Below, piece by piece: positions 1 through 64,000 of a stretch of 64,000 nt of DNA. Source of the DNA: Microbacterium maritypicum (lineage in GTDB: Bacteria > Actinomycetota > Actinomycetes > Actinomycetales > Microbacteriaceae); assembly GCF_008868125.1 (NCBI RefSeq), contig NZ_WAAQ01000001.1, positions 682,001 to 746,000 on the forward strand, in the 5' to 3' direction. Numbering within the stretch: the first letter of the stretch is position 1; each line of letters opens with the position of its first letter. The position numbers were made by a program, and so were the translations under genes. Below the pieces are notes generated by a model that searched no databases, was not told the origin of the DNA, and saw only the letters and a list, made by a program, of their open reading frames with translations.

Positions 1-66
1 GAGGTCCGCGGCGACCTGGCAGCGGCGGGTCTCGACGTGGCCGCGAGCCGGGACGAAGGCCTCTGA
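1..66 (+). CDS. C-terminal end of an upstream gene (partial)
   Basis: Frame 1 is open from the window edge and stops with TGA at 64-66. It gives only the last 21 residues, ending SRDEGL. The stop shares its A with the ATG of the next gene, so the two are probably co-transcribed and translationally coupled. The gene may belong to the daptide cluster that follows. Too little is present to name it. Confidence 0.5.
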   Translation, partial: EVRGDLAAAGLDVAASRDEGL

Positions 67-1115
67 TGCGAGACGACGACCACGCTGCTCAGCCGGAGCT
101 CTTCGGCGCCAGGGCGCTGCGCGAATGGATCACCGGCGAGCATACGGAGCACTCCCGGATCTTCCTCCTCGAGGGCGGAGCAGACGTCAGCGACCTCGAC
201 GACGTGGCCGGTCACGACGACGTGGTCCTGTTGCCGGCGGAGAGCGCGCCGTATGACGGGCCGGCCGGCACCGCCCGGTACAGCGGCGCGCTGCGCGAGG
301 TCGGCGACGAGCTCTTCTTCGGCGAACGCGGCGTCGAGCTCCAGGACTACGTCGCGGCGGCGTTCGTGCAGATCATCGGTCCCACCGCCGTCCGCTTCTT
401 CGATGAGACCAGCTGGCGAGCCTTCCTCGACGATGCGGAACTCGCGCGCCGCACCGGAGTCTTCCCCTCGGCGTTGACCGATCCGCGGGTGCTTCTCGCC
501 GATCGCGCTGCGCTGGTGAGGCCGGATGGGCTGGAGGCCCCGAGCGCTCTCAGACTGAGCCCGGACGGCGCGGTCAGCCTGGGCCTGCAGGGCGAGATCC
601 TCGGCAGCACCGCCGATCTCGAGGCGCTGCTCACGGTTCCGCTGCCCGGTGCTGCGGCACTGGGAGGCGTCGTGCCCCGTGATGTGCTCGCAGCCGACCT
701 GGCGTGTCGCGAGTGGATCGCGCGATACCTCGGAGCAACGGACCTCATCAAGATGCTCCGGCTGGAGACTGCGACCGCCAAGATCTCCGGCTTCGGCTGG
801 TCGCTCATCGATGACGGGCGCGCCGACGCCGAACCGCTGGCCACGGATCCGTTCCTGCTCGACACCGACGACGGCTTCCTGCTCGCGGACATCGGATCCC
901 TGCGCCGCCAACTGCTCTCGGCGTCGACGGCCGTCGTCGTCGCCGCCACGCAGACCTCCCGTTCGACCGAGGTCGCGGCCGACCGCGTGGCTCGACGGCT
1001 CGGCATCGCGACATCCGACGCCCGCGCCCTGTGCCGCGAAGCCCGCACGGCGCTCAGCGTCCACGTCGGCACGCCCGACGATGCGCGCTGCCGAACCGCG
1101 GGGGTCGAAGGGTGA
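66..1115 (+). CDS. mpaB: Daptide biosynthesis RiPP recognition protein (MpaB-like)
   Basis: A 349-residue soluble protein rich in Asp, Glu and Ala, with no catalytic motif I recognise. It is the first gene of a tightly overlapping run followed by aminotransferase, dehydrogenase, precursors, methyltransferase, M50 protease and ABC transporter. That order matches the published daptide clusters, where this position is held by a RiPP recognition protein that presents the leader peptide to the modifying enzymes. The name therefore rests mainly on context and overall resemblance. The start ATG overlaps the upstream stop (TGATG), and the end overlaps the GTG of the aminotransferase gene. Confidence 0.75.
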   Translation: MRDDDHAAQPELFGARALREWITGEHTEHSRIFLLEGGADVSDLDDVAGHDDVVLLPAESAPYDGPAGTARYSGALREVGDELFFGERGVELQDYVAAAFVQIIGPTAVRFFDETSWRAFLDDAELARRTGVFPSALTDPRVLLADRAALVRPDGLEAPSALRLSPDGAVSLGLQGEILGSTADLEALLTVPLPGAAALGGVVPRDVLAADLACREWIARYLGATDLIKMLRLETATAKISGFGWSLIDDGRADAEPLATDPFLLDTDDGFLLADIGSLRRQLLSASTAVVVAATQTSRSTEVAADRVARRLGIATSDARALCREARTALSVHVGTPDDARCRTAGVEG

Positions 1116-2371
1116 GCCTGCCGCACGCGCTGTGGACGTCGATGCTCCCTGCGGACGAGATCTTCACGCACGACCGCGTGGCCGTCGGCGCGGCAGGGAA
1201 CCGCATCGAGTTCGCTGACGGATCCACACGTCTGTGCGCGACGAGCGGTCTGTGGAACGTTCCGCTCGGCTTCGGGAACCCGGCGGTCGCCGACGCGGTG
1301 GACAGGGCCACGCGTGACGCCTCGTACCTGTCGTTGTTCAGAGCGCCCCATCGGTACGCGCAAGACGCGGCGGAAGCCCTCATCGAATTGGCGGACCCGA
1401 GCCGCTACCGCCGCGTCATCTTCTCCACGTCGGGCGGGGCGGCGAATGACGCTGCGATGAAGCTCGCACGCCAGTACTGGTCGCAGAAGTCGGGCGGGTC
1501 CCGTTCGATCGTGGTCGGTCTCCGAGGCGGCTATCACGGCACGATGTACGGAAGTCATGCCCTGAGCGGAGACGACCTCCTCCAATCCGCCTACTTCGTC
1601 GACCGCAGAGCGGTGAGACACGTCTCTCACAGCGACGACGGCGAAGAGCTGGAGACGCTGCTCAAGCGAGAAGGATCCAGGGTGGCGTCGGTCGTCGTGG
1701 AACCCGTCCTCGGCAGCGGCGCGTACGCGCTGTCGGAAGCGTTCATCGATCGCCTCCTCGCCCTCAGGGAGGAGTACGGCTTCCTGATTGTCGCCGATGA
1801 GGTCGCCACGGGGTTCGGCCGCACCGGGACGATGCTCGCCACCGACACCTGGGCGGCGGCACCGGATGTCCTGATCCTCTCCAAGGCACTGACGAACGGC
1901 GCGATGGGCGCCGCGGCGCTTCTGGTGGGTGACCGGGTCGCTTCCGAATTCGTCCGCGGGGGCTGGACGTTCGTCCACGGCGAGACGCAGGCGGGGACCC
2001 CGGCCTGCGCGGCGGCCATCATCGCGGTGATCGAGGAACTGCGCCGCATCGATGTGGAATCGACCACCCGAGCGCTGGGAGCCGGGCTGGGGGAGTTGGC
2101 GACGTCGTTGCTGTCGGACGGCGTGGTCACGGAGATCACCGGAAGGGGATGCTTCATAGGGCTCGGGCTTCGCACCGAGGATCAGGCCCCGCTCTCCGGG
2201 GCGGAGGTGCTCCACGCCGTCGCGGCCATCGCGCGCAACGGCGTCCTGGTGCAGCCCGGTCCCAGCTCGATCGAGCTGATTCCCGCCTACGGGTTCACCG
2301 CGGACGAGCTCCATGAGGTGGGCGCAGCCATCCGCTCAGGGCTGGCTCAGGCGCAGGAGGCATCCGCATGA
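1112..2371 (+). CDS. mpaC: Daptide-type class III PLP aminotransferase (MpaC-like)
   Basis: A class III (ornithine/acetylornithine-type) PLP-dependent aminotransferase of 419 residues. Visible family marks are the DEVATGFGRTG stretch with the cofactor-binding Asp at about residue 229 and the Schiff-base Lys at about 258 in SKALTNG, the usual 29-residue spacing. In daptide pathways this enzyme aminates the ketone left after decarboxylation of the C-terminal Thr of the precursor, giving a terminal 1,2-diamine. I chose GTG at 1112, which overlaps the previous stop as GTGA. An in-frame ATG at 1031 would add an implausible Arg-rich N-terminus lying inside mpaB. The stop overlaps mpaD as ATGA. Confidence 0.88.
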   Translation: MSLPHALWTSMLPADEIFTHDRVAVGAAGNRIEFADGSTRLCATSGLWNVPLGFGNPAVADAVDRATRDASYLSLFRAPHRYAQDAAEALIELADPSRYRRVIFSTSGGAANDAAMKLARQYWSQKSGGSRSIVVGLRGGYHGTMYGSHALSGDDLLQSAYFVDRRAVRHVSHSDDGEELETLLKREGSRVASVVVEPVLGSGAYALSEAFIDRLLALREEYGFLIVADEVATGFGRTGTMLATDTWAAAPDVLILSKALTNGAMGAAALLVGDRVASEFVRGGWTFVHGETQAGTPACAAAIIAVIEELRRIDVESTTRALGAGLGELATSLLSDGVVTEITGRGCFIGLGLRTEDQAPLSGAEVLHAVAAIARNGVLVQPGPSSIELIPAYGFTADELHEVGAAIRSGLAQAQEASA

Positions 2372-3558
2372 CCTCGGACTTCGCTGGTCGAGTTCCCACC
2401 CTGTGGCACGGAGAAGGGATCGCCCGGCAGATGATGGAGCGCCTCACGGCGGGCCGCGAGACTCTCGTGGTGGCGGACGCGGCTGTCGCGGCCCCCTTCC
2501 TGGACGGCCACTCGGCGAGAACGGTGACGATCGACGCACCCGCGGTGAACGTGGCAGCCGTCGTCACGATGGCGCAGGAGATCGTCGACCGGTCGCCGAG
2601 CGTCATCGTGGCCGTCGGCGGAGGAACCGTGCTCGACGCCAGCAAGATCGCCGCACTGGCGCTCGCCCGCGGGCGCGTGTTCGACTACGCGATCGGGCAT
2701 GCGTCGAGGTCGGCGCTCACGTTCCTGCCCCACGCTCTGCCGGCTGTGGACATCATCGCCGTGCCGACGACGCTGGGCACGTCGTCCGAGACGAACAGCG
2801 TCGGCATCCTCACGACCGACCGCGGTCACCGACTCATCGTGGGGCACGCCCTGAGACCACGGCACGCGATCATCGATCCCTGCAACCTCACCTCCCTCAC
2901 GCCCGAAGCCGTGAGGGAGGGAGCGCTGGAGGCGTTCCTCCGTCTGGCGGGCGCCTCGACGAGCGCGCGGAGAAGCGCCAGGGGGAACCGCGACGCCGTC
3001 GCCCTCGGCCGAGCGCTCATCGACGCGGCGACCCGCGACCCCGACTCCGCGGCGGGAAGGCTCCGCATCGCGCGACTGAGTGCCGCGACCCAGCGCAGCG
3101 CGGCGCTCAGAGGGCGGGATCCCTACAGTGCCCGTCATTGGTATGTGGCGAACGAAGTGGCCTTTCTGCTGCAGGTCCGCAAGATCGTCGCCACGGCGGC
3201 GGTCATCGCCGCGGTCTGGCGACGAATCTGCTCGGGAGACACGCGCTGGGGCGATCGGAAGAGCCTGGAGGGGTTCTGGGCGCGGGCGTCGATCGGAACG
3301 ACATTGCCCGTCGAACCGCCCGCCGGGATCGCTGCGCTCCTCGACCGCTGGGGGATTCCGCGTCCGCCCGAGCCGAGCGCTCATGACGTGGACCGCATCT
3401 CCGCCGCCACCGAAGCGGCATGGGGAAATCGCCAGCCGATGCTCCCCGGTCTCACCGCGGGCGACTTCCGTGATCTGCTCCGCGAATCGTGCTGGAGCCC
3501 TGAGCCGGTCGGCGCAGATCGCCGACCATCGACCGTGCTTTCGAAGGAGGTGAATTAG
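2368..3558 (+). CDS. mpaD: Daptide-type iron-ADH-family dehydrogenase (MpaD-like)
   Basis: A 396-residue member of the iron-containing alcohol dehydrogenase fold. The NAD-binding segment GGGTVLDASK lies near residue 85, and VPTTLGTSSETNS follows. In daptide biosynthesis the enzyme oxidises the side-chain hydroxyl of the C-terminal Thr, and the beta-keto acid then loses CO2. The region that normally carries the metal ligands (GMDALxHAxE) reads EGALEAFLRLAG at about 184-195, so the ligand Asp and first His appear to be missing. The last codons (Lys-Glu-Val-Asn) form a near-perfect ribosome binding site, AAGGAGGTG, for the first precursor gene. The start overlaps mpaC as ATGA. Confidence 0.88.
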   Translation: MTSDFAGRVPTLWHGEGIARQMMERLTAGRETLVVADAAVAAPFLDGHSARTVTIDAPAVNVAAVVTMAQEIVDRSPSVIVAVGGGTVLDASKIAALALARGRVFDYAIGHASRSALTFLPHALPAVDIIAVPTTLGTSSETNSVGILTTDRGHRLIVGHALRPRHAIIDPCNLTSLTPEAVREGALEAFLRLAGASTSARRSARGNRDAVALGRALIDAATRDPDSAAGRLRIARLSAATQRSAALRGRDPYSARHWYVANEVAFLLQVRKIVATAAVIAAVWRRICSGDTRWGDRKSLEGFWARASIGTTLPVEPPAGIAALLDRWGIPRPPEPSAHDVDRISAATEAAWGNRQPMLPGLTAGDFRDLLRESCWSPEPVGADRRPSTVLSKEVN

Positions 3559-3693
3559 ATGGGCAGAAATGAGGAGACGAGTATCCGGTTCCAGGAACTG
3601 GAAACGATGGAGGCCCCCAGCTGGGAGAGCTTCTATCAGGGCGCGATAGGTGCGCTGGTTCTCATCGGGATCGGCGCAGCCGCCGCGACGTGA
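3559..3693 (+). CDS. mpaA1: Daptide precursor peptide 1
   Basis: A 44-residue peptide starting directly after the mpaD stop. Its acidic leader contains FQELETMEAP. A hydrophobic, helix-prone Gly/Ala/Ile/Leu core follows and ends in AAAAT, with Thr as the last residue. Two features shared with the next two genes mark it as a precursor: the FxELExM/I leader motif and the obligatory C-terminal Thr that the pathway turns into a dimethylated diamine. The ribosome binding site AAGGAGG (3544-3550) is embedded in the mpaD coding end. Leader cleavage probably falls after the acidic segment, but the exact bond cannot be read from sequence. Confidence 0.9.
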   Translation: MGRNEETSIRFQELETMEAPSWESFYQGAIGALVLIGIGAAAAT

Positions 3694-3733
3694 CCTCTGG
3701 TGGCGGAACACGAAAAGCGGAAGGGAGGTAAGA

Positions 3734-3859
3734 ATGCACACCGCAATGCCGACGCTCGAGTTCACGGAACTCGAGGCCATGGAGACCCTGAACGACACCG
3801 ATGACTACATTCGCGGATTCGCCGTGGGCGTGATCATCGGAATTCTCGCCTTGACCTAA
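3734..3859 (+). CDS. mpaA2: Daptide precursor peptide 2
   Basis: A 41-residue peptide with leader segment LEFTELEAMETL, an acidic NDTDD turn, then a hydrophobic core ending VIIGILALT. Like its neighbours it ends in Thr and has no Cys. A strong ribosome binding site (AAGGGAGGTAAG) lies just upstream. It is a paralogue of the flanking precursors and probably gives a second, distinct daptide. Other short-peptide readings are unlikely given the shared leader and terminal Thr. Confidence 0.92.
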   Translation: MHTAMPTLEFTELEAMETLNDTDDYIRGFAVGVIIGILALT

Positions 3860-3895
3860 GCCCAGCATTCGAAAGCTCGACAAAGGAGGTTCGCC

Positions 3896-4015
3896 TTGCA
3901 GACGGAATCGCTGGAATTCACAGAACTCGAACACATCGACGCACCGCTCGAATGGTGGGAGCACGCCAGCTACATCATCGCCATCATCGGCGGAGCGGCA
4001 GCGATCGCAACCTGA
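3896..4015 (+). CDS. mpaA3: Daptide precursor peptide 3
   Basis: A 39-residue peptide starting at TTG (MQTESLEFTELE...) and ending IGGAAAIAT. It shares the LEFTELE leader motif and C-terminal Thr with precursors 1 and 2. The TTG is supported by the ribosome binding site AAAGGAGGTT seven bases upstream and by alignment of the leader with precursor 2. A hairpin follows directly after the stop. Confidence 0.9.
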   Translation: MQTESLEFTELEHIDAPLEWWEHASYIIAIIGGAAAIAT

Positions 4016-4019
4016 CCGC

Positions 4020-4052
4020 GGGGTGCGGGCGTATCTCGCACGCCCGCACCCC
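4020..4052 (+). terminator. GC-rich hairpin between precursor genes and downstream enzymes
   Basis: A perfect inverted repeat: GGGTGCGGGCG (4021-4031) pairs with CGCCCGCACCC (4041-4051), and 4020-4052 extends the stem to 12 bp around a 9-nt loop. No T-tract follows. It probably acts as an attenuator or an mRNA-stabilising 3' end for the precursor message rather than a full terminator, because the methyltransferase gene starts 28 bases later. Confidence 0.6.
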
Positions 4053-4079
4053 CTGTTCCCCCGGAGAGGCGATGTGCGA

Positions 4080-4907
4080 ATGTCAGACCTGATCACCGAA
4101 GCGCTGTCGGCGCGACTCGAGGCGGTCGGCGCGGTGCCCAAGGCACAAGACCTGTACGCCGGAGTCGGCACCGACTTCTACGAGCGGCTCGTCGGCGCGG
4201 ACCGTGCCGAGATCCGCGAAGTGCTCGCGCTCGCAAGAGACTCCGCGGGGCCGATCCTCGACGTCGCGGCGGGGAGCGGGAGGCTGACGATCCCGCTGGT
4301 GAGATCGGGCAAGACGGTGACCGCGATGGATCTCTCCGACGACATGCTCTCCCACCTACGACGGGCGCTGCCGGACCACGCCTCACTCGACTGCGTCGTC
4401 GCGGACATGCGCGACTTCTCCCTGGGGCGTCTCTACGACCTGATCGTCATCGGGGCGACCTCCATCACGCTGCTCGATCGTGCGGGAAGGTCCGGCCTCT
4501 ACGCGAGCGTGCGACGGCATCTCGCCGATAGAGGTGTCTTCGCCTTCACCGTCGCCGGCGGCGACGCTGCCGAGAGCCTCGCGGTTGCCCGAGATCACGA
4601 GATCGGTGTGCCCGGACCCGAGGGAGAGGAGACCTACCTCTTCTCACAGCAGCTGGACCATGACGGCGGGGCACGTGTGGTCAATTGGGTTCGCGCCTCC
4701 GACCTCGTGGCCGGTGCGGAGGTGACCGTCCTCACGAGCCGCCTGCAGGTGCTCAGCCAGGAGATGCTCTCTCGAGAGGCTGTGGAGGCCGGTTTCGCCC
4801 CACCCGCCGTCTCGCCCGTGCGCACGAGTCACGGAGTGGAGATCCTCCTCCTCACGACTTCGCTCGCGGGACCCAGGAGAGAGGCACCTGGCGATGCCTC
4901 CGACTAG
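4080..4907 (+). CDS. mpaM: Daptide-type SAM-dependent N-methyltransferase (MpaM-like)
   Basis: A class I SAM methyltransferase of 275 residues. Motif I is ILDVAAGSGRL (Asp at about 61), the acidic motif II AMDLSDDML follows, and VVADMRDF is the motif that contacts adenine. In the daptide pathway it adds two methyls to the new C-terminal amine, giving the permanently basic dimethylamino end. ATG at 4080 is 10 nt from GGAGAGG (4063-4069). An in-frame GTG at 4074 is the alternative start. The end overlaps the protease gene by 14 nt. Confidence 0.87.
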   Translation: MSDLITEALSARLEAVGAVPKAQDLYAGVGTDFYERLVGADRAEIREVLALARDSAGPILDVAAGSGRLTIPLVRSGKTVTAMDLSDDMLSHLRRALPDHASLDCVVADMRDFSLGRLYDLIVIGATSITLLDRAGRSGLYASVRRHLADRGVFAFTVAGGDAAESLAVARDHEIGVPGPEGEETYLFSQQLDHDGGARVVNWVRASDLVAGAEVTVLTSRLQVLSQEMLSREAVEAGFAPPAVSPVRTSHGVEILLLTTSLAGPRREAPGDASD

Positions 4908-6510
4908 TTTCGTGCGTCGAAGAGCGCCGCGGACCGCAACGGCGCTCACCCCCGACGCGCGCCCGCTCCTGGCCGCCGGCGTCGCCTTCGAGAAGGGGAT
5001 CGACGAAGCGGCATGGATCGTGATGCTGCACGGCGTGCCTTCGTCGCGGGTCTCGGGCGCGGTCGTCGACATGCTGACGGCGCTGGACGGCGAGACCCCG
5101 CTTCACGCTCTGCACATGCGCTTCGCCGCCGCCGAGTCGTGGGAGAGCTTTCTCGGTCTGGTGCTTCGCTTCCGCGCGAGCGGACTCCTCGACGGAGACA
5201 CGAAGCTGCCACCTGGCCGCTGGGACTATCGGCCCCCGTTCACCCTGCAGATCGCGACGCTTCGAGCGCCTGCCCTGTTCGGCCGCGTGGACCATCTGGT
5301 CGTTCCGCTCTCGGGCAGGGCGGTCCGTGCCACCGTCGCCGTGCTGCTCGGCCTCGGACTCGTGGCGGCGATCCTGCAGGCGGGAGAGCTGCGCAGCGCG
5401 CTCACCTCGCCGATACCGTTGTCCGGCCTCGTGATCCTCGTCGCCGTGCTCTCGCTCCTGACCCTGCTCCACGAGGGCGCGCACGGCCTCACGCTCACGA
5501 GGTTCGGGGGAAGACCCCGCAGGGCCGGCTTCATGATCTTCTATCTCACCCCCGCCTTCTTCGTCGACGTGACCGATGGCTGGCGCCTCCCCGATCGCCG
5601 GCAACGCGTCGCGATCGCCCTGGCCGGGCCCGCCGTGCATGCCGCCGTCGCCGCCGTGGCCCTTCTCGTCGCGCTCGCGCTGCCCGACACCGAGGTGCGC
5701 CAGACGCTGGTGCTTCTCGCGCTCGCCTGCGCTGCCATCGTCCTCGTCAACCTGATCCCGTTCGTGCGGTTCGACGGGTACATCGCCCTCATGAGCGCGC
5801 TGGATGAGCCCAACCTGAGAGCACGGACGATTCGTGACGGCGCGAACTTCCTGACCCGCTTCCTGTTCGGCGGGCAGAGGGCGGCCAAGAGCCTGAACAC
5901 GTGGTGGAGCGTGCCGTTCGGCCTGGCGAGCCTGCTCGCTCCGGTGGTCCTGGTGCTGTTCGCCGTCGGCCGGGCGGCTCGAGCGGTCGCCGGCGGCGGA
6001 CCGGTCCTCGGTCTGCTCGTGGTCGCCCTGGAAGCCGTCGTGGTCGTCGTCGGCGTCGTCCTCGTCTCGAGGGCACTGCACCGCGCCTTCCGGTCAGGTG
6101 TCTCGCGACTGCGGTTCTTCACCGTCCTCGCCGCACTGGTCTCGACCATCGCGGTCGCAGGAGTCCTGATCCCCGTACCGGTGACCACCACGCTCGGCTT
6201 TTCGGCGCAGGGCGGCCACGTGGTCCTCCTGCACGCCGGCGGCGCCGCCGAGACGGAAGTGCCGGAAGGCGCGCGCGTCGTGCTGATGAGCAGCGGCATC
6301 CTCGCCGATGAGCGGGTCGGCGAGGGGACGGTCACCCGACCGCGAGCGATACCGACGGAGGTGCCGCTCGACGCGCTCTTCCCCGTGACGGCGGAGGGTG
6401 TGACCCTGCCGGCGGTGATCGTCGCGGGCGTGGATCTCAGCGACGGGAACCCGAGACTGCCTGCGACGGGGCAGGCACGCGTCGAACTCGGCGTCCGAAA
6501 CGTGTGGTAG
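4894..6510 (+). CDS. mpaP: Daptide biosynthesis intramembrane metalloprotease (MpaP-like, M50)
   Basis: A polytopic membrane protein of 538 residues. The soluble N-terminal part (about 1-140) is followed by several transmembrane helices. HEGAH at 193-197 is the HExxH zinc motif of M50/site-2 proteases, and FDGY with Asp at about 294 supplies the third ligand region. The last 120 residues form a beta-rich, probably external, domain after a final helix. Its place between the methyltransferase and ABC genes suggests that it cuts the leader from the modified precursors at the membrane. ATG at 4894 lies inside the mpaM end. The family is well recognisable, but the leader-peptidase role is inferred. 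Confidence 0.85.
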   Translation: MPPTSFVRRRAPRTATALTPDARPLLAAGVAFEKGIDEAAWIVMLHGVPSSRVSGAVVDMLTALDGETPLHALHMRFAAAESWESFLGLVLRFRASGLLDGDTKLPPGRWDYRPPFTLQIATLRAPALFGRVDHLVVPLSGRAVRATVAVLLGLGLVAAILQAGELRSALTSPIPLSGLVILVAVLSLLTLLHEGAHGLTLTRFGGRPRRAGFMIFYLTPAFFVDVTDGWRLPDRRQRVAIALAGPAVHAAVAAVALLVALALPDTEVRQTLVLLALACAAIVLVNLIPFVRFDGYIALMSALDEPNLRARTIRDGANFLTRFLFGGQRAAKSLNTWWSVPFGLASLLAPVVLVLFAVGRAARAVAGGGPVLGLLVVALEAVVVVVGVVLVSRALHRAFRSGVSRLRFFTVLAALVSTIAVAGVLIPVPVTTTLGFSAQGGHVVLLHAGGAAETEVPEGARVVLMSSGILADERVGEGTVTRPRAIPTEVPLDALFPVTAEGVTLPAVIVAGVDLSDGNPRLPATGQARVELGVRNVW

Positions 6511-6580
6511 TCGCTCTGGGCGACGGGCGTGACGCTGCCACTGGCGACCCTGCAGAGCGAGAGAGCGGAAGAGGATGAGA

Positions 6581-7297
6581 ATGAACGACTACGCCATTGA
6601 GGTGCGCGGACTCACGAAGAGGTACGGCCAGCGGACCGCCGTCGAGGAGCTGTCCTTCGTCGTCCCGCGCGGATCGATCGTCGGGCTGCTGGGCCCGAAC
6701 GGGGCGGGGAAATCGACGACTCTGCGAGCGATCGTCGGCCTTCTCCGGCCCTCGGGCGGAGACAGCCTGATCGACGGTGTGCCGTTCTCGGCCCTCGACA
6801 ACCCCGCATCGCACGTCGGCGTCCACATGGACGGGTTCGGGTTCGAAGCGGGCATCTCCGCCAGAAGACACCTGGAGATCTGCCGACTCGCGGCTGGGGC
6901 ACCGCGCAGCAGGGTCGACGAGGTGCTGGACGAGGTGGGGCTGGCAGCGGATGCCCGTCGCCGGGTGAAGACGTTCTCGACGGGCATGGCCCAGCGTCTC
7001 GGGCTGGCGACGGCTCTGGTGGGTTCCCCGCGCACACTCGTCCTGGACGAGCCGGCCAACGGTCTGGATCCCGACGGCATCCGCTGGCTCCGCCGGTTCC
7101 TGCGCGCCTTCGCCGAACGCGGGGGCACCGTCCTGCTCTCCAGTCATCAGCTCGCCGAACTGGAACAGGTCGTGGATGAGGTCGTCGTCATCAAGGGACG
7201 AGCCCTGTTCGCCGGGCGGCTTGGCGACCTGGTCACCAGCGACGACGATTCGCTCGAGAGCAAGTACTTCGACCTGGTCGGCGGTGCGTCCGCATGA
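6581..7297 (+). CDS. mpaT1: ABC transporter ATP-binding protein of the daptide cluster
   Basis: A 238-residue ABC ATPase. Walker A is GPNGAGKST at about 38-46, the signature is FSTGMAQR (a degenerate LSGGQ) and Walker B is LVLDEPANGLD, followed by the H-loop SSHQL. It energises the two membrane partners downstream for export of mature daptides and/or self-protection. Two ATGs six bases apart are possible (6575, 6581). I prefer 6581 because AAGAGG ends at 6574 and would touch the first. The stop overlaps the next start as ATGA. Confidence 0.88.
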   Translation: MNDYAIEVRGLTKRYGQRTAVEELSFVVPRGSIVGLLGPNGAGKSTTLRAIVGLLRPSGGDSLIDGVPFSALDNPASHVGVHMDGFGFEAGISARRHLEICRLAAGAPRSRVDEVLDEVGLAADARRRVKTFSTGMAQRLGLATALVGSPRTLVLDEPANGLDPDGIRWLRRFLRAFAERGGTVLLSSHQLAELEQVVDEVVVIKGRALFAGRLGDLVTSDDDSLESKYFDLVGGASA

Positions 7298-8022
7298 GGA
7301 ACGCGATTCGCAGTGAGCTGCTGCGCGCGGTGAGCGGACCCTCCGTTCTGCCGGTCTATCTCGTGGCCCTGCTCATGCCGCTGTTCGTGCTGTTCTCCGA
7401 CGGCTCACGCTTCGACCTCGCCGGGGTCGACTCCCACACGGCGACCTCCCGTCTTCTGGAGCCGCTCGCGTGGTCGGTGATCTCCGCAGCGTTCGTCGGG
7501 GCGTACGCGGTCACGCGCGAGTACTACTACTCCTCGATGGAGCGAACCCTCACCGGGGTCGGCTTCCGACGTGCCTTCTCGGGAAAGCTCATCGCCGGGG
7601 CGCTCATCGCGATCGCGCTGTCCGTGTGCATCTTCGTCACCTGGACGCTGGGGATCTTCCTCGTCCTGGCCGAGAACGGGCTGACACTCGCTCTGTCGTT
7701 GCAGTCCTGGCAGCTGTACGCCGGCGCGCTGGCCGGTGCGGTGCTCGGTGCGCTCATCGGAGGAGCCGTCGGCTGGATCACCCGCAACTACTATGCGACG
7801 GCGATCATCGTCCTCGTTCTGCCGATGGTCCTCGAGTTCGCGTTGCTGCGCACGGCACCCGAGGTGGCGAAGTTCTCGCCAGGATTGGCCATCGCCGCCG
7901 TGGGGGTTCCCGGATTCCAGGACCGGCTGCTCGCGTTCGCCCCCGCCCTCGGAGTCGGACTCGCATGGACCGCAGGGCTCGTGGCGGTCGCCTGGTTCAC
8001 AGGACGCCGGAGGGTGGGGTGA
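7294..8022 (+). CDS. ABC-2 type permease subunit 1 of the daptide cluster
   Basis: A 242-residue integral membrane protein with about six hydrophobic helices and the layout of an ABC-2 type bacteriocin/antibiotic exporter. It has an N-terminal helix, a periplasmic stretch with GSRFDLAGVDSH, and later paired helices. It is translationally coupled to the ATPase (ATGA) and to the second permease (GTGA). It probably forms a heterodimer with that second permease for peptide export or immunity. Confidence 0.8.
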   Translation: MRNAIRSELLRAVSGPSVLPVYLVALLMPLFVLFSDGSRFDLAGVDSHTATSRLLEPLAWSVISAAFVGAYAVTREYYYSSMERTLTGVGFRRAFSGKLIAGALIAIALSVCIFVTWTLGIFLVLAENGLTLALSLQSWQLYAGALAGAVLGALIGGAVGWITRNYYATAIIVLVLPMVLEFALLRTAPEVAKFSPGLAIAAVGVPGFQDRLLAFAPALGVGLAWTAGLVAVAWFTGRRRVG

Positions 8023-8753
8023 TCGGCCGCGCCCTGCGAGCACAGGCGCGCAGCTTCGCGGGCGACATCGTTCTCCTCGGGGTGACCGTGGCGGCGCTGC
8101 TGATGTCCCTCTCCCTGGCGATGAGCATCCCACCTGACCTCGCGGGTGCTCCGCTCGAGGCCAGAGAAGCGCTCGCCGGGTCGCTCACGGCCGTGATCGC
8201 GATGTACGGCGCGGTTCTCGCAGCGGTGTACGGTTCGTTCCGCTACACGGTCGACCGGCGTGACGGTGTGATCGCTCAGCGCCTGATGCTGCAGTCCCGG
8301 TGGGTGACCCTGCTCGTCCGCGTACCCGGCGCCGTCGTCGGCGGGGCGGTCGTGTCCCTCGCAGGAATGGTCGGCGGTCACCTCGCACTGACCGTCACCG
8401 CGGGCGGCATTCCCGCGGAGTGGTCCACCGTCGGATCCACACTCGCCCTCGGCGCCGTGGCAGGACTGTGGGGGATGGGACTGGGAGTGGTCGTGCAGGT
8501 CCATCTCGTGGCTCTCTTCCTCGTGTCCCTGTCGATGAGCGGGCCGGTGCTTCTCGCGATGCTCTGGGGAGCGGGTGCCGTCTACCTTCCACCCCTCGTG
8601 ATGCTCGAAGCCTTCCGCCTCGACATCGGCGCGCTCGGAGTCGCAGCGACCGATCGGCTCGACGGCTCCCTGGCCGCGGGGGTGACGGCCGGATGGATGG
8701 TGGCGGCTCTTCTGGCGGGGGCGCTCGCGTTCCTGAGGCGCGATGTGACGTAG
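8019..8753 (+). CDS. ABC transporter permease subunit 2 of the daptide cluster
   Basis: A 244-residue hydrophobic protein with six or more predicted transmembrane segments. It begins at GTG overlapping the previous stop (GTGA). A longer reading starting at 7470 is only an out-of-frame shadow of the first permease. The protein has no recognised catalytic motif. It is the last gene of the overlapping cluster, and the next gene has its own promoter. Confidence 0.78.
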   Translation: MIGRALRAQARSFAGDIVLLGVTVAALLMSLSLAMSIPPDLAGAPLEAREALAGSLTAVIAMYGAVLAAVYGSFRYTVDRRDGVIAQRLMLQSRWVTLLVRVPGAVVGGAVVSLAGMVGGHLALTVTAGGIPAEWSTVGSTLALGAVAGLWGMGLGVVVQVHLVALFLVSLSMSGPVLLAMLWGAGAVYLPPLVMLEAFRLDIGALGVAATDRLDGSLAAGVTAGWMVAALLAGALAFLRRDVT

Positions 8754-8804
8754 CCGCCTCGACGGCGCGTCAGCGCAGGTTCGGATCGGCCGTGGCCCAC
8801 GACG

Positions 8805-8810
8805 TAGGAT
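8805..8810 (+). promoter_or_regulatory. -10 element for leaderless trhO
   Basis: TAGGAT six bases before the GTG start, placing the transcription start on the start codon. Confidence 0.6.
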
Positions 8811-8816
8811 CCCTAG

Positions 8817-9707
8817 GTGGCAACACCCAAGATCGTCCTCTTCTACGCGTTCACCCCGCTCGCCGACCCCGACGCCATCCGCGTCTGGCAGCGAGACATC
8901 GGCGAGGCGCTGGGCCTGCGTGGGCGTCTGATCATCTCGAAGGACGGGATCAACGGCACCCTCGGGGGCGACATCGGTGCGCTCAAGAAATGGCTGCGGT
9001 CGTTCCGCTCGTACCAGCCCTTCGCCGACGCCGACATCAAATGGAGCGAAGGCACCGGGGTGGACGCCCAAGGGCGCAGCGTCGACTTCCCGAAGCTCAG
9101 CGTCAAGGTGCGCGACGAGATCGTGTCGTTCGGCGCACCGGGGGAGCTGCGCGTCGATGAGAACGGCGTCGTCGGCGGCGGCACTCGTCTGACGCCCGAA
9201 GAGCTGCACGGTCTGATCGACGAGCGCGGCGAGGAAGTGGTGTTCTTCGACGGGAGGAACGCGCTCGAAGCGCAGATCGGGCGCTTCCGCGGCGCGGTCG
9301 TGCCCGACACCGAGACCACCAGAGACTTCGTCGAGCTCCTCGACTCTGGCGTCTACGACGACCTCAAGGGCAAGCCGGTCGTGACCTACTGCACCGGCGG
9401 CATCCGCTGCGAGGTGCTGTCGAGCCTGATGACGGCCCGTGGCTTCGGAGAGGTCTACCAGCTCGAGGGCGGCATCGTCCGATACGGCGAGAAGTACGGC
9501 GACGACGGCCTCTGGGACGGTTCCCTGTACGTCTTCGACGGCCGCGGCTCCGTCGACTTCTCCGACCACGCCGCGGTCATCGGAGAATGCGTCGGATGCG
9601 GGGCCGCGACCAAGCGCACCGCCAACTGTCCCGATCCGTCGTGCCGCTCGCAATTCGTCGTGTGCGAGGACTGCGTCGCGGTCCCCTGCACCGCCCACGC
9701 CGCCTGA
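8817..9707 (+). CDS. trhO: tRNA uridine(34) hydroxylase, rhodanese family
   Basis: A 296-residue TrhO/YceA family protein. The N-terminal acylphosphatase-like domain holds [11 protein letters not shown]. The rhodanese domain has the catalytic loop YCTGGIRCE with Cys at about 192. The Cys-rich C-terminus (CVGCG...CPDPSC...CEDC) looks metal-binding. The family hydroxylates uridine 34 of tRNAs using oxygen. The GTG start has no ribosome binding site but carries TAGGAT at the leaderless distance. The gene is monocistronic and convergent with tgpA. Confidence 0.93.
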
Positions 9708-9727
9708 CCCGCACGCCGCCTGACCCG
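9696..9727 (+). repeat. 16-bp tandem duplication across the trhO stop
   Basis: CACGCCGCCTGACCCG occurs twice in a row (9696-9711 and 9712-9727). The trhO stop codon is in the first copy, so the duplication adds only untranslated sequence. Confidence 0.7.
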
Positions 9728-9749
9728 CACGCCACTTGACGCCTACGGT

Positions 9750-12017
9750 TCAGGCCGTCATACCGGGTTCGGCGGCTCGCGGCGCATACAGGGAGCGGGG
9801 CACCAGCACCGCCCGCACCCTCGTCGCTCGATCGGCGCTCTGTCGCAGGCTCGCGAGCACCTCACCCAGTGGTTCGGCGAGATCGTCCGATGCCTCGCCG
9901 GAGCGGGCATAGTTCGACCGCTCGACCGCATCCGTCAGCCGACGCATCGCGTGTGCATCCACCCCGTTCTGCCGTACCAGACCGGCCGCGCGCACGCGGG
10001 GAGTGTCGGCGTCGGTGACGGGAATCTGCAGGTCGATCAGGGTGTCGCGCAACTCCGCCCAGGCGGCGGCCGGGTCGCCACGGCGCGCCCTGCTCAGGCG
10101 CGCCCGACGTTCCGCGAGCCGGATGAGCGCGGGAAGCAGGAGCAGCACGACGACGCCGAGGGCGGTGAGGGCGACCGGTGTCGGGTCGAGGCGGCGCAGC
10201 TCGCCGCCGCTGGCCGAGTCTCCGCCGGCGTCGTTGCGGTCGACCTCGGGACCCGAGGTCTGCTCGGCCTGCGGTGCCGTGGTGGGTGCCGGTGCGGACG
10301 GGGTCCCGGATCCGCTGCCCTGCGTCGCCCCCGGGCGGAAGGCCGTGGGCACACCCAGCGACGCGGTGGGTTCGAACGGGACCCATCCGACACCGGGGAA
10401 CAGCACCTCGGGCCAGGAGTGCAGCCGATCGCTGGTCACCGAGAACACCGACTCGCTGCCGCGCTTCTCGTCGGTGAGCGAGCCGGGGAGGTATCCCACG
10501 ACGATGCGCACCTGCATGCCGAGGCTCTCTGCCATCAGTGCGAACGCCCCCGCGAAATGCACGCAATACCCGGATCGCGCGTCGAGGAACTCCGCGACGG
10601 CTTCTGCTCCCGTGCCGTCGAAGCCTTCCTCCACCGGGGTCTCCAGGGAGTAGGCGAACTGCGAACGGAACCAGTTCTGCAGCGCGATGAGCCGGTCGTA
10701 GTCGGCGCTCGCGGCTGCGGTCACCTCGGTGGCCAGCTCGCCGATGATGCCGGGCAGCTCGACCGGTTCGGCGTCGGGATCGACGACGGGAGCGGCGGCA
10801 TCGATGGCTCGGATCTGCTCGAGCGTGGGGAGGAGTCGCGACGAGGTGACCGTGTAGTCGTTCCCGACGGCATCGGCGCCGCGGGAGTACAGCGTGCGGT
10901 TCTCGGGGGCGATCCGCCATGCGTTGCTGAGCCCCTGCACGGTGGTGGCGGGGTAGGGCACGGGGAGCCAGGAACTCGACATCCGCAGCACGCGGATGGA
11001 GGTGGTCTGCTCCTCCGTCGTGATGTCCTCTCCCCATTCCGGGGGACCGAATCCGTCGTCCTGCGACTGCAGATCCCCGTCGTCGGGTTGCCACACGCGT
11101 CCGTCGAACCGCGAGAGCGTCGTCAGGCGCAGATACGGCGCGGTCTCGCCTTTCGCCGCCACGGTCAGGACCTCGACCGGATTGGGCTGGCGCAGATCGT
11201 CACCCAGACGCAGCGATGCATCGACCGTGACGCCGACGCCGGTGCCGGCGAGGCTGGTGCTGACAGGAAGCATCGGGGCGACGGCGATGGTCGTCGCCAT
11301 CGCGGCGGCCCCGATCGCGACGGCGACCGATGCGGAGGAGCGGCGTGGGGATTCCGGATGTCTGCGCGCCGTGTGGCGGAAGACGAGGAGGGCGACCGCA
11401 CCGAAGAGCACGAACCAGACGACGTTCGTCTCGCCGAGGGTGACGATCATCGGCACAGCGCCGACGGCCCCGGTCAGCAGCACCGCCAATACGGCGGAAC
11501 GGTGGGTGACGAGGTGGTCCAGGAGTATCGCGACGACCGCGAAGCCGATGCCCATGGCGGCCGCGAGCCCGGGGGAGGGATCCAGCGGCGCGGAGCCGAA
11601 CACGACCGCCTCGACAGCGGAGGCGCCGAGCACCCCGAACAGCGTCAGCGTCGCGGAGGTCGGGATGATCCCGAAGAGGGCGGTGTCACCGGCGATGAGC
11701 AGCGTCACGACCGCGACGGCGACCACGACCTGCGTGGCGAGCGTGGCGAGGTCCTGCACCCACTCGGCTCGTCGGCGCAGCAGGTGCCGCATCAGCATTC
11801 CGGTGCCGGCCACGGCGACGATCACGGCGATGACGGTGAACGACCAGGCTCCGGGAGCGATGACCGAGGTGAACGGCCACATGGCCACGAGCGCCGCCGT
11901 CGCCGCGAGCGCCCCGGTGCCGACCACCCCGGCCGGCTCCTCGTGATCGCGGTGCCAGAACGCCGGTCGGCGCACCGCGGCGGGCGCGGCCGGCGGGGCC
12001 TGTTCAGCGCGGAACAT
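9750..12017 (-). CDS. Transglutaminase-like membrane protein (TgpA/DUF3488 type)
   Basis: A 755-residue membrane protein: about six N-terminal helices, an extracytoplasmic transglutaminase-like domain, a Pro/Thr/Ala linker, one more helix (about residue 625) and a cytoplasmic DUF4129-like tail. Catalytic-type residues are Cys485 in GYCVHFAGAFA and His533 in LHSWPEV, with Glu549 in FEPT where Asp is usual. It is the last gene of the moxR-DUF58-transglutaminase operon, whose family role lies at the cell envelope. ATG at 12017 overlaps the end of the DUF58 gene by 14 nt. Upstream in-frame codons are a shadow of that gene. Confidence 0.88.
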   Translation of the reverse strand: MFRAEQAPPAAPAAVRRPAFWHRDHEEPAGVVGTGALAATAALVAMWPFTSVIAPGAWSFTVIAVIVAVAGTGMLMRHLLRRRAEWVQDLATLATQVVVAVAVVTLLIAGDTALFGIIPTSATLTLFGVLGASAVEAVVFGSAPLDPSPGLAAAMGIGFAVVAILLDHLVTHRSAVLAVLLTGAVGAVPMIVTLGETNVVWFVLFGAVALLVFRHTARRHPESPRRSSASVAVAIGAAAMATTIAVAPMLPVSTSLAGTGVGVTVDASLRLGDDLRQPNPVEVLTVAAKGETAPYLRLTTLSRFDGRVWQPDDGDLQSQDDGFGPPEWGEDITTEEQTTSIRVLRMSSSWLPVPYPATTVQGLSNAWRIAPENRTLYSRGADAVGNDYTVTSSRLLPTLEQIRAIDAAAPVVDPDAEPVELPGIIGELATEVTAAASADYDRLIALQNWFRSQFAYSLETPVEEGFDGTGAEAVAEFLDARSGYCVHFAGAFALMAESLGMQVRIVVGYLPGSLTDEKRGSESVFSVTSDRLHSWPEVLFPGVGWVPFEPTASLGVPTAFRPGATQGSGSGTPSAPAPTTAPQAEQTSGPEVDRNDAGGDSASGGELRRLDPTPVALTALGVVVLLLLPALIRLAERRARLSRARRGDPAAAWAELRDTLIDLQIPVTDADTPRVRAAGLVRQNGVDAHAMRRLTDAVERSNYARSGEASDDLAEPLGEVLASLRQSADRATRVRAVLVPRSLYAPRAAEPGMTA

Positions 12018-13194
12018 CGCCGACTCCGATCCGTGCCGAGACGGCATCCTCCCAGGCGGCGGAGATGTCGTCGCCGAGCCGTGCCACGGTCCAGCCGTGA
12101 CGGGTGGAGGCCTCGGTGGCGCCCGGGAGCAGTTCGGTGCTGAACAGCATCGGCGCAGCAGCGCCGGCGGCACGCAGCACCGCGGCGTCCTCTTCGTCGA
12201 GGCGGCCGGTGATGTAGACGAGTGGGCCGGGCGGTGTTCCGCCGATGAGTGCCACCAGGTCGCGGCTCTCGCCGCGGGGCGTGACCATCGCGAGAGCCGT
12301 GAGCAGCCCGTCGCGGTCGTCTTCGTGGCCGCGGAGAGCGCCGAGGAGGGTGCCCGCGCTGTCGAGAACGTCGACGCTGTAGCCCTCGGAGGCCAGGTGC
12401 ACCGCAGCGGAGGCGCACAGCGAGACGGCGGCTTCGAAGGCCGGATCGGCCTCGGCCCCGGGGGCATCCCAGCGGCGACCGCTCCGGTCGAGCACGACCA
12501 CCGCGTCGGGGCTGGACTCCTCCTCTTCCTGCCGCACCATCAGCTGACCCCGGTGCGCCGTCGCCCTCCAATGGATGCGACGCATCGAGTCGCCCGGGAT
12601 GTATCCCCGCGGCGAGAGGTTGTCGCTGCCCTGTCCGAGCCGGGTCGACGAGGTGTGCGCGGTTCCACCGGCGGCACCGACCCGCACGGCGAGAGGTGCG
12701 AGGGCGAACACCTCGGGGACGACGGTCACGCTCCTGGTCTCCCCGAACGCCTGCTCGCGCTGTGCCAGACCGAACGGGTCCACCGTGCGCAGCATCAGCG
12801 GGCCGACGGGCCAGACGCCGCGCCGCACACCCGTGATCAGGTAGCTGAGCCGGCCGTTCTCCGGAGGATACTCGCCGCCGGAGTCCGCGGAGACGGCGTC
12901 GGGGAGCACGTCGTGCCAGAGTCCGCGCGGCACGCGGATGGCGCGCAGGGAGAACCGCACGGTCACTCGTGAGGTCTCGGACACGGTCAGCAGGTCGGTC
13001 GAGATCTGGCGGGTGACGGTGCCGGATCGTCGCGGCAGGCGGACCGCGAGGAGCGAGAAGAGGGTGACGGCAGCGAGCAGCACACCGAGGTAGAGCAGCA
13101 CGCGCGCGCCCAGGAGGTTCGCAGCGATCAGGCAGCAGAGCGCGGCGACGAGCGCTCCGGCACCGCGGCCGGTGAGGGATCGACGTCGTCGCAT
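12004..13194 (-). CDS. DUF58 domain-containing protein
   Basis: A 396-residue protein with two N-terminal transmembrane helices (about 15-55), a beta-sandwich region and the DUF58 signature around LSPRGYIPGDSMRRIHWRATA. A von Willebrand A-like segment follows (VVVLDRSGRRWD). DUF58 proteins accompany MoxR ATPases in envelope-associated operons, as here. I place the start at ATG 13194, 11 nt after the moxR stop. The longer frame upstream runs through moxR and is rejected. Confidence 0.88.
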   Translation of the reverse strand: MRRRRSLTGRGAGALVAALCCLIAANLLGARVLLYLGVLLAAVTLFSLLAVRLPRRSGTVTRQISTDLLTVSETSRVTVRFSLRAIRVPRGLWHDVLPDAVSADSGGEYPPENGRLSYLITGVRRGVWPVGPLMLRTVDPFGLAQREQAFGETRSVTVVPEVFALAPLAVRVGAAGGTAHTSSTRLGQGSDNLSPRGYIPGDSMRRIHWRATAHRGQLMVRQEEEESSPDAVVVLDRSGRRWDAPGAEADPAFEAAVSLCASAAVHLASEGYSVDVLDSAGTLLGALRGHEDDRDGLLTALAMVTPRGESRDLVALIGGTPPGPLVYITGRLDEEDAAVLRAAGAAAPMLFSTELLPGATEASTRHGWTVARLGDDISAAWEDAVSARIGVGDVPR

Positions 13195-13205
13195 GATGAG
13201 AGCTG

Positions 13206-14195
13206 TCAGGAACGCGTCGCGACGGGCACGCGCACCCGCTCGACGATCTGGGTCAGGGCGGCCTCGATCGGCTGTGCGCCTGCGCGGTGCGCGCCGCGCG
13301 CCGGGAGCAGACGGTGCGCGAGGACCGGGATGAGCAGGGCGGTGATGTCGTCGGGGATCACGTACTCGCGTCCGTCGAGGGCCGCCCACACCTTCGCGGC
13401 CCTGACCAGCTGCAGAGTGGCCCTGGGGCTTGCGCCGAGGTGGAGGTTCGGGTCGGAGCGGGTGGCCTGGGCGAGGGCGACCGTGTACTCCTCGAGAGCC
13501 GGGGCCACGTGCACCGCCCGCGCCCACGCGATGAGCTGGGCGATGGATGCCGCGTCCGCGACGGGCGTGACGGCGGCGAGCGGGCTGACGACGTCGCGCT
13601 GACGCAGCATGAGCGCCTCGGCGGCGGCATCCGGATACCCCATCGAGATGCGCATCATGAATCGGTCGCGCTGCGCTTCCGGGAGGGCGTAGGTGCCCTC
13701 CATCTCCAGGGGATTCTGCGTCGCGACGACCAGGAACGGCTGGGGCAGCAGGTGCGTGGCGCCGTCGACCGTGACCTGACCCTCCTCCATCGCCTCCAGC
13801 AGGGCGGACTGCGTCTTGGGGGAGGAGCGGTTGATCTCGTCGGCGATCACGATGTGGGCGAACACGGCGCCGCGCTTGAACTCGAACTCGCGATCGACCG
13901 GGTTGTAGACCGACACACCCGTGACGTCACCGGGGAGCAGGTCGGGCGTGAACTGGATGCGGCGCACGGTCGCGTCCACGCTCGCGGCGAGAGCCCTGGC
14001 GAGCATGGTCTTGCCGACGCCCGGCACGTCTTCGATCAGCAGGTGCCCCTCGGCCAGCAGGCAGACGAGAGCGCTGCGCACCGCATCCGGCTTGCCGTCG
14101 ATGACCTGGCCGATCGAACCGAGGATCGCAGAGGTCTGCGCGGCGAACGTCTCGGCATCGATCGATACCGGGATCAGGGGGGCGTTCTCTGGCAT
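13206..14195 (-). CDS. moxR: MoxR family AAA ATPase
   Basis: A 329-residue AAA+ ATPase. Walker A is EDVPGVGKTMLA and Walker B is IVIADEINRS, followed by sensor 1 (VVATQNP) and the arginine-finger region LPEAQRDRF. MoxR proteins act as chaperone-like ATPases for VWA/DUF58 partners, which lie directly downstream. A -10-like TACGAT sits on the minus strand at 14236-14241. The divergent neighbour is the SRP RNA gene. Confidence 0.92.
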   Translation of the reverse strand: MPENAPLIPVSIDAETFAAQTSAILGSIGQVIDGKPDAVRSALVCLLAEGHLLIEDVPGVGKTMLARALAASVDATVRRIQFTPDLLPGDVTGVSVYNPVDREFEFKRGAVFAHIVIADEINRSSPKTQSALLEAMEEGQVTVDGATHLLPQPFLVVATQNPLEMEGTYALPEAQRDRFMMRISMGYPDAAAEALMLRQRDVVSPLAAVTPVADAASIAQLIAWARAVHVAPALEEYTVALAQATRSDPNLHLGASPRATLQLVRAAKVWAALDGREYVIPDDITALLIPVLAHRLLPARGAHRAGAQPIEAALTQIVERVRVPVATRS

Positions 14196-14329
14196 GCGTT
14201 CCCTCTCACGTCGGCGCAGCGGTGCGCGTTATTCGATCGTAACCCTGCACAGGGTGCGCCGCTCTGGCAGGTTCCCCTGAGGATGCGCGGGGAGGAGAGA
14301 CACGATTCGGACCATTGCGCCGGTCGGGT

Positions 14330-14335
14330 TAGGAT
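14330..14335 (+). promoter_or_regulatory. -10 element of the SRP RNA gene
   Basis: TAGGAT seven to eight bases before the predicted RNA start. No clear -35 was found. Confidence 0.5.
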
Positions 14336-14340
14336 GGTTG

Positions 14341-14432
14341 ACGGCTCTCCGCGTGGCGGCATCCAGGCCAATTCCCCCAGGGCGGAAACGCAGCAAGGGT
14401 AACCGGGCTCTGCTGGGTGCGCGGAGAGTCAT
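14341..14432 (+). ncRNA. ffs: Small signal recognition particle RNA (4.5S-like)
   Basis: A single long hairpin closed by GGCTCTCCGCG (14343-14353) and CGCGGAGAGTC (14420-14430). The universally conserved SRP domain IV lies near the tip: GGCGGAAACGCAGCAAGGGT, containing the GGAA tetraloop and the asymmetric loop bound by Ffh. The T-rich run ATTTTCTTTT follows as terminator. The RNA partners Ffh in co-translational membrane targeting. Confidence 0.95.
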
Positions 14433-14490
14433 TTTCTTTTCCCGCGGGCTCTCCCGACCGCACGCTCAGGCCGCTCGTGGCTGCACCTGC

Positions 14491-14496
14491 GACAAT
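14491..14496 (+). promoter_or_regulatory. -10 element for leaderless rhomboid gene
   Basis: GACAAT followed by six bases and the GTG start. Confidence 0.45.
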
Positions 14497-14502
14497 CGTC
14501 CG

Positions 14503-15114
14503 GTGACCGTCACCCCGCCGCAGAAGGCGCAGCATCCGCTCGGCCGATTCGCTTCGCCGGTGCTCCTGCTCGTCGTGATGTGGGTCGTGCAGTTCGCTGA
14601 TGCGATCCTTCCCGGCTCGTTCACCGGATTCGGGCTGCGGTCCTGGGACGCCTCGGGGCTCGGCGGCATCGTGCTCGGTCCGCTCCTGCACGCGAACTGG
14701 CAGCACCTCATCGCCAACTCCGTGCCTCTGCTCGTGCTGGGCTGTCTCGTGGCGGTCGAGGGAACGCGTCGGTTCTGGGCCGTCACCGCCATCGTCGCGG
14801 TCGTGGGCGGTATCGGCACCTGGGTGTTCAACGCCCCAGGAACCCTGACGGTCGGTGCCTCGGGTCTGGTCTTCGGCTACTTCGGCTACGTCGTGATGCG
14901 GGTGTTCGCCCCCGGTCGCGTCGCGCACCGCATCCTCTACGCCGTGATCGCCGTCATCGTGATCGCGCTCTACGGCGGATCCATGCTCGCCGGGGTCTTC
15001 GGCGTCGCCGAGGGCATCTCCTGGCAGGGGCACCTGTTCGGCGCGATCGGCGGCGGCCTCGCCGCTCTCGTCGGGCGTCGTGCTCGCACCTCCGGCGGAG
15101 CCCTCACGTCATGA
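14503..15114 (+). CDS. Rhomboid family intramembrane serine protease
   Basis: A 203-residue protein with six hydrophobic helices. The family dyad is visible: Ser120 in VGASGLVFG and His177 in WQGHLFGAIGG. The HANWQHLIANS segment matches the conserved helix-2 Asn/His region. Rhomboids cut transmembrane substrates, and the substrate here is unknown. GTG at 14503 has no ribosome binding site but a -10-like GACAAT at the leaderless distance. The frame open to 14338 crosses the SRP RNA and is not used. The stop overlaps the next start as ATGA. Confidence 0.88.
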   Translation: MTVTPPQKAQHPLGRFASPVLLLVVMWVVQFADAILPGSFTGFGLRSWDASGLGGIVLGPLLHANWQHLIANSVPLLVLGCLVAVEGTRRFWAVTAIVAVVGGIGTWVFNAPGTLTVGASGLVFGYFGYVVMRVFAPGRVAHRILYAVIAVIVIALYGGSMLAGVFGVAEGISWQGHLFGAIGGGLAALVGRRARTSGGALTS

Positions 15115-15806
15115 GCGCCGCACCGGCATCGAGGGCGAAGCGCCGGCAGGCGAGGAAGAGGCCTGCGGCGAGACGCACCAGGACACCGAGACATCGCAAG
15201 ACCGGGACGAGAGGGAAGGCGGCGAACCGTCGGCGACGTCGCGGGATCCTGCGACGGACGCTGCTGTCGGCCGGTGCGCTGGCCGTCGCCGTCGGACTGC
15301 TCGTGCTCATCCCGTTGGGCCTCGCGCGCGATCCCGCCCCGATCTGCATCGACGATCCGCAGACGTTCCCCGAAGCGGGGATCGAGGGCTGGAGCGGAGA
15401 GCAGCTCGAGAACGCCGCGACGATCATCCGCACGGCCGGCGCCCTCGGCTTCCCGAGAGAGGGGCAGATCCTCGGGGTGATGACGGCGATGGGCGAGAGC
15501 AGCCTGCGCAACATCGACTACGGCGACTGGGAGACGCGCGGATTCACAAATCCCGACGGGACGCGCACGACCAGCATCGGCCTCTTCCAGCAGCAGGAGT
15601 GGTGGGGGAGCGTCGAGCAGCGGATGGACCCGGCCACCGCGACGACGCTGTTCTTCGATCGCCTCGGGCGGCTGCCCGAGTGGCAGACGATGGAGCCCTC
15701 GCAAGCGATCCACCGGGTGCAGATCAACACCGACCGCGACTACTACTCGCGGTTCCAGACGGATGCCACGGCGGTCGTCGACGCGATGTCCGGCCCGTGC
15801 GAGTGA
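15111..15806 (+). CDS. Membrane-anchored lysozyme/transglycosylase-like protein
   Basis: A 231-residue protein with a very basic cytoplasmic N-terminus (about 1-48, Arg/Lys-rich), one transmembrane helix (about 50-72) and an extracytoplasmic domain. GVMTAMGESSLRNIDYGD and SIGLFQQQEWWGS resemble the catalytic-Glu and Gln/Trp motifs of lytic transglycosylase-like folds. A cell-wall role is likely but not proven. It is translationally coupled to the rhomboid protease, whose substrate it could conceivably be. Confidence 0.65.
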   Translation: MSAAPASRAKRRQARKRPAARRTRTPRHRKTGTRGKAANRRRRRGILRRTLLSAGALAVAVGLLVLIPLGLARDPAPICIDDPQTFPEAGIEGWSGEQLENAATIIRTAGALGFPREGQILGVMTAMGESSLRNIDYGDWETRGFTNPDGTRTTSIGLFQQQEWWGSVEQRMDPATATTLFFDRLGRLPEWQTMEPSQAIHRVQINTDRDYYSRFQTDATAVVDAMSGPCE

Positions 15807-15859
15807 TGCCGCGCCATTTGCTCCGGTGAGATGCTCGGTGGGTTCACGGGCGCCGCGCC

Positions 15860-15865
15860 TAAGCT
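15860..15865 (+). promoter_or_regulatory. -10 element for leaderless pta
   Basis: TAAGCT six bases before the GTG start. Confidence 0.6.
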
Positions 15866-15871
15866 GAAGCC

Positions 15872-18004
15872 GTGGCGCAGAGCATCTACATCACCTCGGC
15901 CGAAGGCCATACCGGAAAGTCGACGATCGCCCTCGGGGCGCTCGACGCCCTCATGCGCGTGTCGCCGCGGGTGGGCGTGTTCCGCCCCCTCGCCCGCTCG
16001 GTCACCGCGCGAGACGAGATCCTCGAGCTGATGCTCGCGCACGACGGGGTCAACCTCGACTACGAGGACTGCATCGGCGTCACCTACGACGACGTGCGAG
16101 CCGACCCCGAGGCTGCCCTGTCGACCATCGTGGCGAGGTTCAAGGCGGTCGAGGCGCAGTGCGACGCGGTCGTCGTCATCGGCAGCGACTACACCGACGT
16201 CGCGAGCCCCGCCGAACTCGGGTTCAACGCCAGGATCGCCGCCAACCTCGGAGCACCCGTTCTCCTCGTGCTCAGCGGCCGCGATCAGCAGCGCCAGGCC
16301 GAGCAGCTGGGGACCACCACGGCGCGTCCCGCCGGGGCGATCGCGCAGATCGCGGCCCTCGCGCTGTCCGAGCTGGCCGAGGAGCGGGCCGAGCTGTTCG
16401 CCGTCGCCGTCAACCGCGCCGATCCCGAAGCCCTCGACGCCATCATCGAGGCCGTGCACGCCGCACTCCCCGCCGAGAACACCCCGGTATGGGCGATCCC
16501 CGAGGACCGCGCGCTGGTGGCACCGTCGATCCGCGGCATCCTCGCCGCCGTCGACGGCACCCTGCTCCAAGGCGATGACGATCGTCTGACGAGGGAGGCG
16601 CTGACGATCGTCGTCGCGGGCATGTCGATGGTGAACGTGCTGCCGCGACTCACCGAGGAAGCGGTCGTGGTGATCCCCGCCGACCGTACCGAGGTGCTGC
16701 TGGCCGCGTTGCTGGCCGACTCCTCCGGCACGTTCCCCCGCATCGCCGGCATCATCCTGAACGGCCCATTCCCGCTGCCGGAGCCGATCGTTCGGCTGCT
16801 CGACGGCTTCGCCTCGTCGGTGCCGATCATCACGACGGACCTCGGCACCTACGACACGGCGGTGCGTGTGATGAGCACCCGCGGCCGCATCTCGGCGGAT
16901 TCGCGCGCAAGGTATGACCGTGCGCTCGGTCTCTTCCAATCCCACGTCGACATCGCCGAGCTCACCGAGCAGCTCGGGCTCGCCGAGGCGCACGTCGTGA
17001 CGCCCCTGATGTTCCAGTACGGACTCATCGAACGCGCCCGCGCCGACCGTCGTCGCATCGTGCTGCCGGAGGGCGACGACGATCGCATCCTGCGTGCCGC
17101 CGCCACGCTCCTCGCGAGGGAGGTCGCCGATCTGACGATCCTCGGCGACGAGTCGTCCATCCGTGCGCGGGCCGTCGAACTCGGCATCGACATCACCGCC
17201 GCCCAGGTGCTGAGCCCGACCGACCCCGACCTCGTCGAACGGTTCGCCGCGGAGTACGCGCGGCTGCGGGCGCACAAGGGCATCACCCTCGCCCAGGCCG
17301 CAGACACCGTGACGGACGTGTCGTACTTCGGCACGATGATGGTGCACCTGGGTCTCGCCGACGGCATGGTGTCCGGCGCCGCGCACACGACGGCGCACAC
17401 GATCCGTCCGTCGTTCGAGATCATCAAGACCAAACCGGGCGTCAACGTGGTCTCCAGCGTGTTCCTGATGGCTCTCGCCGACCGGGTGCTCGTCTACGGC
17501 GACTGCGCCGTGATCCCCGACCCGACGAGCGAGCAGCTCGCCGACATCGCGATCTCGTCGGCGACGACCGCCCGCCAGTTCGGCATCGAACCGCGCGTGG
17601 CCATGCTGTCGTACTCGACGGGGGAGTCCGGATCGGGAGCGGACGTCGACAAGGTCCGCGCGGCGACCGCCCTGGTGCGCGAGCGTGCACCCGAGCTGCC
17701 GGTGGAGGGGCCGATCCAGTACGACGCTGCCGCGGATGCGGCGGTCGCCAAGGCGAAGCTCCCCGGCTCCGCTGTGGCGGGGCGCGCGACGGTCTTCGTG
17801 TTCCCCGATCTGAACACCGGCAACAACACCTACAAGGCGGTGCAGCGTTCGGCCGGCGCGGTCGCGATCGGCCCGGTGCTGCAGGGGCTCAACAAACCCA
17901 TCAACGACCTCTCCCGTGGCGCGCTCGTCGACGACATCGTCAACACGGTCGCCATCACGGCCATCCAGGCCCAGGGGTCTGCGCAGACGGGAGGCGCTGC
18001 ATGA
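15872..18004 (+). CDS. pta: Phosphate acetyltransferase
   Basis: A 710-residue long-form Pta. The N-terminal BioD/CobB-like P-loop domain holds ITSAEGHTGKSTIALG, the central part is a DRTGG domain, and the C-terminal catalytic PTA_PTB domain spans about 385-705 (LPEGDDDRILRAA...). It interconverts acetyl-CoA and acetyl phosphate. The 4-nt overlap with ackA makes the classic acetate operon. The start is GTG, with a leaderless promoter. Confidence 0.95.
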   Translation: MAQSIYITSAEGHTGKSTIALGALDALMRVSPRVGVFRPLARSVTARDEILELMLAHDGVNLDYEDCIGVTYDDVRADPEAALSTIVARFKAVEAQCDAVVVIGSDYTDVASPAELGFNARIAANLGAPVLLVLSGRDQQRQAEQLGTTTARPAGAIAQIAALALSELAEERAELFAVAVNRADPEALDAIIEAVHAALPAENTPVWAIPEDRALVAPSIRGILAAVDGTLLQGDDDRLTREALTIVVAGMSMVNVLPRLTEEAVVVIPADRTEVLLAALLADSSGTFPRIAGIILNGPFPLPEPIVRLLDGFASSVPIITTDLGTYDTAVRVMSTRGRISADSRARYDRALGLFQSHVDIAELTEQLGLAEAHVVTPLMFQYGLIERARADRRRIVLPEGDDDRILRAAATLLAREVADLTILGDESSIRARAVELGIDITAAQVLSPTDPDLVERFAAEYARLRAHKGITLAQAADTVTDVSYFGTMMVHLGLADGMVSGAAHTTAHTIRPSFEIIKTKPGVNVVSSVFLMALADRVLVYGDCAVIPDPTSEQLADIAISSATTARQFGIEPRVAMLSYSTGESGSGADVDKVRAATALVRERAPELPVEGPIQYDAAADAAVAKAKLPGSAVAGRATVFVFPDLNTGNNTYKAVQRSAGAVAIGPVLQGLNKPINDLSRGALVDDIVNTVAITAIQAQGSAQTGGAA

Positions 18005-19221
18005 GCGCGATCCTGGTGATCAACAGCGGGTCCTCCTCGCTGAAGTACAGCCTGATCGACATCGAGCAGGAGAACCTGCTCGCCAGCGGACTGATCGAGC
18101 GCATCGGGCAGGACGTCAGCCCGGTCGCGCACACGGTGCGCCCCGCGGTCGACGGCGACGCCGTGCCGACCATGCTCGATGCGACCTATCGCAGCGAGAG
18201 GCCGATCGCCGATCACGCCGCGGCCTTCGAGATGATGCGTGAGCAGTTCGCCGCGCACGGCCCCTCGCTCGAGGAGCATCGCCCCGTCGCGGTCGGGCAC
18301 CGTGTGGTCCACGGCGGCGCCCGCTTCTACGCCCCGACGCTCATCGACGCCGACGTGGAGCGGCAGATCGACGAGCTCGCGGTGCTCGCGCCGCTGCACA
18401 ACCCCGCGAACCTCGCCGGCATCGTCGCCGCGCGCGCGGTGTTCGACGAGGTGCCGCACGTGGCGGTGTTCGATACCGCGTTCCACCAGACGCTCCCGCC
18501 CGCCGCCTACACCTATGCGATCGATGCCGCGCTCGCCGCGGAGCACCGGGTGCGCCGCTACGGCTTCCACGGCACGAGCCACCAGTACGTGAGCGCGGCG
18601 GCGGCAGACTTCCTCGGCCGTGACCTCGCCGATCTCCGCCAGCTGGTGTTCCACCTCGGCAACGGGGCGTCGGTCACCGCGATCGACGGCGGACGATCGG
18701 TGGAGACCTCGATGGGCCTCACCCCGCTCGAGGGACTCGTGATGGGGACGCGCTCGGGTGACATCGATCCTGCGGCACTCGTGCACCTGTCCCGCCGTGC
18801 CGGTCTCTCGATCGACGACCTCGACTCCCTGCTCAACACCCGCAGCGGGCTCGCAGGTCTCGCCGGACGCAGCGACATGCGCGACATCCTCGCCGGGGTC
18901 GAGGCGGGGGAGGACGCGGCGGTTCTGGCCTTCGACGTGTACGTGCACCGGCTGCGCGCCTACGCGGGGGCCTACATCGCACAGCTCGGGGGAGTGGACG
19001 TCATCTCCTTCACCGCCGGTGTGGGCGAGAACGCCGCGCTGGTGCGCGCTGCCGCGATGGCCACGCTCGGCTTCGCCGGCGTGGAGATCGACCCCGTCAG
19101 GAACGCGGCACGCGAGCGCGGCATCCGTCGGATCTCCGCGGATGCGTCCCCGGTGACCGTGCTCGTCGTGCCGACCGACGAAGAGCTGCAGATCGCCCGG
19201 CAGACGGCCGAGCTGATCTGA
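18001..19221 (+). CDS. ackA: Acetate kinase
   Basis: A 406-residue ASKHA-fold kinase. It begins with the phosphate-binding NSGSSSLKYSL and carries HRVVHGG, the catalytic-region FDTAFHQTLP, HLGNGASVTA and the late FTAGVGENA. It converts acetyl phosphate plus ADP into acetate plus ATP. ATG overlaps the pta stop (ATGA). With acs elsewhere in the window, the strain can both excrete and re-assimilate acetate. Confidence 0.96.
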   Translation: MSAILVINSGSSSLKYSLIDIEQENLLASGLIERIGQDVSPVAHTVRPAVDGDAVPTMLDATYRSERPIADHAAAFEMMREQFAAHGPSLEEHRPVAVGHRVVHGGARFYAPTLIDADVERQIDELAVLAPLHNPANLAGIVAARAVFDEVPHVAVFDTAFHQTLPPAAYTYAIDAALAAEHRVRRYGFHGTSHQYVSAAAADFLGRDLADLRQLVFHLGNGASVTAIDGGRSVETSMGLTPLEGLVMGTRSGDIDPAALVHLSRRAGLSIDDLDSLLNTRSGLAGLAGRSDMRDILAGVEAGEDAAVLAFDVYVHRLRAYAGAYIAQLGGVDVISFTAGVGENAALVRAAAMATLGFAGVEIDPVRNAARERGIRRISADASPVTVLVVPTDEELQIARQTAELI

Positions 19222-19321
19222 TCCGTCCGCGGGGGTTACCCCGCGGCGCGCCGCCGCATTACGCTTGCACAGTGGCACGGAGAGGTGCCGGCCCGACGAT
19301 CGCCCTTCTCCTGGAGGCTCT

Positions 19322-20080
19322 GTGCCTGAAGCACTGCCCGACCTGTTCCACGCCGACGGCGTGCTCTTCGACCTCGACGGCGTGCTCACCCCGACGGCCG
19401 AGGTGCACATGCGTGCCTGGAAGGCCGTCTTCGACGATGTGTTCGCGCGATGGGGCATCACGGTGCCCTACACCGACGCCGACTATTACGACTACGTCGA
19501 CGGCAAGAAGCGCTACGACGGTGTCGCGAGCCTGATGCGCAGCCGCAACGTTGAGCTGCCCTGGGGCGATGTCGACGACGAGCCGACCGCCGAGACCGTC
19601 TGCGGCATCGGCAACCGCAAGAACGCTGCGTTCGCCGCGTCTCTGCGCGCTCAGGGGATCGCGCCGTACCCCGGCTCGCTCGCGCTCGTCGAGAGCCTGC
19701 ACGCCGTGGGCATCCCGCTCGGCGTGGTGTCGAGCTCCAAGAACGCCGAAGAGGTGCTGGGGGCCGCGGGCCTGCGCTCCTTCTTCCGGATCGTGGTCGA
19801 CGGCGTCGTCGCCGAACGCGACGGACTCGCCTCCAAGCCCGCGGCCGACATGTTCGCCGCCGGTGCCGCAGCCCTCGGGGTCGACCCGGCACGTGCCGTC
19901 GCCGTCGAGGACGCCACCTCCGGCGCCGCATCCGCAGCCGCAGCCGGCTTCGCGACCGTGGTCGGCGTCGACCGCGGTGCGGGCGCCGACGCCCTGCGTG
20001 CCGCCGGCGCCACCGTCGTGGTCGACGACCTCGACGTGTTCCTTCCCGCTTCCCGCAACGACATCCCGGAGACCGCATGA
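19322..20080 (+). CDS. Beta-phosphoglucomutase-like HAD hydrolase
   Basis: A 252-residue HAD superfamily protein. The nucleophile motif is VLFDLDGVLTPT. Motif II is GVVSSSKNA, the Lys region is DGLASKPAADMF and the acidic motif is AVEDATSG. It overlaps a GH65 phosphorylase by 4 nt, so its probable job is to turn the released beta-glucose 1-phosphate into glucose 6-phosphate. I use GTG at 19322, preceded by GGAGG at proper spacing, rather than the frame opening at 19265. Confidence 0.85.
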   Translation: MPEALPDLFHADGVLFDLDGVLTPTAEVHMRAWKAVFDDVFARWGITVPYTDADYYDYVDGKKRYDGVASLMRSRNVELPWGDVDDEPTAETVCGIGNRKNAAFAASLRAQGIAPYPGSLALVESLHAVGIPLGVVSSSKNAEEVLGAAGLRSFFRIVVDGVVAERDGLASKPAADMFAAGAAALGVDPARAVAVEDATSGAASAAAAGFATVVGVDRGAGADALRAAGATVVVDDLDVFLPASRNDIPETA

Positions 20081-22581
20081 TCGACCGCGACCGCTTCCCC
20101 GTCGACCCGTGGCGTCTGATCGACACGCACTACTCGGAGGAGGGCGTCGGCGAGACGCTGTTCTCCGTCGGTAACGGCTACCTCGGCCTGCGCGGCAACC
20201 ACATCGAGGGCCGCGGCGCTCAGGAGCACGGGACGTTCATCAACGGCCTGCACGAGACCTGGCCGATCCGTCACGCCGAGCAGGCCTACGGCTTCGCGGA
20301 GGTCGGGCAGACGATCGTCAACGCCCCCGACGCGAAGGTCATGCGCGTGTACGTCGACGACGAGCCCGTCTCGCTCGACGACGCCGACGTGCGCGAGTAC
20401 CGGCGCACGCTCGATCTGCGCACCGGTGTGCTGGAGCGCCTCGTGGTCTGGGAGACCCCGTCGGGAAAGCGTGTGCGCATGCGCGACGAGCGCATCGTGA
20501 GCTTCGAGGAGCGCCACCTCGCGGTGCTGCGGCTCGAGGTCGTGGTGGAGAACTCCGATGCCCCGGTCACGATCAGCTGCCAGCTGCTCAACCGGCAGGA
20601 CGGTGCCGGTGTCTATGCGGGCACACCGATCGGCACGAAGGCCGCGGCATTCGACCCGCGCAAGGCCGAGAAGATCGCCGATCGCGTTCTGGAGCCCGCT
20701 GAGCACTGGCAGGACGGGCTGCGCTCGGCCCTGTCGTACCGTGTCGCCGACTCGGGGATGACCGTCGCCGTGGTCGCCGATCACGTCGTCGAGACCGAGA
20801 ACGAGTACAACGCCCGCACGCTCATCGAGGCCGACATCGCCAAGAACGTGTTCCGCGTGCAGGCGAAGGCCGGGGTGCCGATCACGGTCACCAAGCTCGT
20901 GAGCTACCACACGTCACGAGGCGTGCCTCCGCGTGAGCTGGTCGATCGCTGCCGCCGCTCCCTCGACCGCGCGGCGGACGAGGGCGTCGAGACCGTGTTC
21001 CGCCGTCAGCGGGAGTGGCTCGACGCGTTCTGGGAGCGCAGCGACGTGCAGATCGGCGGACGCGACGATCTGCAGCAGGCCACGCGCTGGTGCCTGTTCC
21101 AGCTCGCCCAGGCGTCGGCGCGCGCCGACGGGGCCGGAGTCCCCGCCAAGGGCGTCTCCGGTTCGGGGTACAGCGGGCACTACTTCTGGGACACCGAGAT
21201 CTACGTGCTCCCGTTCCTGACATACACGTCACCGCGATGGGCGTACAACGCGCTGCGTGCACGGGTGCGCATGCTCCCGGCGGCGCGTCGACGGGCATCG
21301 CAGCTCAACGAGGCGGGGGCGCTGTTCCCCTGGCGCTCCATCAACGGCGAGGAGGCCTCGGCCTACTACGCCGCCGGTACCGCGCAGTACCACATCAACG
21401 CCGACATCAGCTTCGCGCTGGGCAAGTACGTGCGCGCGACGGGCGACGAGGAGTTCCTGCGGCGCGAGGGCGCCGACATCGCGATCGAGACGGCGCGGCT
21501 GTGGGCGACCCTCGGCTTCTGGCGTGCCTCGCGTCTCGTCGAGGGAGCGCCGGGAGACGGGATCGAGACCTTCCACATCCACGGCGTCACCGGGCCGGAT
21601 GAGTACACGACCGTCGTGAACGACAATCTCTACACGAACGTGATGGCGCGCTACAACCTGCGCTACGCGGCCAAGATCGTGCGCGAGATCAAGGAGAGCC
21701 ACCCTGACGACTACGTGAAGCTTGTCGACCGCACCGGCCTCGGTCCGGGCGAGGCCGAAGCGTGGGACCGCGCCGCAGAGGCCATGTACATCCCGTACAG
21801 CGAGGGGCTCGGCATCCATCCGCAGGACTCCCTGTTCCTCGAGCGCGAGGTGTGGGATCTGGCCAACACACCCGCCGAGCAGCGACCGCTCCTGCTGCAC
21901 TTCCACCCGCTGGTGATCTACCGGTTCCAGGTGCTCAAGCAGGCCGATGTCGTGCTCGCGCTGTTCCTGCAGGGCAACCACTTCACGCCCGAGGAGAAGA
22001 AGGCCGACTTCGACTACTACGACCCGCTGACCACGGGCGACTCGACCCTGTCGGCGGTCGTGCAGTCGATCCTCGCGGCCGAGGTCGGCTACCAGGACCT
22101 CGCGCAGAAGTACTTCGAGCAGTCGCTGTTCGTCGACCTGCATGATCTGCACCACAACGCGGCGGACGGCGTGCACGTCGCCTCCGCCGGCGGGGTGTGG
22201 ACGGCCCTGGTGTGCGGCTTCGGCGGCATGCGCGACTACGCAGGCGACCTGAGCTTCGACCCGCGACTGCCGGCGAGCTGGCCGTCGCTGTCGTTCCCGC
22301 TCCAGTGGCAGGGATCGACTCTGCACGTGACGGTGACGAAGGACGAGCTGCGCGTGCAGGTGCGCAGCGGCCCCCCGGTGCCGTTCAGCGTGCGGGAGGC
22401 CTCGTACATCGCGACGGTCGAGGACGAGGTCGTCGTGCCGCTCGCCGATCAGGGTCCGCTGATCCCCGGTCGCCCGACGCTCCGGCAGTTCGCCGACGCC
22501 CGACGCGAGGACGGCACGCGCATGTCGGCGTCCGTTCCCGTGATCACGACGACGATCCCGGTGATCGAAGCGATCGACTGA
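20077..22581 (+). CDS. Glycoside hydrolase family 65 disaccharide phosphorylase
   Basis: An 834-residue GH65 enzyme: an N-terminal super-sandwich domain, an (alpha/alpha)6 barrel and a C-terminal beta domain. The HIHGVTGPDEYT motif carries the general-acid Glu, and FHPLVIYRFQVLKQADV contains the Lys-Gln pair typical of phosphate-using members. Maltose, trehalose and kojibiose phosphorylases share this architecture, so the sugar cannot be fixed by sequence. The beta-phosphoglucomutase partner supports phosphorolysis. The start overlaps that partner as ATGA. Confidence 0.9.
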   Translation: MIDRDRFPVDPWRLIDTHYSEEGVGETLFSVGNGYLGLRGNHIEGRGAQEHGTFINGLHETWPIRHAEQAYGFAEVGQTIVNAPDAKVMRVYVDDEPVSLDDADVREYRRTLDLRTGVLERLVVWETPSGKRVRMRDERIVSFEERHLAVLRLEVVVENSDAPVTISCQLLNRQDGAGVYAGTPIGTKAAAFDPRKAEKIADRVLEPAEHWQDGLRSALSYRVADSGMTVAVVADHVVETENEYNARTLIEADIAKNVFRVQAKAGVPITVTKLVSYHTSRGVPPRELVDRCRRSLDRAADEGVETVFRRQREWLDAFWERSDVQIGGRDDLQQATRWCLFQLAQASARADGAGVPAKGVSGSGYSGHYFWDTEIYVLPFLTYTSPRWAYNALRARVRMLPAARRRASQLNEAGALFPWRSINGEEASAYYAAGTAQYHINADISFALGKYVRATGDEEFLRREGADIAIETARLWATLGFWRASRLVEGAPGDGIETFHIHGVTGPDEYTTVVNDNLYTNVMARYNLRYAAKIVREIKESHPDDYVKLVDRTGLGPGEAEAWDRAAEAMYIPYSEGLGIHPQDSLFLEREVWDLANTPAEQRPLLLHFHPLVIYRFQVLKQADVVLALFLQGNHFTPEEKKADFDYYDPLTTGDSTLSAVVQSILAAEVGYQDLAQKYFEQSLFVDLHDLHHNAADGVHVASAGGVWTALVCGFGGMRDYAGDLSFDPRLPASWPSLSFPLQWQGSTLHVTVTKDELRVQVRSGPPVPFSVREASYIATVEDEVVVPLADQGPLIPGRPTLRQFADARREDGTRMSASVPVITTTIPVIEAID

Positions 22582-22614
22582 CGCTCGGGCCCGCCGAAGG
22601 TCGGTGGCACGCCG

Positions 22615-22620
22615 TAGGCT
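22615..22620 (+). promoter_or_regulatory. -10 element for leaderless dnaX
   Basis: TAGGCT six bases before the GTG start. Confidence 0.6.
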
Positions 22621-22626
22621 GTTGAG

Positions 22627-24906
22627 GTGACCACAGCCCTCTACCGCCGCTACCGACCCGAGACGTTCGGCGAGATGATCGGGCAGTCCCAGGTGACCGA
22701 TCCGCTCATGACGGCGCTGCGCGGTGACCGGGTCGGACATGCCTACCTGTTCTCCGGGCCTCGCGGGTGCGGAAAGACCACGTCAGCGCGCATCCTGGCG
22801 CGCTGCCTGAACTGCGCCGAGGGGCCGACAGACGTGCCCTGCGGCGTCTGCCCCAGCTGCGTCGAGCTCTCACGCGCCGGCGGTGGATCGCTCGATGTCG
22901 TCGAGATCGACGCGGCGAGCCACAACGGCGTCGACGACGCACGCGACCTGCGCGAGCGGGCGACGTTCGCCCCCAGCCGCGACCGGTACAAGATCTTCAT
23001 CCTCGATGAGGCGCACATGGTGACGCCGCAGGGCTTCAACGCACTGCTGAAGCTCGTCGAAGAGCCGCCGGAGCACGTCAAGTTCATCTTCGCGACCACC
23101 GAGCCAGAGAAGGTGCTCGGCACCATCCGCTCCCGCACGCACCACTATCCGTTCCGGCTCGTGCCGCCGGCCGCGATGCTCGAGTACGTCGCCAAGCTGT
23201 GCGCCGAAGAGGGCGTGATCGTCGAACAGGGTGTCCTCCCGCTCGTGGTCCGCGCCGGTGGCGGCTCGCCCCGTGACACGCTCTCGCTGCTCGACCAGCT
23301 GATCGCCGGCTCCGACGCACCTGCCGGATCCGAGACCGTCACCGTCGGCTACGCGCGCGCCGTCTCCCTGCTCGGCTACACGCACGGCGCCCTCCTCGAC
23401 GAGATCGTCGACGCGCTCGCCGCAGGAGATGCGGCAGCCGCGTTCCCCGCGATCGACCGCGTGGTGCAGACCGGGCAAGACCCTCGCCGTTTCGTCGACG
23501 ACCTGCTCGAGCGCCTGCGCGACCTCATCGTGATCGCCGCGGTCGGTCCCGGTGCCTCGGCCGTTCTGCGCGGTATCGCGGAAGACGACCTGGAGCGCAT
23601 GCGCACCCAGGCCGACGTGTTCGGCTCCGCGCGGCTCTCGCGCACGGCCGACGTGGTGAGTGCGGCCCTCGACGACATGTCGGGTGCCACATCGCCGCGC
23701 CTGCACCTCGAGCTCATGGTCGCGCGCGTCCTCGCCGGCGCGACCGAGGCTGCAGCCGTGGCGCCTGCCCCCGCGGGCGAGCGTGCGGTGGCCCCCGTTC
23801 GTCAGGCCGCCCCGACGGTCTCCGCTCCCGCCCCGACGGTCTCCGCTCCTGCTGCCGCGGCATCCGCACCGGCCGCACCGAGTGGCGCGGGCGCGCAGAG
23901 CCCCGCCGCAGAACCGAGCCCTGCTCCCGAGCAGAGCCCTGTCGCCGATCAGAGTCCTGTCGCCGCGCAGAGTCCTGTCGCCGCGCAGAGTCCCGTCGCC
24001 GAGCCGGCGAGTGAGACCACCGCGCCGGAGGCCGCTCCCGCCGAGCCGGCCGCCCCGCAGGGACCGGTCACGTTCGAGCGTGTCCGGGCTGCCTGGCCGG
24101 CGGTTCTCACGCGGCTCGAGAGCATCAGCCGCACATCCTGGCTCCTGGCCACGGCCGTGCAGCCGCTGGCGTACGTCACCGAGACCGAGGTGCTGACGCT
24201 CGGGTTCACCAGCCAGCACGACGTCGCGAAGTTCAAGGGGACGACTCCGGGCTCAGGCCCGTCCGATCACCTGCGCTCGGCGATCGAGAACGAGCTCGGC
24301 GTGCGGGTGAAGTACCTTCCCGCGCCGATGCCCGCCGGGGGCGCTCCGCGCCAGCCTGCATCGTCCGGCGCATCGACACCGGCCGATTCCGCCCCCGCAT
24401 CGGAGCCTGCGTCAGCGGGGTCTCCTCGTTCGCAGGTCCGTGGCGCATCCGCATCGTCGGTGACGGAGTGGGCCGTCGCACCGATCCCGACCGCGCACGA
24501 GGAGCAGGTGCGCGACGCCCCGGCTCCTTCGGCGCCCCTTCCCGTCGACGAGGAGCCCGAAGAGGTGGAGGCTGCGGCCTCGGCTCCGGTTCCCCCTGCG
24601 GACGGTGTCGTGGACCGCGACGAGCCCCCGCTGCCCGGCGACGACGAGGCTCCGGCCTATGACGACGAACCTCCGTACGACCCGTCGTACGAGCCGCCGG
24701 CCGAGCCGTCCGTGTCGCGCCACTCTCCTCCCGAACGGTCCGCGCCGCAGACGCAGCGCACGGCCGTGGCCGCTCCGCCGGTCGTCATCGAGCGCTCGCC
24801 CTCCGTCGGGGGAGTGCAGCGCTATGGTGAGGCCGTGATCCGCCAAGTGCTCGGCGCGACGTTCTTGCGCGAAGAGCCCTACGAGCCCCCGACGAGGTTC
24901 TCCTGA
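22627..24906 (+). CDS. dnaX: DNA polymerase III gamma/tau subunit
   Basis: A 759-residue clamp-loader subunit. Walker A is [13 protein letters not shown], followed by the four-Cys zinc module ([19 protein letters not shown]). Walker B is ILDEAHM and the SRC-like motif lies at [11 protein letters not shown]. About residues 375-485 form a Pro/Ala/Ser linker containing four tandem QSPVA-type units. A conserved tau-like domain follows ([17 protein letters not shown]), then a second low-complexity acidic region. I see no A-rich slippery site, so gamma is probably not made by frameshifting. The stop shares a base with recR (TGATG). Confidence 0.95.
23932..24003 (+). repeat. Four 18-bp tandem repeats inside dnaX
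   Basis: The unit CAGAGTCCTGTCGCCGCG recurs at 23932, 23950, 23968 and 23986 with one to three changes, encoding QSPVA-D/A/E units in frame. It lies in the flexible linker of the tau protein, so copy-number change would be tolerated. Confidence 0.9.
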
Positions 24907-25499
24907 TGTACGACGGCATCGTTCAGGAGCTGATCGACGAGTTCGGTCGGCTCCCCGGCATCGGCCCGAAATCCGCCCAGCGGATCGCCTTCCATATCCT
25001 GCAGACGCCGACGTTCGACGTCGCACGTCTTGCCGAGCTGCTCAGCGAGATCCGCATCCGTGTGCGGTTCTGCGAGATCTGCGGCAACGTCGCCGAGCAG
25101 GAGCGCTGCGCCATCTGCCGTGACCCGCGTCGCAGCCAGGCACTGATCTGTGTGGTCGAAGACGCGAAAGACGTCGCGGCCATCGAGCGCACCAGGGAGT
25201 TCCGCGGCCTCTATCACGTGCTCGGCGGAGCCATCAGCCCCATCGCTGGCATCGGACCGGACGATCTGCGCATCGCCCAGCTCATGACCCGTCTCGCCGA
25301 CGGCACGGTGCAGGAGGTCATCCTCGCCACCAACCCGAACCTCGAGGGGGAGGCGACTGCGAGCTACCTCAGCCGTCTGCTGACGACGATGCAGATCACG
25401 GTCTCCCGCCTCGCCTCCGGGCTGCCCGTGGGCGGCGACCTCGAGTACGCCGATGAGGTCACCCTCGGGCGTGCCTTCGAGGGCCGACGGATCCTGTGA
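24906..25499 (+). CDS. recR: Recombination mediator protein RecR
   Basis: A 197-residue RecR. The N-terminal helix-hairpin-helix lies at [17 protein letters not shown] and the C4 zinc finger is [16 protein letters not shown]. The Toprim domain begins [10 protein letters not shown] and continues to the Walker-B-like end. RecR acts with RecO/RecF in loading RecA at gaps. The dnaX-recR arrangement is widely conserved. ATG shares its A with the dnaX stop. Confidence 0.96.
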
Positions 25500-26413
25500 G
25501 CCCGAACGCGGGTTTCTCGCGTCGCGGCTGGCTTCTCTTCGGAGCCATGGCGCTGCTGTGGGGAGTACCGTATCTGTTCATCAGTGTCGCGGTCGAGTCG
25601 TTCTCGCCCCCGGCGATCGTGGCGGGGCGCACGCTCATCGCCGCTCTGCTGCTGCTGCCGTTCGCGATCCGCAGCGGCGCGTTGCGTGCCGCGCTGAAGC
25701 ACTGGCCCTGGGTGCTCGCCTTCGGCGCGGTCGAGATGGCCGGGCCCTTCCTGCTGCTCGGCCACGCCGAGATGACGCTGCCTTCGGGAATGACCGGTCT
25801 GCTCGTGGCGACCGTTCCGCTGTTCGCCGCACTGATCGCCCTCGGCGGCGGCGACCGTGGAGTGCTCCGGCCTGCCCGCGGGATCGGACTGCTCATCGGT
25901 TTCATCGGCGTCGCGATCGTGGTCGCAGGTCCCGGGCTCTTCGGCGGCGAGGTCAGTCTTCTCGCTGCGGGGGAGGTGCTCCTGGTCGCCGTGCTGTATG
26001 CGATCGCTCCCTTCATCGTCGCGCGCAAGCTCAACGATGTGCCCTCGCTCGGCACCATCACCCTGTCGCTTCTGATGATCGGCGTCTTCTACCTCCCGAT
26101 CGGCCTGCTCACCCAGCATCAGGTGCCCAGCGTGCCCTCGATCGCCGCGCTCCTCGCGCTCGCCGTGATCTGCACGGCGGTGGCGTTCCTGGCGTTCTTC
26201 GCGCTCATCCGGGAGGTGGGGCCGGTGCGCGCACCGCTGTTCACCTACGTGAACCCGGTGGTCGCGATCATCCTCGGCGCGATCGTCCTCGCCGAACCCC
26301 TGACCCCCGGCCTGCTGATCGGCTTCCCGTTGATCATCATCGGCTGCTGGTTCGCCGCCACGGGCGGACGACTGCGTCCGGTCTCGGCCCAGGCGCTCCC
26401 GCCCGCCCTCTAG
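25496..26413 (+). CDS. EamA/DMT family transporter
   Basis: A 305-residue inner-membrane protein with about ten hydrophobic helices in two EamA repeats (first from [17 protein letters not shown], second from [19 protein letters not shown]). Members export amino acids or metabolites, and the substrate is unknown. The start is GTG overlapping the recR stop (GTGA). Confidence 0.85.
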
Positions 26414-26496
26414 CCGCGCTCGCGCATCCGGTCACGCGGACGAGGCCAGACAACCGGACGGGTGACACATGCGCAACGGAGCATACGCGCCGATCG

Positions 26497-26524
26497 TAGA
26501 ATGAGCGTGGGCGGATCCGCCCAC
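26497..26524 (+). promoter_or_regulatory. lysC promoter -10 with an 18-bp perfect palindrome
   Basis: TAGAAT (26497-26502) is followed by GTGGGCGGATCCGCCCAC (26507-26524), a perfect palindrome lying at about +1 to +16. It may be an operator or an early mRNA hairpin controlling aspartokinase. No known regulator motif is recognised. Confidence 0.45.
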
Positions 26525-26541
26525 CATCCCAGGGAGTGATC

Positions 26542-27822
26542 GTGGCCCTCATCGTGCAGAAGTACGGCGGCTCGTCCGTCGCCGACGCAGAGAGCATCAA
26601 ACGCGTCGCCAAGCGCATCGTCGACACGCGTCGTGCAGGCCACGACGTGGTCGTCGCCGTGAGCGCGATGGGCGACACCACCGACGAGCTGCTCGACCTC
26701 GCGAACGAGGTCGCACCGATCCCCGCCCCGCGCGAGCTCGACATGCTCCTCTCCAGCGGAGAGCGCATCTCGATGGCGCTGCTGGCCATGGCGATCCACT
26801 CGATGGGGTTCGAAGCGCGCTCCTTCACGGGCAGCCAGGCGGGCATGATCACCGACTCCCAGCACGGGGCCGCTCGCATCGTCGACGTCACTCCCGTGCG
26901 GTTGCGTGAAGCCCTCGACGAGGGGGCGATCGTGATCGTCGCCGGTTTCCAGGGCTTCAACCGCGACACCCGCGACATCACCACGCTCGGCCGTGGTGGC
27001 TCCGACACCACGGCCGTCGCCCTCGCCGCTGCGCTCGACGCCGACGTGTGCGAGATCTACAGCGACGTCGACGGCATCTTCACCGCCGATCCGCGCGTGA
27101 TCCCCAAGGCGCAGAAGCTCGATCATGTCTCCAGCGAGGAGATGCTCGAGCTCGCCGCCAACGGCGCCAAGGTGCTGTACATCCGCGCCGTCGAGTACGC
27201 GCGCCGTCACGGCGTCCTCATTCACGCTCGGTCGACCTTCTCGTCGGCCGAGGGCACATACGTTCTGGGCGAGGGTATGAAGAACCCCCGCGAAGCCGAG
27301 GGAGCAGTCATGGAAGAACCGATCGTCGCCGGTGTCGCCACCGACTTCAGCCAGGCCAAGATCACCGTCGCGGGTGTGCCCGACGTGCCGGGCAAGGCTG
27401 CCGAGATCTTCAAGATCGTCGCCAAGTCGGGCGCGAACGTCGACATGATCGTGCAGAACGTCTCTGCCACCGGACGCACCGACATCTCCTTCACGGTGCC
27501 CAAGGCCGATGCGGCGGGAGCTCTCAAGGCCCTCGCCGGTGAGCAGACCGAGGTCGGATTCCAGAACCTGATCCACGACGACCAGATCGGCAAGCTCTCC
27601 GTCGTCGGTGCGGGGATGCGCACGCATTCGGGCGTCTCCGCCACCCTCTTCGAGGCGCTGTCGGCCGGCGGCATCAACATCGAGATGATCTCGACCTCCG
27701 AGATCCGCATCTCCGTGGTGCTGCGCGACACCGACCTGACCGAGGCCGCACGCACCGTGCACACGGCCTACGGGCTCGACGGCGACGCCGAGGCCACGGT
27801 CCACGCCGGCACCGGCCGCTGA
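26542..27822 (+). CDS. lysC: Aspartate kinase
   Basis: A 426-residue aspartokinase. The N-terminal catalytic domain begins [14 protein letters not shown] and includes [14 protein letters not shown]. Two C-terminal ACT domains follow (from about 265), the usual site of Lys/Thr feedback. It makes aspartyl phosphate for the Lys, Met, Thr and diaminopimelate pathways. I chose GTG at 26542, six bases after AGGGAG, over the GTG at 26536. asd follows on the same strand 180 bases later. Confidence 0.96.
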
Positions 27823-27904
27823 TCTCTGCCGCTCGCCGCCGTTTTCCTGCCGACCGTGCGAGAGCCGGCAGCGCAGGGCCGGCGGCCTGTCGGGGGCACG
27901 GTAG

Positions 27905-29074
<1,170 letters not shown>

Positions 29075-29145
29075 CGGTATGCCCGCGATGCGGAAGCGGT
29101 CTGGCGCAGCAGGCCCGCATGGTCTGCGACGACGCGCCCGCGAAC

Positions 29146-29151
29146 TAGACT
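29146..29151 (+). promoter_or_regulatory. -10 element for leaderless mqo
   Basis: TAGACT six bases before the GTG start. Confidence 0.6.
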
Positions 29152-29157
29152 GGTTGG

Positions 29158-30630
29158 GTGACTGAAAACGTCGATGTCGTCCTGATCGGCGGTGGCATCA
29201 TGAGCGCCACCCTGGGTACTCTCCTGCACGAGCTGCAGCCGGAGTGGAAGATCGTCGCCTTCGAGCGACTCTCCGAGGTGGCTCAGGAGAGCTCGAATCC
29301 GTGGAACAACGCCGGCACGGGGCACGCTGCGCTGTGCGAGTTGAACTACATGCCGCAGCAGGGAGACGCTCCGCTCGACCCGGCCAAGGCGGTCTCGATC
29401 AACGAGCAGTTCCAGCAGAGCCGTCAGTTCTGGTCGTCGCTCGTGGAGAAGGGTGTGCTCGACGCGCCGTCGACCTTCATCAACGCGACGCCGCACATGA
29501 CGTTCGTGCGCGGCGAGAAGGATGTCGCGTACCTCAGGAACCGCTACGAGGTGCTCAAGAAGCAGCCGCTGTTCGCCGGTATCGAGTACAGCGAGGACTC
29601 CCGCGTCATCAACAAGTGGGCGCCGCTGCTCATGCAGCAGCGCGTCAAGGGTGAGCCGTTCGCCGCGACCCGCGTCCCCGCCGGCACCGACGTCGACTTC
29701 GGCGCCCTCACCAACCAGCTCTTCGACCACCTGACCGACTCCGGCGTCACGCTGCGCACGAACCACGAGGTGCGCAGCCTGAAGAAGCAGAAGGACGGCA
29801 CCTGGCTGGTCAAGTACCGCAACCGCATCGGGCACACCCCGAACGAGGTCAAGGCGCGCTTCGTGTTCGTCGGGGCCGGCGGCTGGGCGCTCAAGCTGCT
29901 GCAGAACTCCGGCATCCCCGAGATCAAGGGCTACGGCGTCTTCCCCATCGGCGGACAGTTCCTCAAGACCACGAACCCGACCGTCGTCGCTCAGCACAAG
30001 GCGAAGGTGTACTCGCAGGCGTCCGTCGGTGCTCCGCCCATGTCGGTTCCGCACCTCGACACTCGTGTCGTCGACGGCGAGGCCTCCCTCATGTTCGGGC
30101 CGTTCGCGACCTTCAGCCCCAAGTTCCTGAAGAACGGGTCGATGCTCGACATCGTCACCCAGGTGCGCCCGCACAACCTGCTGCCGATGCTGCAGGTGGC
30201 GGTGAAGAACCCCGACCTCATCACCTACCTCGTCAGCGAGCTGCTGAAGAACCACGCCAAGAAGGTCGACAGCCTGCGCACCTTCATGCCGACCGCGAAG
30301 GATGAGGACTGGACCCTCATCGACGCCGGTCAGCGTGCTCAGGTCATGAAGAAAGACCCGAAGAAGGGTGGCATCCTGCAGTTCGGCACCGAGGTCGTCG
30401 CCGCGTCCGACGGGTCGATCGCCGGTCTGCTGGGCGCCTCTCCCGGTGCCTCGACCGCCGTCCCGATCATGCTCGATCTGCTCAAGAAGTGCTTCCCCGC
30501 GGAGTACCCGGGCTGGGAGCCCGAGCTGCGCGCGCTGATCCCCACCTTCGGCGAGAAGCTGAACGAGGACGCGGCACTCGCGGAGAAGTCGACCGAAGCG
30601 ACCGCAGCCGCACTCGGCATCAACGTCTGA
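29158..30630 (+). CDS. mqo: Malate:quinone oxidoreductase
   Basis: A 490-residue FAD-dependent membrane-associated dehydrogenase. It starts with the Rossmann motif VVLIGGGIMSATLG and continues with SSNPWNNAGTGHAALCELNY, both hallmarks of Mqo. It oxidises malate to oxaloacetate and feeds the quinone pool. Length is normal. The gene is preceded by a leaderless promoter and followed nine bases later by tdk. Confidence 0.96.
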   Translation: MTENVDVVLIGGGIMSATLGTLLHELQPEWKIVAFERLSEVAQESSNPWNNAGTGHAALCELNYMPQQGDAPLDPAKAVSINEQFQQSRQFWSSLVEKGVLDAPSTFINATPHMTFVRGEKDVAYLRNRYEVLKKQPLFAGIEYSEDSRVINKWAPLLMQQRVKGEPFAATRVPAGTDVDFGALTNQLFDHLTDSGVTLRTNHEVRSLKKQKDGTWLVKYRNRIGHTPNEVKARFVFVGAGGWALKLLQNSGIPEIKGYGVFPIGGQFLKTTNPTVVAQHKAKVYSQASVGAPPMSVPHLDTRVVDGEASLMFGPFATFSPKFLKNGSMLDIVTQVRPHNLLPMLQVAVKNPDLITYLVSELLKNHAKKVDSLRTFMPTAKDEDWTLIDAGQRAQVMKKDPKKGGILQFGTEVVAASDGSIAGLLGASPGASTAVPIMLDLLKKCFPAEYPGWEPELRALIPTFGEKLNEDAALAEKSTEATAAALGINV

Positions 30631-30639
30631 GCCGGCACC

Positions 30640-31293
30640 GTGGCGAAGCTCTACTTCCGCTACGGCGCGATGAACTCGGGCAAGTCGACGGCATTGCTGC
30701 AGGCCGCCTACAACTACGAAGAGCGCGGACAGCGGGTGCTGCTGGCGAAGCCGGCGATCGACACCAAAGGAGCGTCAGAGATCGAGAGTCGACTGGGCGT
30801 GACGCGCCAGGTCGATTTCCTCATCGCTCCCGACGACGATGCCCGCGTGATCTTCGCCACTCATCGAGGACGCATGCAGCACACGTCGGATGACGAGCTG
30901 CTCCCCGAAGGCCCGATCGACGTGGCCTGCCTGCTGATCGATGAGGCCCAGTTCCTCACACCGTCGCAGGTCGACGACCTCTTCCGCATCGCGGTGGTCG
31001 ACGGAATCCCGGTCATCGCGTACGGCATCCGCAACGACTTCCTCACGCACGCGTTCCCCGGGTCCGCGCGCCTGCTCGCGATCGCGCACTCCCTCGAGGA
31101 GCTCAAGACCATCTGCCGCTGCGGACGCAAGGCCGTGTTCAACGGTCGCGTGGTCGGCGGGCGCTTCGTGTTCGACGGCGACCAGGTCGCGATCGACGAG
31201 GGCACCACCGGCTCGGCCTCGCCCGAGCTGACCACCTATGAGTCGCTGTGCGGCACCTGCTACCTCGAAGAGTCCGGCGGGCGCCTGGGCTGA
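30640..31293 (+). CDS. tdk: Thymidine kinase
   Basis: A 217-residue type II thymidine kinase. The P-loop is YGAMNSGKSTALL, the catalytic Glu lies in LLIDEAQFL, and the lasso contains CRCGRKAVFNGR plus the partner CGTCYL, giving the structural zinc site. It phosphorylates thymidine in the salvage pathway. The start GTG at 30640 follows the mqo stop closely. No strong ribosome binding site is seen, so it may rely on mqo translation. Confidence 0.94.
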   Translation: MAKLYFRYGAMNSGKSTALLQAAYNYEERGQRVLLAKPAIDTKGASEIESRLGVTRQVDFLIAPDDDARVIFATHRGRMQHTSDDELLPEGPIDVACLLIDEAQFLTPSQVDDLFRIAVVDGIPVIAYGIRNDFLTHAFPGSARLLAIAHSLEELKTICRCGRKAVFNGRVVGGRFVFDGDQVAIDEGTTGSASPELTTYESLCGTCYLEESGGRLG

Positions 31294-31405
31294 GACGCCG
31301 CCCGGCTCATCTCTCTACGCTCCAGGAAGAGCGCCTTTCGTCGCGCGCGCTGAAGGTGCTCCCTCGTGGCTCCCGCGAGGGGCGGCTCTTCTGGCGCCTG
31401 TTTGC

Positions 31406-31445
31406 GTGGTCTGACCACAGGCGATACTCTGTGGTCAGACCACAG
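31406..31445 (+). promoter_or_regulatory. Twin FadR/GntR-type operators of the lactate regulon
   Basis: Two palindromes of the FCD-GntR class, TGGTCTGACCA (31407-31417) and TGGTCAGACCA (31432-31442), lie exactly 25 bp apart. Flanking bases extend each to GTGGTCTGACCAC and CTGTGGTCAGACCACAG. The -10-like GATACT (31423-31428) sits between them. The regulator encoded directly downstream would repress itself and lldD by covering the promoter until lactate binds. Confidence 0.8.
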
Positions 31446-31453
31446 GAGGATCG

Positions 31454-32176
31454 ATGGCGGAACAGCCGGCGCGCGCATGGCGACTCGTGCTCGAGCACAT
31501 CGAAGGCGACCTCCTCGATGCCCGCCTCGGCCCGGGCGACCGGCTGCCCTCCGAGCGGGATCTGGCCACCGAGCTCGGCGTCGGCCGATCCAGTGTTCGG
31601 GAGGCGTTCCGCGTCCTCGAGGTGATGGGACTCATCCGCACCGCGACCGGCTCAGGCCCGCAGTCGGGCGCCATCGTCATCGCCACGCCCACCGGGGGCA
31701 TGTCGGCGCTGTTGCGGCTGCAGGTCGCGGCTCAGGGCTTCCCTCTGGACGATGTCGTACGCACACGTCTGGTGCTCGAAGACGCGGTCGTCCAGGTGCT
31801 GGCTGCGGCGTCCGACCGCGACACGAGCCGCGCCCACGAACTGCTCGAGGCGATGGATGCTCGAGGCCTCGCCCCGGCGGAGTTCCTCGCCCTCGACGCT
31901 CAGCTGCATCTCGCCCTCGCCGAAGCCAGCGGCAACACGGTCATCGCCGCGATGATGGCGGGTCTTCGTTCCTCGATCGAGTCCTATGTGCAGGCGGGAG
32001 TCTCCGCGATCCCGGACTGGGAAGCGATGGCGACTCGTCTCCGCTCCGAGCACCGCGCCCTCGTCGCCGCCATCGATGCCGCCGACGTCGAAGCCGCGCG
32101 CGCGCTGGTCCATACCCACATCACCGGCTACTACACGTCCGCGGGGCTCACCCGTGACACCCACCCCCAGACCTGA
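31454..32176 (+). CDS. lldR: FadR-subfamily GntR regulator of lactate use (LldR-like)
   Basis: A 240-residue regulator: a winged helix-turn-helix in residues 5-75 ([31 protein letters not shown]) and an all-helical FCD ligand domain (about 90-225). The latter has the metal/carboxylate-binding Asp and His pattern ([25 protein letters not shown]). It stands immediately upstream of lldD and behind two TGGTNNNACCA operators, so it is probably an L-lactate-responsive autorepressor. AGGAGG precedes the ATG. Confidence 0.85.
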
Positions 32177-32186
32177 GAGGCACATC

Positions 32187-33446
32187 ATGGTGCAGCGCCA
32201 GTTCCCGAACCCCGTCGAGCTCCTCGAGCTGATGAAGTTCAAGAAGCCCGAACTCGACGGGCGCAAGCGGCGTCTGGAGGGTGCCCTCACGATCGACGAT
32301 CTGCGTCTCATCGCCAAGCGGCGCACGCCCAAGGCCGCCTTCGACTACACCGACGGGGCGGCCGAAGGCGAGCTTTCCCTCACTCGCGCGCGCCAGGCGT
32401 TCCAGGACGTGGAGTTCCACCCCGGCATCCTGCGCCCGGCGCCCACGGTCGACACGAGCGTCGAGATCCTCGGCGGGCCTTCTGCCCTGCCGTTCGGAAT
32501 CGCGCCCACCGGATTCACACGTCTGATGCAGACCGAGGGGGAGACCGCGGGTGCGGGCGCCGCGGCGGCAGCCGGCATCCCGTTCACGCTCTCGACGCTC
32601 GGCACCACCTCGATCGAGGGTGTGAAGGCCGCCAACCCGCACGGGCGCAACTGGTTCCAGCTCTACGTCATGCGCGATCGCGAGATCTCGTACGAGCTCA
32701 CCCGTCGAGCGGCCGCCTCGGGGTTCGATACCCTGCAGTTCACGGTGGACACCCCCGTCGCCGGTGCCCGCCTGCGCGACAAGCGCAACGGGTTCAGCAT
32801 CCCGCCGCAGCTCACCCTCGGCACGATCATCAATGCGATCCCGCGGCCCTGGTGGTGGTACGACTTCCTCACCACCCCGAAGCTCGAGTTCGCGTCTCTC
32901 AGCACCACGGGTGGCACGGTCGGCGAGCTGCTGGACGCGGCGATGGACCCGACGATCAGCTACGACGACCTCGCGGTCATCCGCGACATCTGGCCCGGCA
33001 AGATCGTGATCAAGGGCGTGCAGAACGTCGAGGACTCTGTGCGCCTGCGTGATGCGGGTGTCGACGGCATCGTGCTCTCCAATCACGGAGGACGCCAGCT
33101 CGACCGTGCGCCGATCCCTTTCCACCTGCTCCCCGAGGTGCGCAAGGCCGTCGGCGACGACTTCACCGTCATGATCGACACCGGCATCATGAACGGCGCG
33201 GACATCGTCGCGGCAGTGGCCCTCGGAGCGGACTTCACCCTGATCGGACGGGCGTACCTCTACGGGCTGATGGCGGGTGGGCGTCAGGGCGTCGACCGGA
33301 CTATCACGATCCTGCGCAGCGAGATCGAGCGCACGATGCGCCTACTGGGGGTCGCCTCCCTCGCCGAGCTCGAGCCCGCGCACGTGACGCAGCTGACCCG
33401 TCTGGTCCCGGTCGCCCGGGCTGCCGCCGAGGCTCGCGTGCGCTGA
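32187..33446 (+). CDS. lldD: L-lactate dehydrogenase (FMN-dependent)
   Basis: A 419-residue alpha-hydroxy-acid oxidase-family flavoenzyme. It carries [12 protein letters not shown] near the N-terminus, the FMN-binding PFGIAPTGF and the catalytic His in [34 protein letters not shown] and the IGRAYLYGL phosphate loop complete the pattern. It oxidises L-lactate to pyruvate. ATG at 32187 lies 11 nt after the lldR stop, with GAGAGG upstream. Glycolate oxidase or mandelate dehydrogenase would be alternatives, but the regulator context favours lactate. Confidence 0.88.
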
Positions 33447-33489
33447 GACCCCGCTCGTTCGATCCCGCTCGCGCGGTGGCTCTGCGGTC

Positions 33490-34332
33490 TCAGGACTGCG
33501 TGGCCACCGCTCGTGCGCGCGGGGGCCACGGCACGAGCATCGACGTCGTGCGGCGGTAGTCGGCGTAGGCCGGGTACTTCGACGCGGTGATCGACTCGGT
33601 GAAGATCGTCGACCCGATGAACAGCACCGTGAGCAGGGCGGGGCCGACGATGGTCGGGTTCAGTACTCCTCCGATGACACCGGCGCCGCCGGTGACCGCT
33701 GCGGTCGCGCCGATCGCGTAGAAGGCCCACCACTGCGCCTGTTCGAAGAAGAAGTTCGGGTGCCGGCTGTAGCGGAACAGGCCCGTCGTGGCGAAGCCGG
33801 TTGCGAGAGTGCCGCCCGCCTCCTTCTTGCGCTGATGGAACCGCCACTGCTGCTGGTCGGCGACGGTCTCCCCGGCCAGGAAGGCGACGAAGGCGGCGAT
33901 GAACAGCGCATCCCACCCAGTGAGGGCGGAGGGATTCTGCGCGGCGACGGCGGCGGGGAGCGTGATGAGCACGAGCAGCGCCATCTGGTAGCAGATGATG
34001 AACAGCACGTTGAAGATCTGGAACTGCCAGGGGCGCATCCGTCCCCGCAGTATGGCCCACCGGTAGTCCTCCATCCCCGTGTAGCCGCCCTTGCGGGCGA
34101 AGTTGAAGGTCAGGCGTGCGCCCCACGCGGTGGCGAGCACTCCCATCACGACCACACGGGCGGATCCTTCGCCGTTCACGAAGGCCCCGGCGACGAAGAT
34201 CCAGACGTAGACAACCGGCACGATCGACCATGCGCGGTCGACCCAGGATGTGTCTCGGGTGATCAGGGAGAGCACCCAGCAGGCGGCACTGGTGACTGCG
34301 GCGACGATGATGACGATCAGCAGGGCATCCAT
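33490..34332 (-). CDS. DUF1295 membrane protein (steroid 5-alpha-reductase-like)
   Basis: A 280-residue polytopic membrane protein of the DUF1295 family, with about seven helices. The C-terminal signature YSRHPNFFFEQAQWWAFY resembles the isoprenylcysteine methyltransferase/5-alpha-reductase fold that binds a nucleotide cofactor. The substrate is unknown. On the minus strand TAGCAT stands six bases before the ATG, a leaderless promoter. The gene is convergent with lldD. Confidence 0.82.
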   Translation of the reverse strand: MDALLIVIIVAAVTSAACWVLSLITRDTSWVDRAWSIVPVVYVWIFVAGAFVNGEGSARVVVMGVLATAWGARLTFNFARKGGYTGMEDYRWAILRGRMRPWQFQIFNVLFIICYQMALLVLITLPAAVAAQNPSALTGWDALFIAAFVAFLAGETVADQQQWRFHQRKKEAGGTLATGFATTGLFRYSRHPNFFFEQAQWWAFYAIGATAAVTGGAGVIGGVLNPTIVGPALLTVLFIGSTIFTESITASKYPAYADYRRTTSMLVPWPPRARAVATQS

Positions 34333-34338
34333 GACGCC

Positions 34339-34344
34339 ATGCTA
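34339..34344 (-). promoter_or_regulatory. -10 element for leaderless DUF1295 gene
   Basis: TAGCAT on the minus strand, six bases before the ATG. Confidence 0.5.
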
Positions 34345-34354
34345 GGACCCTGCT

Positions 34355-34379
34355 GCAGTGTCGCGCTGCGCGACACTGC
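34355..34379 (-). terminator. Hairpin after the HAD phosphatase gene
   Basis: CAGTGTCGCG and CGCGACACTG pair around a CTG loop, extended by one G-C pair, between the HAD gene end and the DUF1295 promoter. No T-run follows, so it may stop or stabilise the VanZ-HAD message. Confidence 0.5.
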
Positions 34380-34384
34380 TGAGG

Positions 34385-35140
34385 TCAGAGCGTGAGCAGA
34401 AGAGCGTCGAGCTTGTCGGCGGTGTCTTCCCAGCCCTCCACAGCCACCGAGGGCACACCGATCGCGAGCACGGGGTAGTCGTTGCCGCCCTCGTCGAGCC
34501 GGTCGCCGTAGAACAGCATGTCGGTCAGCGCTATGCCCGTGCGGGCGGCGAGCTGCCGCATCCCGAAGGCCTTGTCGATGCCGGCCTGGGTGATGTCGAT
34601 AGAGGTCGAGCCGCCCGAGCGCACCTCGAGACCGGGAAGACGCGCAGCGACCGCATCGCGCAGCGCACCGCGCTTGGCCCCCGTCGGGTCCCAGTCATGC
34701 TTCGCCTCGCGTGGGGCGCTCTGTCCCAGCGCCGAGAAAGTGATCTGCGAACCGCGGTCTTCGAGGATCTCACCCCACGGCTCGGCCTCCCAGAGTCCGA
34801 GTCGTTCGGCCTCTTCGCGCAGGGCCGTCAGCGCGGCCTGCTTCTCGGCGTCGCTGAGGTCGTGGGCGTAGACCGGCATGAAGTCGGTGCCGTCGTGGCG
34901 GAGGTAGCGGGTGCCGCACGTGGGCAGCAGGTGCAGACGCGCGAGATCCGCGGGGTCGGCGTCGCCGAGGCGTGACACCACCTGCGAGCGGAACTGGGCC
35001 TCGTTGCCACCCGAGATGATGGCGACGTCGACCGTGCGCAGGAGGGCGCGCAGCAGGGCGGCGATTCGCGGGTCGATCAGACCCTTCGAGGGAGCGAGCG
35101 TGTCATCGAGGTCGAAGGCGACGAGTGTGGGCGCGGTCAT
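34385..35140 (-). CDS. HAD-IIB family phosphatase
   Basis: A 251-residue HAD hydrolase. The nucleophile motif is VAFDLDDTLAPSKG, motif II IISGG, and the late acidic motif FYGDRLDEGGNDYP is typical of the IIB sugar-phosphatase group. Lys in the DITQAGIDKAFG segment supplies motif III. The substrate is likely a sugar phosphate but unspecified. The start overlaps the VanZ-like gene stop as ATGA, so the two form one transcript. Confidence 0.85.
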   Translation of the reverse strand: MTAPTLVAFDLDDTLAPSKGLIDPRIAALLRALLRTVDVAIISGGNEAQFRSQVVSRLGDADPADLARLHLLPTCGTRYLRHDGTDFMPVYAHDLSDAEKQAALTALREEAERLGLWEAEPWGEILEDRGSQITFSALGQSAPREAKHDWDPTGAKRGALRDAVAARLPGLEVRSGGSTSIDITQAGIDKAFGMRQLAARTGIALTDMLFYGDRLDEGGNDYPVLAIGVPSVAVEGWEDTADKLDALLLTL

Positions 35141-35613
35141 GATGTCTCCAGCCTAGAAGGTGGACGCTGGGAGGAAAGCGGGGCGACGAGCAGAGTGACC
35201 ACGACAGCGAGGGCGACCCCGAGGATCGCGCCCGTGGAGTTGGCCACGACGTCGTTCACCGTCGCCGCGCGGTGGGGGAGTGCCACGCGCTGCGCTGTCT
35301 CGATCGCCGCCGAAAGCACGGGACCGACCAGGAGCGCGAGGAACCACACCCGACGGGGGAGGAGCAGGAAGGCGAGGATGCCGACCGGCACGAACACGAG
35401 CACGTTCGCGATGACCTCGAGGCGGGTGAAGTCGAGCGATTCCCAGCCGAGACGATGGGCTGTGGTGAGCACGACATCGAGCAGGTTCGGCATGGTCTCC
35501 TCGACCCGGGAGGGCGTGAGGGTGAGAGCGGCCAGGCCGATCAGGAAAGGGATGCCGAGGACGAGGGCCCAGGCACGTGTGAAGCGGCGCGGCGGCGGGA
35601 GCAGAGAGCTCAT
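35137..35613 (-). CDS. VanZ family protein
   Basis: A 158-residue membrane protein with four to five helices and the VanZ pattern (NVLVFVPVGILAFLL, ETAQRVALPHRAATVNDVVANSTGAILG). VanZ proteins are linked to low-level glycopeptide resistance in some species, but most chromosomal members are of unknown role. GAAGGGAA precedes ATG 35613. The open frame further upstream enters the terminator region and is not used. Confidence 0.85.
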   Translation of the reverse strand: MSSLLPPPRRFTRAWALVLGIPFLIGLAALTLTPSRVEETMPNLLDVVLTTAHRLGWESLDFTRLEVIANVLVFVPVGILAFLLLPRRVWFLALLVGPVLSAAIETAQRVALPHRAATVNDVVANSTGAILGVALAVVVTLLVAPLSSQRPPSRLETS

Positions 35614-35644
35614 GCGTTCCCTTCGTGCGCGATCCCGATACAGA

Positions 35645-35670
35645 GAAGGCCGCCCCTGAGGGCGGCCTTC
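35645..35670 (-). terminator. Terminator hairpin downstream of tRNA-Pro
   Basis: A perfect 11-bp stem, GAAGGCCGCCC with GGGCGGCCTTC and a 4-nt loop, starting 12 bases past the tRNA 3' end. T-richness beyond it is weak (TCTCTGTAT). Confidence 0.65.
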
Positions 35671-35678
35671 TGGTGTCA

Positions 35679-35756
<78 letters not shown>

Positions 35757-35811
35757 TTTGCAACCCTCCGAGTCTACAGGGAAATGCTCTCTGCGCCGAA
35801 TCGAGGCAGGA

Positions 35812-36753
35812 TCAGTCCCGCGCGGTCAGCGTGAGCAGCGTCGCCTCGGGCCGACACGCGAAGCGCACGGGGGCGTAGATGGAGTGTCCGCAGCCCGCGC
35901 TGACGTTGAGCGGCACGGTGCGGTCGCCGTGCGACCACGTGCTCAGGCCCTTGGCTTGCTTGAGGGGGATGTCGCAGTTCGCCACGAGCGCGCCGAATCC
36001 CGGGAGGCAGACCTGACCGCCGTGCGTGTGGCCACCGAGGATCGCGTCGGCTCCGAGATCGGTGAAGCCGTTGAGCACGCGCTGATAGGGCGCGTGTGTG
36101 ACCCCGAGCACCGGAGTCGTGGACTCGCGGGCCCCGAGAGCGGCGATGGCGTCGGGAAGCTCATCCAGCCGGTCCCAGTCGCGGTGGGCGTCATTGACGC
36201 CGAAGAGGTCGACCTCGGCGCCGGCGATGCGCAGCCGCGCCGCCGTATTGTTCAGGTCGGTCCAGCCGAGCTCGTCCGTGAAGTAGCGGTCCATCGCGTC
36301 GGTGTCCAGAAGCTCCGGCTTGTGGTGCTTCTTGGACGGTCCGAGGAAGTAGCGAAACGGGTTGCGCGGCGACGGCGCGGCGACGTCGTTCGATCCGTGC
36401 ACGAAGACGCCGGGGACGCCCGCGAGCGGCGCGAAGGCGCGTCGGATGCCTTCCAGGCCGTTCTCGTGGCCGAGGTTGTCTCCGGTGTTCACGATGAGGT
36501 CGGGCTTCAACTCCGCGAGGGAGGCGAGCCAGTCCTGTTTGCGGTGTTGCCACGGTGCCATGTGCGCATCGGAGATATGCAGGATGCGCAGTGGCGCTGA
36601 GCCGGACGGCAGCGCCGGCGCCGTGGCCTCCCGCACGGTGAAGAGGTACCTCTCGATGCCGATGCCCCAGATCGCGGCCGCCGCACCCACGGCCCCCACC
36701 GCGCCGAGCGCGACGAGGGCCGGGTGTGCGGCGCGGCGTGCGACTACTGGCAC
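35812..36753 (-). CDS. Membrane-anchored metallophosphoesterase
   Basis: A 313-residue calcineurin-like phosphoesterase with an N-terminal membrane helix (about 10-32). Metal-site motifs are ISDAHMAPW, VNTGDNLGHENG, VHGSNDVAA and GGHTHGGQVCLPGFG, in family order. YaeI/UDP-diacylglucosamine pyrophosphatase-like enzymes are the nearest type I recognise. The natural substrate is unknown. Its start lies 10 nt inside the penicillin-binding protein gene, so the two are co-transcribed, which suggests an envelope function. Confidence 0.88.
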   Translation of the reverse strand: MPVVARRAAHPALVALGAVGAVGAAAAIWGIGIERYLFTVREATAPALPSGSAPLRILHISDAHMAPWQHRKQDWLASLAELKPDLIVNTGDNLGHENGLEGIRRAFAPLAGVPGVFVHGSNDVAAPSPRNPFRYFLGPSKKHHKPELLDTDAMDRYFTDELGWTDLNNTAARLRIAGAEVDLFGVNDAHRDWDRLDELPDAIAALGARESTTPVLGVTHAPYQRVLNGFTDLGADAILGGHTHGGQVCLPGFGALVANCDIPLKQAKGLSTWSHGDRTVPLNVSAGCGHSIYAPVRFACRPEATLLTLTARD

Positions 36754-39308
36754 GTCACACGGACGGACGTGGACTTGCTGGCCGCGGTACCCGGCGCAGG
36801 ATCCGAACCCCCCACGACGGAGGTCGGTGGATTGCAGGAGTTGTCGAACTCGATGTTCGTGAATCCCGCGGCCCCGAGCGCGGCAGTGGCCTGGGCTCTC
36901 GACATCCCGACGAGATTCGCGGGAACGGTCGTGCCCTGTCCGTTGCTCGTGGCGAGTGTGACGGTCGCGCCGGTCGCCGCTTCCCCGTTGGGATCTTGAG
37001 CTGCGACGAGACCGGCGGCGAGGTCGCTGTCGACGGCTCCTCCGACGGAAACCTGGAAGCCCGCGTCCGTCAGGATCGCGGTCGCCTCCTCCACGGATTT
37101 ACCGACGACACTCGGAACCGTCGCCAACTGCTGACGGGTGAGCTTGCCGTCGGGCTTCGGGAACGCGTCCCCACCGTATGCGGCGTTGGCTGCGGCCTGT
37201 GCGGCCTGCGCCACCGGGTAACGCATGTCGTTGAGGTTCCAGCCGTTGGCCCTCTTGCGGTAGATGTTCTCCTGACCCTGCCAGCGACCGGCCCAGACCG
37301 CCGTGGCGACCTTGGTGCTGGACTCGATCATCATGGTGGACCAGGTGTCGTGCGTTCCGGTCTTGCCGATCAGTGGCGTCCCGTCGTTGGGGTTGGCCCG
37401 GGAACCGGTGCCGCCGCCGCCCATCACGCTCTGCAGCGCGAAGGCTGCCGTCGCCGCAACCTCAGGCTGAAGCACACCGTCGGTGCACGACGATGCGGGA
37501 AGCTCACGGTCCTTCCCATCCGCGCCGATTACACGATCGATCGCGCGCGGTGTGCAGTACCTGCCCCCGCTCGCGACGGTCGCGTAGGCGTTCGCCATCG
37601 CGAGGGGTGAGATGTTCTTCGGCCCGAGTACGTCAAAGGGCACGTTCTCATCGGTGACCTTGTCGCCGTTCGCCAGCGTGACGCCCATGCGGTCCGCCAC
37701 CTTGTTGATGTCGCAGATGTCGAGCTTCGACGCCATCGCGAAGTACCCACTGTTGAGGGAGTTCTTCGTGAAGCTCAGCACGGACCCGGTGCCGCCGCCA
37801 CCGCCGCCGAAGTTGCCGATCTCCTTCGTGTTGGTGTTCTGTCTCGCGCCGCAGACGGGGATCTTGAGGTTCGTCTGCACGCTTCCGTTCAGTACCTCAT
37901 TGACCGAGTGTCCCTTCTCGAGCCAGTCGATCAGGGTGAACAGCTTGTAGGTCGAGCCGACCTGGAACCCGCCGGAGTTGCCGTGCTCCCTGTCGCCGGC
38001 GAACACCAGCGACGAATATGCCTGATCGTCGGTGGGAGTCTCGGTGAACAACGTGTTCTGCGTCATCGAGAGGATACGTCCAGTGCCCACCTCGACCGAG
38101 ACGCCGGCAGCGCCGAAGTACGCGTTGTCGGCGTTCACGGGTACGATCTCGGCCATCTTCTCGGCGGCGGGGGTCTGGATGCGGTAGTCCAGCGACGTGT
38201 AGATCTTCAGGCCGCCGCGGCGGAGCAGGTCCGTTCGCTCCTGCGGGCTCTTGCCGAAAGCCTCGTCGCTCAGCACGATCGACTTCACGTACTGGCAGAA
38301 ATACGCGCTGGCCCCGGCGGACGCGCAGCCCTGGGTCGGAGGATTCAGGGCCGGCGCGACGTCCGAGGCGTCGGCCTCGTCGTACTGCGCCTGCGTGATC
38401 TTGCCGTCGGCGAGCATACGACCGAGCACGTAGTGGCGGCGGTCCTTCGTGAGCGCGTAGCCGTCAGCGGCGTTGTTCAGCGCGACGCCCTCGGCGTTCG
38501 TGATCGTGCCCTGTTCCGCCTTGTCGATGCGGTAGGTGTTGGGGTTCTGCACGATGCCGGCGAGCGTTGCCGACTGCGCGACCGTGAGGTTCGCCGCCGT
38601 CGTCGAGAAGTAGTAGTTCGCTGCGGCTTCGATGCCGTAAACGGTGCCACCGAAGTTGGCGATGTTCAGGTACCCGAGCAGGATGTCGTTCTTCGAGAAG
38701 TCCTTCTCGATCTGGATCGCGTACCGCATCTCCTGCAGCTTGCGCTCGATACCCTTGCTCCCTGTCGCGTTGGTCGCGTCGAGCCAGCACTGCTGGAGAT
38801 CCTCGGAGTAGGTGTCGGAGGTCGTGTCGACCTCCTGCTCGCACTTCTGGATGAGCACGTTCTTCACGTACTGCTGACTGATCGTCGAAGCGCCGCGGCT
38901 GGACGTGCCGCGCACGTTGTCGACGAGAGCCTTCACCGTGGCGCCGATGTTCACGCCGCCATGGCTGTAGAAGTTCTTGTCCTCACTCGAGAGGATCGCG
39001 TCGTACAGGTTCGGGGAGACCTGCTCGTAGGTGACGGGGACGCGGTTCTGCTCGTAGAACGACGCGAGCTCGACCGTCGAGCCGTCCGGGGCGGTCGCGT
39101 AGATCGTCGACTGCTCCATCGGCGTGCTCGGGTCGAGGCTCTCGGGGAGCTGATCGAAGAGGGTGAGAGCCTGGGTGCCTGCGAGGCCGGTCATCGCGAG
39201 CACCGGGGTGACGCTGGCCGTGACGAGGAGACCGGCGACGGCGCTCAGGCCGACGAGCCCGACGAGACCGCCGAGCACGCCTCTCACCGTGCGATTCTTT
39301 TGGGGCAT
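36744..39308 (-). CDS. Bifunctional penicillin-binding protein with PASTA domains
   Basis: An 854-residue class A PBP. One N-terminal membrane helix (about 12-38) is followed by the GT51 glycosyltransferase domain (EDKNFYSHGGVN, RGASTISQQYVKN). The transpeptidase domain has the SxxK serine in GSTYKLFTL, SLNSGY as SxN, and KTGTHDTW as KTG. Two C-terminal PASTA repeats begin VPSVVGKSVEEA and VPANLVGMSRAQA. It polymerises and cross-links peptidoglycan. A minus-strand TACGAT seven bases before the ATG suggests a leaderless message. Confidence 0.95.
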   Translation of the reverse strand: MPQKNRTVRGVLGGLVGLVGLSAVAGLLVTASVTPVLAMTGLAGTQALTLFDQLPESLDPSTPMEQSTIYATAPDGSTVELASFYEQNRVPVTYEQVSPNLYDAILSSEDKNFYSHGGVNIGATVKALVDNVRGTSSRGASTISQQYVKNVLIQKCEQEVDTTSDTYSEDLQQCWLDATNATGSKGIERKLQEMRYAIQIEKDFSKNDILLGYLNIANFGGTVYGIEAAANYYFSTTAANLTVAQSATLAGIVQNPNTYRIDKAEQGTITNAEGVALNNAADGYALTKDRRHYVLGRMLADGKITQAQYDEADASDVAPALNPPTQGCASAGASAYFCQYVKSIVLSDEAFGKSPQERTDLLRRGGLKIYTSLDYRIQTPAAEKMAEIVPVNADNAYFGAAGVSVEVGTGRILSMTQNTLFTETPTDDQAYSSLVFAGDREHGNSGGFQVGSTYKLFTLIDWLEKGHSVNEVLNGSVQTNLKIPVCGARQNTNTKEIGNFGGGGGGTGSVLSFTKNSLNSGYFAMASKLDICDINKVADRMGVTLANGDKVTDENVPFDVLGPKNISPLAMANAYATVASGGRYCTPRAIDRVIGADGKDRELPASSCTDGVLQPEVAATAAFALQSVMGGGGTGSRANPNDGTPLIGKTGTHDTWSTMMIESSTKVATAVWAGRWQGQENIYRKRANGWNLNDMRYPVAQAAQAAANAAYGGDAFPKPDGKLTRQQLATVPSVVGKSVEEATAILTDAGFQVSVGGAVDSDLAAGLVAAQDPNGEAATGATVTLATSNGQGTTVPANLVGMSRAQATAALGAAGFTNIEFDNSCNPPTSVVGGSDPAPGTAASKSTSVRVTCQ

Positions 39309-39315
39309 ACGCTTG

Positions 39316-39321
39316 ATCGTA
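39316..39321 (-). promoter_or_regulatory. -10 element for near-leaderless PBP gene
   Basis: TACGAT on the minus strand, seven bases before the ATG. Confidence 0.5.
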
Positions 39322-39397
39322 GGGGAGTTCCCTGAATACCGCCTTTGACGAGCTCGCCCCGGAATTCCGGTGTCGCGCCCCGATCGACAGGAGTGCC

Positions 39398-39622
39398 ATG
39401 ACCACGTGGGAGTACCTCACCACGCCGCTGCTGATCCACAACACGGCAGCCATCCTCAACAACTGGGGCAAGCAGGGCTGGGAGCTCGTGCAGGTCGTGC
39501 AGGGACCGGAGGGCGGACTCGTCGCCTATCTGAAGCGCCCCGTGACCTCCGACGCGTCGGCCAACGCAGGCCTCGCTGCCGCCGAGCAGGCCGCACGCCA
39601 GTTCGAGGGAGATCAGGCATGA
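39398..39622 (+). CDS. Small DUF4177-like protein
   Basis: A 74-residue soluble protein beginning MTTWEYLTTPLL and containing NNWGKQGWELVQVV. The latter is the GW(E/K)LV pattern of small DUF4177-type domains found in many actinobacteria. The function is unknown. AGGAG stands upstream of the ATG, and the stop overlaps the RidA gene as ATGA. Confidence 0.75.
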   Translation: MTTWEYLTTPLLIHNTAAILNNWGKQGWELVQVVQGPEGGLVAYLKRPVTSDASANAGLAAAEQAARQFEGDQA

Positions 39623-40077
39623 GCGTCTCGGACCGTCTCGCCGAGCTCGGCATCGAACTGCCCGCTGTCGCCGCTCCGGTCGCCGCCTACGTGCCGGCCG
39701 TCGTGCACGGCGGTCTCGTCTACACCTCGGGACAGCTGCCCTTCGTCGACGGCGCGCTTCCCGCCGTGGGCAAGGTGGGCGCCGAGGTCTCCGCGGAAGA
39801 CGCGAAGACCTACGCCCGCACGTGCGCGCTGAACGCTCTCGCCGCAGCAGCGGATGCCGCCGGCGGCGTCGACCGCATCGCGGGTGTGCTGCGAGTCGGG
39901 GGCTTCGTCGCCTCCGCTGAGGGATTCACCGGTCAGCCCGGCGTGATCAACGGCTCGAGCGACGTGCTCGGAGAGATCTTCGGTGATGCGGGTCGTCATG
40001 CCCGTGCGGCGGTCGGCGTCGCGGAGCTCCCGCTCGGCAGCCCGGTCGAGGTCGAGGTCGCCTTCCTTCTCGCCTGA
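39619..40077 (+). CDS. RidA family protein
   Basis: A 152-residue RidA/YjgF-family protein with VYTSGQLPFVDGALPAVGKVGAEV and the later VGVAELPLGSPVEVEVAFLLA. Classical RidA proteins hydrolyse reactive enamines and imines. This belongs to the longer, divergent subgroup, so deaminase activity is uncertain. It is translationally coupled to the preceding small gene. Confidence 0.88.
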   Translation: MSVSDRLAELGIELPAVAAPVAAYVPAVVHGGLVYTSGQLPFVDGALPAVGKVGAEVSAEDAKTYARTCALNALAAAADAAGGVDRIAGVLRVGGFVASAEGFTGQPGVINGSSDVLGEIFGDAGRHARAAVGVAELPLGSPVEVEVAFLLA

Positions 40078-40118
40078 GTACGACGTGCGCGGCGTGGACC
40101 GTCGCATCAGAACGAGAG

Positions 40119-40149
40119 AACGCGCCTCCCCGGAAAGGGGAGGCGCGTT
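40119..40149 (+). terminator. Bidirectional terminator between RidA gene and acs
   Basis: A 13-bp perfect stem, AACGCGCCTCCCC with GGGGAGGCGCGTT and a 5-nt loop, lying between two convergent genes. Confidence 0.85.
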
Positions 40150-40183
40150 CTGTGTCTGTCACGCCTCGGAGGCGTGAGCCGAC

Positions 40184-42151
<1,968 letters not shown>

Positions 42152-42279
42152 CGGCAGGCGCTCCTTTGCGGCATACGGGTCTTGCGAGCATGGTCGTGGG
42201 GGTCGGCGACCAGGTCACGGCGAATCTATCCGTGCGACCACCCATCGCATACTGCCGAAAGTCGGTAGTGCTGCCGGTT

Positions 42280-42307
42280 TTGTCCGGACGGTCGCCTTGC
42301 GTACACT
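42280..42307 (+). promoter_or_regulatory. Promoter of the 6C RNA
   Basis: TTGTCC (42280-42285), a 16-bp spacer, and TACACT (42302-42307). It predicts transcription from about 42314. Confidence 0.65.
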
Positions 42308-42312
42308 CGACG

Positions 42313-42412
42313 ACAGCCGAAATCTCATTCCGGCCTTGGCGTGCCCGATTCCCCCAATCGTGGACCGCCGTGGGCGGCATCTCATTCCCCCCGTGAGATG
42401 CCGCCCATTCCT
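42313..42412 (+). ncRNA. 6C small RNA
   Basis: This stretch of the gap between acs and tadA folds into two hairpins whose loops are runs of C, the defining trait of the actinobacterial 6C RNA. Hairpin 1 is CGATT-CCCCC-AATCG (42346-42360). Hairpin 2 has a 14-bp stem (42371-42384 with 42394-42407) and the loop TTCCCCCCG. A promoter lies just upstream, and hairpin 2 followed by ATTCCTTT can serve as terminator. The C-rich loops are thought to pair with G-rich ribosome binding sites. A 6C gene next to the tad locus also occurs in mycobacteria (B11). Confidence 0.88.
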
Positions 42413-42540
42413 TTGGGAGCGCTCCCTTCTCGTTCGACTGCGATCGTCACCCGGTCCTGCACCGCGGGCACAGGAGTCGGCTTCTTCACAGGGGTCGAGT
42501 CGTCCGGCGATCGGCGCCCTCTCCTCGGCGCGGCGCCGCA

Positions 42541-42546
42541 TAGCGT
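42541..42546 (+). promoter_or_regulatory. -10 element for near-leaderless tadA
   Basis: TAGCGT seven bases before the ATG. Confidence 0.4.
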
Positions 42547-42553
42547 CACCGTC

Positions 42554-43561
42554 ATGCCCGATTCCTTCGTCATCCAGCCCAGGGGAGAGCGGTCTGCCGC
42601 ATCGGTGGCGGAAGCCTCGCCCGAGCGCTTTCGCATGGATCCTGCCTTCGGACCGCTCCTCGCCCATCTCGACGATGCCGTCACCGATGTGTTCGTGAAC
42701 GGGGCCGGCGGGCTGTTCGTCGACCGCGGGAACGGAGCCGAGCCCGCAGAGGGTTGGAGGGCATCGGAGCGAGAGGTCCGAGATCTCGCGGTCGCGCTCG
42801 TCGGCCTCGGAGGCCGGCATCTCGATGACCAGGCGCCCTGCGTCGACGTCCGCCTCGACTCCGGTATCCGCGTGCATGCGGTGCTCTCGCCGGTCTCGAC
42901 CACCGGAACCGCGCTGTCGATACGCATTCCCCGTGTGCGCGCCGCCGACCTCGACGCGCTCGCCGCTCTCGGAGCCTTCGACGCGTCCCAGCAGGTCTGG
43001 CTTCTGGGACTGGTGGCCGAGCGGGCGAACATCCTCATCACCGGGGGAACGGGTACGGGCAAGACCACGCTGCTGTCGGCCCTGCTGTCGGAAGTGCCTC
43101 CGACGGAGCGCATCGTCACGATCGAAGACGTCGCCGAGCTGCGCCCGCGCCACCCGCATCACGTCTCCCTCGAGGCCCGGCAATCGAACCTGGAGGGAGC
43201 AGGCGCCATCACCCTGGCGCGGCTGGTTCGAGAGTCGCTGCGCATGCGTCCTGATCGGCTGGTGGTCGGTGAGTGTCGCGGAGAAGAGGTGCGCGAGCTG
43301 CTGACCGCTCTCAACACCGGGCACGACGGCGGCGCCGGCACTCTGCACGCGAGCGGGCTGCGTGACGTTCCCGCTCGGCTCGAAGCTCTCGGGGCCCTCG
43401 CCGGGATGGATGCGGTCGCTCTCGCACGTCAGGCGGTCAGCGCGTTCACCATCGTCCTCCATCTCGATCGGGCACCCGGAGGTACCCGTCGCATCCGCCA
43501 GGCAGGGCGGCTCGTGATCGCCGGGGATCGACTCGACATCGAAGAGGTGCAGCCGTGGTGA
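42554..43561 (+). CDS. tadA: TadA family conjugal/secretion ATPase
   Basis: A 335-residue secretion ATPase of the TadA/VirB11 type. Walker A is TGGTGTGKTTLLSALL. The Asp/Glu box is VTIEDVAELRP, followed by the His box and RPDRLVVGECRGEE (Walker B). It powers Flp pilus assembly or secretion. Short for the family, it keeps only a small N-terminal domain. I chose ATG 42554; upstream codons run through the 6C RNA. The stop overlaps the next gene. Confidence 0.88.
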   Translation: MPDSFVIQPRGERSAASVAEASPERFRMDPAFGPLLAHLDDAVTDVFVNGAGGLFVDRGNGAEPAEGWRASEREVRDLAVALVGLGGRHLDDQAPCVDVRLDSGIRVHAVLSPVSTTGTALSIRIPRVRAADLDALAALGAFDASQQVWLLGLVAERANILITGGTGTGKTTLLSALLSEVPPTERIVTIEDVAELRPRHPHHVSLEARQSNLEGAGAITLARLVRESLRMRPDRLVVGECRGEEVRELLTALNTGHDGGAGTLHASGLRDVPARLEALGALAGMDAVALARQAVSAFTIVLHLDRAPGGTRRIRQAGRLVIAGDRLDIEEVQPW

Positions 43562-44457
43562 TGCGGCCGCGTCGCTTGCCGCGAAAGGCGCAGACGGGTG
43601 CGACGGATGCCGCGACCGCGGTGCAGACGCTGGCCGTGCTGCTGCAGGCCGGGGCGGTGCCGGTCGTCGCCTGGCGGCACCTGGCTGACACCGATGATCC
43701 CCAGGCCCGGGCAGTGGTCGGCCGAGTCGATCGCGGAGTCCCGCTGCTCGACGCCATCGAGGCCGAGGGTGGGGCGTGGGTCGATCTCGCCGCCGCCTGG
43801 GAGATCGCGACGACCGTGGGCGCACCGCTCGCCGAGGTTCTCCGGACGATCGCGGAGACCCTGAGGGATGCGGCTGCCGCAGCCGATGACGTGCGCATCG
43901 CACTCGCAGAACCGGCGGGTACGGCGCGGCTGCTGCTCTGGATGCCGTTCGCCGGATTGCTGCTCGGGTTCGCGCTCGGCTTCGACACCATCGGCGTGAT
44001 CTTCGGGAACGTCCTCGGCGCCGCCTGTGTGGTCCTCGGCCTGCTCCTCGTGGCGGCGGCACGCGTGTGGACAGCACGCCTGCTTCGTCGGGCGCGGCCT
44101 GATCCCGGCACCCCGGGCATGCGAGCGGAGCTGGTCGCCATCGCGCTCTCGGGCGGTGCCTCCATCGATCGCGCGTTGCAGCTGGTGTCGCAGAGCGGCA
44201 CCTCGGGCGACAGTGAGGAACGCGTCCGCGCGGTGCTCGACCTCTCCCGTGCTGCGGGTGTGCCGGCTGCGGAACTTCTTCGGGCATCCGCAGCCCAGGA
44301 CCGGCACGCCGCCAGGGTGCAGGGACGCCTCCGCGCCGCGAAGCTCTCGACGCGCCTGCTTTTCCCCCTCGGCGTCTGCACGCTGCCCGCATTCCTCCTC
44401 CTCGGGGTCGCGCCGCTCCTGCTCAGCGTCCTCGCCTCCACGCCGATGTCGCTGTGA
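43558..44457 (+). CDS. Fused TadB/TadC-like type II secretion F protein
   Basis: A 299-residue protein with two T2SSF-like units: one before a pair of helices (about 20-155), and a second (LVAIALSGGASIDRALQLV, about 200-290) before a terminal helix. TadB and TadC are normally two genes, so this is a fusion. It would form the inner-membrane platform for the TadA ATPase. GTG 43558 overlaps the tadA stop by 4 nt; GTG 43555 and ATG 43561 are alternatives. Confidence 0.78.
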   Translation: MMRPRRLPRKAQTGATDAATAVQTLAVLLQAGAVPVVAWRHLADTDDPQARAVVGRVDRGVPLLDAIEAEGGAWVDLAAAWEIATTVGAPLAEVLRTIAETLRDAAAAADDVRIALAEPAGTARLLLWMPFAGLLLGFALGFDTIGVIFGNVLGAACVVLGLLLVAAARVWTARLLRRARPDPGTPGMRAELVAIALSGGASIDRALQLVSQSGTSGDSEERVRAVLDLSRAAGVPAAELLRASAAQDRHAARVQGRLRAAKLSTRLLFPLGVCTLPAFLLLGVAPLLLSVLASTPMSL

Positions 44458-44517
44458 CCGTATCCAGCCCACCGCCACCATCCGATGCCCACGCATCCCA
44501 TAGAAAGAAGGAACACC

Positions 44518-44715
44518 ATGAAGAGCATCCCCCCGCTGGACCGTCGGCGTGCTGCGACTCTGTTCGGCGACGACACCGGCGCCGCCACAGCCGAGTATGC
44601 GATCACGACGATGGCGGCCGTCGCGTTCGCCGGGCTCCTCGTCGTCATCATGCGATCCGACGAGGTCCGCGGCATCCTCACCGATCTCGTGCGGCGGGCG
44701 CTGACGGTGTCATGA
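44518..44715 (+). CDS. DUF4244 Flp-pilin-like protein
   Basis: A 65-residue protein with a charged N-terminus and GAATAEYAITTMAAVAFAGLLVV. This is the Glu-containing hydrophobic segment typical of Flp/type IV pilins, with likely processing just before the hydrophobic stretch. A strong purine-rich ribosome binding site (GAAAGAAGGA) and a 60-nt gap upstream suit a high-copy structural subunit. No prepilin peptidase gene is seen nearby. Confidence 0.82.
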   Translation: MKSIPPLDRRRAATLFGDDTGAATAEYAITTMAAVAFAGLLVVIMRSDEVRGILTDLVRRALTVS

Positions 44716-45110
44716 TGCGCGGAGCTCGACGGATGCCCCCTCCTCGCACCCCCGAGGATGCGCCACGACGGCCGCGACACGCGGGTGACCGCGGGTCCGT
44801 CTCGGCGGAGTTGGCGCTGGCCCTGCCCGCGGTCGTGCTCGCGTTTCTGCTCGGCGCGGGTGCACTCGGTGCGGCATCTCGCCAGGTGGCGCTTCAAGAT
44901 GCCTCGGCCGATGCGGCGCGTCTTCTCGGACGCGGCGAAGGGCAGGATGCGGCGGAGCGCGTGGTGCACGCGGCGGTCTCCGGAGCAGGCATGTCCTCCT
45001 CGCCCTCCGGCGACCTCGTGTGCGTCACCGCTTCGGTCGACGCCTCCATCGGGTCGCTGATCCGCATGCCGCTTCGGGCCACGAGCTGCGCGCTCGACGG
45101 GGGCCTCTGA
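44712..45110 (+). CDS. TadE-like minor pilin
   Basis: A 132-residue protein. A basic N-terminus is followed by GDRGSVSAELALALPAVVLAFLLG, the TadE-type pseudopilin segment with a Glu after the processing site. The small exported domain has two Cys (DLVCVTA, ATSCALD). It overlaps the pilin gene as ATGA. Confidence 0.8.
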   Translation: MMRGARRMPPPRTPEDAPRRPRHAGDRGSVSAELALALPAVVLAFLLGAGALGAASRQVALQDASADAARLLGRGEGQDAAERVVHAAVSGAGMSSSPSGDLVCVTASVDASIGSLIRMPLRATSCALDGGL

Positions 45111-45436
45111 TGGCGGGCTCCGCTCTCGCGTCCGGAGTTCTCGCCGTCGCCGCTGCCCTGTCCCTCGGGCTCGCTGCCGTCGGCGGCGCGGCGGTGACGG
45201 CGCAGCGCACGGCGGGGGCGGCCGACGCCGCCGCGCTCGCCGCAGCAGACGCCGCGAGCGGCGCAGTGCCCACCGGGGAGCAGCCGTGCGAACTCGCCGC
45301 GAGGGTCGCGCAGGCGGCGGGTGCCACCCTCACGGGGTGCGTTCTCGAGGGCTTCGTGGCGACCGTGGAGGTGCAGGCGGCGTACGCTGGACTCGCAGCC
45401 GTCTCCCGAGCCCGTGCCGGGCCACCCGAGGGATAG
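45110..45436 (+). CDS. Small secreted Tad-locus protein (Rv3654c-like)
   Basis: A 108-residue Ala-rich protein. An N-terminal hydrophobic segment (LASGVLAVAAALSLGLAAVGGAAV) is followed by AADAAALAAADAASG and two Cys. It occupies the last tad position, as in other actinobacterial Tad loci where this family is TadE-like and often called a helicase/secretion neighbour. ATG shares a base with the previous stop. Confidence 0.72.
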   Translation: MAGSALASGVLAVAAALSLGLAAVGGAAVTAQRTAGAADAAALAAADAASGAVPTGEQPCELAARVAQAAGATLTGCVLEGFVATVEVQAAYAGLAAVSRARAGPPEG

Positions 45437-45516
45437 CGACGGCAGCGCGACCTCGCTCACTGTGAACGACCCCACACAGTGGTGTGTATGGTGTGCTTCG
45501 AAGAAAGGACGCACCC

Positions 45517-48378
45517 TTGGCTGAAGGCAAGAAGCTCGTCATCGTCGAGTCCCCGACGAAGATGCGGTCTATTCAGGGATACCTCGGCGACGGCTACGAG
45601 GTGCTCAGCTCCGTCGGCCACATCCGCGACCTCGCTGACAAGAAGGACATCCCGGCCGCTGACAAGCAGGCCTATGGGAAGTACTCCATCGACATCGACA
45701 ACGGATTCGACCCGTACTACGTCGTCTCCGATCGGAAGACCAAGACGGTCGCCGAACTCAAGCGTGCGCTGAAGAATGCCGACGAGCTCCTGCTCGCCAC
45801 TGATGAGGACCGCGAGGGTGAGGCGATCGCCTGGCACCTGCTCGAGACTCTCAAGCCCAAGGTTCCCGTCAAGCGCATGGTCTTCCACGAGATCACCAAG
45901 GACGCGATCCAGGCTGCGGTCGGCAACACCCGCGAACTCGACCACGACCTCGTCGACGCGCAGGAGACCCGCCGCATCCTCGACCGCCTGTACGGCTGGG
46001 ACGTCTCGCCCGTGCTCTGGTACAAGGTCAAGACCGGAATCTCGGCCGGACGCGTGCAGTCCGCGGCCACCCGTCTGATCGTCGATCGAGAGCGCGAGCG
46101 CATGGCGTTCACCTCCGCCGAGTACTGGGACGTCGATGCCGCGGCTTCGGCGACGGGCACCTCGTTCAAGATCCGTCTCGTCCGCGTCGACGGTGGCCAG
46201 CTCGCGCGGGGCACCGACTTCGATGACGACGGCAAGCTCAAGAAGGCCGTCGTCATCCTCGACGAGGCGGCCGCAACCGCTCTCGCCCAGGCGGTCGATG
46301 CCGTGGGCACCGGAAGCGTGACGAAGGTCGAGGCCAAGCCGGGAACGCGCAGCCCCTACGCGCCGTTCACGACCTCCACGATGCAGCAGGAGGCCGGGCG
46401 CAAGCTCTCGATGGGAGCCAAGCAGGCGATGGGTGTCGCCCAGCGTCTGTACGAGAAGGGCTACATCACCTATATGCGTACCGACTCCACGTCGCTGAGC
46501 ACCCAGGCGGTGCAGGCGGCGCGGAGCCAGGCGGTGGCACTCTACGGCGACGCCGCGGTGCCGCTGAAGCCGCGGGTGTACAAGTCCAAGAGCAAGAACG
46601 CGCAGGAGGCCCACGAGGCCATCCGCCCCTCCGGTGACAACTTCCGCACGCCGGCCTCGCTGTCCTCCGAGCTCGATCGCGACGAGCAGCGCCTCTACGA
46701 CCTCATCTGGAAGCGCACCGTCGCGAGCCAGATGTCGGACGCCAAGTACGAGACCACAACCGTCACGATCGCCGTCGACGCCGCCGGGAAGAAGGCCGAG
46801 TTCACGGCCTCCGGAACCGTCTACACCTTCAAGGGCTTCCTGGAGGCGTACGAGGAGGGCCGCGACGAGAAGCGCGGTGACGCGGACGCTGCGGAGAACC
46901 AGTCGCTGCCGGCTGTCGCGGTCGGCGATCAGCTCGCCGTGTCCGACGCCGAGGCCAAGGGGCACCGCACCACGCCGAAGCCCCGTTACACCGAGGCCTC
47001 GCTCGTGAAGGTTCTCGAGGAGAAGGGCATCGGTCGTCCTTCGACGTTCGCCTCGATCCCCGAGACGATCCTCGACCGTGGATACGCGGTCAAGCGCGGC
47101 CAGGCCCTCGTGCCGACGTGGCTCGCGTTCAGCGTCGTGCGTCTGCTCGAAGAGCACTTCGCCGACCTCGTCGACTACGACTTCACGGCTGCGCTCGAAG
47201 ACGACCTCGACACGATCGCCCGCGGCGAGCAGAACCGGGTCGAGTGGCTCAAATCCTTCTACTTCGGCTCCGACAACCACGTGGGTCTGCGCCAGGTCGT
47301 CGACAACCTCGGCGAGATCGACGCTCGTGCGCTGAACTCCACGCGCATCACCGACACGGCCACGCTTCGCTTCGGCAAGTACGGCCCGTATCTCGAGGTG
47401 GCCGACCCCGCGAACCCCGAGGCCAAGCCGCGCATCGTCAACGTGCCGGAAGACCTCGCACCCGACGAGCTGACCGCCCAGAAGGCTCAGGAGCTCATCG
47501 ACGCTCCCGTCGCCGGCGACCGCGTGCTGGGGGAGAACCCCGACAACGGCAAGATCATCGTGGTGAAGGACGGCCGGTTCGGGCCGTACGTGCAGGAGAA
47601 CGACCCTGTGTCGGAAGACGCCGCGGTCGACGAGACCACCGGCGAGGTCGTCGAGGCTCCCAAGCCCAAGCGCGGCGCGAAGAAGGAAGCAGCGCCCAAG
47701 CCGCGCACGGCCTCGCTCTTCCGCTCGATGTCGGTCGACGAGATCGATCTCGACACCGCGCTGCGTCTGCTGAGCCTCCCGCGCGTCGTGGGCGTCGACC
47801 CGGAGTCGGGCGATGAGATCACGGCGCAGAACGGCCGGTTCGGGCCCTACCTGAAGAAGGGTGCGGATTCACGGTCGCTCGAGTCGGAGTCGCAGATCTT
47901 CGATGTGACGCTCGACCAGGCGCTCGAGATCTACGCGCAGCCGAAGTACGGCGCGGGTCGCCGGGCATCGAGCGCGCTCGCCGAGTTCGAAGCCGATCCC
48001 GTCAGCGGGAAGCCGATCCGCATCCGCGACGGACGTTTCGGCGCGTATGTGACCGACGGTGAGACGAACGTGACGATCCCGCGGGGTCAGACCGTCGAGG
48101 ACATCACCTTCGAGGTCGCGGTGCAGATGCTCGCCGACAAGCGTGCCAAGGGTCCGGCTACCAAGCGCGGAGCGAAGAAGGCTCCTGCGAAGAAGCCTGC
48201 CGCGAAGAAGGCTCCTGCCACCAAGAAGCCGGCCGCGAAGAAGCCTGCCGCCAAGAAGGCGCCCGCGAAGAAGACCACGGCTGCCACGTCCGCTGCCCGG
48301 TCGGCTGCTGCGAAGAAGGCGGCAGCCACGCGCGCCGCCAACGCTGCGGCGAAGGCAGCGGAGAAGGCGGACTCGTGA
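45517..48378 (+). CDS. topA: DNA topoisomerase I
   Basis: A 953-residue type IA topoisomerase. The Toprim domain holds LVIVESPTKMRSI and ATDEDREGEAIAWHL, and the catalytic Tyr is about residue 319 in YITYMRTDSTSLS. Four Toprim-C repeats (NGRFGPY-like) replace zinc fingers. The last 80 residues are a Lys/Ala/Pro tail (KKAPAKKPAAKK type) that tracks DNA in actinobacterial enzymes. TTG at 45517 lies eight bases after AAGAAAGGA; GTG 45484 would be the alternative. The stop overlaps tmk. Confidence 0.94.
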   Translation: MAEGKKLVIVESPTKMRSIQGYLGDGYEVLSSVGHIRDLADKKDIPAADKQAYGKYSIDIDNGFDPYYVVSDRKTKTVAELKRALKNADELLLATDEDREGEAIAWHLLETLKPKVPVKRMVFHEITKDAIQAAVGNTRELDHDLVDAQETRRILDRLYGWDVSPVLWYKVKTGISAGRVQSAATRLIVDRERERMAFTSAEYWDVDAAASATGTSFKIRLVRVDGGQLARGTDFDDDGKLKKAVVILDEAAATALAQAVDAVGTGSVTKVEAKPGTRSPYAPFTTSTMQQEAGRKLSMGAKQAMGVAQRLYEKGYITYMRTDSTSLSTQAVQAARSQAVALYGDAAVPLKPRVYKSKSKNAQEAHEAIRPSGDNFRTPASLSSELDRDEQRLYDLIWKRTVASQMSDAKYETTTVTIAVDAAGKKAEFTASGTVYTFKGFLEAYEEGRDEKRGDADAAENQSLPAVAVGDQLAVSDAEAKGHRTTPKPRYTEASLVKVLEEKGIGRPSTFASIPETILDRGYAVKRGQALVPTWLAFSVVRLLEEHFADLVDYDFTAALEDDLDTIARGEQNRVEWLKSFYFGSDNHVGLRQVVDNLGEIDARALNSTRITDTATLRFGKYGPYLEVADPANPEAKPRIVNVPEDLAPDELTAQKAQELIDAPVAGDRVLGENPDNGKIIVVKDGRFGPYVQENDPVSEDAAVDETTGEVVEAPKPKRGAKKEAAPKPRTASLFRSMSVDEIDLDTALRLLSLPRVVGVDPESGDEITAQNGRFGPYLKKGADSRSLESESQIFDVTLDQALEIYAQPKYGAGRRASSALAEFEADPVSGKPIRIRDGRFGAYVTDGETNVTIPRGQTVEDITFEVAVQMLADKRAKGPATKRGAKKAPAKKPAAKKAPATKKPAAKKPAAKKAPAKKTTAATSAARSAAAKKAAATRAANAAAKAAEKADS

Positions 48379-49004
48379 CCTCAGGTCACGGGGTGTGGAT
48401 CACGCTCGAGGGCGGTGACGGCTCGGGCAAGACCACGCAGTCGAACCTGCTCGCGCAGTGGCTCGAAGACACCGGGCGTACCGTCGTCCGTACCCGCGAA
48501 CCCGGCGGTTCCGAGGTCGGGCAGCTCATCCGCGACATCGTCCTGCACCATCGCGGCGACATCGCGCCGCGCGCCGAGGCGCTGCTGTACGCCGCGGATC
48601 GGGCGCACCATGTCGCGACCGTCGTGCGACCGGCGCTCCGTCGTGGCGAGATCGTGCTGCAGGATCGCTACCTCGATTCGTCCGTGGCCTACCAGGGCGC
48701 CGGACGGGTTCTCGACGCGACCGAGATCCGAGATCTGTCGCTCTGGGCGGCGGAGGGCGCGCTCCCGGACTTGACGATCCTGCTCGATCTCGACCCCGCC
48801 GAGGCCCGCACCCGTCTGGACTCCGCCGACAAGCCCTTCGACCGGCTCGAGGCCGAGCAGGCGGAGTTCCATGGCCGTGTCCGCGATGCCTTCCTCGATC
48901 TCGCGGCGGCCGAGCCGGACAGGTTCCTCGTCCTCGACGCGGCAGCGGCGCCGGAGGTCATCGCCGAGCAGATCAGGACCAGAGTCGCAGCGCTGCTCGA
49001 CTGA
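48375..49004 (+). CDS. tmk: Thymidylate kinase
   Basis: A 209-residue dTMP kinase. The P-loop is EGGDGSGKTTQ, the DR(E)PGG-like loop reads TREPGGSEVG, and DRYLDSSVAYQGAGR is the substrate-binding segment. The lid region contains the Arg of RLDSADKPFDR. The GTG start overlaps the topA stop (GTGA). holB follows 70 bases later with its own promoter. Confidence 0.96.
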   Translation: MTSGHGVWITLEGGDGSGKTTQSNLLAQWLEDTGRTVVRTREPGGSEVGQLIRDIVLHHRGDIAPRAEALLYAADRAHHVATVVRPALRRGEIVLQDRYLDSSVAYQGAGRVLDATEIRDLSLWAAEGALPDLTILLDLDPAEARTRLDSADKPFDRLEAEQAEFHGRVRDAFLDLAAAEPDRFLVLDAAAAPEVIAEQIRTRVAALLD

Positions 49005-49062
49005 GCCGGCTCTACCGAGCGAGGAAGCGATCCTCCGTGCCGTGAGCGTCGGTGGTCGCGAT

Positions 49063-49068
49063 TAGGCT
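49063..49068 (+). promoter_or_regulatory. -10 element for leaderless holB
   Basis: TAGGCT six bases before the ATG. Confidence 0.6.
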
Positions 49069-49074
49069 GAGACC

Positions 49075-50232
49075 ATGCCCCAGACCGTTCCCGCCCCGTT
49101 TCCCTGGGCGGATGTGTGGGGGCAGGACGCCGCCGTCGACACGCTCCGCGCCGCGGCATCCGATCCGTCTGCCCTCTCGCACGCCTGGTTGATCACGGGC
49201 CCGCCGGGCTCGGGACGCTCCACCCTCGCGTACGCCTTCGCCGCCGCGTTGATCGCCGACCGGCCCGATGACGAGAATGTCATGCGCCAGGTGCTCGCCG
49301 GCACGCACCCCGACGTCACGGCGTTGCGCACCGACAAGGTCATCATCACCATCGCCGAGGCGCGCGGTCTCGTCGAACGCTCCTACTTCGCACCTTCTGC
49401 GGGGCGCTATCGGGTCATCGTCGTCGAAGACGCCGATCGCATGGTCGAGCGCACCTCCAACGTGCTCCTGAAGGCGCTCGAAGAGCCGCCGGAGCAGACG
49501 GTGTGGATCCTGTGCGCGCCCAGCGAGGCCGACCTGCTGCCCACGATCCGATCCCGCGTGCGCTCACTGCGGTTGCGGGAACCCGACGTCGCCGATGTCG
49601 CCCGGCTCATCAGCCTGCGCACCGGCGTCGACGAGGTCGTCGCAGAACAGGCGGCGCGGCACGCGCAGCGTCACATCGGCATGGCCCAGCGGCTCGCCAC
49701 CGACGATGCGGCTCGGCGTCGCCGCGACGAGACTCTTCGCTCCGTCCTCGGTGTCAGGGGAGTGGGCGATGCGGTCGAGGTCGCCGGTCGCATCATCCAG
49801 GCCGCCACTGAGGATGCGAAGGCGCTCACCGCCGAGCGCGACGCCCAGGAGCGGGCGTCGCTGCTGCGCACGATCGGCATCGCCGAGGGGCAGGCGGTCC
49901 CGCCGGCCCTGCGCACGCAGCTCTCCGCGCTCGAAGACGATCAGAAGAAGCGTGCGACGCGCAGCCTGCGCGACGGGATCGACCGCGTGCTCACCGATCT
50001 GCAGTCGCTGTTCCGCGACGTCGTGATGCTGCAGTTCGGCCGTGGCGACGATCTCATCAACAGTGAGCTGCGCCCCGAGCTGACCGACCTCGCATCCGCC
50101 TGGTCCGAGACCCGTACGCTTGTCGTACTTGACCACCTTGCCGACACGCGGCAGTCGTTGGAGCGCAACGTCGCCCCTCTGCTCGCCCTGGAGAGCTTGC
50201 TCGTGACCATCACGAGCGGGAGGAAACCGTGA
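49075..50232 (+). CDS. holB: DNA polymerase III delta' subunit
   Basis: A 385-residue clamp-loader component. The P-loop is degenerate (TGPPGSGRSTLA, Arg where Lys is needed), consistent with delta' not hydrolysing ATP. VVEDADRMVERTSNVLLKALEEPPEQT and TIRSRVRSLRL are the conserved delta' core and SRC-like motif. The zinc-module cysteines of dnaX-type subunits are absent. The stop overlaps the lipoprotein gene as GTGA, linking two functionally unrelated genes. Confidence 0.93.
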   Translation: MPQTVPAPFPWADVWGQDAAVDTLRAAASDPSALSHAWLITGPPGSGRSTLAYAFAAALIADRPDDENVMRQVLAGTHPDVTALRTDKVIITIAEARGLVERSYFAPSAGRYRVIVVEDADRMVERTSNVLLKALEEPPEQTVWILCAPSEADLLPTIRSRVRSLRLREPDVADVARLISLRTGVDEVVAEQAARHAQRHIGMAQRLATDDAARRRRDETLRSVLGVRGVGDAVEVAGRIIQAATEDAKALTAERDAQERASLLRTIGIAEGQAVPPALRTQLSALEDDQKKRATRSLRDGIDRVLTDLQSLFRDVVMLQFGRGDDLINSELRPELTDLASAWSETRTLVVLDHLADTRQSLERNVAPLLALESLLVTITSGRKP

Positions 50233-51782
50233 ACAATCGATCGACTTCCCGCTTGCGTCGAGCCGCCGCGATCATCGCAGGGCTGGCCGCTGCGTCCGTC
50301 GCGCTCTCGGGCTGTCTGTACGCGATGATCCCCGAGCAGTCCTCGCGGCCGTCGACGACCAGCGCCCCCGATACCGTGGGCGTCGCCGAAGACCTGCTGC
50401 CCTTCTACTCGCAGGAGCTGACGTGGACGGAGTGCGGTGTCGGCTTCGACTGCACCGACGTCACGGCGCCTCTCGACTGGGAAGACCCGGGTAAGGGCGA
50501 GATCACCCTTTCGGTGGTTCGGCACCGCGCCGAGGGCACCCCCGTCGGCTCGCTGCTGATGAACCCGGGTGGCCCCGGGGCGAGCGGTGTCGACCTGATC
50601 CTCAACAACCTCGACTACGCCGTCGGCTCCGACCTCATCGAGAACTTCGACGTCATCGGGTTCGACCCGCGCGGGGTCGGGGCATCGACCGCGGTGACCT
50701 GCTACGACGCCCCGCAGATGGACGAGTACCTGTACAGCATCCCCGCTGCGGCCCGTGGCACGGCGGAGTGGGAGGCTGAGCTGCTCGACTCGCACAAGGC
50801 CTTCGCCGAGGCGTGCGACGCGAACAGCGGCGGCATCCTGCCCTACATCACCACGGTCAACGCCGCCCGCGACATGGATCTGATCCGCGCGGTGCTGGGC
50901 GACAAGCAGCTGAACTACCTCGGCTACTCGTACGGCACGTTCCTGGGGGCGACCTACGCGAAGCTGTACCCCGAGAAGGCCGGTCGTCTCGTGCTCGACG
51001 GTGCCATCGATCCCGCCGTTCCGGGGCTCGAGGTCGGAGCGACACAGGCGCTCGGGTTCGAATCCGCGCTGCGCGCCTACATGCAGGACTGCCTCGACTC
51101 GGGGGAGTGCCCGTTCAACGGCACCGTCGATGAGGCGATGACCGACCTGGGAGCGCTGCTCGCGAGCGTCGACAGCGCACCGCTCAAGAGTGGAGACGGC
51201 CGCATGCTCGGCGCGGACTCCCTGATGACCGCCATCATCGCGGCGCTCTACTCGCAGGACAGCTGGGGCTACCTCACGCAGGCGCTCGATGAGGCGCTGC
51301 AGGGCGACCCGACATCGGCGCTGTTCCTCGCCGACTTCTACAACGGACGCGAGAACGGCACCTACACCGACAACTCCGCCGAAGCTTTCCGTGCCTACAA
51401 CTGCATGGACTACCCGGTGGAAGACGATCCCGCAGCAGAGGCAGCGATCAACGCGAAGATCGCTCAGGGCGCACCGACGATCGCGCCGTACTGGACCGGC
51501 CCCGATTCCTGCTCGGTCTGGCCGTACCCCCCTACGGGCACGCGTGGCGAGATCAAGGCCGAAGGTGCGGGCCCCATCCTCGTGATCGGCACCACGAACG
51601 ACCCGGCTACCCCGTACGAGTGGTCCGAGTCACTCGCGAACCAGCTCGAAGAGGGTGTTCTGATCACGCGCGTCGGCGAAGGGCACACCGGGTACAACAA
51701 GGGCAACGCCTGCGTCGACGACGCGGTCGAGGCTTTCCTGCTCGATGATGTCGTGCCCGAAGACGGCCTCCGCTGCGAGTGA
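50229..51782 (+). CDS. Secreted lipoprotein alpha/beta-hydrolase (tripeptidyl aminopeptidase-like)
   Basis: A 517-residue exported hydrolase. A signal peptide with lipobox ALSGC (Cys29) is followed by the oxyanion region MNPGGPGASG, the nucleophile elbow GYSYGT and a C-terminal TAP-like segment with GHTGYNKGNACVDDAVEAFLL, which carries the catalytic His. Actinobacterial relatives are SlpD/tripeptidyl aminopeptidase-type proteases that trim N-terminal peptides. The exact substrate is unknown. Confidence 0.9.
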   Translation: MNNRSTSRLRRAAAIIAGLAAASVALSGCLYAMIPEQSSRPSTTSAPDTVGVAEDLLPFYSQELTWTECGVGFDCTDVTAPLDWEDPGKGEITLSVVRHRAEGTPVGSLLMNPGGPGASGVDLILNNLDYAVGSDLIENFDVIGFDPRGVGASTAVTCYDAPQMDEYLYSIPAAARGTAEWEAELLDSHKAFAEACDANSGGILPYITTVNAARDMDLIRAVLGDKQLNYLGYSYGTFLGATYAKLYPEKAGRLVLDGAIDPAVPGLEVGATQALGFESALRAYMQDCLDSGECPFNGTVDEAMTDLGALLASVDSAPLKSGDGRMLGADSLMTAIIAALYSQDSWGYLTQALDEALQGDPTSALFLADFYNGRENGTYTDNSAEAFRAYNCMDYPVEDDPAAEAAINAKIAQGAPTIAPYWTGPDSCSVWPYPPTGTRGEIKAEGAGPILVIGTTNDPATPYEWSESLANQLEEGVLITRVGEGHTGYNKGNACVDDAVEAFLLDDVVPEDGLRCE

Positions 51783-51851
51783 TGCGGCCTCGATTCGCGA
51801 GAGAGCGCGAGACAGGGTAACATCGGTGATCGCGCCGCTCACGCGTCGCAC

Positions 51852-51924
51852 GCCGCTTTAGCTCAGTCGGCAGAGCATTTCACTCGTAATGAAAAGGTCG
51901 TCAGTTCGATTCTGACAAGCGGCT
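51852..51924 (+). tRNA. tRNA-Thr(CGT)
   Basis: A cloverleaf with acceptor GCCGCTT/AAGCGGC, D-arm GCTC/GAGC, anticodon stem TTTCA/TGAAA with loop CTCGTAA (anticodon CGT), T-loop TTCGATT and discriminator T. CCA is not encoded. A strong terminator follows. Confidence 0.96.
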
Positions 51925-51927
51925 CCG

Positions 51928-51963
51928 AAGGCCCCGTGATGCGAAGAACATCACGGGGCCTTT
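51928..51963 (+). terminator. Rho-independent terminator after tRNA-Thr
   Basis: A 14-bp perfect stem, AAGGCCCCGTGATG with CATCACGGGGCCTT, a 7-nt loop and a short T-run. Confidence 0.88.
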
Positions 51964-51979
51964 CCCGTTCCTCACGGCG

Positions 51980-51985
51980 TACTCT
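51980..51985 (+). promoter_or_regulatory. -10 element for leaderless pncA
   Basis: TACTCT six bases before the ATG. Confidence 0.55.
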
Positions 51986-51991
51986 CGAAGC

Positions 51992-52573
51992 ATGAGCAGA
52001 GCGCTTCTCATCGTCGACGTCCAGAACGACTTCACCGAAGGCGGGGCACTCGCCGTCGAGGGAGGCGATGCGGTCGCCGCGGCCGTCACCGTCTTTCTCA
52101 CCGCCCACGCCGGCGACTACGACGTGATCATCGCCTCGCGCGACTGGCACGACGCCGACGGTGACAACGGAGGGCACTTCGCGCCGACTCCCGACTACGT
52201 CGACTCGTGGCCCGTGCACTGCGTCGCGGGAACTGAGGGGGCCGAGTACGACCCGCTTCTGGCGACCGATGCCGTCACCCACCATGTCCGCAAGGGGCAG
52301 GGGAAGCCGGCGTACTCGATGTTCGAGGGTCGGACGGAGGCGGGGGAGACGGTGGGCGCGATCCTGACCGCGGCGGGCGCGCTCACGGCCGATGTGGTGG
52401 GCATCGCGACCGACCACTGCGTGCGGGCGACAGCCCTCGACGCCATCGCGCACGGCGTTCGCGTCCGCATCTTCACCGACCTCGTCGCCGGAGTCGCACC
52501 CGCGCCCAGCGAGGCCGCACTCGCCGAGCTCGTGCACGCGGGAGCGGAACTGGCCGAGAGCCCCAAGGCGTGA
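51992..52573 (+). CDS. pncA: Nicotinamidase
   Basis: A 193-residue isochorismatase-fold amidase. The catalytic triad is visible: Asp9 in LLIVDVQNDF, the Lys of VRKGQGKPAYSMF, and Cys143 in IATDHCVRATALDA. Metal ligands lie in SRDWHDADGDNGGHF. It deamidates nicotinamide to nicotinate in NAD salvage, the activity that also activates pyrazinamide. The stop overlaps the DUF1697 gene (GTGA). Confidence 0.93.
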   Translation: MSRALLIVDVQNDFTEGGALAVEGGDAVAAAVTVFLTAHAGDYDVIIASRDWHDADGDNGGHFAPTPDYVDSWPVHCVAGTEGAEYDPLLATDAVTHHVRKGQGKPAYSMFEGRTEAGETVGAILTAAGALTADVVGIATDHCVRATALDAIAHGVRVRIFTDLVAGVAPAPSEAALAELVHAGAELAESPKA

Positions 52574-53103
52574 GCCGGAGCGTCCTGCTCCTGCGGGCCG
52601 TGAACGTCAGCGGCCGCAACAGCGTTCCGATGGTGCGTCTCCGCGAAGTGCTCGCCGCCGAGACCGACCTGGGCGACGTCTCCACCTACATCGCCAGCGG
52701 CAACATCCTCTGCCGCACGCCACTGGATCCCGATGCCGCGTGCGACGCTGTGCGCGCGGCCATCCGGGTCGAGTTCGGGGTGGACACCCCCGTCATCCAC
52801 CGCACGCACGCGCAGTTGGTGTCCTCGGAATCCGCGCAGCCGTTCCCCGAGGGCGACGTGAAGTTCGTGCATGCGATGTTCCTCCAGGGCTCGCCGTCGG
52901 AGGGTGCGATCGAAGCGTTGGAGCAGCGCCTCCTTCCGGCGGAGCGGATCGCGCTGGTCGGTGACGACATGTGGATCGACTACGGCGAGGGCGGCATGCA
53001 CTCCACCCGACTCACGAAGGCGGTGCTGGATCGGGCGCTCGGCGTCGCGGGGACGGCACGCAACCTGCGGACGACGCGGACGCTCATCGAGTTGACGGCG
53101 TGA
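52570..53103 (+). CDS. DUF1697 domain-containing protein
   Basis: A 177-residue protein with the family N-terminus LLLRAVNVSGRNSVPMVRLRE and STYIASGNI, ending near ALGVAGTARNLRTTRTLIEL. DUF1697 proteins have a ferredoxin-like fold and no established function. It is translationally coupled to pncA. Its last 20 bases overlap the opposite-strand small gene. Confidence 0.88.
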   Translation: MSRSVLLLRAVNVSGRNSVPMVRLREVLAAETDLGDVSTYIASGNILCRTPLDPDAACDAVRAAIRVEFGVDTPVIHRTHAQLVSSESAQPFPEGDVKFVHAMFLQGSPSEGAIEALEQRLLPAERIALVGDDMWIDYGEGGMHSTRLTKAVLDRALGVAGTARNLRTTRTLIELTA

Positions 53104-53308
53104 CTCCGCCCAGATCTGTACTCATCGCTGCCGGTGGCGTGTGCGGGTGGGCTTGCAGGTCGACCCGGCGGGTGTCGCAGGCCGGGCACCGCACATAGAG
53201 CACGATGCCCTCGCTCGTCGGATGACGTGACTCCACGAGCCAGGCATGCTCGTGCGCCAGCGCAGCGGGGTGGACGCGGGGGATCGGAAGCGTGTTCAGC
53301 GAGGTCAT
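53084..53308 (-). CDS. Small hypothetical protein with CPxC motif
   Basis: A 74-residue protein (MTSLNTLPIPRVHPAAL...) with one CPACDTRRVDL knuckle and several His, which may bind zinc weakly. The start lies 25 bases from the divergent CGNR gene, and the end overlaps DUF1697. I do not recognise the family. Confidence 0.5.
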   Translation of the reverse strand: MTSLNTLPIPRVHPAALAHEHAWLVESRHPTSEGIVLYVRCPACDTRRVDLQAHPHTPPAAMSTDLGGVTPSTR

Positions 53309-53321
53309 GCATCCAGCGTGA

Positions 53322-53327
53322 TGTAAT
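53322..53327 (+). promoter_or_regulatory. -10 element for leaderless CGNR gene
   Basis: TGTAAT six bases before the ATG. Confidence 0.45.
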
Positions 53328-53333
53328 GGTCTT

Positions 53334-53849
53334 ATGCATCTCAACCCTTACGGCGAGTATGCCGTGCTGTTGGCCGCGTCACTGGCCAACGACTGGCCGG
53401 TGGATCGAGCAGGGATCGAGGCGCGCACACTCGAACTGGGGATGACGCAGACCTTCCCGCCCGCCGCGGATGACCATGAGCGGGTCAGGGTGGTCATCGA
53501 CGAATGGCTCTCGATCGTCGATGAACCCGACCCCGACGCGCGAGCGGCCCTCCTCAACGCACAACTCGCCGCCGCAGCCGCCTACCCGCGCCTGACGAAC
53601 CACGACGACGAAGGATGGCACCTGCACTACCGCGACGACGTGCCGTCGATGCCCTACGTGCTCCGGGCGGTCATCAGCCTGGGTACCTCGCTGCATCTGG
53701 TCACCCGGGGGATGAGCCGGCTGAGTCGTTGCCAGGCCGCGCCCTGCACGAGAGTCGTCGCGGACGTGACCCGCAACGGCCGCCAGCGCTTCTGCTCCGT
53801 GCGTTGCGCCAACCGTGCGGCGGTGCGCAGACACCGCGCCCGGATCTGA
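53334..53849 (+). CDS. CGNR zinc finger domain protein
   Basis: A 171-residue protein of the ABATE/CGNR type. The N-terminal alpha-helical domain begins with NPYGEYAVLLAASLAN. The C-terminal zinc finger has CQAAPCTRVVAD, FCSVRCANRAAVRRHR, the CxxxxC...CxxxCANR pattern. Such proteins are presumed transcription regulators responding to small molecules. Targets are unknown. Confidence 0.85.
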   Translation: MHLNPYGEYAVLLAASLANDWPVDRAGIEARTLELGMTQTFPPAADDHERVRVVIDEWLSIVDEPDPDARAALLNAQLAAAAAYPRLTNHDDEGWHLHYRDDVPSMPYVLRAVISLGTSLHLVTRGMSRLSRCQAAPCTRVVADVTRNGRQRFCSVRCANRAAVRRHRARI

Positions 53850-53930
53850 CAGACGGCGAATCGAGACTTTCGGCCACACCATGCGCGAGGCTTCCGTGCC
53901 ACGATGGCCGAGAGACGATGAGGAGACGAC

Positions 53931-54875
53931 GTGTCTGATGTGATCGTGAATGTCGACAACTTCGCCCGTGCTGAGACGGACGTGATGATCGATCGGATTC
54001 TGCAACAGGCCGGGGCCGTGAACGCGATCTACCACGATCGGCAGTTGGCACCGCTCGACAGGCAGCCCGTGATCCGACAGAACCGCGACACGCTCTACTC
54101 GGTCGCGATCGTCGACATCTCTCACGGAGCGACGTTCACGCTTCCGCCGTTCGGCGACCGATACGTCTCGGTCATGATCATCAACCAGGACCACTACATC
54201 AACCGGGTGCTGCACGAGCCGGGAACATACGATCTCACGGTCGACGAGTTCGGTTCCGACTACGTGGTGGTAGCCGCCCGCGTGCTGTTCGATCCGACTG
54301 ATCCCGACGACCTCGATGCCGTCCACCGCATCCAGGACGGCATGCGTGTGGATGCGGGCTCTGCCACCCCGTTCGCACCGTCGGCGTTCGACCCGGTGAC
54401 CCATAAGGTCACCCGTGATCATCTCCTGGGGCTCGCGGAGGGTCTTCCCGGATTCTCGCGGAGCTTCGGGAGCGTCGAGCAGGTGGACCCCGTGCATCAC
54501 CTGCTGGGAACCGCTGCCGGCTGGGGCGGGCTCCCCGACGATGAGGCGCAGTACGTCGCACTGTTCCCCGGGCTCGAGCCCGGGCGCTACCGGCTCACGC
54601 TCCGCGACGTGCCGGCGGATGCGTTCTACTCGGTCAGCGTGTACAACGGCGACGGATACTTCGAGCCGAGCGCTTCCGGCATCACGAACGTCAACGACGT
54701 GTTCGGCGTCAAGAACGACGACGGATCCATGACGGTGTGGCTCGGCGACTTCGACGACGATCGCCCCAACCGGATACCGACGCCCGAGGGATGGAACCTG
54801 TTGATCCGCCTCTACCGTCCACGGCTGGCCGAGGTGGCGGGCTGGACCGTTCCCTCGGTCGAGCCCGCCCACTGA
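53931..54875 (+). CDS. DUF1254 domain-containing protein
   Basis: A 314-residue protein in which the DUF1254 part (VIRQNRDTLYSVAIVDISHG, DRYVSVMIINQDHY) is followed by the DUF1214 part (FYSVSVYNGDGYFEPS, WNLLIRLYRPRLAEV). No signal peptide is seen. The biochemical function is unknown. GTG at 53931 is preceded by GAGGAGA. The gene is convergent with the DJ-1 family gene seven bases away. Confidence 0.85.
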   Translation: MSDVIVNVDNFARAETDVMIDRILQQAGAVNAIYHDRQLAPLDRQPVIRQNRDTLYSVAIVDISHGATFTLPPFGDRYVSVMIINQDHYINRVLHEPGTYDLTVDEFGSDYVVVAARVLFDPTDPDDLDAVHRIQDGMRVDAGSATPFAPSAFDPVTHKVTRDHLLGLAEGLPGFSRSFGSVEQVDPVHHLLGTAAGWGGLPDDEAQYVALFPGLEPGRYRLTLRDVPADAFYSVSVYNGDGYFEPSASGITNVNDVFGVKNDDGSMTVWLGDFDDDRPNRIPTPEGWNLLIRLYRPRLAEVAGWTVPSVEPAH

Positions 54876-54881
54876 AGACGG

Positions 54882-55427
54882 TCAGGCGGTCTGCCCGGCG
54901 TGCTTCCCCTCGCCGATCTCCTCGACGAGCTTCGCGTTGAACGCCGGCAGATCGTCGGGCGTGCGGCTGGAGACGAGGCCCTCATCGACCACGACCTCTT
55001 CGTCGACCCACGTCGCGCCTGCGTTGCGCAGGTCGGTGGTCAGGCTCGGGTAGCTGGTGAGCGTGCGCCCGTCGACGACACCGGCCTCGATGAGGATCCA
55101 GGCGCCGTGGCAGATCACGCCGACCGGCTTGTGCTGCTCGAAGAAGGCCCTGGCCAGATCGACGGAGGCCTTGTCCATGCGCAGATGGTCCGCGTTGACG
55201 ACGCCGCCGGGCAGAACAAGCGCGTCGAACTGATCCGCAGTGGTCGCAGACGCGTGCAGATCCACCGCCAGTTCATGTCCGTTCTTGCCGGTGATGGCCG
55301 CACCGTCCGGGGCGATCATGGTCGCGCTCGCGCCTTCCGCCGTCACTGCATCCCAGGGACTCGTGAGCTCGCTGTCCTCGAATCCGTCGGTCGCGAGGAA
55401 TGCCACGCGGCTGCCGCTGAGAGTCAT
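54882..55427 (-). CDS. DJ-1/PfpI family type 1 glutamine amidotransferase-like protein
   Basis: A 181-residue PfpI-type protein with AFLATDGFEDSELTSPWDAV, LVLPGGVVNAD and the nucleophile elbow VGVICHGAWILIEAG containing the reactive Cys-His pair. Relatives are stress-induced proteases, deglycases or general-stress proteins (YhbO/Gsp18-like). GGAAAGGA is the ribosome binding site. Confidence 0.9.
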   Translation of the reverse strand: MTLSGSRVAFLATDGFEDSELTSPWDAVTAEGASATMIAPDGAAITGKNGHELAVDLHASATTADQFDALVLPGGVVNADHLRMDKASVDLARAFFEQHKPVGVICHGAWILIEAGVVDGRTLTSYPSLTTDLRNAGATWVDEEVVVDEGLVSSRTPDDLPAFNAKLVEEIGEGKHAGQTA

Positions 55428-55595
55428 CGTTCGTCCTTTCCTGGAGAGTCGTCCGCCGTTCGGGGGACGATTCCACGATCCCCCGCAGCGGAAGAGGAGG
55501 GAAGGGGGTAGCCGCGCAGGCGAGCCGGTGATACAGGTGAGCGGGAGAAGCGGCGGCCCGCGGAGCGCTCCGCTCGGATCGAGGAGCCTCGGCAG

Positions 55596-55601
55596 TACGA
55601 T
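55596..55601 (+). promoter_or_regulatory. -10 element for leaderless lipoprotein gene
   Basis: TACGAT six bases before the ATG. Confidence 0.55.
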
Positions 55602-55607
55602 CCAGAC

Positions 55608-56063
55608 ATGCGCGTTCGTCCTGCACTCGTCCTCCTCTCGGCGCTCGTCCTGCTCGCGGGGTGCGCTCCCGAGCCGGCGGCGAGCCCCTCGCCCTCCGCC
55701 TCCAAGACGTCTTCGCCGACCCCCACGCCGTCTCCCTCGGCGTCCGAGACCGCGGAACCGCCGGCGGCGGGGACGGAATTCACTCCCTCGGTGCTCGTGC
55801 AGCTCTGCACCGAGAGGACTCGCGCCCTGGCCCCGAACGCGACGTACTTCGGCGACATGGCGACCACCGAACGGCTCGAACCGTCATCGCTCTGGTTCGT
55901 GGTCATCCCCAAGACGCTCGACGGTGCGGACAGCGTCGCGGTGTGCGGCATCGGCGGCACCCAGGAGGCGCCGGTGTTCGCCCTCGAAGGGGAGACCCTC
56001 CCGGATGGAGTGGCCGACATCCGCGAAGAACTGCTGACCGGAGCGCCTGGCGGCGAGTCCTGA
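55608..56063 (+). CDS. Predicted lipoprotein
   Basis: A 151-residue exported protein with lipobox LLAGC (Cys19), a Ser/Pro/Thr-rich tether (about 24-55) and a small globular domain. That domain has two Cys (LCTERT, VCGIGG), probably disulfide-bonded outside the cell. The family is unknown to me. It has its own leaderless promoter. Confidence 0.75.
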   Translation: MRVRPALVLLSALVLLAGCAPEPAASPSPSASKTSSPTPTPSPSASETAEPPAAGTEFTPSVLVQLCTERTRALAPNATYFGDMATTERLEPSSLWFVVIPKTLDGADSVAVCGIGGTQEAPVFALEGETLPDGVADIREELLTGAPGGES

Positions 56064-56176
56064 GACGGCTGCCGAGAGGCGAACTGCGGCGGAGAGAGCA
56101 TCCGCGCGTCTTCGACGTCACCGTAGAGTGATCCTGTCGGTGGGGCGACCTGACCGAACAAGAATGAGGGGGCCAC

Positions 56177-56617
56177 GTGGTTGAGGGGATCGAATCGTTC
56201 TTCACCGTGATCGCGGTGGGCTTCGAGGTGCTCGGTGCGCTCGCGATGGTCGTCGGGTTCATCATCGCCGTGGTGCTCGCCGTCCGTTCGCTGCGACGGT
56301 CGGGCGACGGCCACGCCGCCTATCTGCTCCTGCGCAACACGCTCGGCGCCGCTATCCTGCTCGGCCTCGAAGTCCTGGTCGCTGCCGATCTCATCCGCAC
56401 CATCACGTCGAAGCCGTCGATCGAGGACGCCGTGATCCTCGGCCTCATCGTGCTGATCCGGACGGTGCTCTCGATGTCGATCCAGATCGAGATCGAGGGT
56501 GTCGCGCCCTGGCGTCGAGCCCTCCTGACCAGTGGCGGCCAGCTGATCGCGGAGAACGTCCGCCGAGACCGTGCCGCGGAGGCGACGGCCGTTGCATCCG
56601 AAAAGCCGACACCCTGA
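56177..56617 (+). CDS. DUF1622 membrane protein
   Basis: A 146-residue protein with three hydrophobic helices and the DUF1622 pattern (LLLRNTLGAAILLGLEVLVAADLIRTI, RTVLSMSIQIEIEG). The function is unknown. A GTG start is preceded by GAGGGGG. It is the last core gene before the tRNA-Lys boundary of the island. Confidence 0.82.
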   Translation: MVEGIESFFTVIAVGFEVLGALAMVVGFIIAVVLAVRSLRRSGDGHAAYLLLRNTLGAAILLGLEVLVAADLIRTITSKPSIEDAVILGLIVLIRTVLSMSIQIEIEGVAPWRRALLTSGGQLIAENVRRDRAAEATAVASEKPTP

Positions 56618-56725
56618 GCGACCTGCGCGCGGTGCGCGCGGATGTGCCGTCCTCCTCGACGGAGGCGTGGACGCCCGGGGCTACTGACGGCTCGTGCGGA
56701 TACCCCAAGCACATCGTCTTCTGGG

Positions 56726-56772
56726 TGGGCCCCGTGGGGCTCGAACCCACGACCCGCGGATTAAAAGTCCGA
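56726..56772 (-). pseudogene. 3' half of a disrupted tRNA-Lys(TTT)
   Basis: The minus strand reads CGGACTTTTAATCCG, then GCGGGTC and the intact T-arm GTGGG-TTCGAGC-CCCAC, then acceptor strand GGGGCCC and discriminator A. The anticodon loop CTTTTAA gives TTT (Lys). The 5' side stops matching a tRNA at the bottom of the anticodon stem (T opposite C). The matching acceptor GGGCCCC and D-arm are nowhere nearby. The break at the anticodon stem-loop is a typical tyrosine-recombinase crossover site, so this is taken as the left attachment site of the element. Confidence 0.85.
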
Positions 56773-56882
56773 TGTTAACTTCGTACTTTGCCGTGGTGTC
56801 TATACCGTCATTGCGGATCCTTCGGAGCTCCTGATATGTTCGGCGTATACACACAGCCAGCTATTGTCTAGACGGAGAATCC

Positions 56883-57992
56883 GTGCGCATACAGATCATC
56901 GGCAGGACGTCGTCCGGGGTTCCCGTTCGATGGGCGATCCTGGGAGCCAATGACGAACTCGTGGTTGAGCCCAATCGCTACCTGGCTTATCTCGAGAACA
57001 TCCGTCGTTCTCCAAACACTTTGCGGGCGACTGCCTACGACCTCCGTCTCTACACAGAATTCCTCGAGGAAACGAAGAAGACGCTCGACGATGTGACTAA
57101 CGAGGTACTCGCCGCGTTCGCTCGCTGGCTGCGCGACCCATCTGAGAACGTCACGGTGGTTGATGAGTCGGAAACCGTTCTCGCGGATAGCAGCGTGAAT
57201 CGAGCACTTTCCTCAGTTGCAGCCTTCTACGCGTTCCTCGGTTCCCTGGGGCCGGGAGCGCCGGGCGAGCGCGGATTCCAGCGGCTGAAGGATACGGCCG
57301 CCACGGTGCGGCGACCGCGCTTCACGGTCGTCGACAGCGTTGGACGGGCGAACAAGCATCGGACGAGGCGAGTCTTAGGCCCGAGGATCCGGCGCAAGAA
57401 GAAGCGTACGAAGGTCCTTCGCCTTGATCAGGTTTTGGAGATCGTGCATGCATGCCGAGATCACCGCGACCGCCTTTTCATCATGATGGCGTTCTCAACC
57501 GGGATGAGGATGGGACAGATTCTCGGGCTGAAGCATGAGGATATAGACACGCGCGTCGCGACCCTGACAGTAGAGGCTCGTAACAACAATCCCAACGGTG
57601 CGCGGTCGAAGCGCCATGGGACCGGAACGATTCCGATCTCCGAGCAGCTTGCGCGTCTCTACATCGAGTACATGCACGAACAATACGGTTACATTGACAG
57701 CGAGTTCGTGTTCATCGACTTTCGCACCCTGCAGCCCATGAATGCCCGCGCGGGTCACTCTATAGTCGAGCGCCTACGACGAGCTTCCGGCGTGCACGAC
57801 TGGTCGCTCCATACGCTGCGCCATAGCTTCGTCACGATGTGCCAGAAGTCCGGCATGTCCCCGAAGGTCATCAGCAAACTTGTGTTCCACGCGAGCGTGG
57901 CGACGACGATGGACATTTACTCCCATCTCGATGTCGAGGATCTCAGACAAGTCCTCATCGAGTCGGGAGCTTGGGAGGTCGAGTCGTCTTGA
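56883..57992 (+). CDS. Tyrosine recombinase, TnpA-like
   Basis: A 369-residue integrase. A SAM-like core-binding domain (about 25-120) precedes the catalytic domain. Active residues are Arg209 in STGMRMGQILGLK, the HTLRHSF box, the second His position in LVFHASVATT, and nucleophile Tyr346 in MDIYSHL. It would cut and rejoin the tRNA-Lys target together with the TnpB-like partner. GTG at 56883 follows GGAGAA. The stop overlaps the next start (TTGA). Base composition is lower in GC than the neighbouring core genes. Confidence 0.9.
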   Translation: MRIQIIGRTSSGVPVRWAILGANDELVVEPNRYLAYLENIRRSPNTLRATAYDLRLYTEFLEETKKTLDDVTNEVLAAFARWLRDPSENVTVVDESETVLADSSVNRALSSVAAFYAFLGSLGPGAPGERGFQRLKDTAATVRRPRFTVVDSVGRANKHRTRRVLGPRIRRKKKRTKVLRLDQVLEIVHACRDHRDRLFIMMAFSTGMRMGQILGLKHEDIDTRVATLTVEARNNNPNGARSKRHGTGTIPISEQLARLYIEYMHEQYGYIDSEFVFIDFRTLQPMNARAGHSIVERLRRASGVHDWSLHTLRHSFVTMCQKSGMSPKVISKLVFHASVATTMDIYSHLDVEDLRQVLIESGAWEVESS

Positions 57993-60007
57993 GTTCAGAT
58001 GATGCTCGGATCTCCCCGGTCGCGACTGGTGGCAGCAGCGAAGGATCCTCCGAAGATGCTCGATACCTCGCTTGGCTCGTCGAGGAGACGCCGGAGGACT
58101 ACCGTCGGCTTAAATTCCCGCCCGATCCGCGCGGCCTGTACTCGCCAAGACCGTGCAGCGTGAGTGGTTGCGAAAGGGGCTCCTCGTCCACCGGACTTAC
58201 TCTTTGCAGGATCCATCGGGAACAGTACTTGGGGGGAGAGTGGTCAAGCCTAGGGGAGTTTCTGCCCAACGCTGCTGTAGCAAAGCCGGTTGTCGACAAG
58301 GGGCATGGTGGCAATTCGGGGAAGGGGATCATCAACCTCGAAGCTTGCTCCGCTGAGATCCTGCGTGCAGAGCTCGCGTTCGTGATCAGCCGAAGGGGCA
58401 CCGGGGAGTACGGCGCCGCCTTCGTTGTAAGCACGATAAACGCATTCATTCAGCGGCTCGAGGCAGTCGGCGTGACGTCGATTCGTGATCTTGACTCCGA
58501 GCTGAAGCGCACCGAGGTGATAGGCGGTACGAAGAGCTACCTACAGCCGTTCGGAATGTATATGAAGGAGTTCCCGAGCTGGATACGGATGGCGGCGGGC
58601 GACGTCAACGTCAAGCGGCGCCTCGGCCGTATTCGTGGTGGCTCACACCGCTGGTCGGCCGGACAGCTCATCGAGATCCCCTGGCTGCGCCAAATGGTTT
58701 CACGCTGGGTGACATACAGGCTCAACACGCGCGCCGCGTCACCGCAGCACATCGGAGCACAGGAACGGCACCTCGTTCTGTTCGCCGAGTGGGCAAAGAA
58801 GAAGGGGCTGGCTGAACCGGAAGACCTAACAAGGGACCTGCTCCTGGCATGGATTGGCAAGGTCAACAGCATGCAGAACGAGGACGGGAGGCCTCAGTCT
58901 GCGGGGTGGAGAAGCAAACGGATCGCGGCGGTGAGCGCACTGATTCAGTTCGCTCGGATAGAAGTCACGGACCGAATCCCTGGCAACGCGTTCTATCTGC
59001 CCGGAGAGCTGCCCGAAAGAGATAAGCCGAAACCGCGTTTCCTGGAACCCCGAGTCATCGACACATTGCGGAGGCAGGAAAACCTCGCACTGATCTCAGA
59101 CCCGTCGCATCGCACCGCCATGCTGATAATGATGCAAGTCGGGCTTCGCGCGGGTCACACATGCAGCCTGCCGTTCGATTGCCTCATCGATCTGAACCGA
59201 GGCGCGCCGAACAACAAGTGGGCTTTGTCATTTCTCGACACGAAGTCGAACGAAGTGTTGACCGTTCCTGTGGAGCCTCTCGTCGCGGCGGCCATTCGCG
59301 AGCAGCAATCGCGAGCTATCGAAACCTCCAAATCGATGGGGATGGCGCACGCTGAGTATCTGTTCCCGAACCCAGTGGCGCCCATAACGAAAAGACTGGC
59401 GCCGGAGCGGCTCAGCACGGTGCTCAAAGACTGGGTTCGGAAACTGGACGTTCGTGAGCATACGGGAGAACTTGTCGTAGTCACAGCTCATCGTTTTCGA
59501 CACACGTTCGCAACGGAGATGCTGGCGAAGGGCGTGCCGATGGAGATCGTGCAGAAGCTGCTCGGTCATCGCAGCATCGCATCCACCGAGATCTATGCAC
59601 ACGCGACGGATACGCTCGTTCGCGCAGAGTGGGAAAAGGCCAAGTTCATCAACGTGCAGGGGGAGCTGCTGGATCTACCCACCGGAGAAGCTGCAGAGGC
59701 AGAGTTCCTCTTGTACAAGATCGGTAGGGCCGTGCAACCTCTTCCGAACGGTTGGTGCGGGCTTCCGATTCAACAATCATGTCCCCATGCGAATGCGTGC
59801 TTGGACAACTGCCCCAACTTCTTGACTTCCGCGGCGTTTCTTCCAGTCCACGAAGCGCAGAGTGCAGATTTTGACAGGACGATCAGCGCCGCGGAGAAAG
59901 CCGGACATCTTCGAATCATCGAGATCAATCGCCGCCCGAACGATAACCTGAAACGGATAATCGCGACCATCCGTGAACAGGAGGTGGAGGATGCGACCGA
60001 ACCGTGA
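57989..60007 (+). CDS. Large tyrosine recombinase, TnpB-like
   Basis: A 672-residue recombinase. An N-terminal Cys/His cluster (CSVSGCERG...LCRIHREQYL, about 56-80) looks zinc-binding. The catalytic domain has Arg387 in QVGLRAGH, AHRFRHTFATEML, LLGHRSIAST and Tyr536 in EIYAHAT. A C-terminal extension holds a second Cys cluster (WCGLP, CPHANACLDNCPN). It is far longer than phage integrases but matches TnpB of Tn554. TTG at 57989 lies nine bases after GGAGG and overlaps the tnpA stop. The frame opening at 57839 is inside tnpA. Confidence 0.88.
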   Translation: MSSDDARISPVATGGSSEGSSEDARYLAWLVEETPEDYRRLKFPPDPRGLYSPRPCSVSGCERGSSSTGLTLCRIHREQYLGGEWSSLGEFLPNAAVAKPVVDKGHGGNSGKGIINLEACSAEILRAELAFVISRRGTGEYGAAFVVSTINAFIQRLEAVGVTSIRDLDSELKRTEVIGGTKSYLQPFGMYMKEFPSWIRMAAGDVNVKRRLGRIRGGSHRWSAGQLIEIPWLRQMVSRWVTYRLNTRAASPQHIGAQERHLVLFAEWAKKKGLAEPEDLTRDLLLAWIGKVNSMQNEDGRPQSAGWRSKRIAAVSALIQFARIEVTDRIPGNAFYLPGELPERDKPKPRFLEPRVIDTLRRQENLALISDPSHRTAMLIMMQVGLRAGHTCSLPFDCLIDLNRGAPNNKWALSFLDTKSNEVLTVPVEPLVAAAIREQQSRAIETSKSMGMAHAEYLFPNPVAPITKRLAPERLSTVLKDWVRKLDVREHTGELVVVTAHRFRHTFATEMLAKGVPMEIVQKLLGHRSIASTEIYAHATDTLVRAEWEKAKFINVQGELLDLPTGEAAEAEFLLYKIGRAVQPLPNGWCGLPIQQSCPHANACLDNCPNFLTSAAFLPVHEAQSADFDRTISAAEKAGHLRIIEINRRPNDNLKRIIATIREQEVEDATEP

Positions 60008-60404
60008 GGATCGAGTCGCCGTGCTGCAAGGCGCTAACAGACGAAAGTCTGCAAGGGCCAGAGCGGATGTTGAGCTTGGTGTCAGCGTGCTCAGAAAACG
60101 CGGTGCCACTATCAACGTGAACGCGGTAGCTCGCGAATCCGGAGTCTCGAGAGGCTTCATTTACACGCACGAAGATCTTCGCCAACTCATTGCCAAGGCT
60201 AGCGAGGAGTCGAAGGTTGGGATGCGACGAGTGGCGGCGACACCGAACGAGAAGTCGCTGACGGCCAGGCTTGCGACCGCGCTTCGCGAGATCGAGAAAT
60301 TGAAACTCGCCAAGAAGAAGCTTGAGGATGAGAAATCAGAACTCGTGGCGCGAGTAGAGAACCTGACAGCCCAACTCTTCGATCAGGAAGCACGAAGGCG
60401 TTAA
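59991..60404 (+). CDS. TnpC-like accessory protein (DUF6262 type)
   Basis: A 137-residue basic protein. An N-terminal helix-turn-helix-like region (INVNAVARESGVSRGFIYTHEDLRQLI) resembles TetR DNA-binding heads. The C-terminal half is a coiled coil (ALREIEKLKLAKKKLEDEKSELVARV). It matches TnpC of Tn554, which helps choose insertion orientation. ATG at 59991 has the strong site GGAGGTGGAGG directly before it. The start overlaps the TnpB-like gene end. Its stop is 13 bases from the 3' end of the intron-containing tRNA. Confidence 0.8.
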   Translation: MRPNREDRVAVLQGANRRKSARARADVELGVSVLRKRGATINVNAVARESGVSRGFIYTHEDLRQLIAKASEESKVGMRRVAATPNEKSLTARLATALREIEKLKLAKKKLEDEKSELVARVENLTAQLFDQEARRR

Positions 60405-60416
60405 GGCCAAGACAGT

Positions 60417-60738
60417 GCCCCCACAGGGGCTCGAACCCTGGACCCACGGATTAACCTGCTGCACTGAGTTTCCCCAGCCACCGTCACCGGCTTGCAGTCT
60501 GGACTATATCTTCACCTTCGGCCGAGCCGGTCAGGTGCGCCGCGTGTAGTCTCTGAGGTTCCCTTGCGGTTACCTGCTGATTGCCCAATCCATCGGATTT
60601 TCACTGCCCTCGCGGGCGAGTACCTCAGGCTCTAAGGGTGTTCCAGCATATAGCGGCGGTCATCTGACGCATTTCTACGCCAGCGCTCCATTTTTTGTGT
60701 TGAAGTCCGTTGCTCTAACCAACTGAGCTATAGGGGCG
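60417..60738 (-). tRNA. tRNA-Lys(TTT) interrupted by a group I intron
   Basis: Exon 1 is 60738-60704 (35 nt) and exon 2 is 60455-60417 (39 nt) on the minus strand. Joined, they form a complete cloverleaf: acceptor GCCCCTA/TGGGGGC with one G-U pair, D-arm GCTC/GAGC, anticodon stem ACGGA/TCCGT with loop CTTTTAA, T-arm CAGGG-TTCGAGC-CCCTG and discriminator A. The anticodon is TTT (Lys), and the intron falls after its first base. Acceptor bases differ from the broken tRNA-Lys at 56726, so this is a separate gene, not its missing half. Confidence 0.88.
60456..60703 (-). ncRNA. Group I self-splicing intron in tRNA-Lys
   Basis: A 248-nt intron without an internal gene. P1 pairs exon CUU plus CA with UGGAG, giving the U-G pair at the 5' splice site. 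P2 is CUGGCGUA/UGCGUCAG with a GAAA loop. P3 pairs CGCCG with CGGCG. The core strand is AAUCAGCAGGUAACC, with P6 containing CC-GCAA-GG. P7 pairs GACUA with UAGUC, preceded by the diagnostic AAGAUA of J8/7. P8 is CACCU/AGGUG. P9 hairpins have GUGA and GAAA loops, and the last base is G. The elements occur in canonical order. Confidence 0.9.
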
Positions 60739-60837
60739 GACCCAGCCTAGCAACTCGAACGCGCTTGGAGGTCCTTCAGCGGCTTCGAGGTGAGCATTGA
60801 GCGCGCAGACCCAGCGGGTGACGCGACGGAACGCAGG

Positions 60838-61173
60838 CTATCGCGTTGTCACGTCCGGGAGATCCGAAGGCAACAGCTTGTGGAGCGGCACATCAAGCAC
60901 CTGCGACAAGGCGACCATCACGAACAGCGTCGGATTCGCCGGGGTGTGGGCCTGCGACCGACCTCGCTCGTAGGCTTGATACGTGTATCTCGTGAGGCCA
61001 GCTCGGTAAGCGACGGCCTCCTGTGAGAGGCCGGACGCGATCCGAGCACGATGGAGGTTCACACCGAGTTCGCCGGCGAAGGCTTCCCACTCTGCGCTGT
61101 GACTCGCCGGCTTCTTTCCCACACTTCTAGCCTGACGAGAAGCCTTCCTCGTATGGCCTTTCTGATATGGCAT
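60838..61173 (-). CDS. XRE-family helix-turn-helix regulator
   Basis: A 111-residue protein: a basic N-terminus, then a Cro/C1-type HTH (LHRARIASGLSQEAVAYRAGLTRYTYQAYERGR), then a short dimerisation tail (PTLFVMVALSQVLDVPLHKLLPSD). It is divergent from the 61317 operon and probably controls it or the element. I start at ATG 61173; the longer frame adds a Cys/Trp-rich stretch that looks non-coding. TATGGC repeats surround its start codon. Confidence 0.82.
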   Translation of the reverse strand: MPYQKGHTRKASRQARSVGKKPASHSAEWEAFAGELGVNLHRARIASGLSQEAVAYRAGLTRYTYQAYERGRSQAHTPANPTLFVMVALSQVLDVPLHKLLPSDLPDVTTR

Positions 61174-61192
61174 AATCGTGGACAGCCATACG
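61150..61192. promoter_or_regulatory. TATGGC repeat cluster at the XRE gene start
   Basis: CGTATGGC (61150-61157), ATATGGCAT (61165-61173) and the inverse AGCCATACG (61184-61192) are spaced 15 and about 19 bp apart around the start codon. They may be operator copies for the encoded repressor. Confidence 0.35.
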
Positions 61193-61316
61193 AAACATTC
61201 ACTCCATCGACAGACGCAACCGCGCGTCTCGACCTGCACGTGTGCCGCTGCGCATCGGCTCCGGGTCGCCTCGATGCGTAGGTCCCGTTCAGGTCGACCC
61301 CGATTGTTGAGTAGCA

Positions 61317-61718
61317 GTGATTGATTCGCGACCGATCTGGTGGAGTGCCACAGAGGTCGAGGCTCCTCGGGCTTGGATCGAAGCGTTTGACGCGCTCACC
61401 GAAGGTGCATCGGTGGGCCGGCGCGGTCTTGCCGCGGGCATCTTCATCGCGCGCGTGCGCCGCCGCACCGGACGCGGCCCAACGTTCTCGGAGCTCTTCT
61501 CCGAACTATTCAAAGACGAGCCTCTCCACCCGGAGTGGCCTGCCGGTCTGGCCTATCCCGTGCGCGCGAGCATTCACCACGCGTTCCGCCTCCACATCGC
61601 GATTCAATGGAGACGCAGCGGATGGATCAGCTGGGATCCCGGAGTGGAGCGCAGCCTTCGAGTGGGACCGGCGTTCCGAGAGCAGTCACGAGCCCGGCAG
61701 GCAGCGAGGTCGAGGTGA
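61317..61718 (+). CDS. Hypothetical island protein
   Basis: A 133-residue protein starting GTG, with the segment GLAAGIFIARVRRRTGRGPTFSELFSELF and several conserved-looking Trp (SGWISWDPG). I do not recognise the family. It is the first gene of a coupled operon, its stop overlapping the metallophosphoesterase start (GTGA). A rival frame at 61321 has poorer composition and no coupling. Confidence 0.6.
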   Translation: MIDSRPIWWSATEVEAPRAWIEAFDALTEGASVGRRGLAAGIFIARVRRRTGRGPTFSELFSELFKDEPLHPEWPAGLAYPVRASIHHAFRLHIAIQWRRSGWISWDPGVERSLRVGPAFREQSRARQAARSR

Positions 61719-62737
61719 AGGCACTTGAGCACACGACGACCATCACGCTGCCGGACGAGCGGGTGGCGGTTTGTGGCGACTGGCACGGGAACCTTGGATG
61801 GGCGCGGATGCTGGCAAGGGCCCTCCCTGCCCTCGCGCCCGACGTGACCACGATGCTGCACCTCGGCGACTGGTGGATGTCGCCGGCGGCGACCGACGAG
61901 GTCTTCGCCGAGACGAACATCGAGCGCATCTACGTCACCCTCGGCAACCATGAACCCTGGGGCGAGATCACCCCTCTCCTCAACGAACATCCAGGCGCAG
62001 CCGTTCGCGTCTCCGACATCATCTGGCTACTCCCCCGCCCGGCGCGCCTATCCATCGGGGGACGTCGTGTTCTGTCCCTCGGCGGTGCCGCGTCCGTCGA
62101 CCGGCAGTCGCGGATCGAAGGTCTGACGTGGTGGCCGGACGAGGCCATCAGCGACCAAAACGTAGCCGAGGCCAGCGCCGGTGGTCCTGCTGACTTGATG
62201 CTCACCCACGAGTCGCCTGCGGGCACTCCTGTCCGGCCCGTCCGGGAGATCCTGCGCACGAACCCGCACGGCTTCCCGAAGACCGCGCTCGACGCGTCCG
62301 CGGCATCTCGAGCTAGGGTCGCAGAAGTCTGGGATGCGGTGCGCCCAGAGCTGCTCACGCACGGGCACCTTCATGCGCCGGGCGGCGGTAAGACCGAGGA
62401 CGGCCGCCGCGTCGCAAGCATGGGCCGCGATGGGCAGGAGGGGAATCTCGGGATCCTCGACATGAAGACGTTGATGACGGCGACGCCGAGCCTCGCCATC
62501 ATCCGCGGGATGGCAGATCAGTGGGAGGAGGACTACCTCGCTCGCGAGAAGCGCGCGAAGGGGGCCGCCGAGGCACTGCACTCCGGGGTACTTGACGGGC
62601 TCTCCCCGAGTCCCGCGGCTCTCCAGGACGCTCAGGATTACGTCGACGGCCGGCGCACCCTTGACGAGATGATTGAAGACGTCCGTCGACGCCACACTCG
62701 ACGGGAGAACGAGAGGCGCGACGATGACGGACGATGA
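61715..62737 (+). CDS. Island-encoded metallophosphoesterase
   Basis: A 340-residue calcineurin-like phosphoesterase. Metal motifs appear in order: VCGDWHGNLGWA (Asp, His), LHLGDWWM, TLGNHEPW, MLTHESPAGTP and LTHGHLHAPGGG. The C-terminal 90 residues form a charged tail with no motif. It differs strongly from the core enzyme at 35812 and resembles phosphoesterases seen on phage and island DNA, where substrates are unknown. GTG 61715 overlaps the previous stop. Confidence 0.8.
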   Translation: MKALEHTTTITLPDERVAVCGDWHGNLGWARMLARALPALAPDVTTMLHLGDWWMSPAATDEVFAETNIERIYVTLGNHEPWGEITPLLNEHPGAAVRVSDIIWLLPRPARLSIGGRRVLSLGGAASVDRQSRIEGLTWWPDEAISDQNVAEASAGGPADLMLTHESPAGTPVRPVREILRTNPHGFPKTALDASAASRARVAEVWDAVRPELLTHGHLHAPGGGKTEDGRRVASMGRDGQEGNLGILDMKTLMTATPSLAIIRGMADQWEEDYLAREKRAKGAAEALHSGVLDGLSPSPAALQDAQDYVDGRRTLDEMIEDVRRRHTRRENERRDDDGR

Positions 62738-63116
62738 GTCGCCGAGCCCCTGGGCCGAGATCGTCGGCCCCTGCTACACGGTGGTGTCTATCGCCCGCAC
62801 ACTCGAATGGACATCCGAGCAGGTGACTGCGGCCGTCGAATCACTCTCTCTCCTCGAGCTCGAGACAGACGACGGCGTTCTCCTTTACCCGGCATTCCAG
62901 ATTGCCGACCGTCACGTCGTCGACGGCGTCGGAGATGTCCTTCATGTGCTGAGAACAGGGACCAAATCGACGTGGACGTGGGCGCAGTGGCTCAACACGC
63001 GAGTCGACGACGAGACCGGCGAGGAAACACTCAGCGCCATCGAACAGTTACGCGCCGGGCAGATCGACGACGTCCTCCGCGATGATTACCAAGCCGCAGC
63101 GGCGTGGACTAGCTGA
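62724..63116 (+). CDS. MbcA/ParS-like small protein
   Basis: A 130-residue acidic protein. The C-terminal part TWAQWLNTRVDDETGEETLS followed by AIEQLRAGQIDDVLRD resembles the toxin-binding (MbcA/ParS) domain of RES-Xre antitoxins (LNTPNP...EALR.GR.EEVL). No RES toxin gene is visible beside it, so an antitoxin role is only a suggestion. ATG 62724 overlaps the metallophosphoesterase end by 14 nt. Confidence 0.6.
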   Translation: MTDDESPSPWAEIVGPCYTVVSIARTLEWTSEQVTAAVESLSLLELETDDGVLLYPAFQIADRHVVDGVGDVLHVLRTGTKSTWTWAQWLNTRVDDETGEETLSAIEQLRAGQIDDVLRDDYQAAAAWTS

Positions 63117-63149
63117 GTGCTCTGCGTGCCGGAGCATGCCGCTGTCGTT

Positions 63150-63390
63150 GCCATGCAGAGCAACCGCTCTTCTTCCACGCCGGCAGCACTAGGGGGCGGC
63201 TTCTGGCCACGGAGAGCCACGTATTGGCCGTTCTGCGGACCCGGTACGGCCAGCCCCTGAACCCAGGCGCTATGGCTGAACACCGCGCTGACTGATGAGG
63301 GCCTGCCGCTCCATCGAGGCGCTGCGCGCGAAACGTCTCGACGAGGTGGCGCGCGATGCCGAGCGAGATGCATCGGCGTGGCGCTCATGA
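63150..63390 (+). pseudogene. Decayed second copy of the MbcA/ParS-like gene
   Basis: Fragments in shifted frames align with the C-terminal half of the preceding gene: EQPLFFHA, VLAVLRT, then ALWLNTALTDEG, then RSIEALRAKRLDEVARDAE ending ASAWRS and a stop. The intact gene has LLYPA, VLHVLRT, QWLNT and AIEQLRAGQIDDVLRDDYQ ending AAWTS. At least one or two frameshifts separate the blocks. Confidence 0.55.
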
Positions 63391-63623
63391 AGCTACGTGT
63401 TCAAAGTCCATTCTCTGCGCCGAGCTCTCCTCGAGCGTGGAGAACTTTCGGGTTCGACTGCACTGGAGTTTTGGTCTGCAGGGGTGCGACCTCGGTCCCG
63501 GAACTCCCCTTCAAATCGCGTAATAAAACCGCTGGTACTGCGTCTACTCAGTGAAGCCGACGCTGGTCCTAGGACCTGAGCTGGCTTTATCTGGGCCGCG
63601 TTCTCCCTTCAAGAGCAAGGCTC

Positions 63624-63654
63624 GCGGGTAGGGCTGCTCCCCAGCCCTACCCGC
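63624..63654. repeat. 13-bp perfect hairpin in a gene-free stretch
   Basis: GCGGGTAGGGCTG and CAGCCCTACCCGC flank CTCCC. No T-run follows. The surrounding 63391-63790 shows no gene I can support. The hairpin may be a terminator, a processed RNA end or a recombination remnant. Confidence 0.5.
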
Positions 63655-63765
63655 TGGCTCCGGCGAATCATGGGTTAGGTCCTGAGCGTCGAGGCCCCGT
63701 GGCGGCTCAACTTCCTGACGATCCCGCGCCCGTGCGGTCGCTAGCCGGTCGTCTGAATGCAGTTC

Positions 63766-63771
63766 TAGAAT
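63766..63771 (+). promoter_or_regulatory. -10 element before the final partial gene
   Basis: TAGAAT about 20 bases before the start; AAGGGGG then serves as ribosome binding site. Confidence 0.45.
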
Positions 63772-63790
63772 CACATCAAGGGGGAACCCA

Positions 63791-64000
63791 ATGCCGCATA
63801 GGCGTCGTCTTCGCAGGGAATCGACGGTCCCTTTCGACCGCGCGAGTATCGCCGTGCGAGGTTTGGGAGCAGCGCGTCGCGACGATTCGCTGACTGACTA
63901 TCTAGCGTTCGCGAACATCCAGATGGAATCTCTCGCCGACGAGCAGGCCCTTCGCGCTCAGATCACGCGGTTCAGTGACATCACCTTCGTGCACGTCACC
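63791..64000 (+). CDS. N-terminal part of a gene running off the window
   Basis: ATG at 63791 with AAGGGGG upstream opens a frame of 70 codons with no stop before the window end. The peptide starts with an Arg-rich stretch (MPHRRRLRRES) and continues LTDYLAFANIQMESLADEQALRAQITRFSDITF. No family is recognised from this part. It belongs to the accessory region. Confidence 0.5.
   Translation, partial: MPHRRRLRRESTVPFDRASIAVRGLGAARRDDSLTDYLAFANIQMESLADEQALRAQITRFSDITFVHVT

Follow-up and report, generated by a model that had tools for sequence, protein, structure and literature searches.

The window, the whole 64,000-nucleotide stretch of DNA that was analysed, corresponds to C1:682001-746000 of the Microbacterium maritypicum genome (G000; codes G028, G107, G488, G582 and G1259 denote other genomes compared). 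At 56726-56774, on the minus strand, lies the 3′ part of a split native tRNA-Lys(UUU), comprising the full anticodon loop and T arm and scoring 26.6 bits against the Rfam tRNA model, short of the gathering score of 29, as a partial gene would be. The original prediction had seen only a 3′ half (56726-56772), cut at the anticodon stem-loop; a 3′ part is indeed present, but the loop is complete and the junction lies at the 5′ side of the anticodon stem. This junction is the 6-bp spacer CATCGG (tRNA sense), kept from the target to form attL (56769-56774, minus strand). The left island end follows, with the imperfect terminal inverted repeat TTAACTTCGTAC (56775-56786, plus strand); its counterpart at the right end is TTATCTACGCAG, where the attR spacer reads CACCGG. 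The portion within the window, 56775-64000 (7.2 kb), has a GC content of 61.2%, compared with 68.9% for positions 1-56725, and continues to C1:760617, giving an island of 21,843 bp (C1:738775-760617). The element had been proposed to end at 60738. However, the native 5′ half is found outside the window at C1:760618-760641, 21.8 kb from the 3′ part and some 18 kb beyond the intron-bearing tRNA described below.

Three genes on the plus strand follow the left end. The first (56883-57992) encodes a tnpA-like tyrosine recombinase of 369 aa (PF00589, E 4.4e-29; PF02899, E 1.7e-12), in which an R-H-R-H-Y motif was recognised by eye. The second (57989-60007) encodes a large tnpB-like tyrosine recombinase of 672 aa (PF00589, E 9.1e-24), its start codon being picked by comparison with relatives, and the third (59985-60404) a small tnpC-like protein containing DUF6262 (PF19776, E 3.1e-13). 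We class the trio as Tn554-related from this succession of two tyrosine recombinases and a third, small protein (Phage_integrase, Phage_integrase, DUF6262), which bears out the original prediction of such a trio beyond the break. Searches with NCBIfam returned general Xer-like or other recombinase models only, all below their cut-offs, and no model for the third protein. No fourth core gene (GinC or Tfp) was found between the left end and the replacement tRNA in G000.

A complete replacement tRNA-Lys(UUU) lies on the minus strand at 60416-60737 (exons 60703-60737 and 60416-60454). It starts 11 bases past the third stop codon of the trio, rather than the 13 first reported, and differs from the native gene in acceptor and T-arm bases, as had been noted. 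A promoter-like sequence was seen by eye upstream. The gene is interrupted between U34 and U35 by a 248 nt intron (60455-60702, minus strand; RF00028, 59 bits, E 1.7e-13) which has the conserved core, 5′ U.G pair and 3′-terminal G of a group I intron, as well as covarying pairs, and whose flanking exons can be folded as a tRNA. Splicing is predicted to be required for a functional tRNA. A tRNA search without the intron option missed the gene, and intron-aware ARAGORN detected it under the label Asn(GUU), as it did the substitutes of G488 and G1259. The Asn(GUU) label was rejected as a splice choice one base off. Directly ahead of the 3′ exon TTAATCC, 25/25 related genes have a G, while the base preceding that G varies (G, A or T); this conservation argues for the Lys(UUU) reading, as do the usual U.G pair that the 5′ splice site then has, the presence of a separate tRNA-Asn(GUU) in the genome, and ARAGORN's own labelling of the G107 copy as Lys(UUU). 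More generally, tRNA finders run without an intron option will overlook intron-split tRNA genes.

Beyond the replacement tRNA, the window contains two cargo genes in a region common to the G107 island (cargo match in locus L134). These encode an HTH regulator (60838-61239, minus strand; PF13560, E 1.8e-9) and a calcineurin-like phosphoesterase with a VbhA-like C-terminus (61535-62737, plus strand; PF00149, PF18495). Defence-type genes are among the island cargo, and a Pfam scan of 10 cargo proteins identified no phage structural family.

The native tRNA-Lys(UUU) is split by a mobile island, as is shown by the presence of both halves together with an empty site in a relative. When joined, the halves from G000 give an ordinary tRNA-Lys(TTT) fold like that of the empty site, where G028 carries an intact native gene at the same locus. 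Identity between G028 and G000 is 87-90% along the right flank, from inside the tRNA outward, and 75.5% along the left flank, where about 0.65 kb beside the G000 tRNA is unmatched. Moreover, the split gene appears to be the only tRNA-Lys(UUU) known in the host, as originally proposed, since full typing and exact pattern search of G000 left the intron-bearing replacement as the sole complete gene of this kind. Full typing yielded 44 full tRNAs over the cut-off; two lie inside the window (Pro and Thr), and among the 42 outside it the only Lys gene is tRNA-Lys(CUU). The exact UUU/UGU pattern matched only the native fragment and one tRNA-Thr. No other gene for the respective lost tRNA was found in G000, G107, G488 or G582 using the exact pattern, which could miss odd variants.

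A search with the tnpB-like protein returned 22 proteins at E ≤ 1e-3. Strong trio matches were defined as E ≤ 1e-100, a line drawn after part of the comparison had been made, and all five genomes on the strong side of it share the island anatomy. Four islands (G000, G107, G488 and G1259) lie in tRNA-Lys(UUU), whilst the fifth, a 4.7 kb element in G582, lies in tRNA-Thr(UGU) and carries an intact, intronless tRNA-Thr(UGU). The search for other trios accompanied by an intron-split tRNA thus yielded three further Lys islands and one Thr case without the intron. As in G000, joining the native halves gives a normal tRNA-Lys(TTT) fold in G107 and G488, and in G1259 over the part viewed; in G582 the acceptor and anticodon stems pair by eye. 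A chance tRNA-like fragment was rejected, given that in 5/5 islands the halves complement each other as a single tRNA. In every island the trio is placed at one end. The substitute shares its anticodon with the split gene (three being labelled Asn by ARAGORN owing to the splice choice) and is oriented like the native halves, antisense to the trio. The 6-bp spacer beside tnpA is the native one and that at the far end differs from it, with no target duplication. The ends carry imperfect, TTATCTACG-like inverted repeats. Neither junction rebuilds the target tRNA in any of the five, with a reservation for G582, whose tnpA-side junction is still labelled tRNA-Thr by ARAGORN. A group I intron sits at U34|U35 in each of the four Lys substitutes; three of these introns belong to type I and the fourth to type II. 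The intron gene of G488 and G1259 is found at the opposite end of the island from that in G000 and G107.

Weaker trio matches came from at least seven further genomes, one of the searches having listed matches down to E 1e-100 only. No T-arm was found within 700 bases before tnpA in any of the four that were read (G186, G900, G1068 and G1104; G070, G878 and G926 were left out of this reading). A contig scan listed at least 79 loci, of which 3 had no TnpA match and 4, with tnpA cut by the contig end, were dropped; 24 of the remainder had fewer than 700 bases before tnpA and 48 the full stretch. Among the loci listed, a T-arm preceded tnpA in one (L189). The tRNA fragment of L189 lies about 500 bases from a TIR-like sequence. 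Viral contigs contained 10 trio loci, with partial matches only, and 15 plasmid TnpB proteins (27-34% identical) were found among the matches listed.

Group I introns in tRNA-Lys are not confined to these islands, being found outside them in 20 of the 149 genus genomes. Ten of the 149 contain a close type I intron-bearing tRNA-Lys without a trio, each sharing at least one same flanking region within the approximately 7 kb fetched per side. Over the same distance (less at contig ends) no trio remnants, which would have marked these ten genes as island relics, were detected beside them at E 1e-3, nor were native half-gene relics. Island introns group apart from the chromosomal ones (support 86/88), and the three type I island introns may share one ancestor. 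The type I gene had no match in phages and one 39-base match in plasmids, to the tRNA 3′ end only. A further intron-split tRNA-Lys(UUU) is present, unannotated, in Gordonia phage Daredevil, though this phage was published as not encoding its own tRNA. The plaques of Daredevil are clear.

Taken together, these data very probably represent a destroy-and-replace island, which splits the only known tRNA-Lys(UUU) of its host and supplies a complete foreign substitute. The trio would target 6 bp within the 5′ anticodon stem of the single tRNA-Lys(UUU), inserting the island there and splitting the native gene for good, and the carried tRNA-Lys(UUU) of different sequence would substitute for it. That the trio is the inserting agent is suggested by its placement at one end in all five islands, and that the substitute keeps the cell alive by the finding of no other gene for that tRNA. 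In the ancestral island the right end may have been followed by the tRNA, then by tnpC-tnpB-tnpA and the left end, cargo having been added on one side of the tRNA or the other. The original prediction that a foreign tRNA is supplied and the target not rebuilt is upheld by the halves flanking the island, the empty site in G028 and the same anatomy in four further islands. Such islands should be difficult to shed, as a cell deprived of the substitute is expected to die, and they would provide a route for swapping essential tRNA genes for foreign ones.

Judged from the window alone, a full tRNA and a 3′ fragment flanking a recombinase resemble an ordinary rebuilding island, the layout typical of tRNA-targeted islands (PMC4383910), in which the full tRNA would combine the native 5′ half with an island 3′ half and the fragment would mark the far end. 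We give this next to no credence: the native 5′ half lies at the other end of the island, outside the full tRNA, in 5/5 cases, the full tRNA reads GCCCCTA at its 5′ end, which pairs with the 3′ end of this same tRNA rather than with the fragment, and the full tRNA has an intron that the fragment lacks. It is also extremely unlikely that the intron-bearing tRNA is an old resident of the locus beside which the trio and fragment arrived. The ten chromosomal type I genes, with a shared flank within about 7 kb and neither trio nor native fragment nearby, would fit such a history, and an intron-bearing tRNA without a trio in relatives is literally what had been named as evidence against the original prediction. 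The reading nevertheless stands because in G000, as in G107, the intron gene is part of the island and is flanked by the halves of another gene, which is native and has no intron. Moreover, the empty site in G028 holds the native gene at that locus, the intron gene is at the opposite island end in G488 and G1259, and the island introns stand apart from the chromosomal ones (86/88).

Alternatively, the tRNA could be cargo for another purpose, such as an anticodon-nuclease antidote or codon supply, its match to the split gene being incidental. PrrC-type anticodon nucleases target tRNA-Lys (PMC2610378; PMC10865867) and defence-type genes do occur on the islands. However, we regard this as very unlikely, as the anticodons of substitute and split gene match in all five islands, including the tRNA-Thr(UGU) case, and the four genomes searched yielded no further gene for the lost tRNA. 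By rough arithmetic, a random segment of such length would hold a given single-copy tRNA with a chance of about 0.2-1% for each island, although the islands are related and not independent.

Within the destroy-and-replace reading, it is conceivable, at a little under an even chance, that owing to the intron the island's own recombinase no longer recognises the substitute. A mask of this kind is proposed because the intron breaks the target sequence 4 bp past the spacer. In a stretch of 30 positions around the spacer, whose extent we chose, the Lys substitutes would match their own targets at 24, 24, 26 and 28 positions if intronless and match at 17, 17, 19 and 19 with the intron; the intronless Thr substitute matches its own target at 20/30. 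Counting against a mask are the Thr element, which has no intron, and the clear plaques of Daredevil. The intron may equally plausibly be a neutral passenger, captured as part of an intron-bearing allele and without any masking role. Introns occur outside islands in 20/149 genus genomes and could therefore come along with a common allele; a single capture may underlie all type I islands, so that the pattern may amount to only two independent events; and many phages using the same strategy employ tRNA-Lys-TTT genes that are reported without introns (PMC10865867). Against a passenger, two distinct intron types occupy the same site in 4/4 Lys islands, with a further case in Daredevil, and intronless substitutes would closely match their own target. 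More tentatively still, a family of actinobacterial trio islands may make itself indispensable through destruction of a single-copy tRNA gene and provision of the sole substitute, with the intron masking the substitute DNA and splicing restoring the RNA; two introns would have been recruited in Lys and base divergence in Thr, and the same device would operate in Daredevil. If the intron does mask the substitute, a mobile element would be drawing a tangible advantage from a group I intron.

The destroy-and-replace principle is already known from actinobacteriophages, where it is described as tRNA-dependent lysogeny (Guerrero-Bustamante and Hatfull 2024, PMC10865867). As in those phages, the present islands insert inside a tRNA gene without rebuilding at either junction. 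However, the phage systems use one integrase and a common core of about 10 bp and are experimentally shown, whereas the islands have a three-gene recombinase set, a 6-bp footprint and intron-bearing substitutes and are known from sequence alone. In Sinorhizobium meliloti, prophages knock out tRNA-Leu(UAG) while bringing a substitute (PMC11476347), with a central cut and a foreign isoacceptor as here; those elements are phage-like and alphaproteobacterial, and the portion of that report drawn on here mentions neither an intron nor a recombinase trio. Islander-type islands likewise target tRNA genes, and a displaced fragment marks their end, but they restore the target from attP (PMC4383910) whilst here neither junction does so, with the reservation for G582 given above. 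Members of the Tn554 family, SE and GInt (PMC10214605, PMC5385486) resemble the present islands: their two tyrosine recombinases are accompanied by a third, small protein, their inverted repeats are imperfect, their chosen targets are few, and their 6-bp spacer is native on the tnpA/intA side but imported on the far side (PMC10214605). GInt and SE have four core genes (PMC10214605, PMC5385486) compared with three here, and the likeness to Tn554 is one of gene layout, terminal repeats and footprint. A term search of the main text of PMC10214605 and PMC5385486 found no mention of tRNA. The claim that replacement had not been described for the Tn554 class holds insofar as no paper on Tn554-class elements with tRNA replacement or intron-bearing substitutes was found in the open-access literature searched, though the principle as such has been published for phages. 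What is new is its use by recombinase-trio islands together with intron-bearing substitutes, which extends tRNA destroy-and-replace from phages to transposon-like islands.

The native tRNA-Lys(UUU) gene of Microbacterium maritypicum (genome G000) is split by an island. Its 3′ part, with the whole anticodon loop, lies at window positions 56726-56774 (minus strand) and its 5′ half at C1:760618-760641 (C1 being contig NZ_WAAQ01000001.1, of which the window covers 682001-746000), so that the island spans C1:738775-760617, or 21,843 bp of the 3.67-Mb genome. Once joined, the two pieces adopt a normal tRNA-Lys(TTT) fold, bearing out the original prediction that this gene was broken and its 3′ part left behind; the predicted end of the element at 60738 was far too early. 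The GC content of the island is 61-63%, against 68-69% in its surroundings. The empty site was recovered in another genome of the genus (G028, stretch L152), which carries an intact, intronless tRNA-Lys gene at the same locus. The right flanks of the two genomes match at 87-90% from within the tRNA outward and the left flanks at 75.5%, with ~0.65 kb of G000 adjoining the tRNA having no counterpart in G028. Within the island, two tyrosine recombinases (tnpA-like and tnpB-like) and a tnpC-like DUF6262 protein (56883-60404, plus strand) are followed by a complete tRNA gene with a group I intron (60416-60737, minus strand; RF00028, 59 bits).

The 248-nt intron of this substitute lies between U34 and U35. 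Intron-aware ARAGORN detects the gene but labels it Asn(GUU). From its sequence we read it instead as Lys(UUU), since in 25/25 related genes a G directly precedes the 3′ exon TTAATCC (the next base out is variable), the Lys(UUU) reading sets a U.G pair on the 5′ splice site, and ARAGORN finds a separate tRNA-Asn(GUU) in the genome; the splice-site evidence and this separate gene speak against the Asn label. An A follows the acceptor stem in these intron-bearing genes, which presumably fits Lys better than Asn. An Rfam search of the genome returned 44 full tRNAs and one fragment. The two full tRNAs inside the window are Pro and Thr, and tRNA-Lys(CUU) is the only tRNA-Lys among the 42 outside it (ARAGORN). 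In G000 and in the relatives G107 and G488, an exact UUU/UGU tRNA pattern hit nothing but the fragment and a single tRNA-Thr per genome. Besides the split gene and the substitute, no tRNA-Lys(UUU) gene was found in G000 by Rfam, ARAGORN or exact pattern. AAA codons require a UUU anticodon, and the trio itself contains 14 of them (1 + 9 + 4).

The second recombinase matched 22 proteins in the protein collection at E <= 1e-3, one a 98% near-copy. A profile built from 17 aligned sequences (the window protein and 16 of the 22 matches) was searched in overlapping sets of 366 genus, 398 family, 396 order and 395 other-family (same order) genomes. Matches at E <= 1e-100 came from five distinct genomes, G000, G107, G488, G582 and G1259, and all five combine a split tRNA with an island-borne substitute. 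The islands of G107 (34,829 bp) and G488 (25,505 bp) have trio identities of 55/56/49% and 58/55/49%, respectively, whilst that of G1259 (24,567 bp) has 46/44/47%, the third protein being matched over 64 residues only. The most compact, in G582 (4,739 bp; 34/32/37%), targets tRNA-Thr(UGU) and carries an intact tRNA-Thr(UGU) that lies 118 bp in from the right end. In 5/5 islands the substitute is oriented as the native halves are, antisense to the trio. It adjoins tnpC in G000 and G107; in the other three (G488, G1259 and G582) the right end is 118-150 bp away. We infer an ancestral order of right end, tRNA, trio and left end, cargo having entered on one or the other side of the tRNA. The left end of the G582 island (L263:12567-12590) holds a stretch like a tRNA-Thr 5′ end, GCCTCCTTTGCTC, and because of this resemblance ARAGORN still calls a tRNA at the displaced 3′ part; the stretch is perhaps a relic of an older, target-rebuilding mode. 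A distant trio in a Mycobacterium MAG (L189:5700-6260) has a TIR-like sequence close to its tnpA, and the 3′ fragment of a tRNA lies ~540 bases upstream.

Selected cargo ORFs were searched for protein families, and several gave no match. The G000 cargo includes a large surface-type protein and, near the right end, an ApeA-like HEPN protein (L144:14640-16256). G1259 carries type I restriction-modification and a SIR2-like protein, G488 a Tmn-like ATPase, and G582 ArsR and cation efflux.

A group I intron interrupts all four Lys substitutes at one shared position; that of G1259 is of a second type (type II; 38.9 bits in Rfam, under the gathering score of 50), the other three being of type I. Along its length the G1259 gene shares 87% identity with three chromosomal type II genes, while genes of the two types have only short stretches in common. 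Twelve of the 13 type I genes were aligned, a near-copy being omitted: every acceptor pair is kept, the expected U.G is present at the 5′ splice site, and 8/96 predicted pairs show changes on both sides. Across the genus sample, 22/149 genomes gave a group I intron match (10 above the Rfam cut-off), 12 of type I, two of these being islands, and 10 of type II; 117/149 have an intronless anticodon arm, counting the G000 and G107 fragments, and 12/149 gave neither signal. Outside islands, one or the other intron type occupies the same tRNA-Lys(UUU) site in 20 genus genomes (L124-L133, L135-L143, L159). The gene that houses the type II introns has the native acceptor; the chromosomal type I gene, close to the native locus, is another tRNA, with acceptor GCCCCTA. 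Among the ten chromosomal type I genes, five are bordered by both flanking regions and keep the native orientation. For three, the fetched stretch includes only the upstream region, and two (L125, L128) point the opposite way with respect to the flank that was located. The introns of the islands cluster together, separate from the chromosomal ones, with moderate support (86/88, 89% of bootstrap trees). A chromosomal type I gene might be either an island relic or an allele immune to insertion.

Within a span of 30 positions that we chose around the spacer, the Lys substitutes agree with their own targets at 17, 17, 19 and 19 with the intron in place; without it they would agree at 24, 24, 26 and 28. 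The intronless Thr substitute of G582 matches at 20. Because the intron lowers this match, and the spacer in the G488 and G1259 substitutes is identical to that of the target, we propose from these comparisons that the intron may mask the substitute from the island's recombinase. In PMC10865867 it is speculated that the tRNA gene of a plasmid could itself be targeted in tandem integration, a difficulty that a mask of this kind would remove.

A phage search with the G1259 gene led to Gordonia phage Daredevil (NC_048021.1), where ARAGORN calls a tRNA-Lys(UUU) that is absent from the annotation and is interrupted by a type II-like group I intron (L288:2998-3309, minus strand of the record). The 238-nt intron lies at 34/35 and the stems are fully paired, although the T loop begins with A, not T. 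The gene is ~570 bp from the integrase gene, with an attP-like core, CGGACTTTTAATCCGC, between them. As the intron scores only 15.4 bits in Rfam (E 0.46), its identity rests on similarity to the G1259 gene, 76% at the DNA level across 89% of the latter. Daredevil was published as a phage without its own tRNA, and the intron-split gene was apparently missed. The phage forms clear plaques, which counts against full function of its tRNA in that host, and it is therefore a lead rather than a confirmation.

Destruction and replacement of tRNA genes is already published for phages. In the largely open-access literature that was searched, we found no description of this strategy in recombinase-trio islands or of intron-bearing substitute tRNAs. 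At the tnpA-side junction the native 6-bp spacer is kept in 5/5 islands (CATCGG three times, CAGCGG and CGTCGC), whereas the far-junction spacers differ from it in all five (CACCGG, CGTCCG, CACCGG, CGCTGC and CACCCG), the native spacer being read from the empty site in G000 and deduced from stem pairing of the joined halves in the other four. Every junction spacer adjoins an imperfect repeat like TTATCTACG. The imported spacers CACCGG, CGTCCG, CGCTGC and CACCCG resemble anticodon stems of other tRNAs; far-end spacers may record the previous insertion site. By its anatomy the element is Tn554-like, and its 6-bp footprint is the same as that described for SE and Tn554-related elements in PMC10214605.
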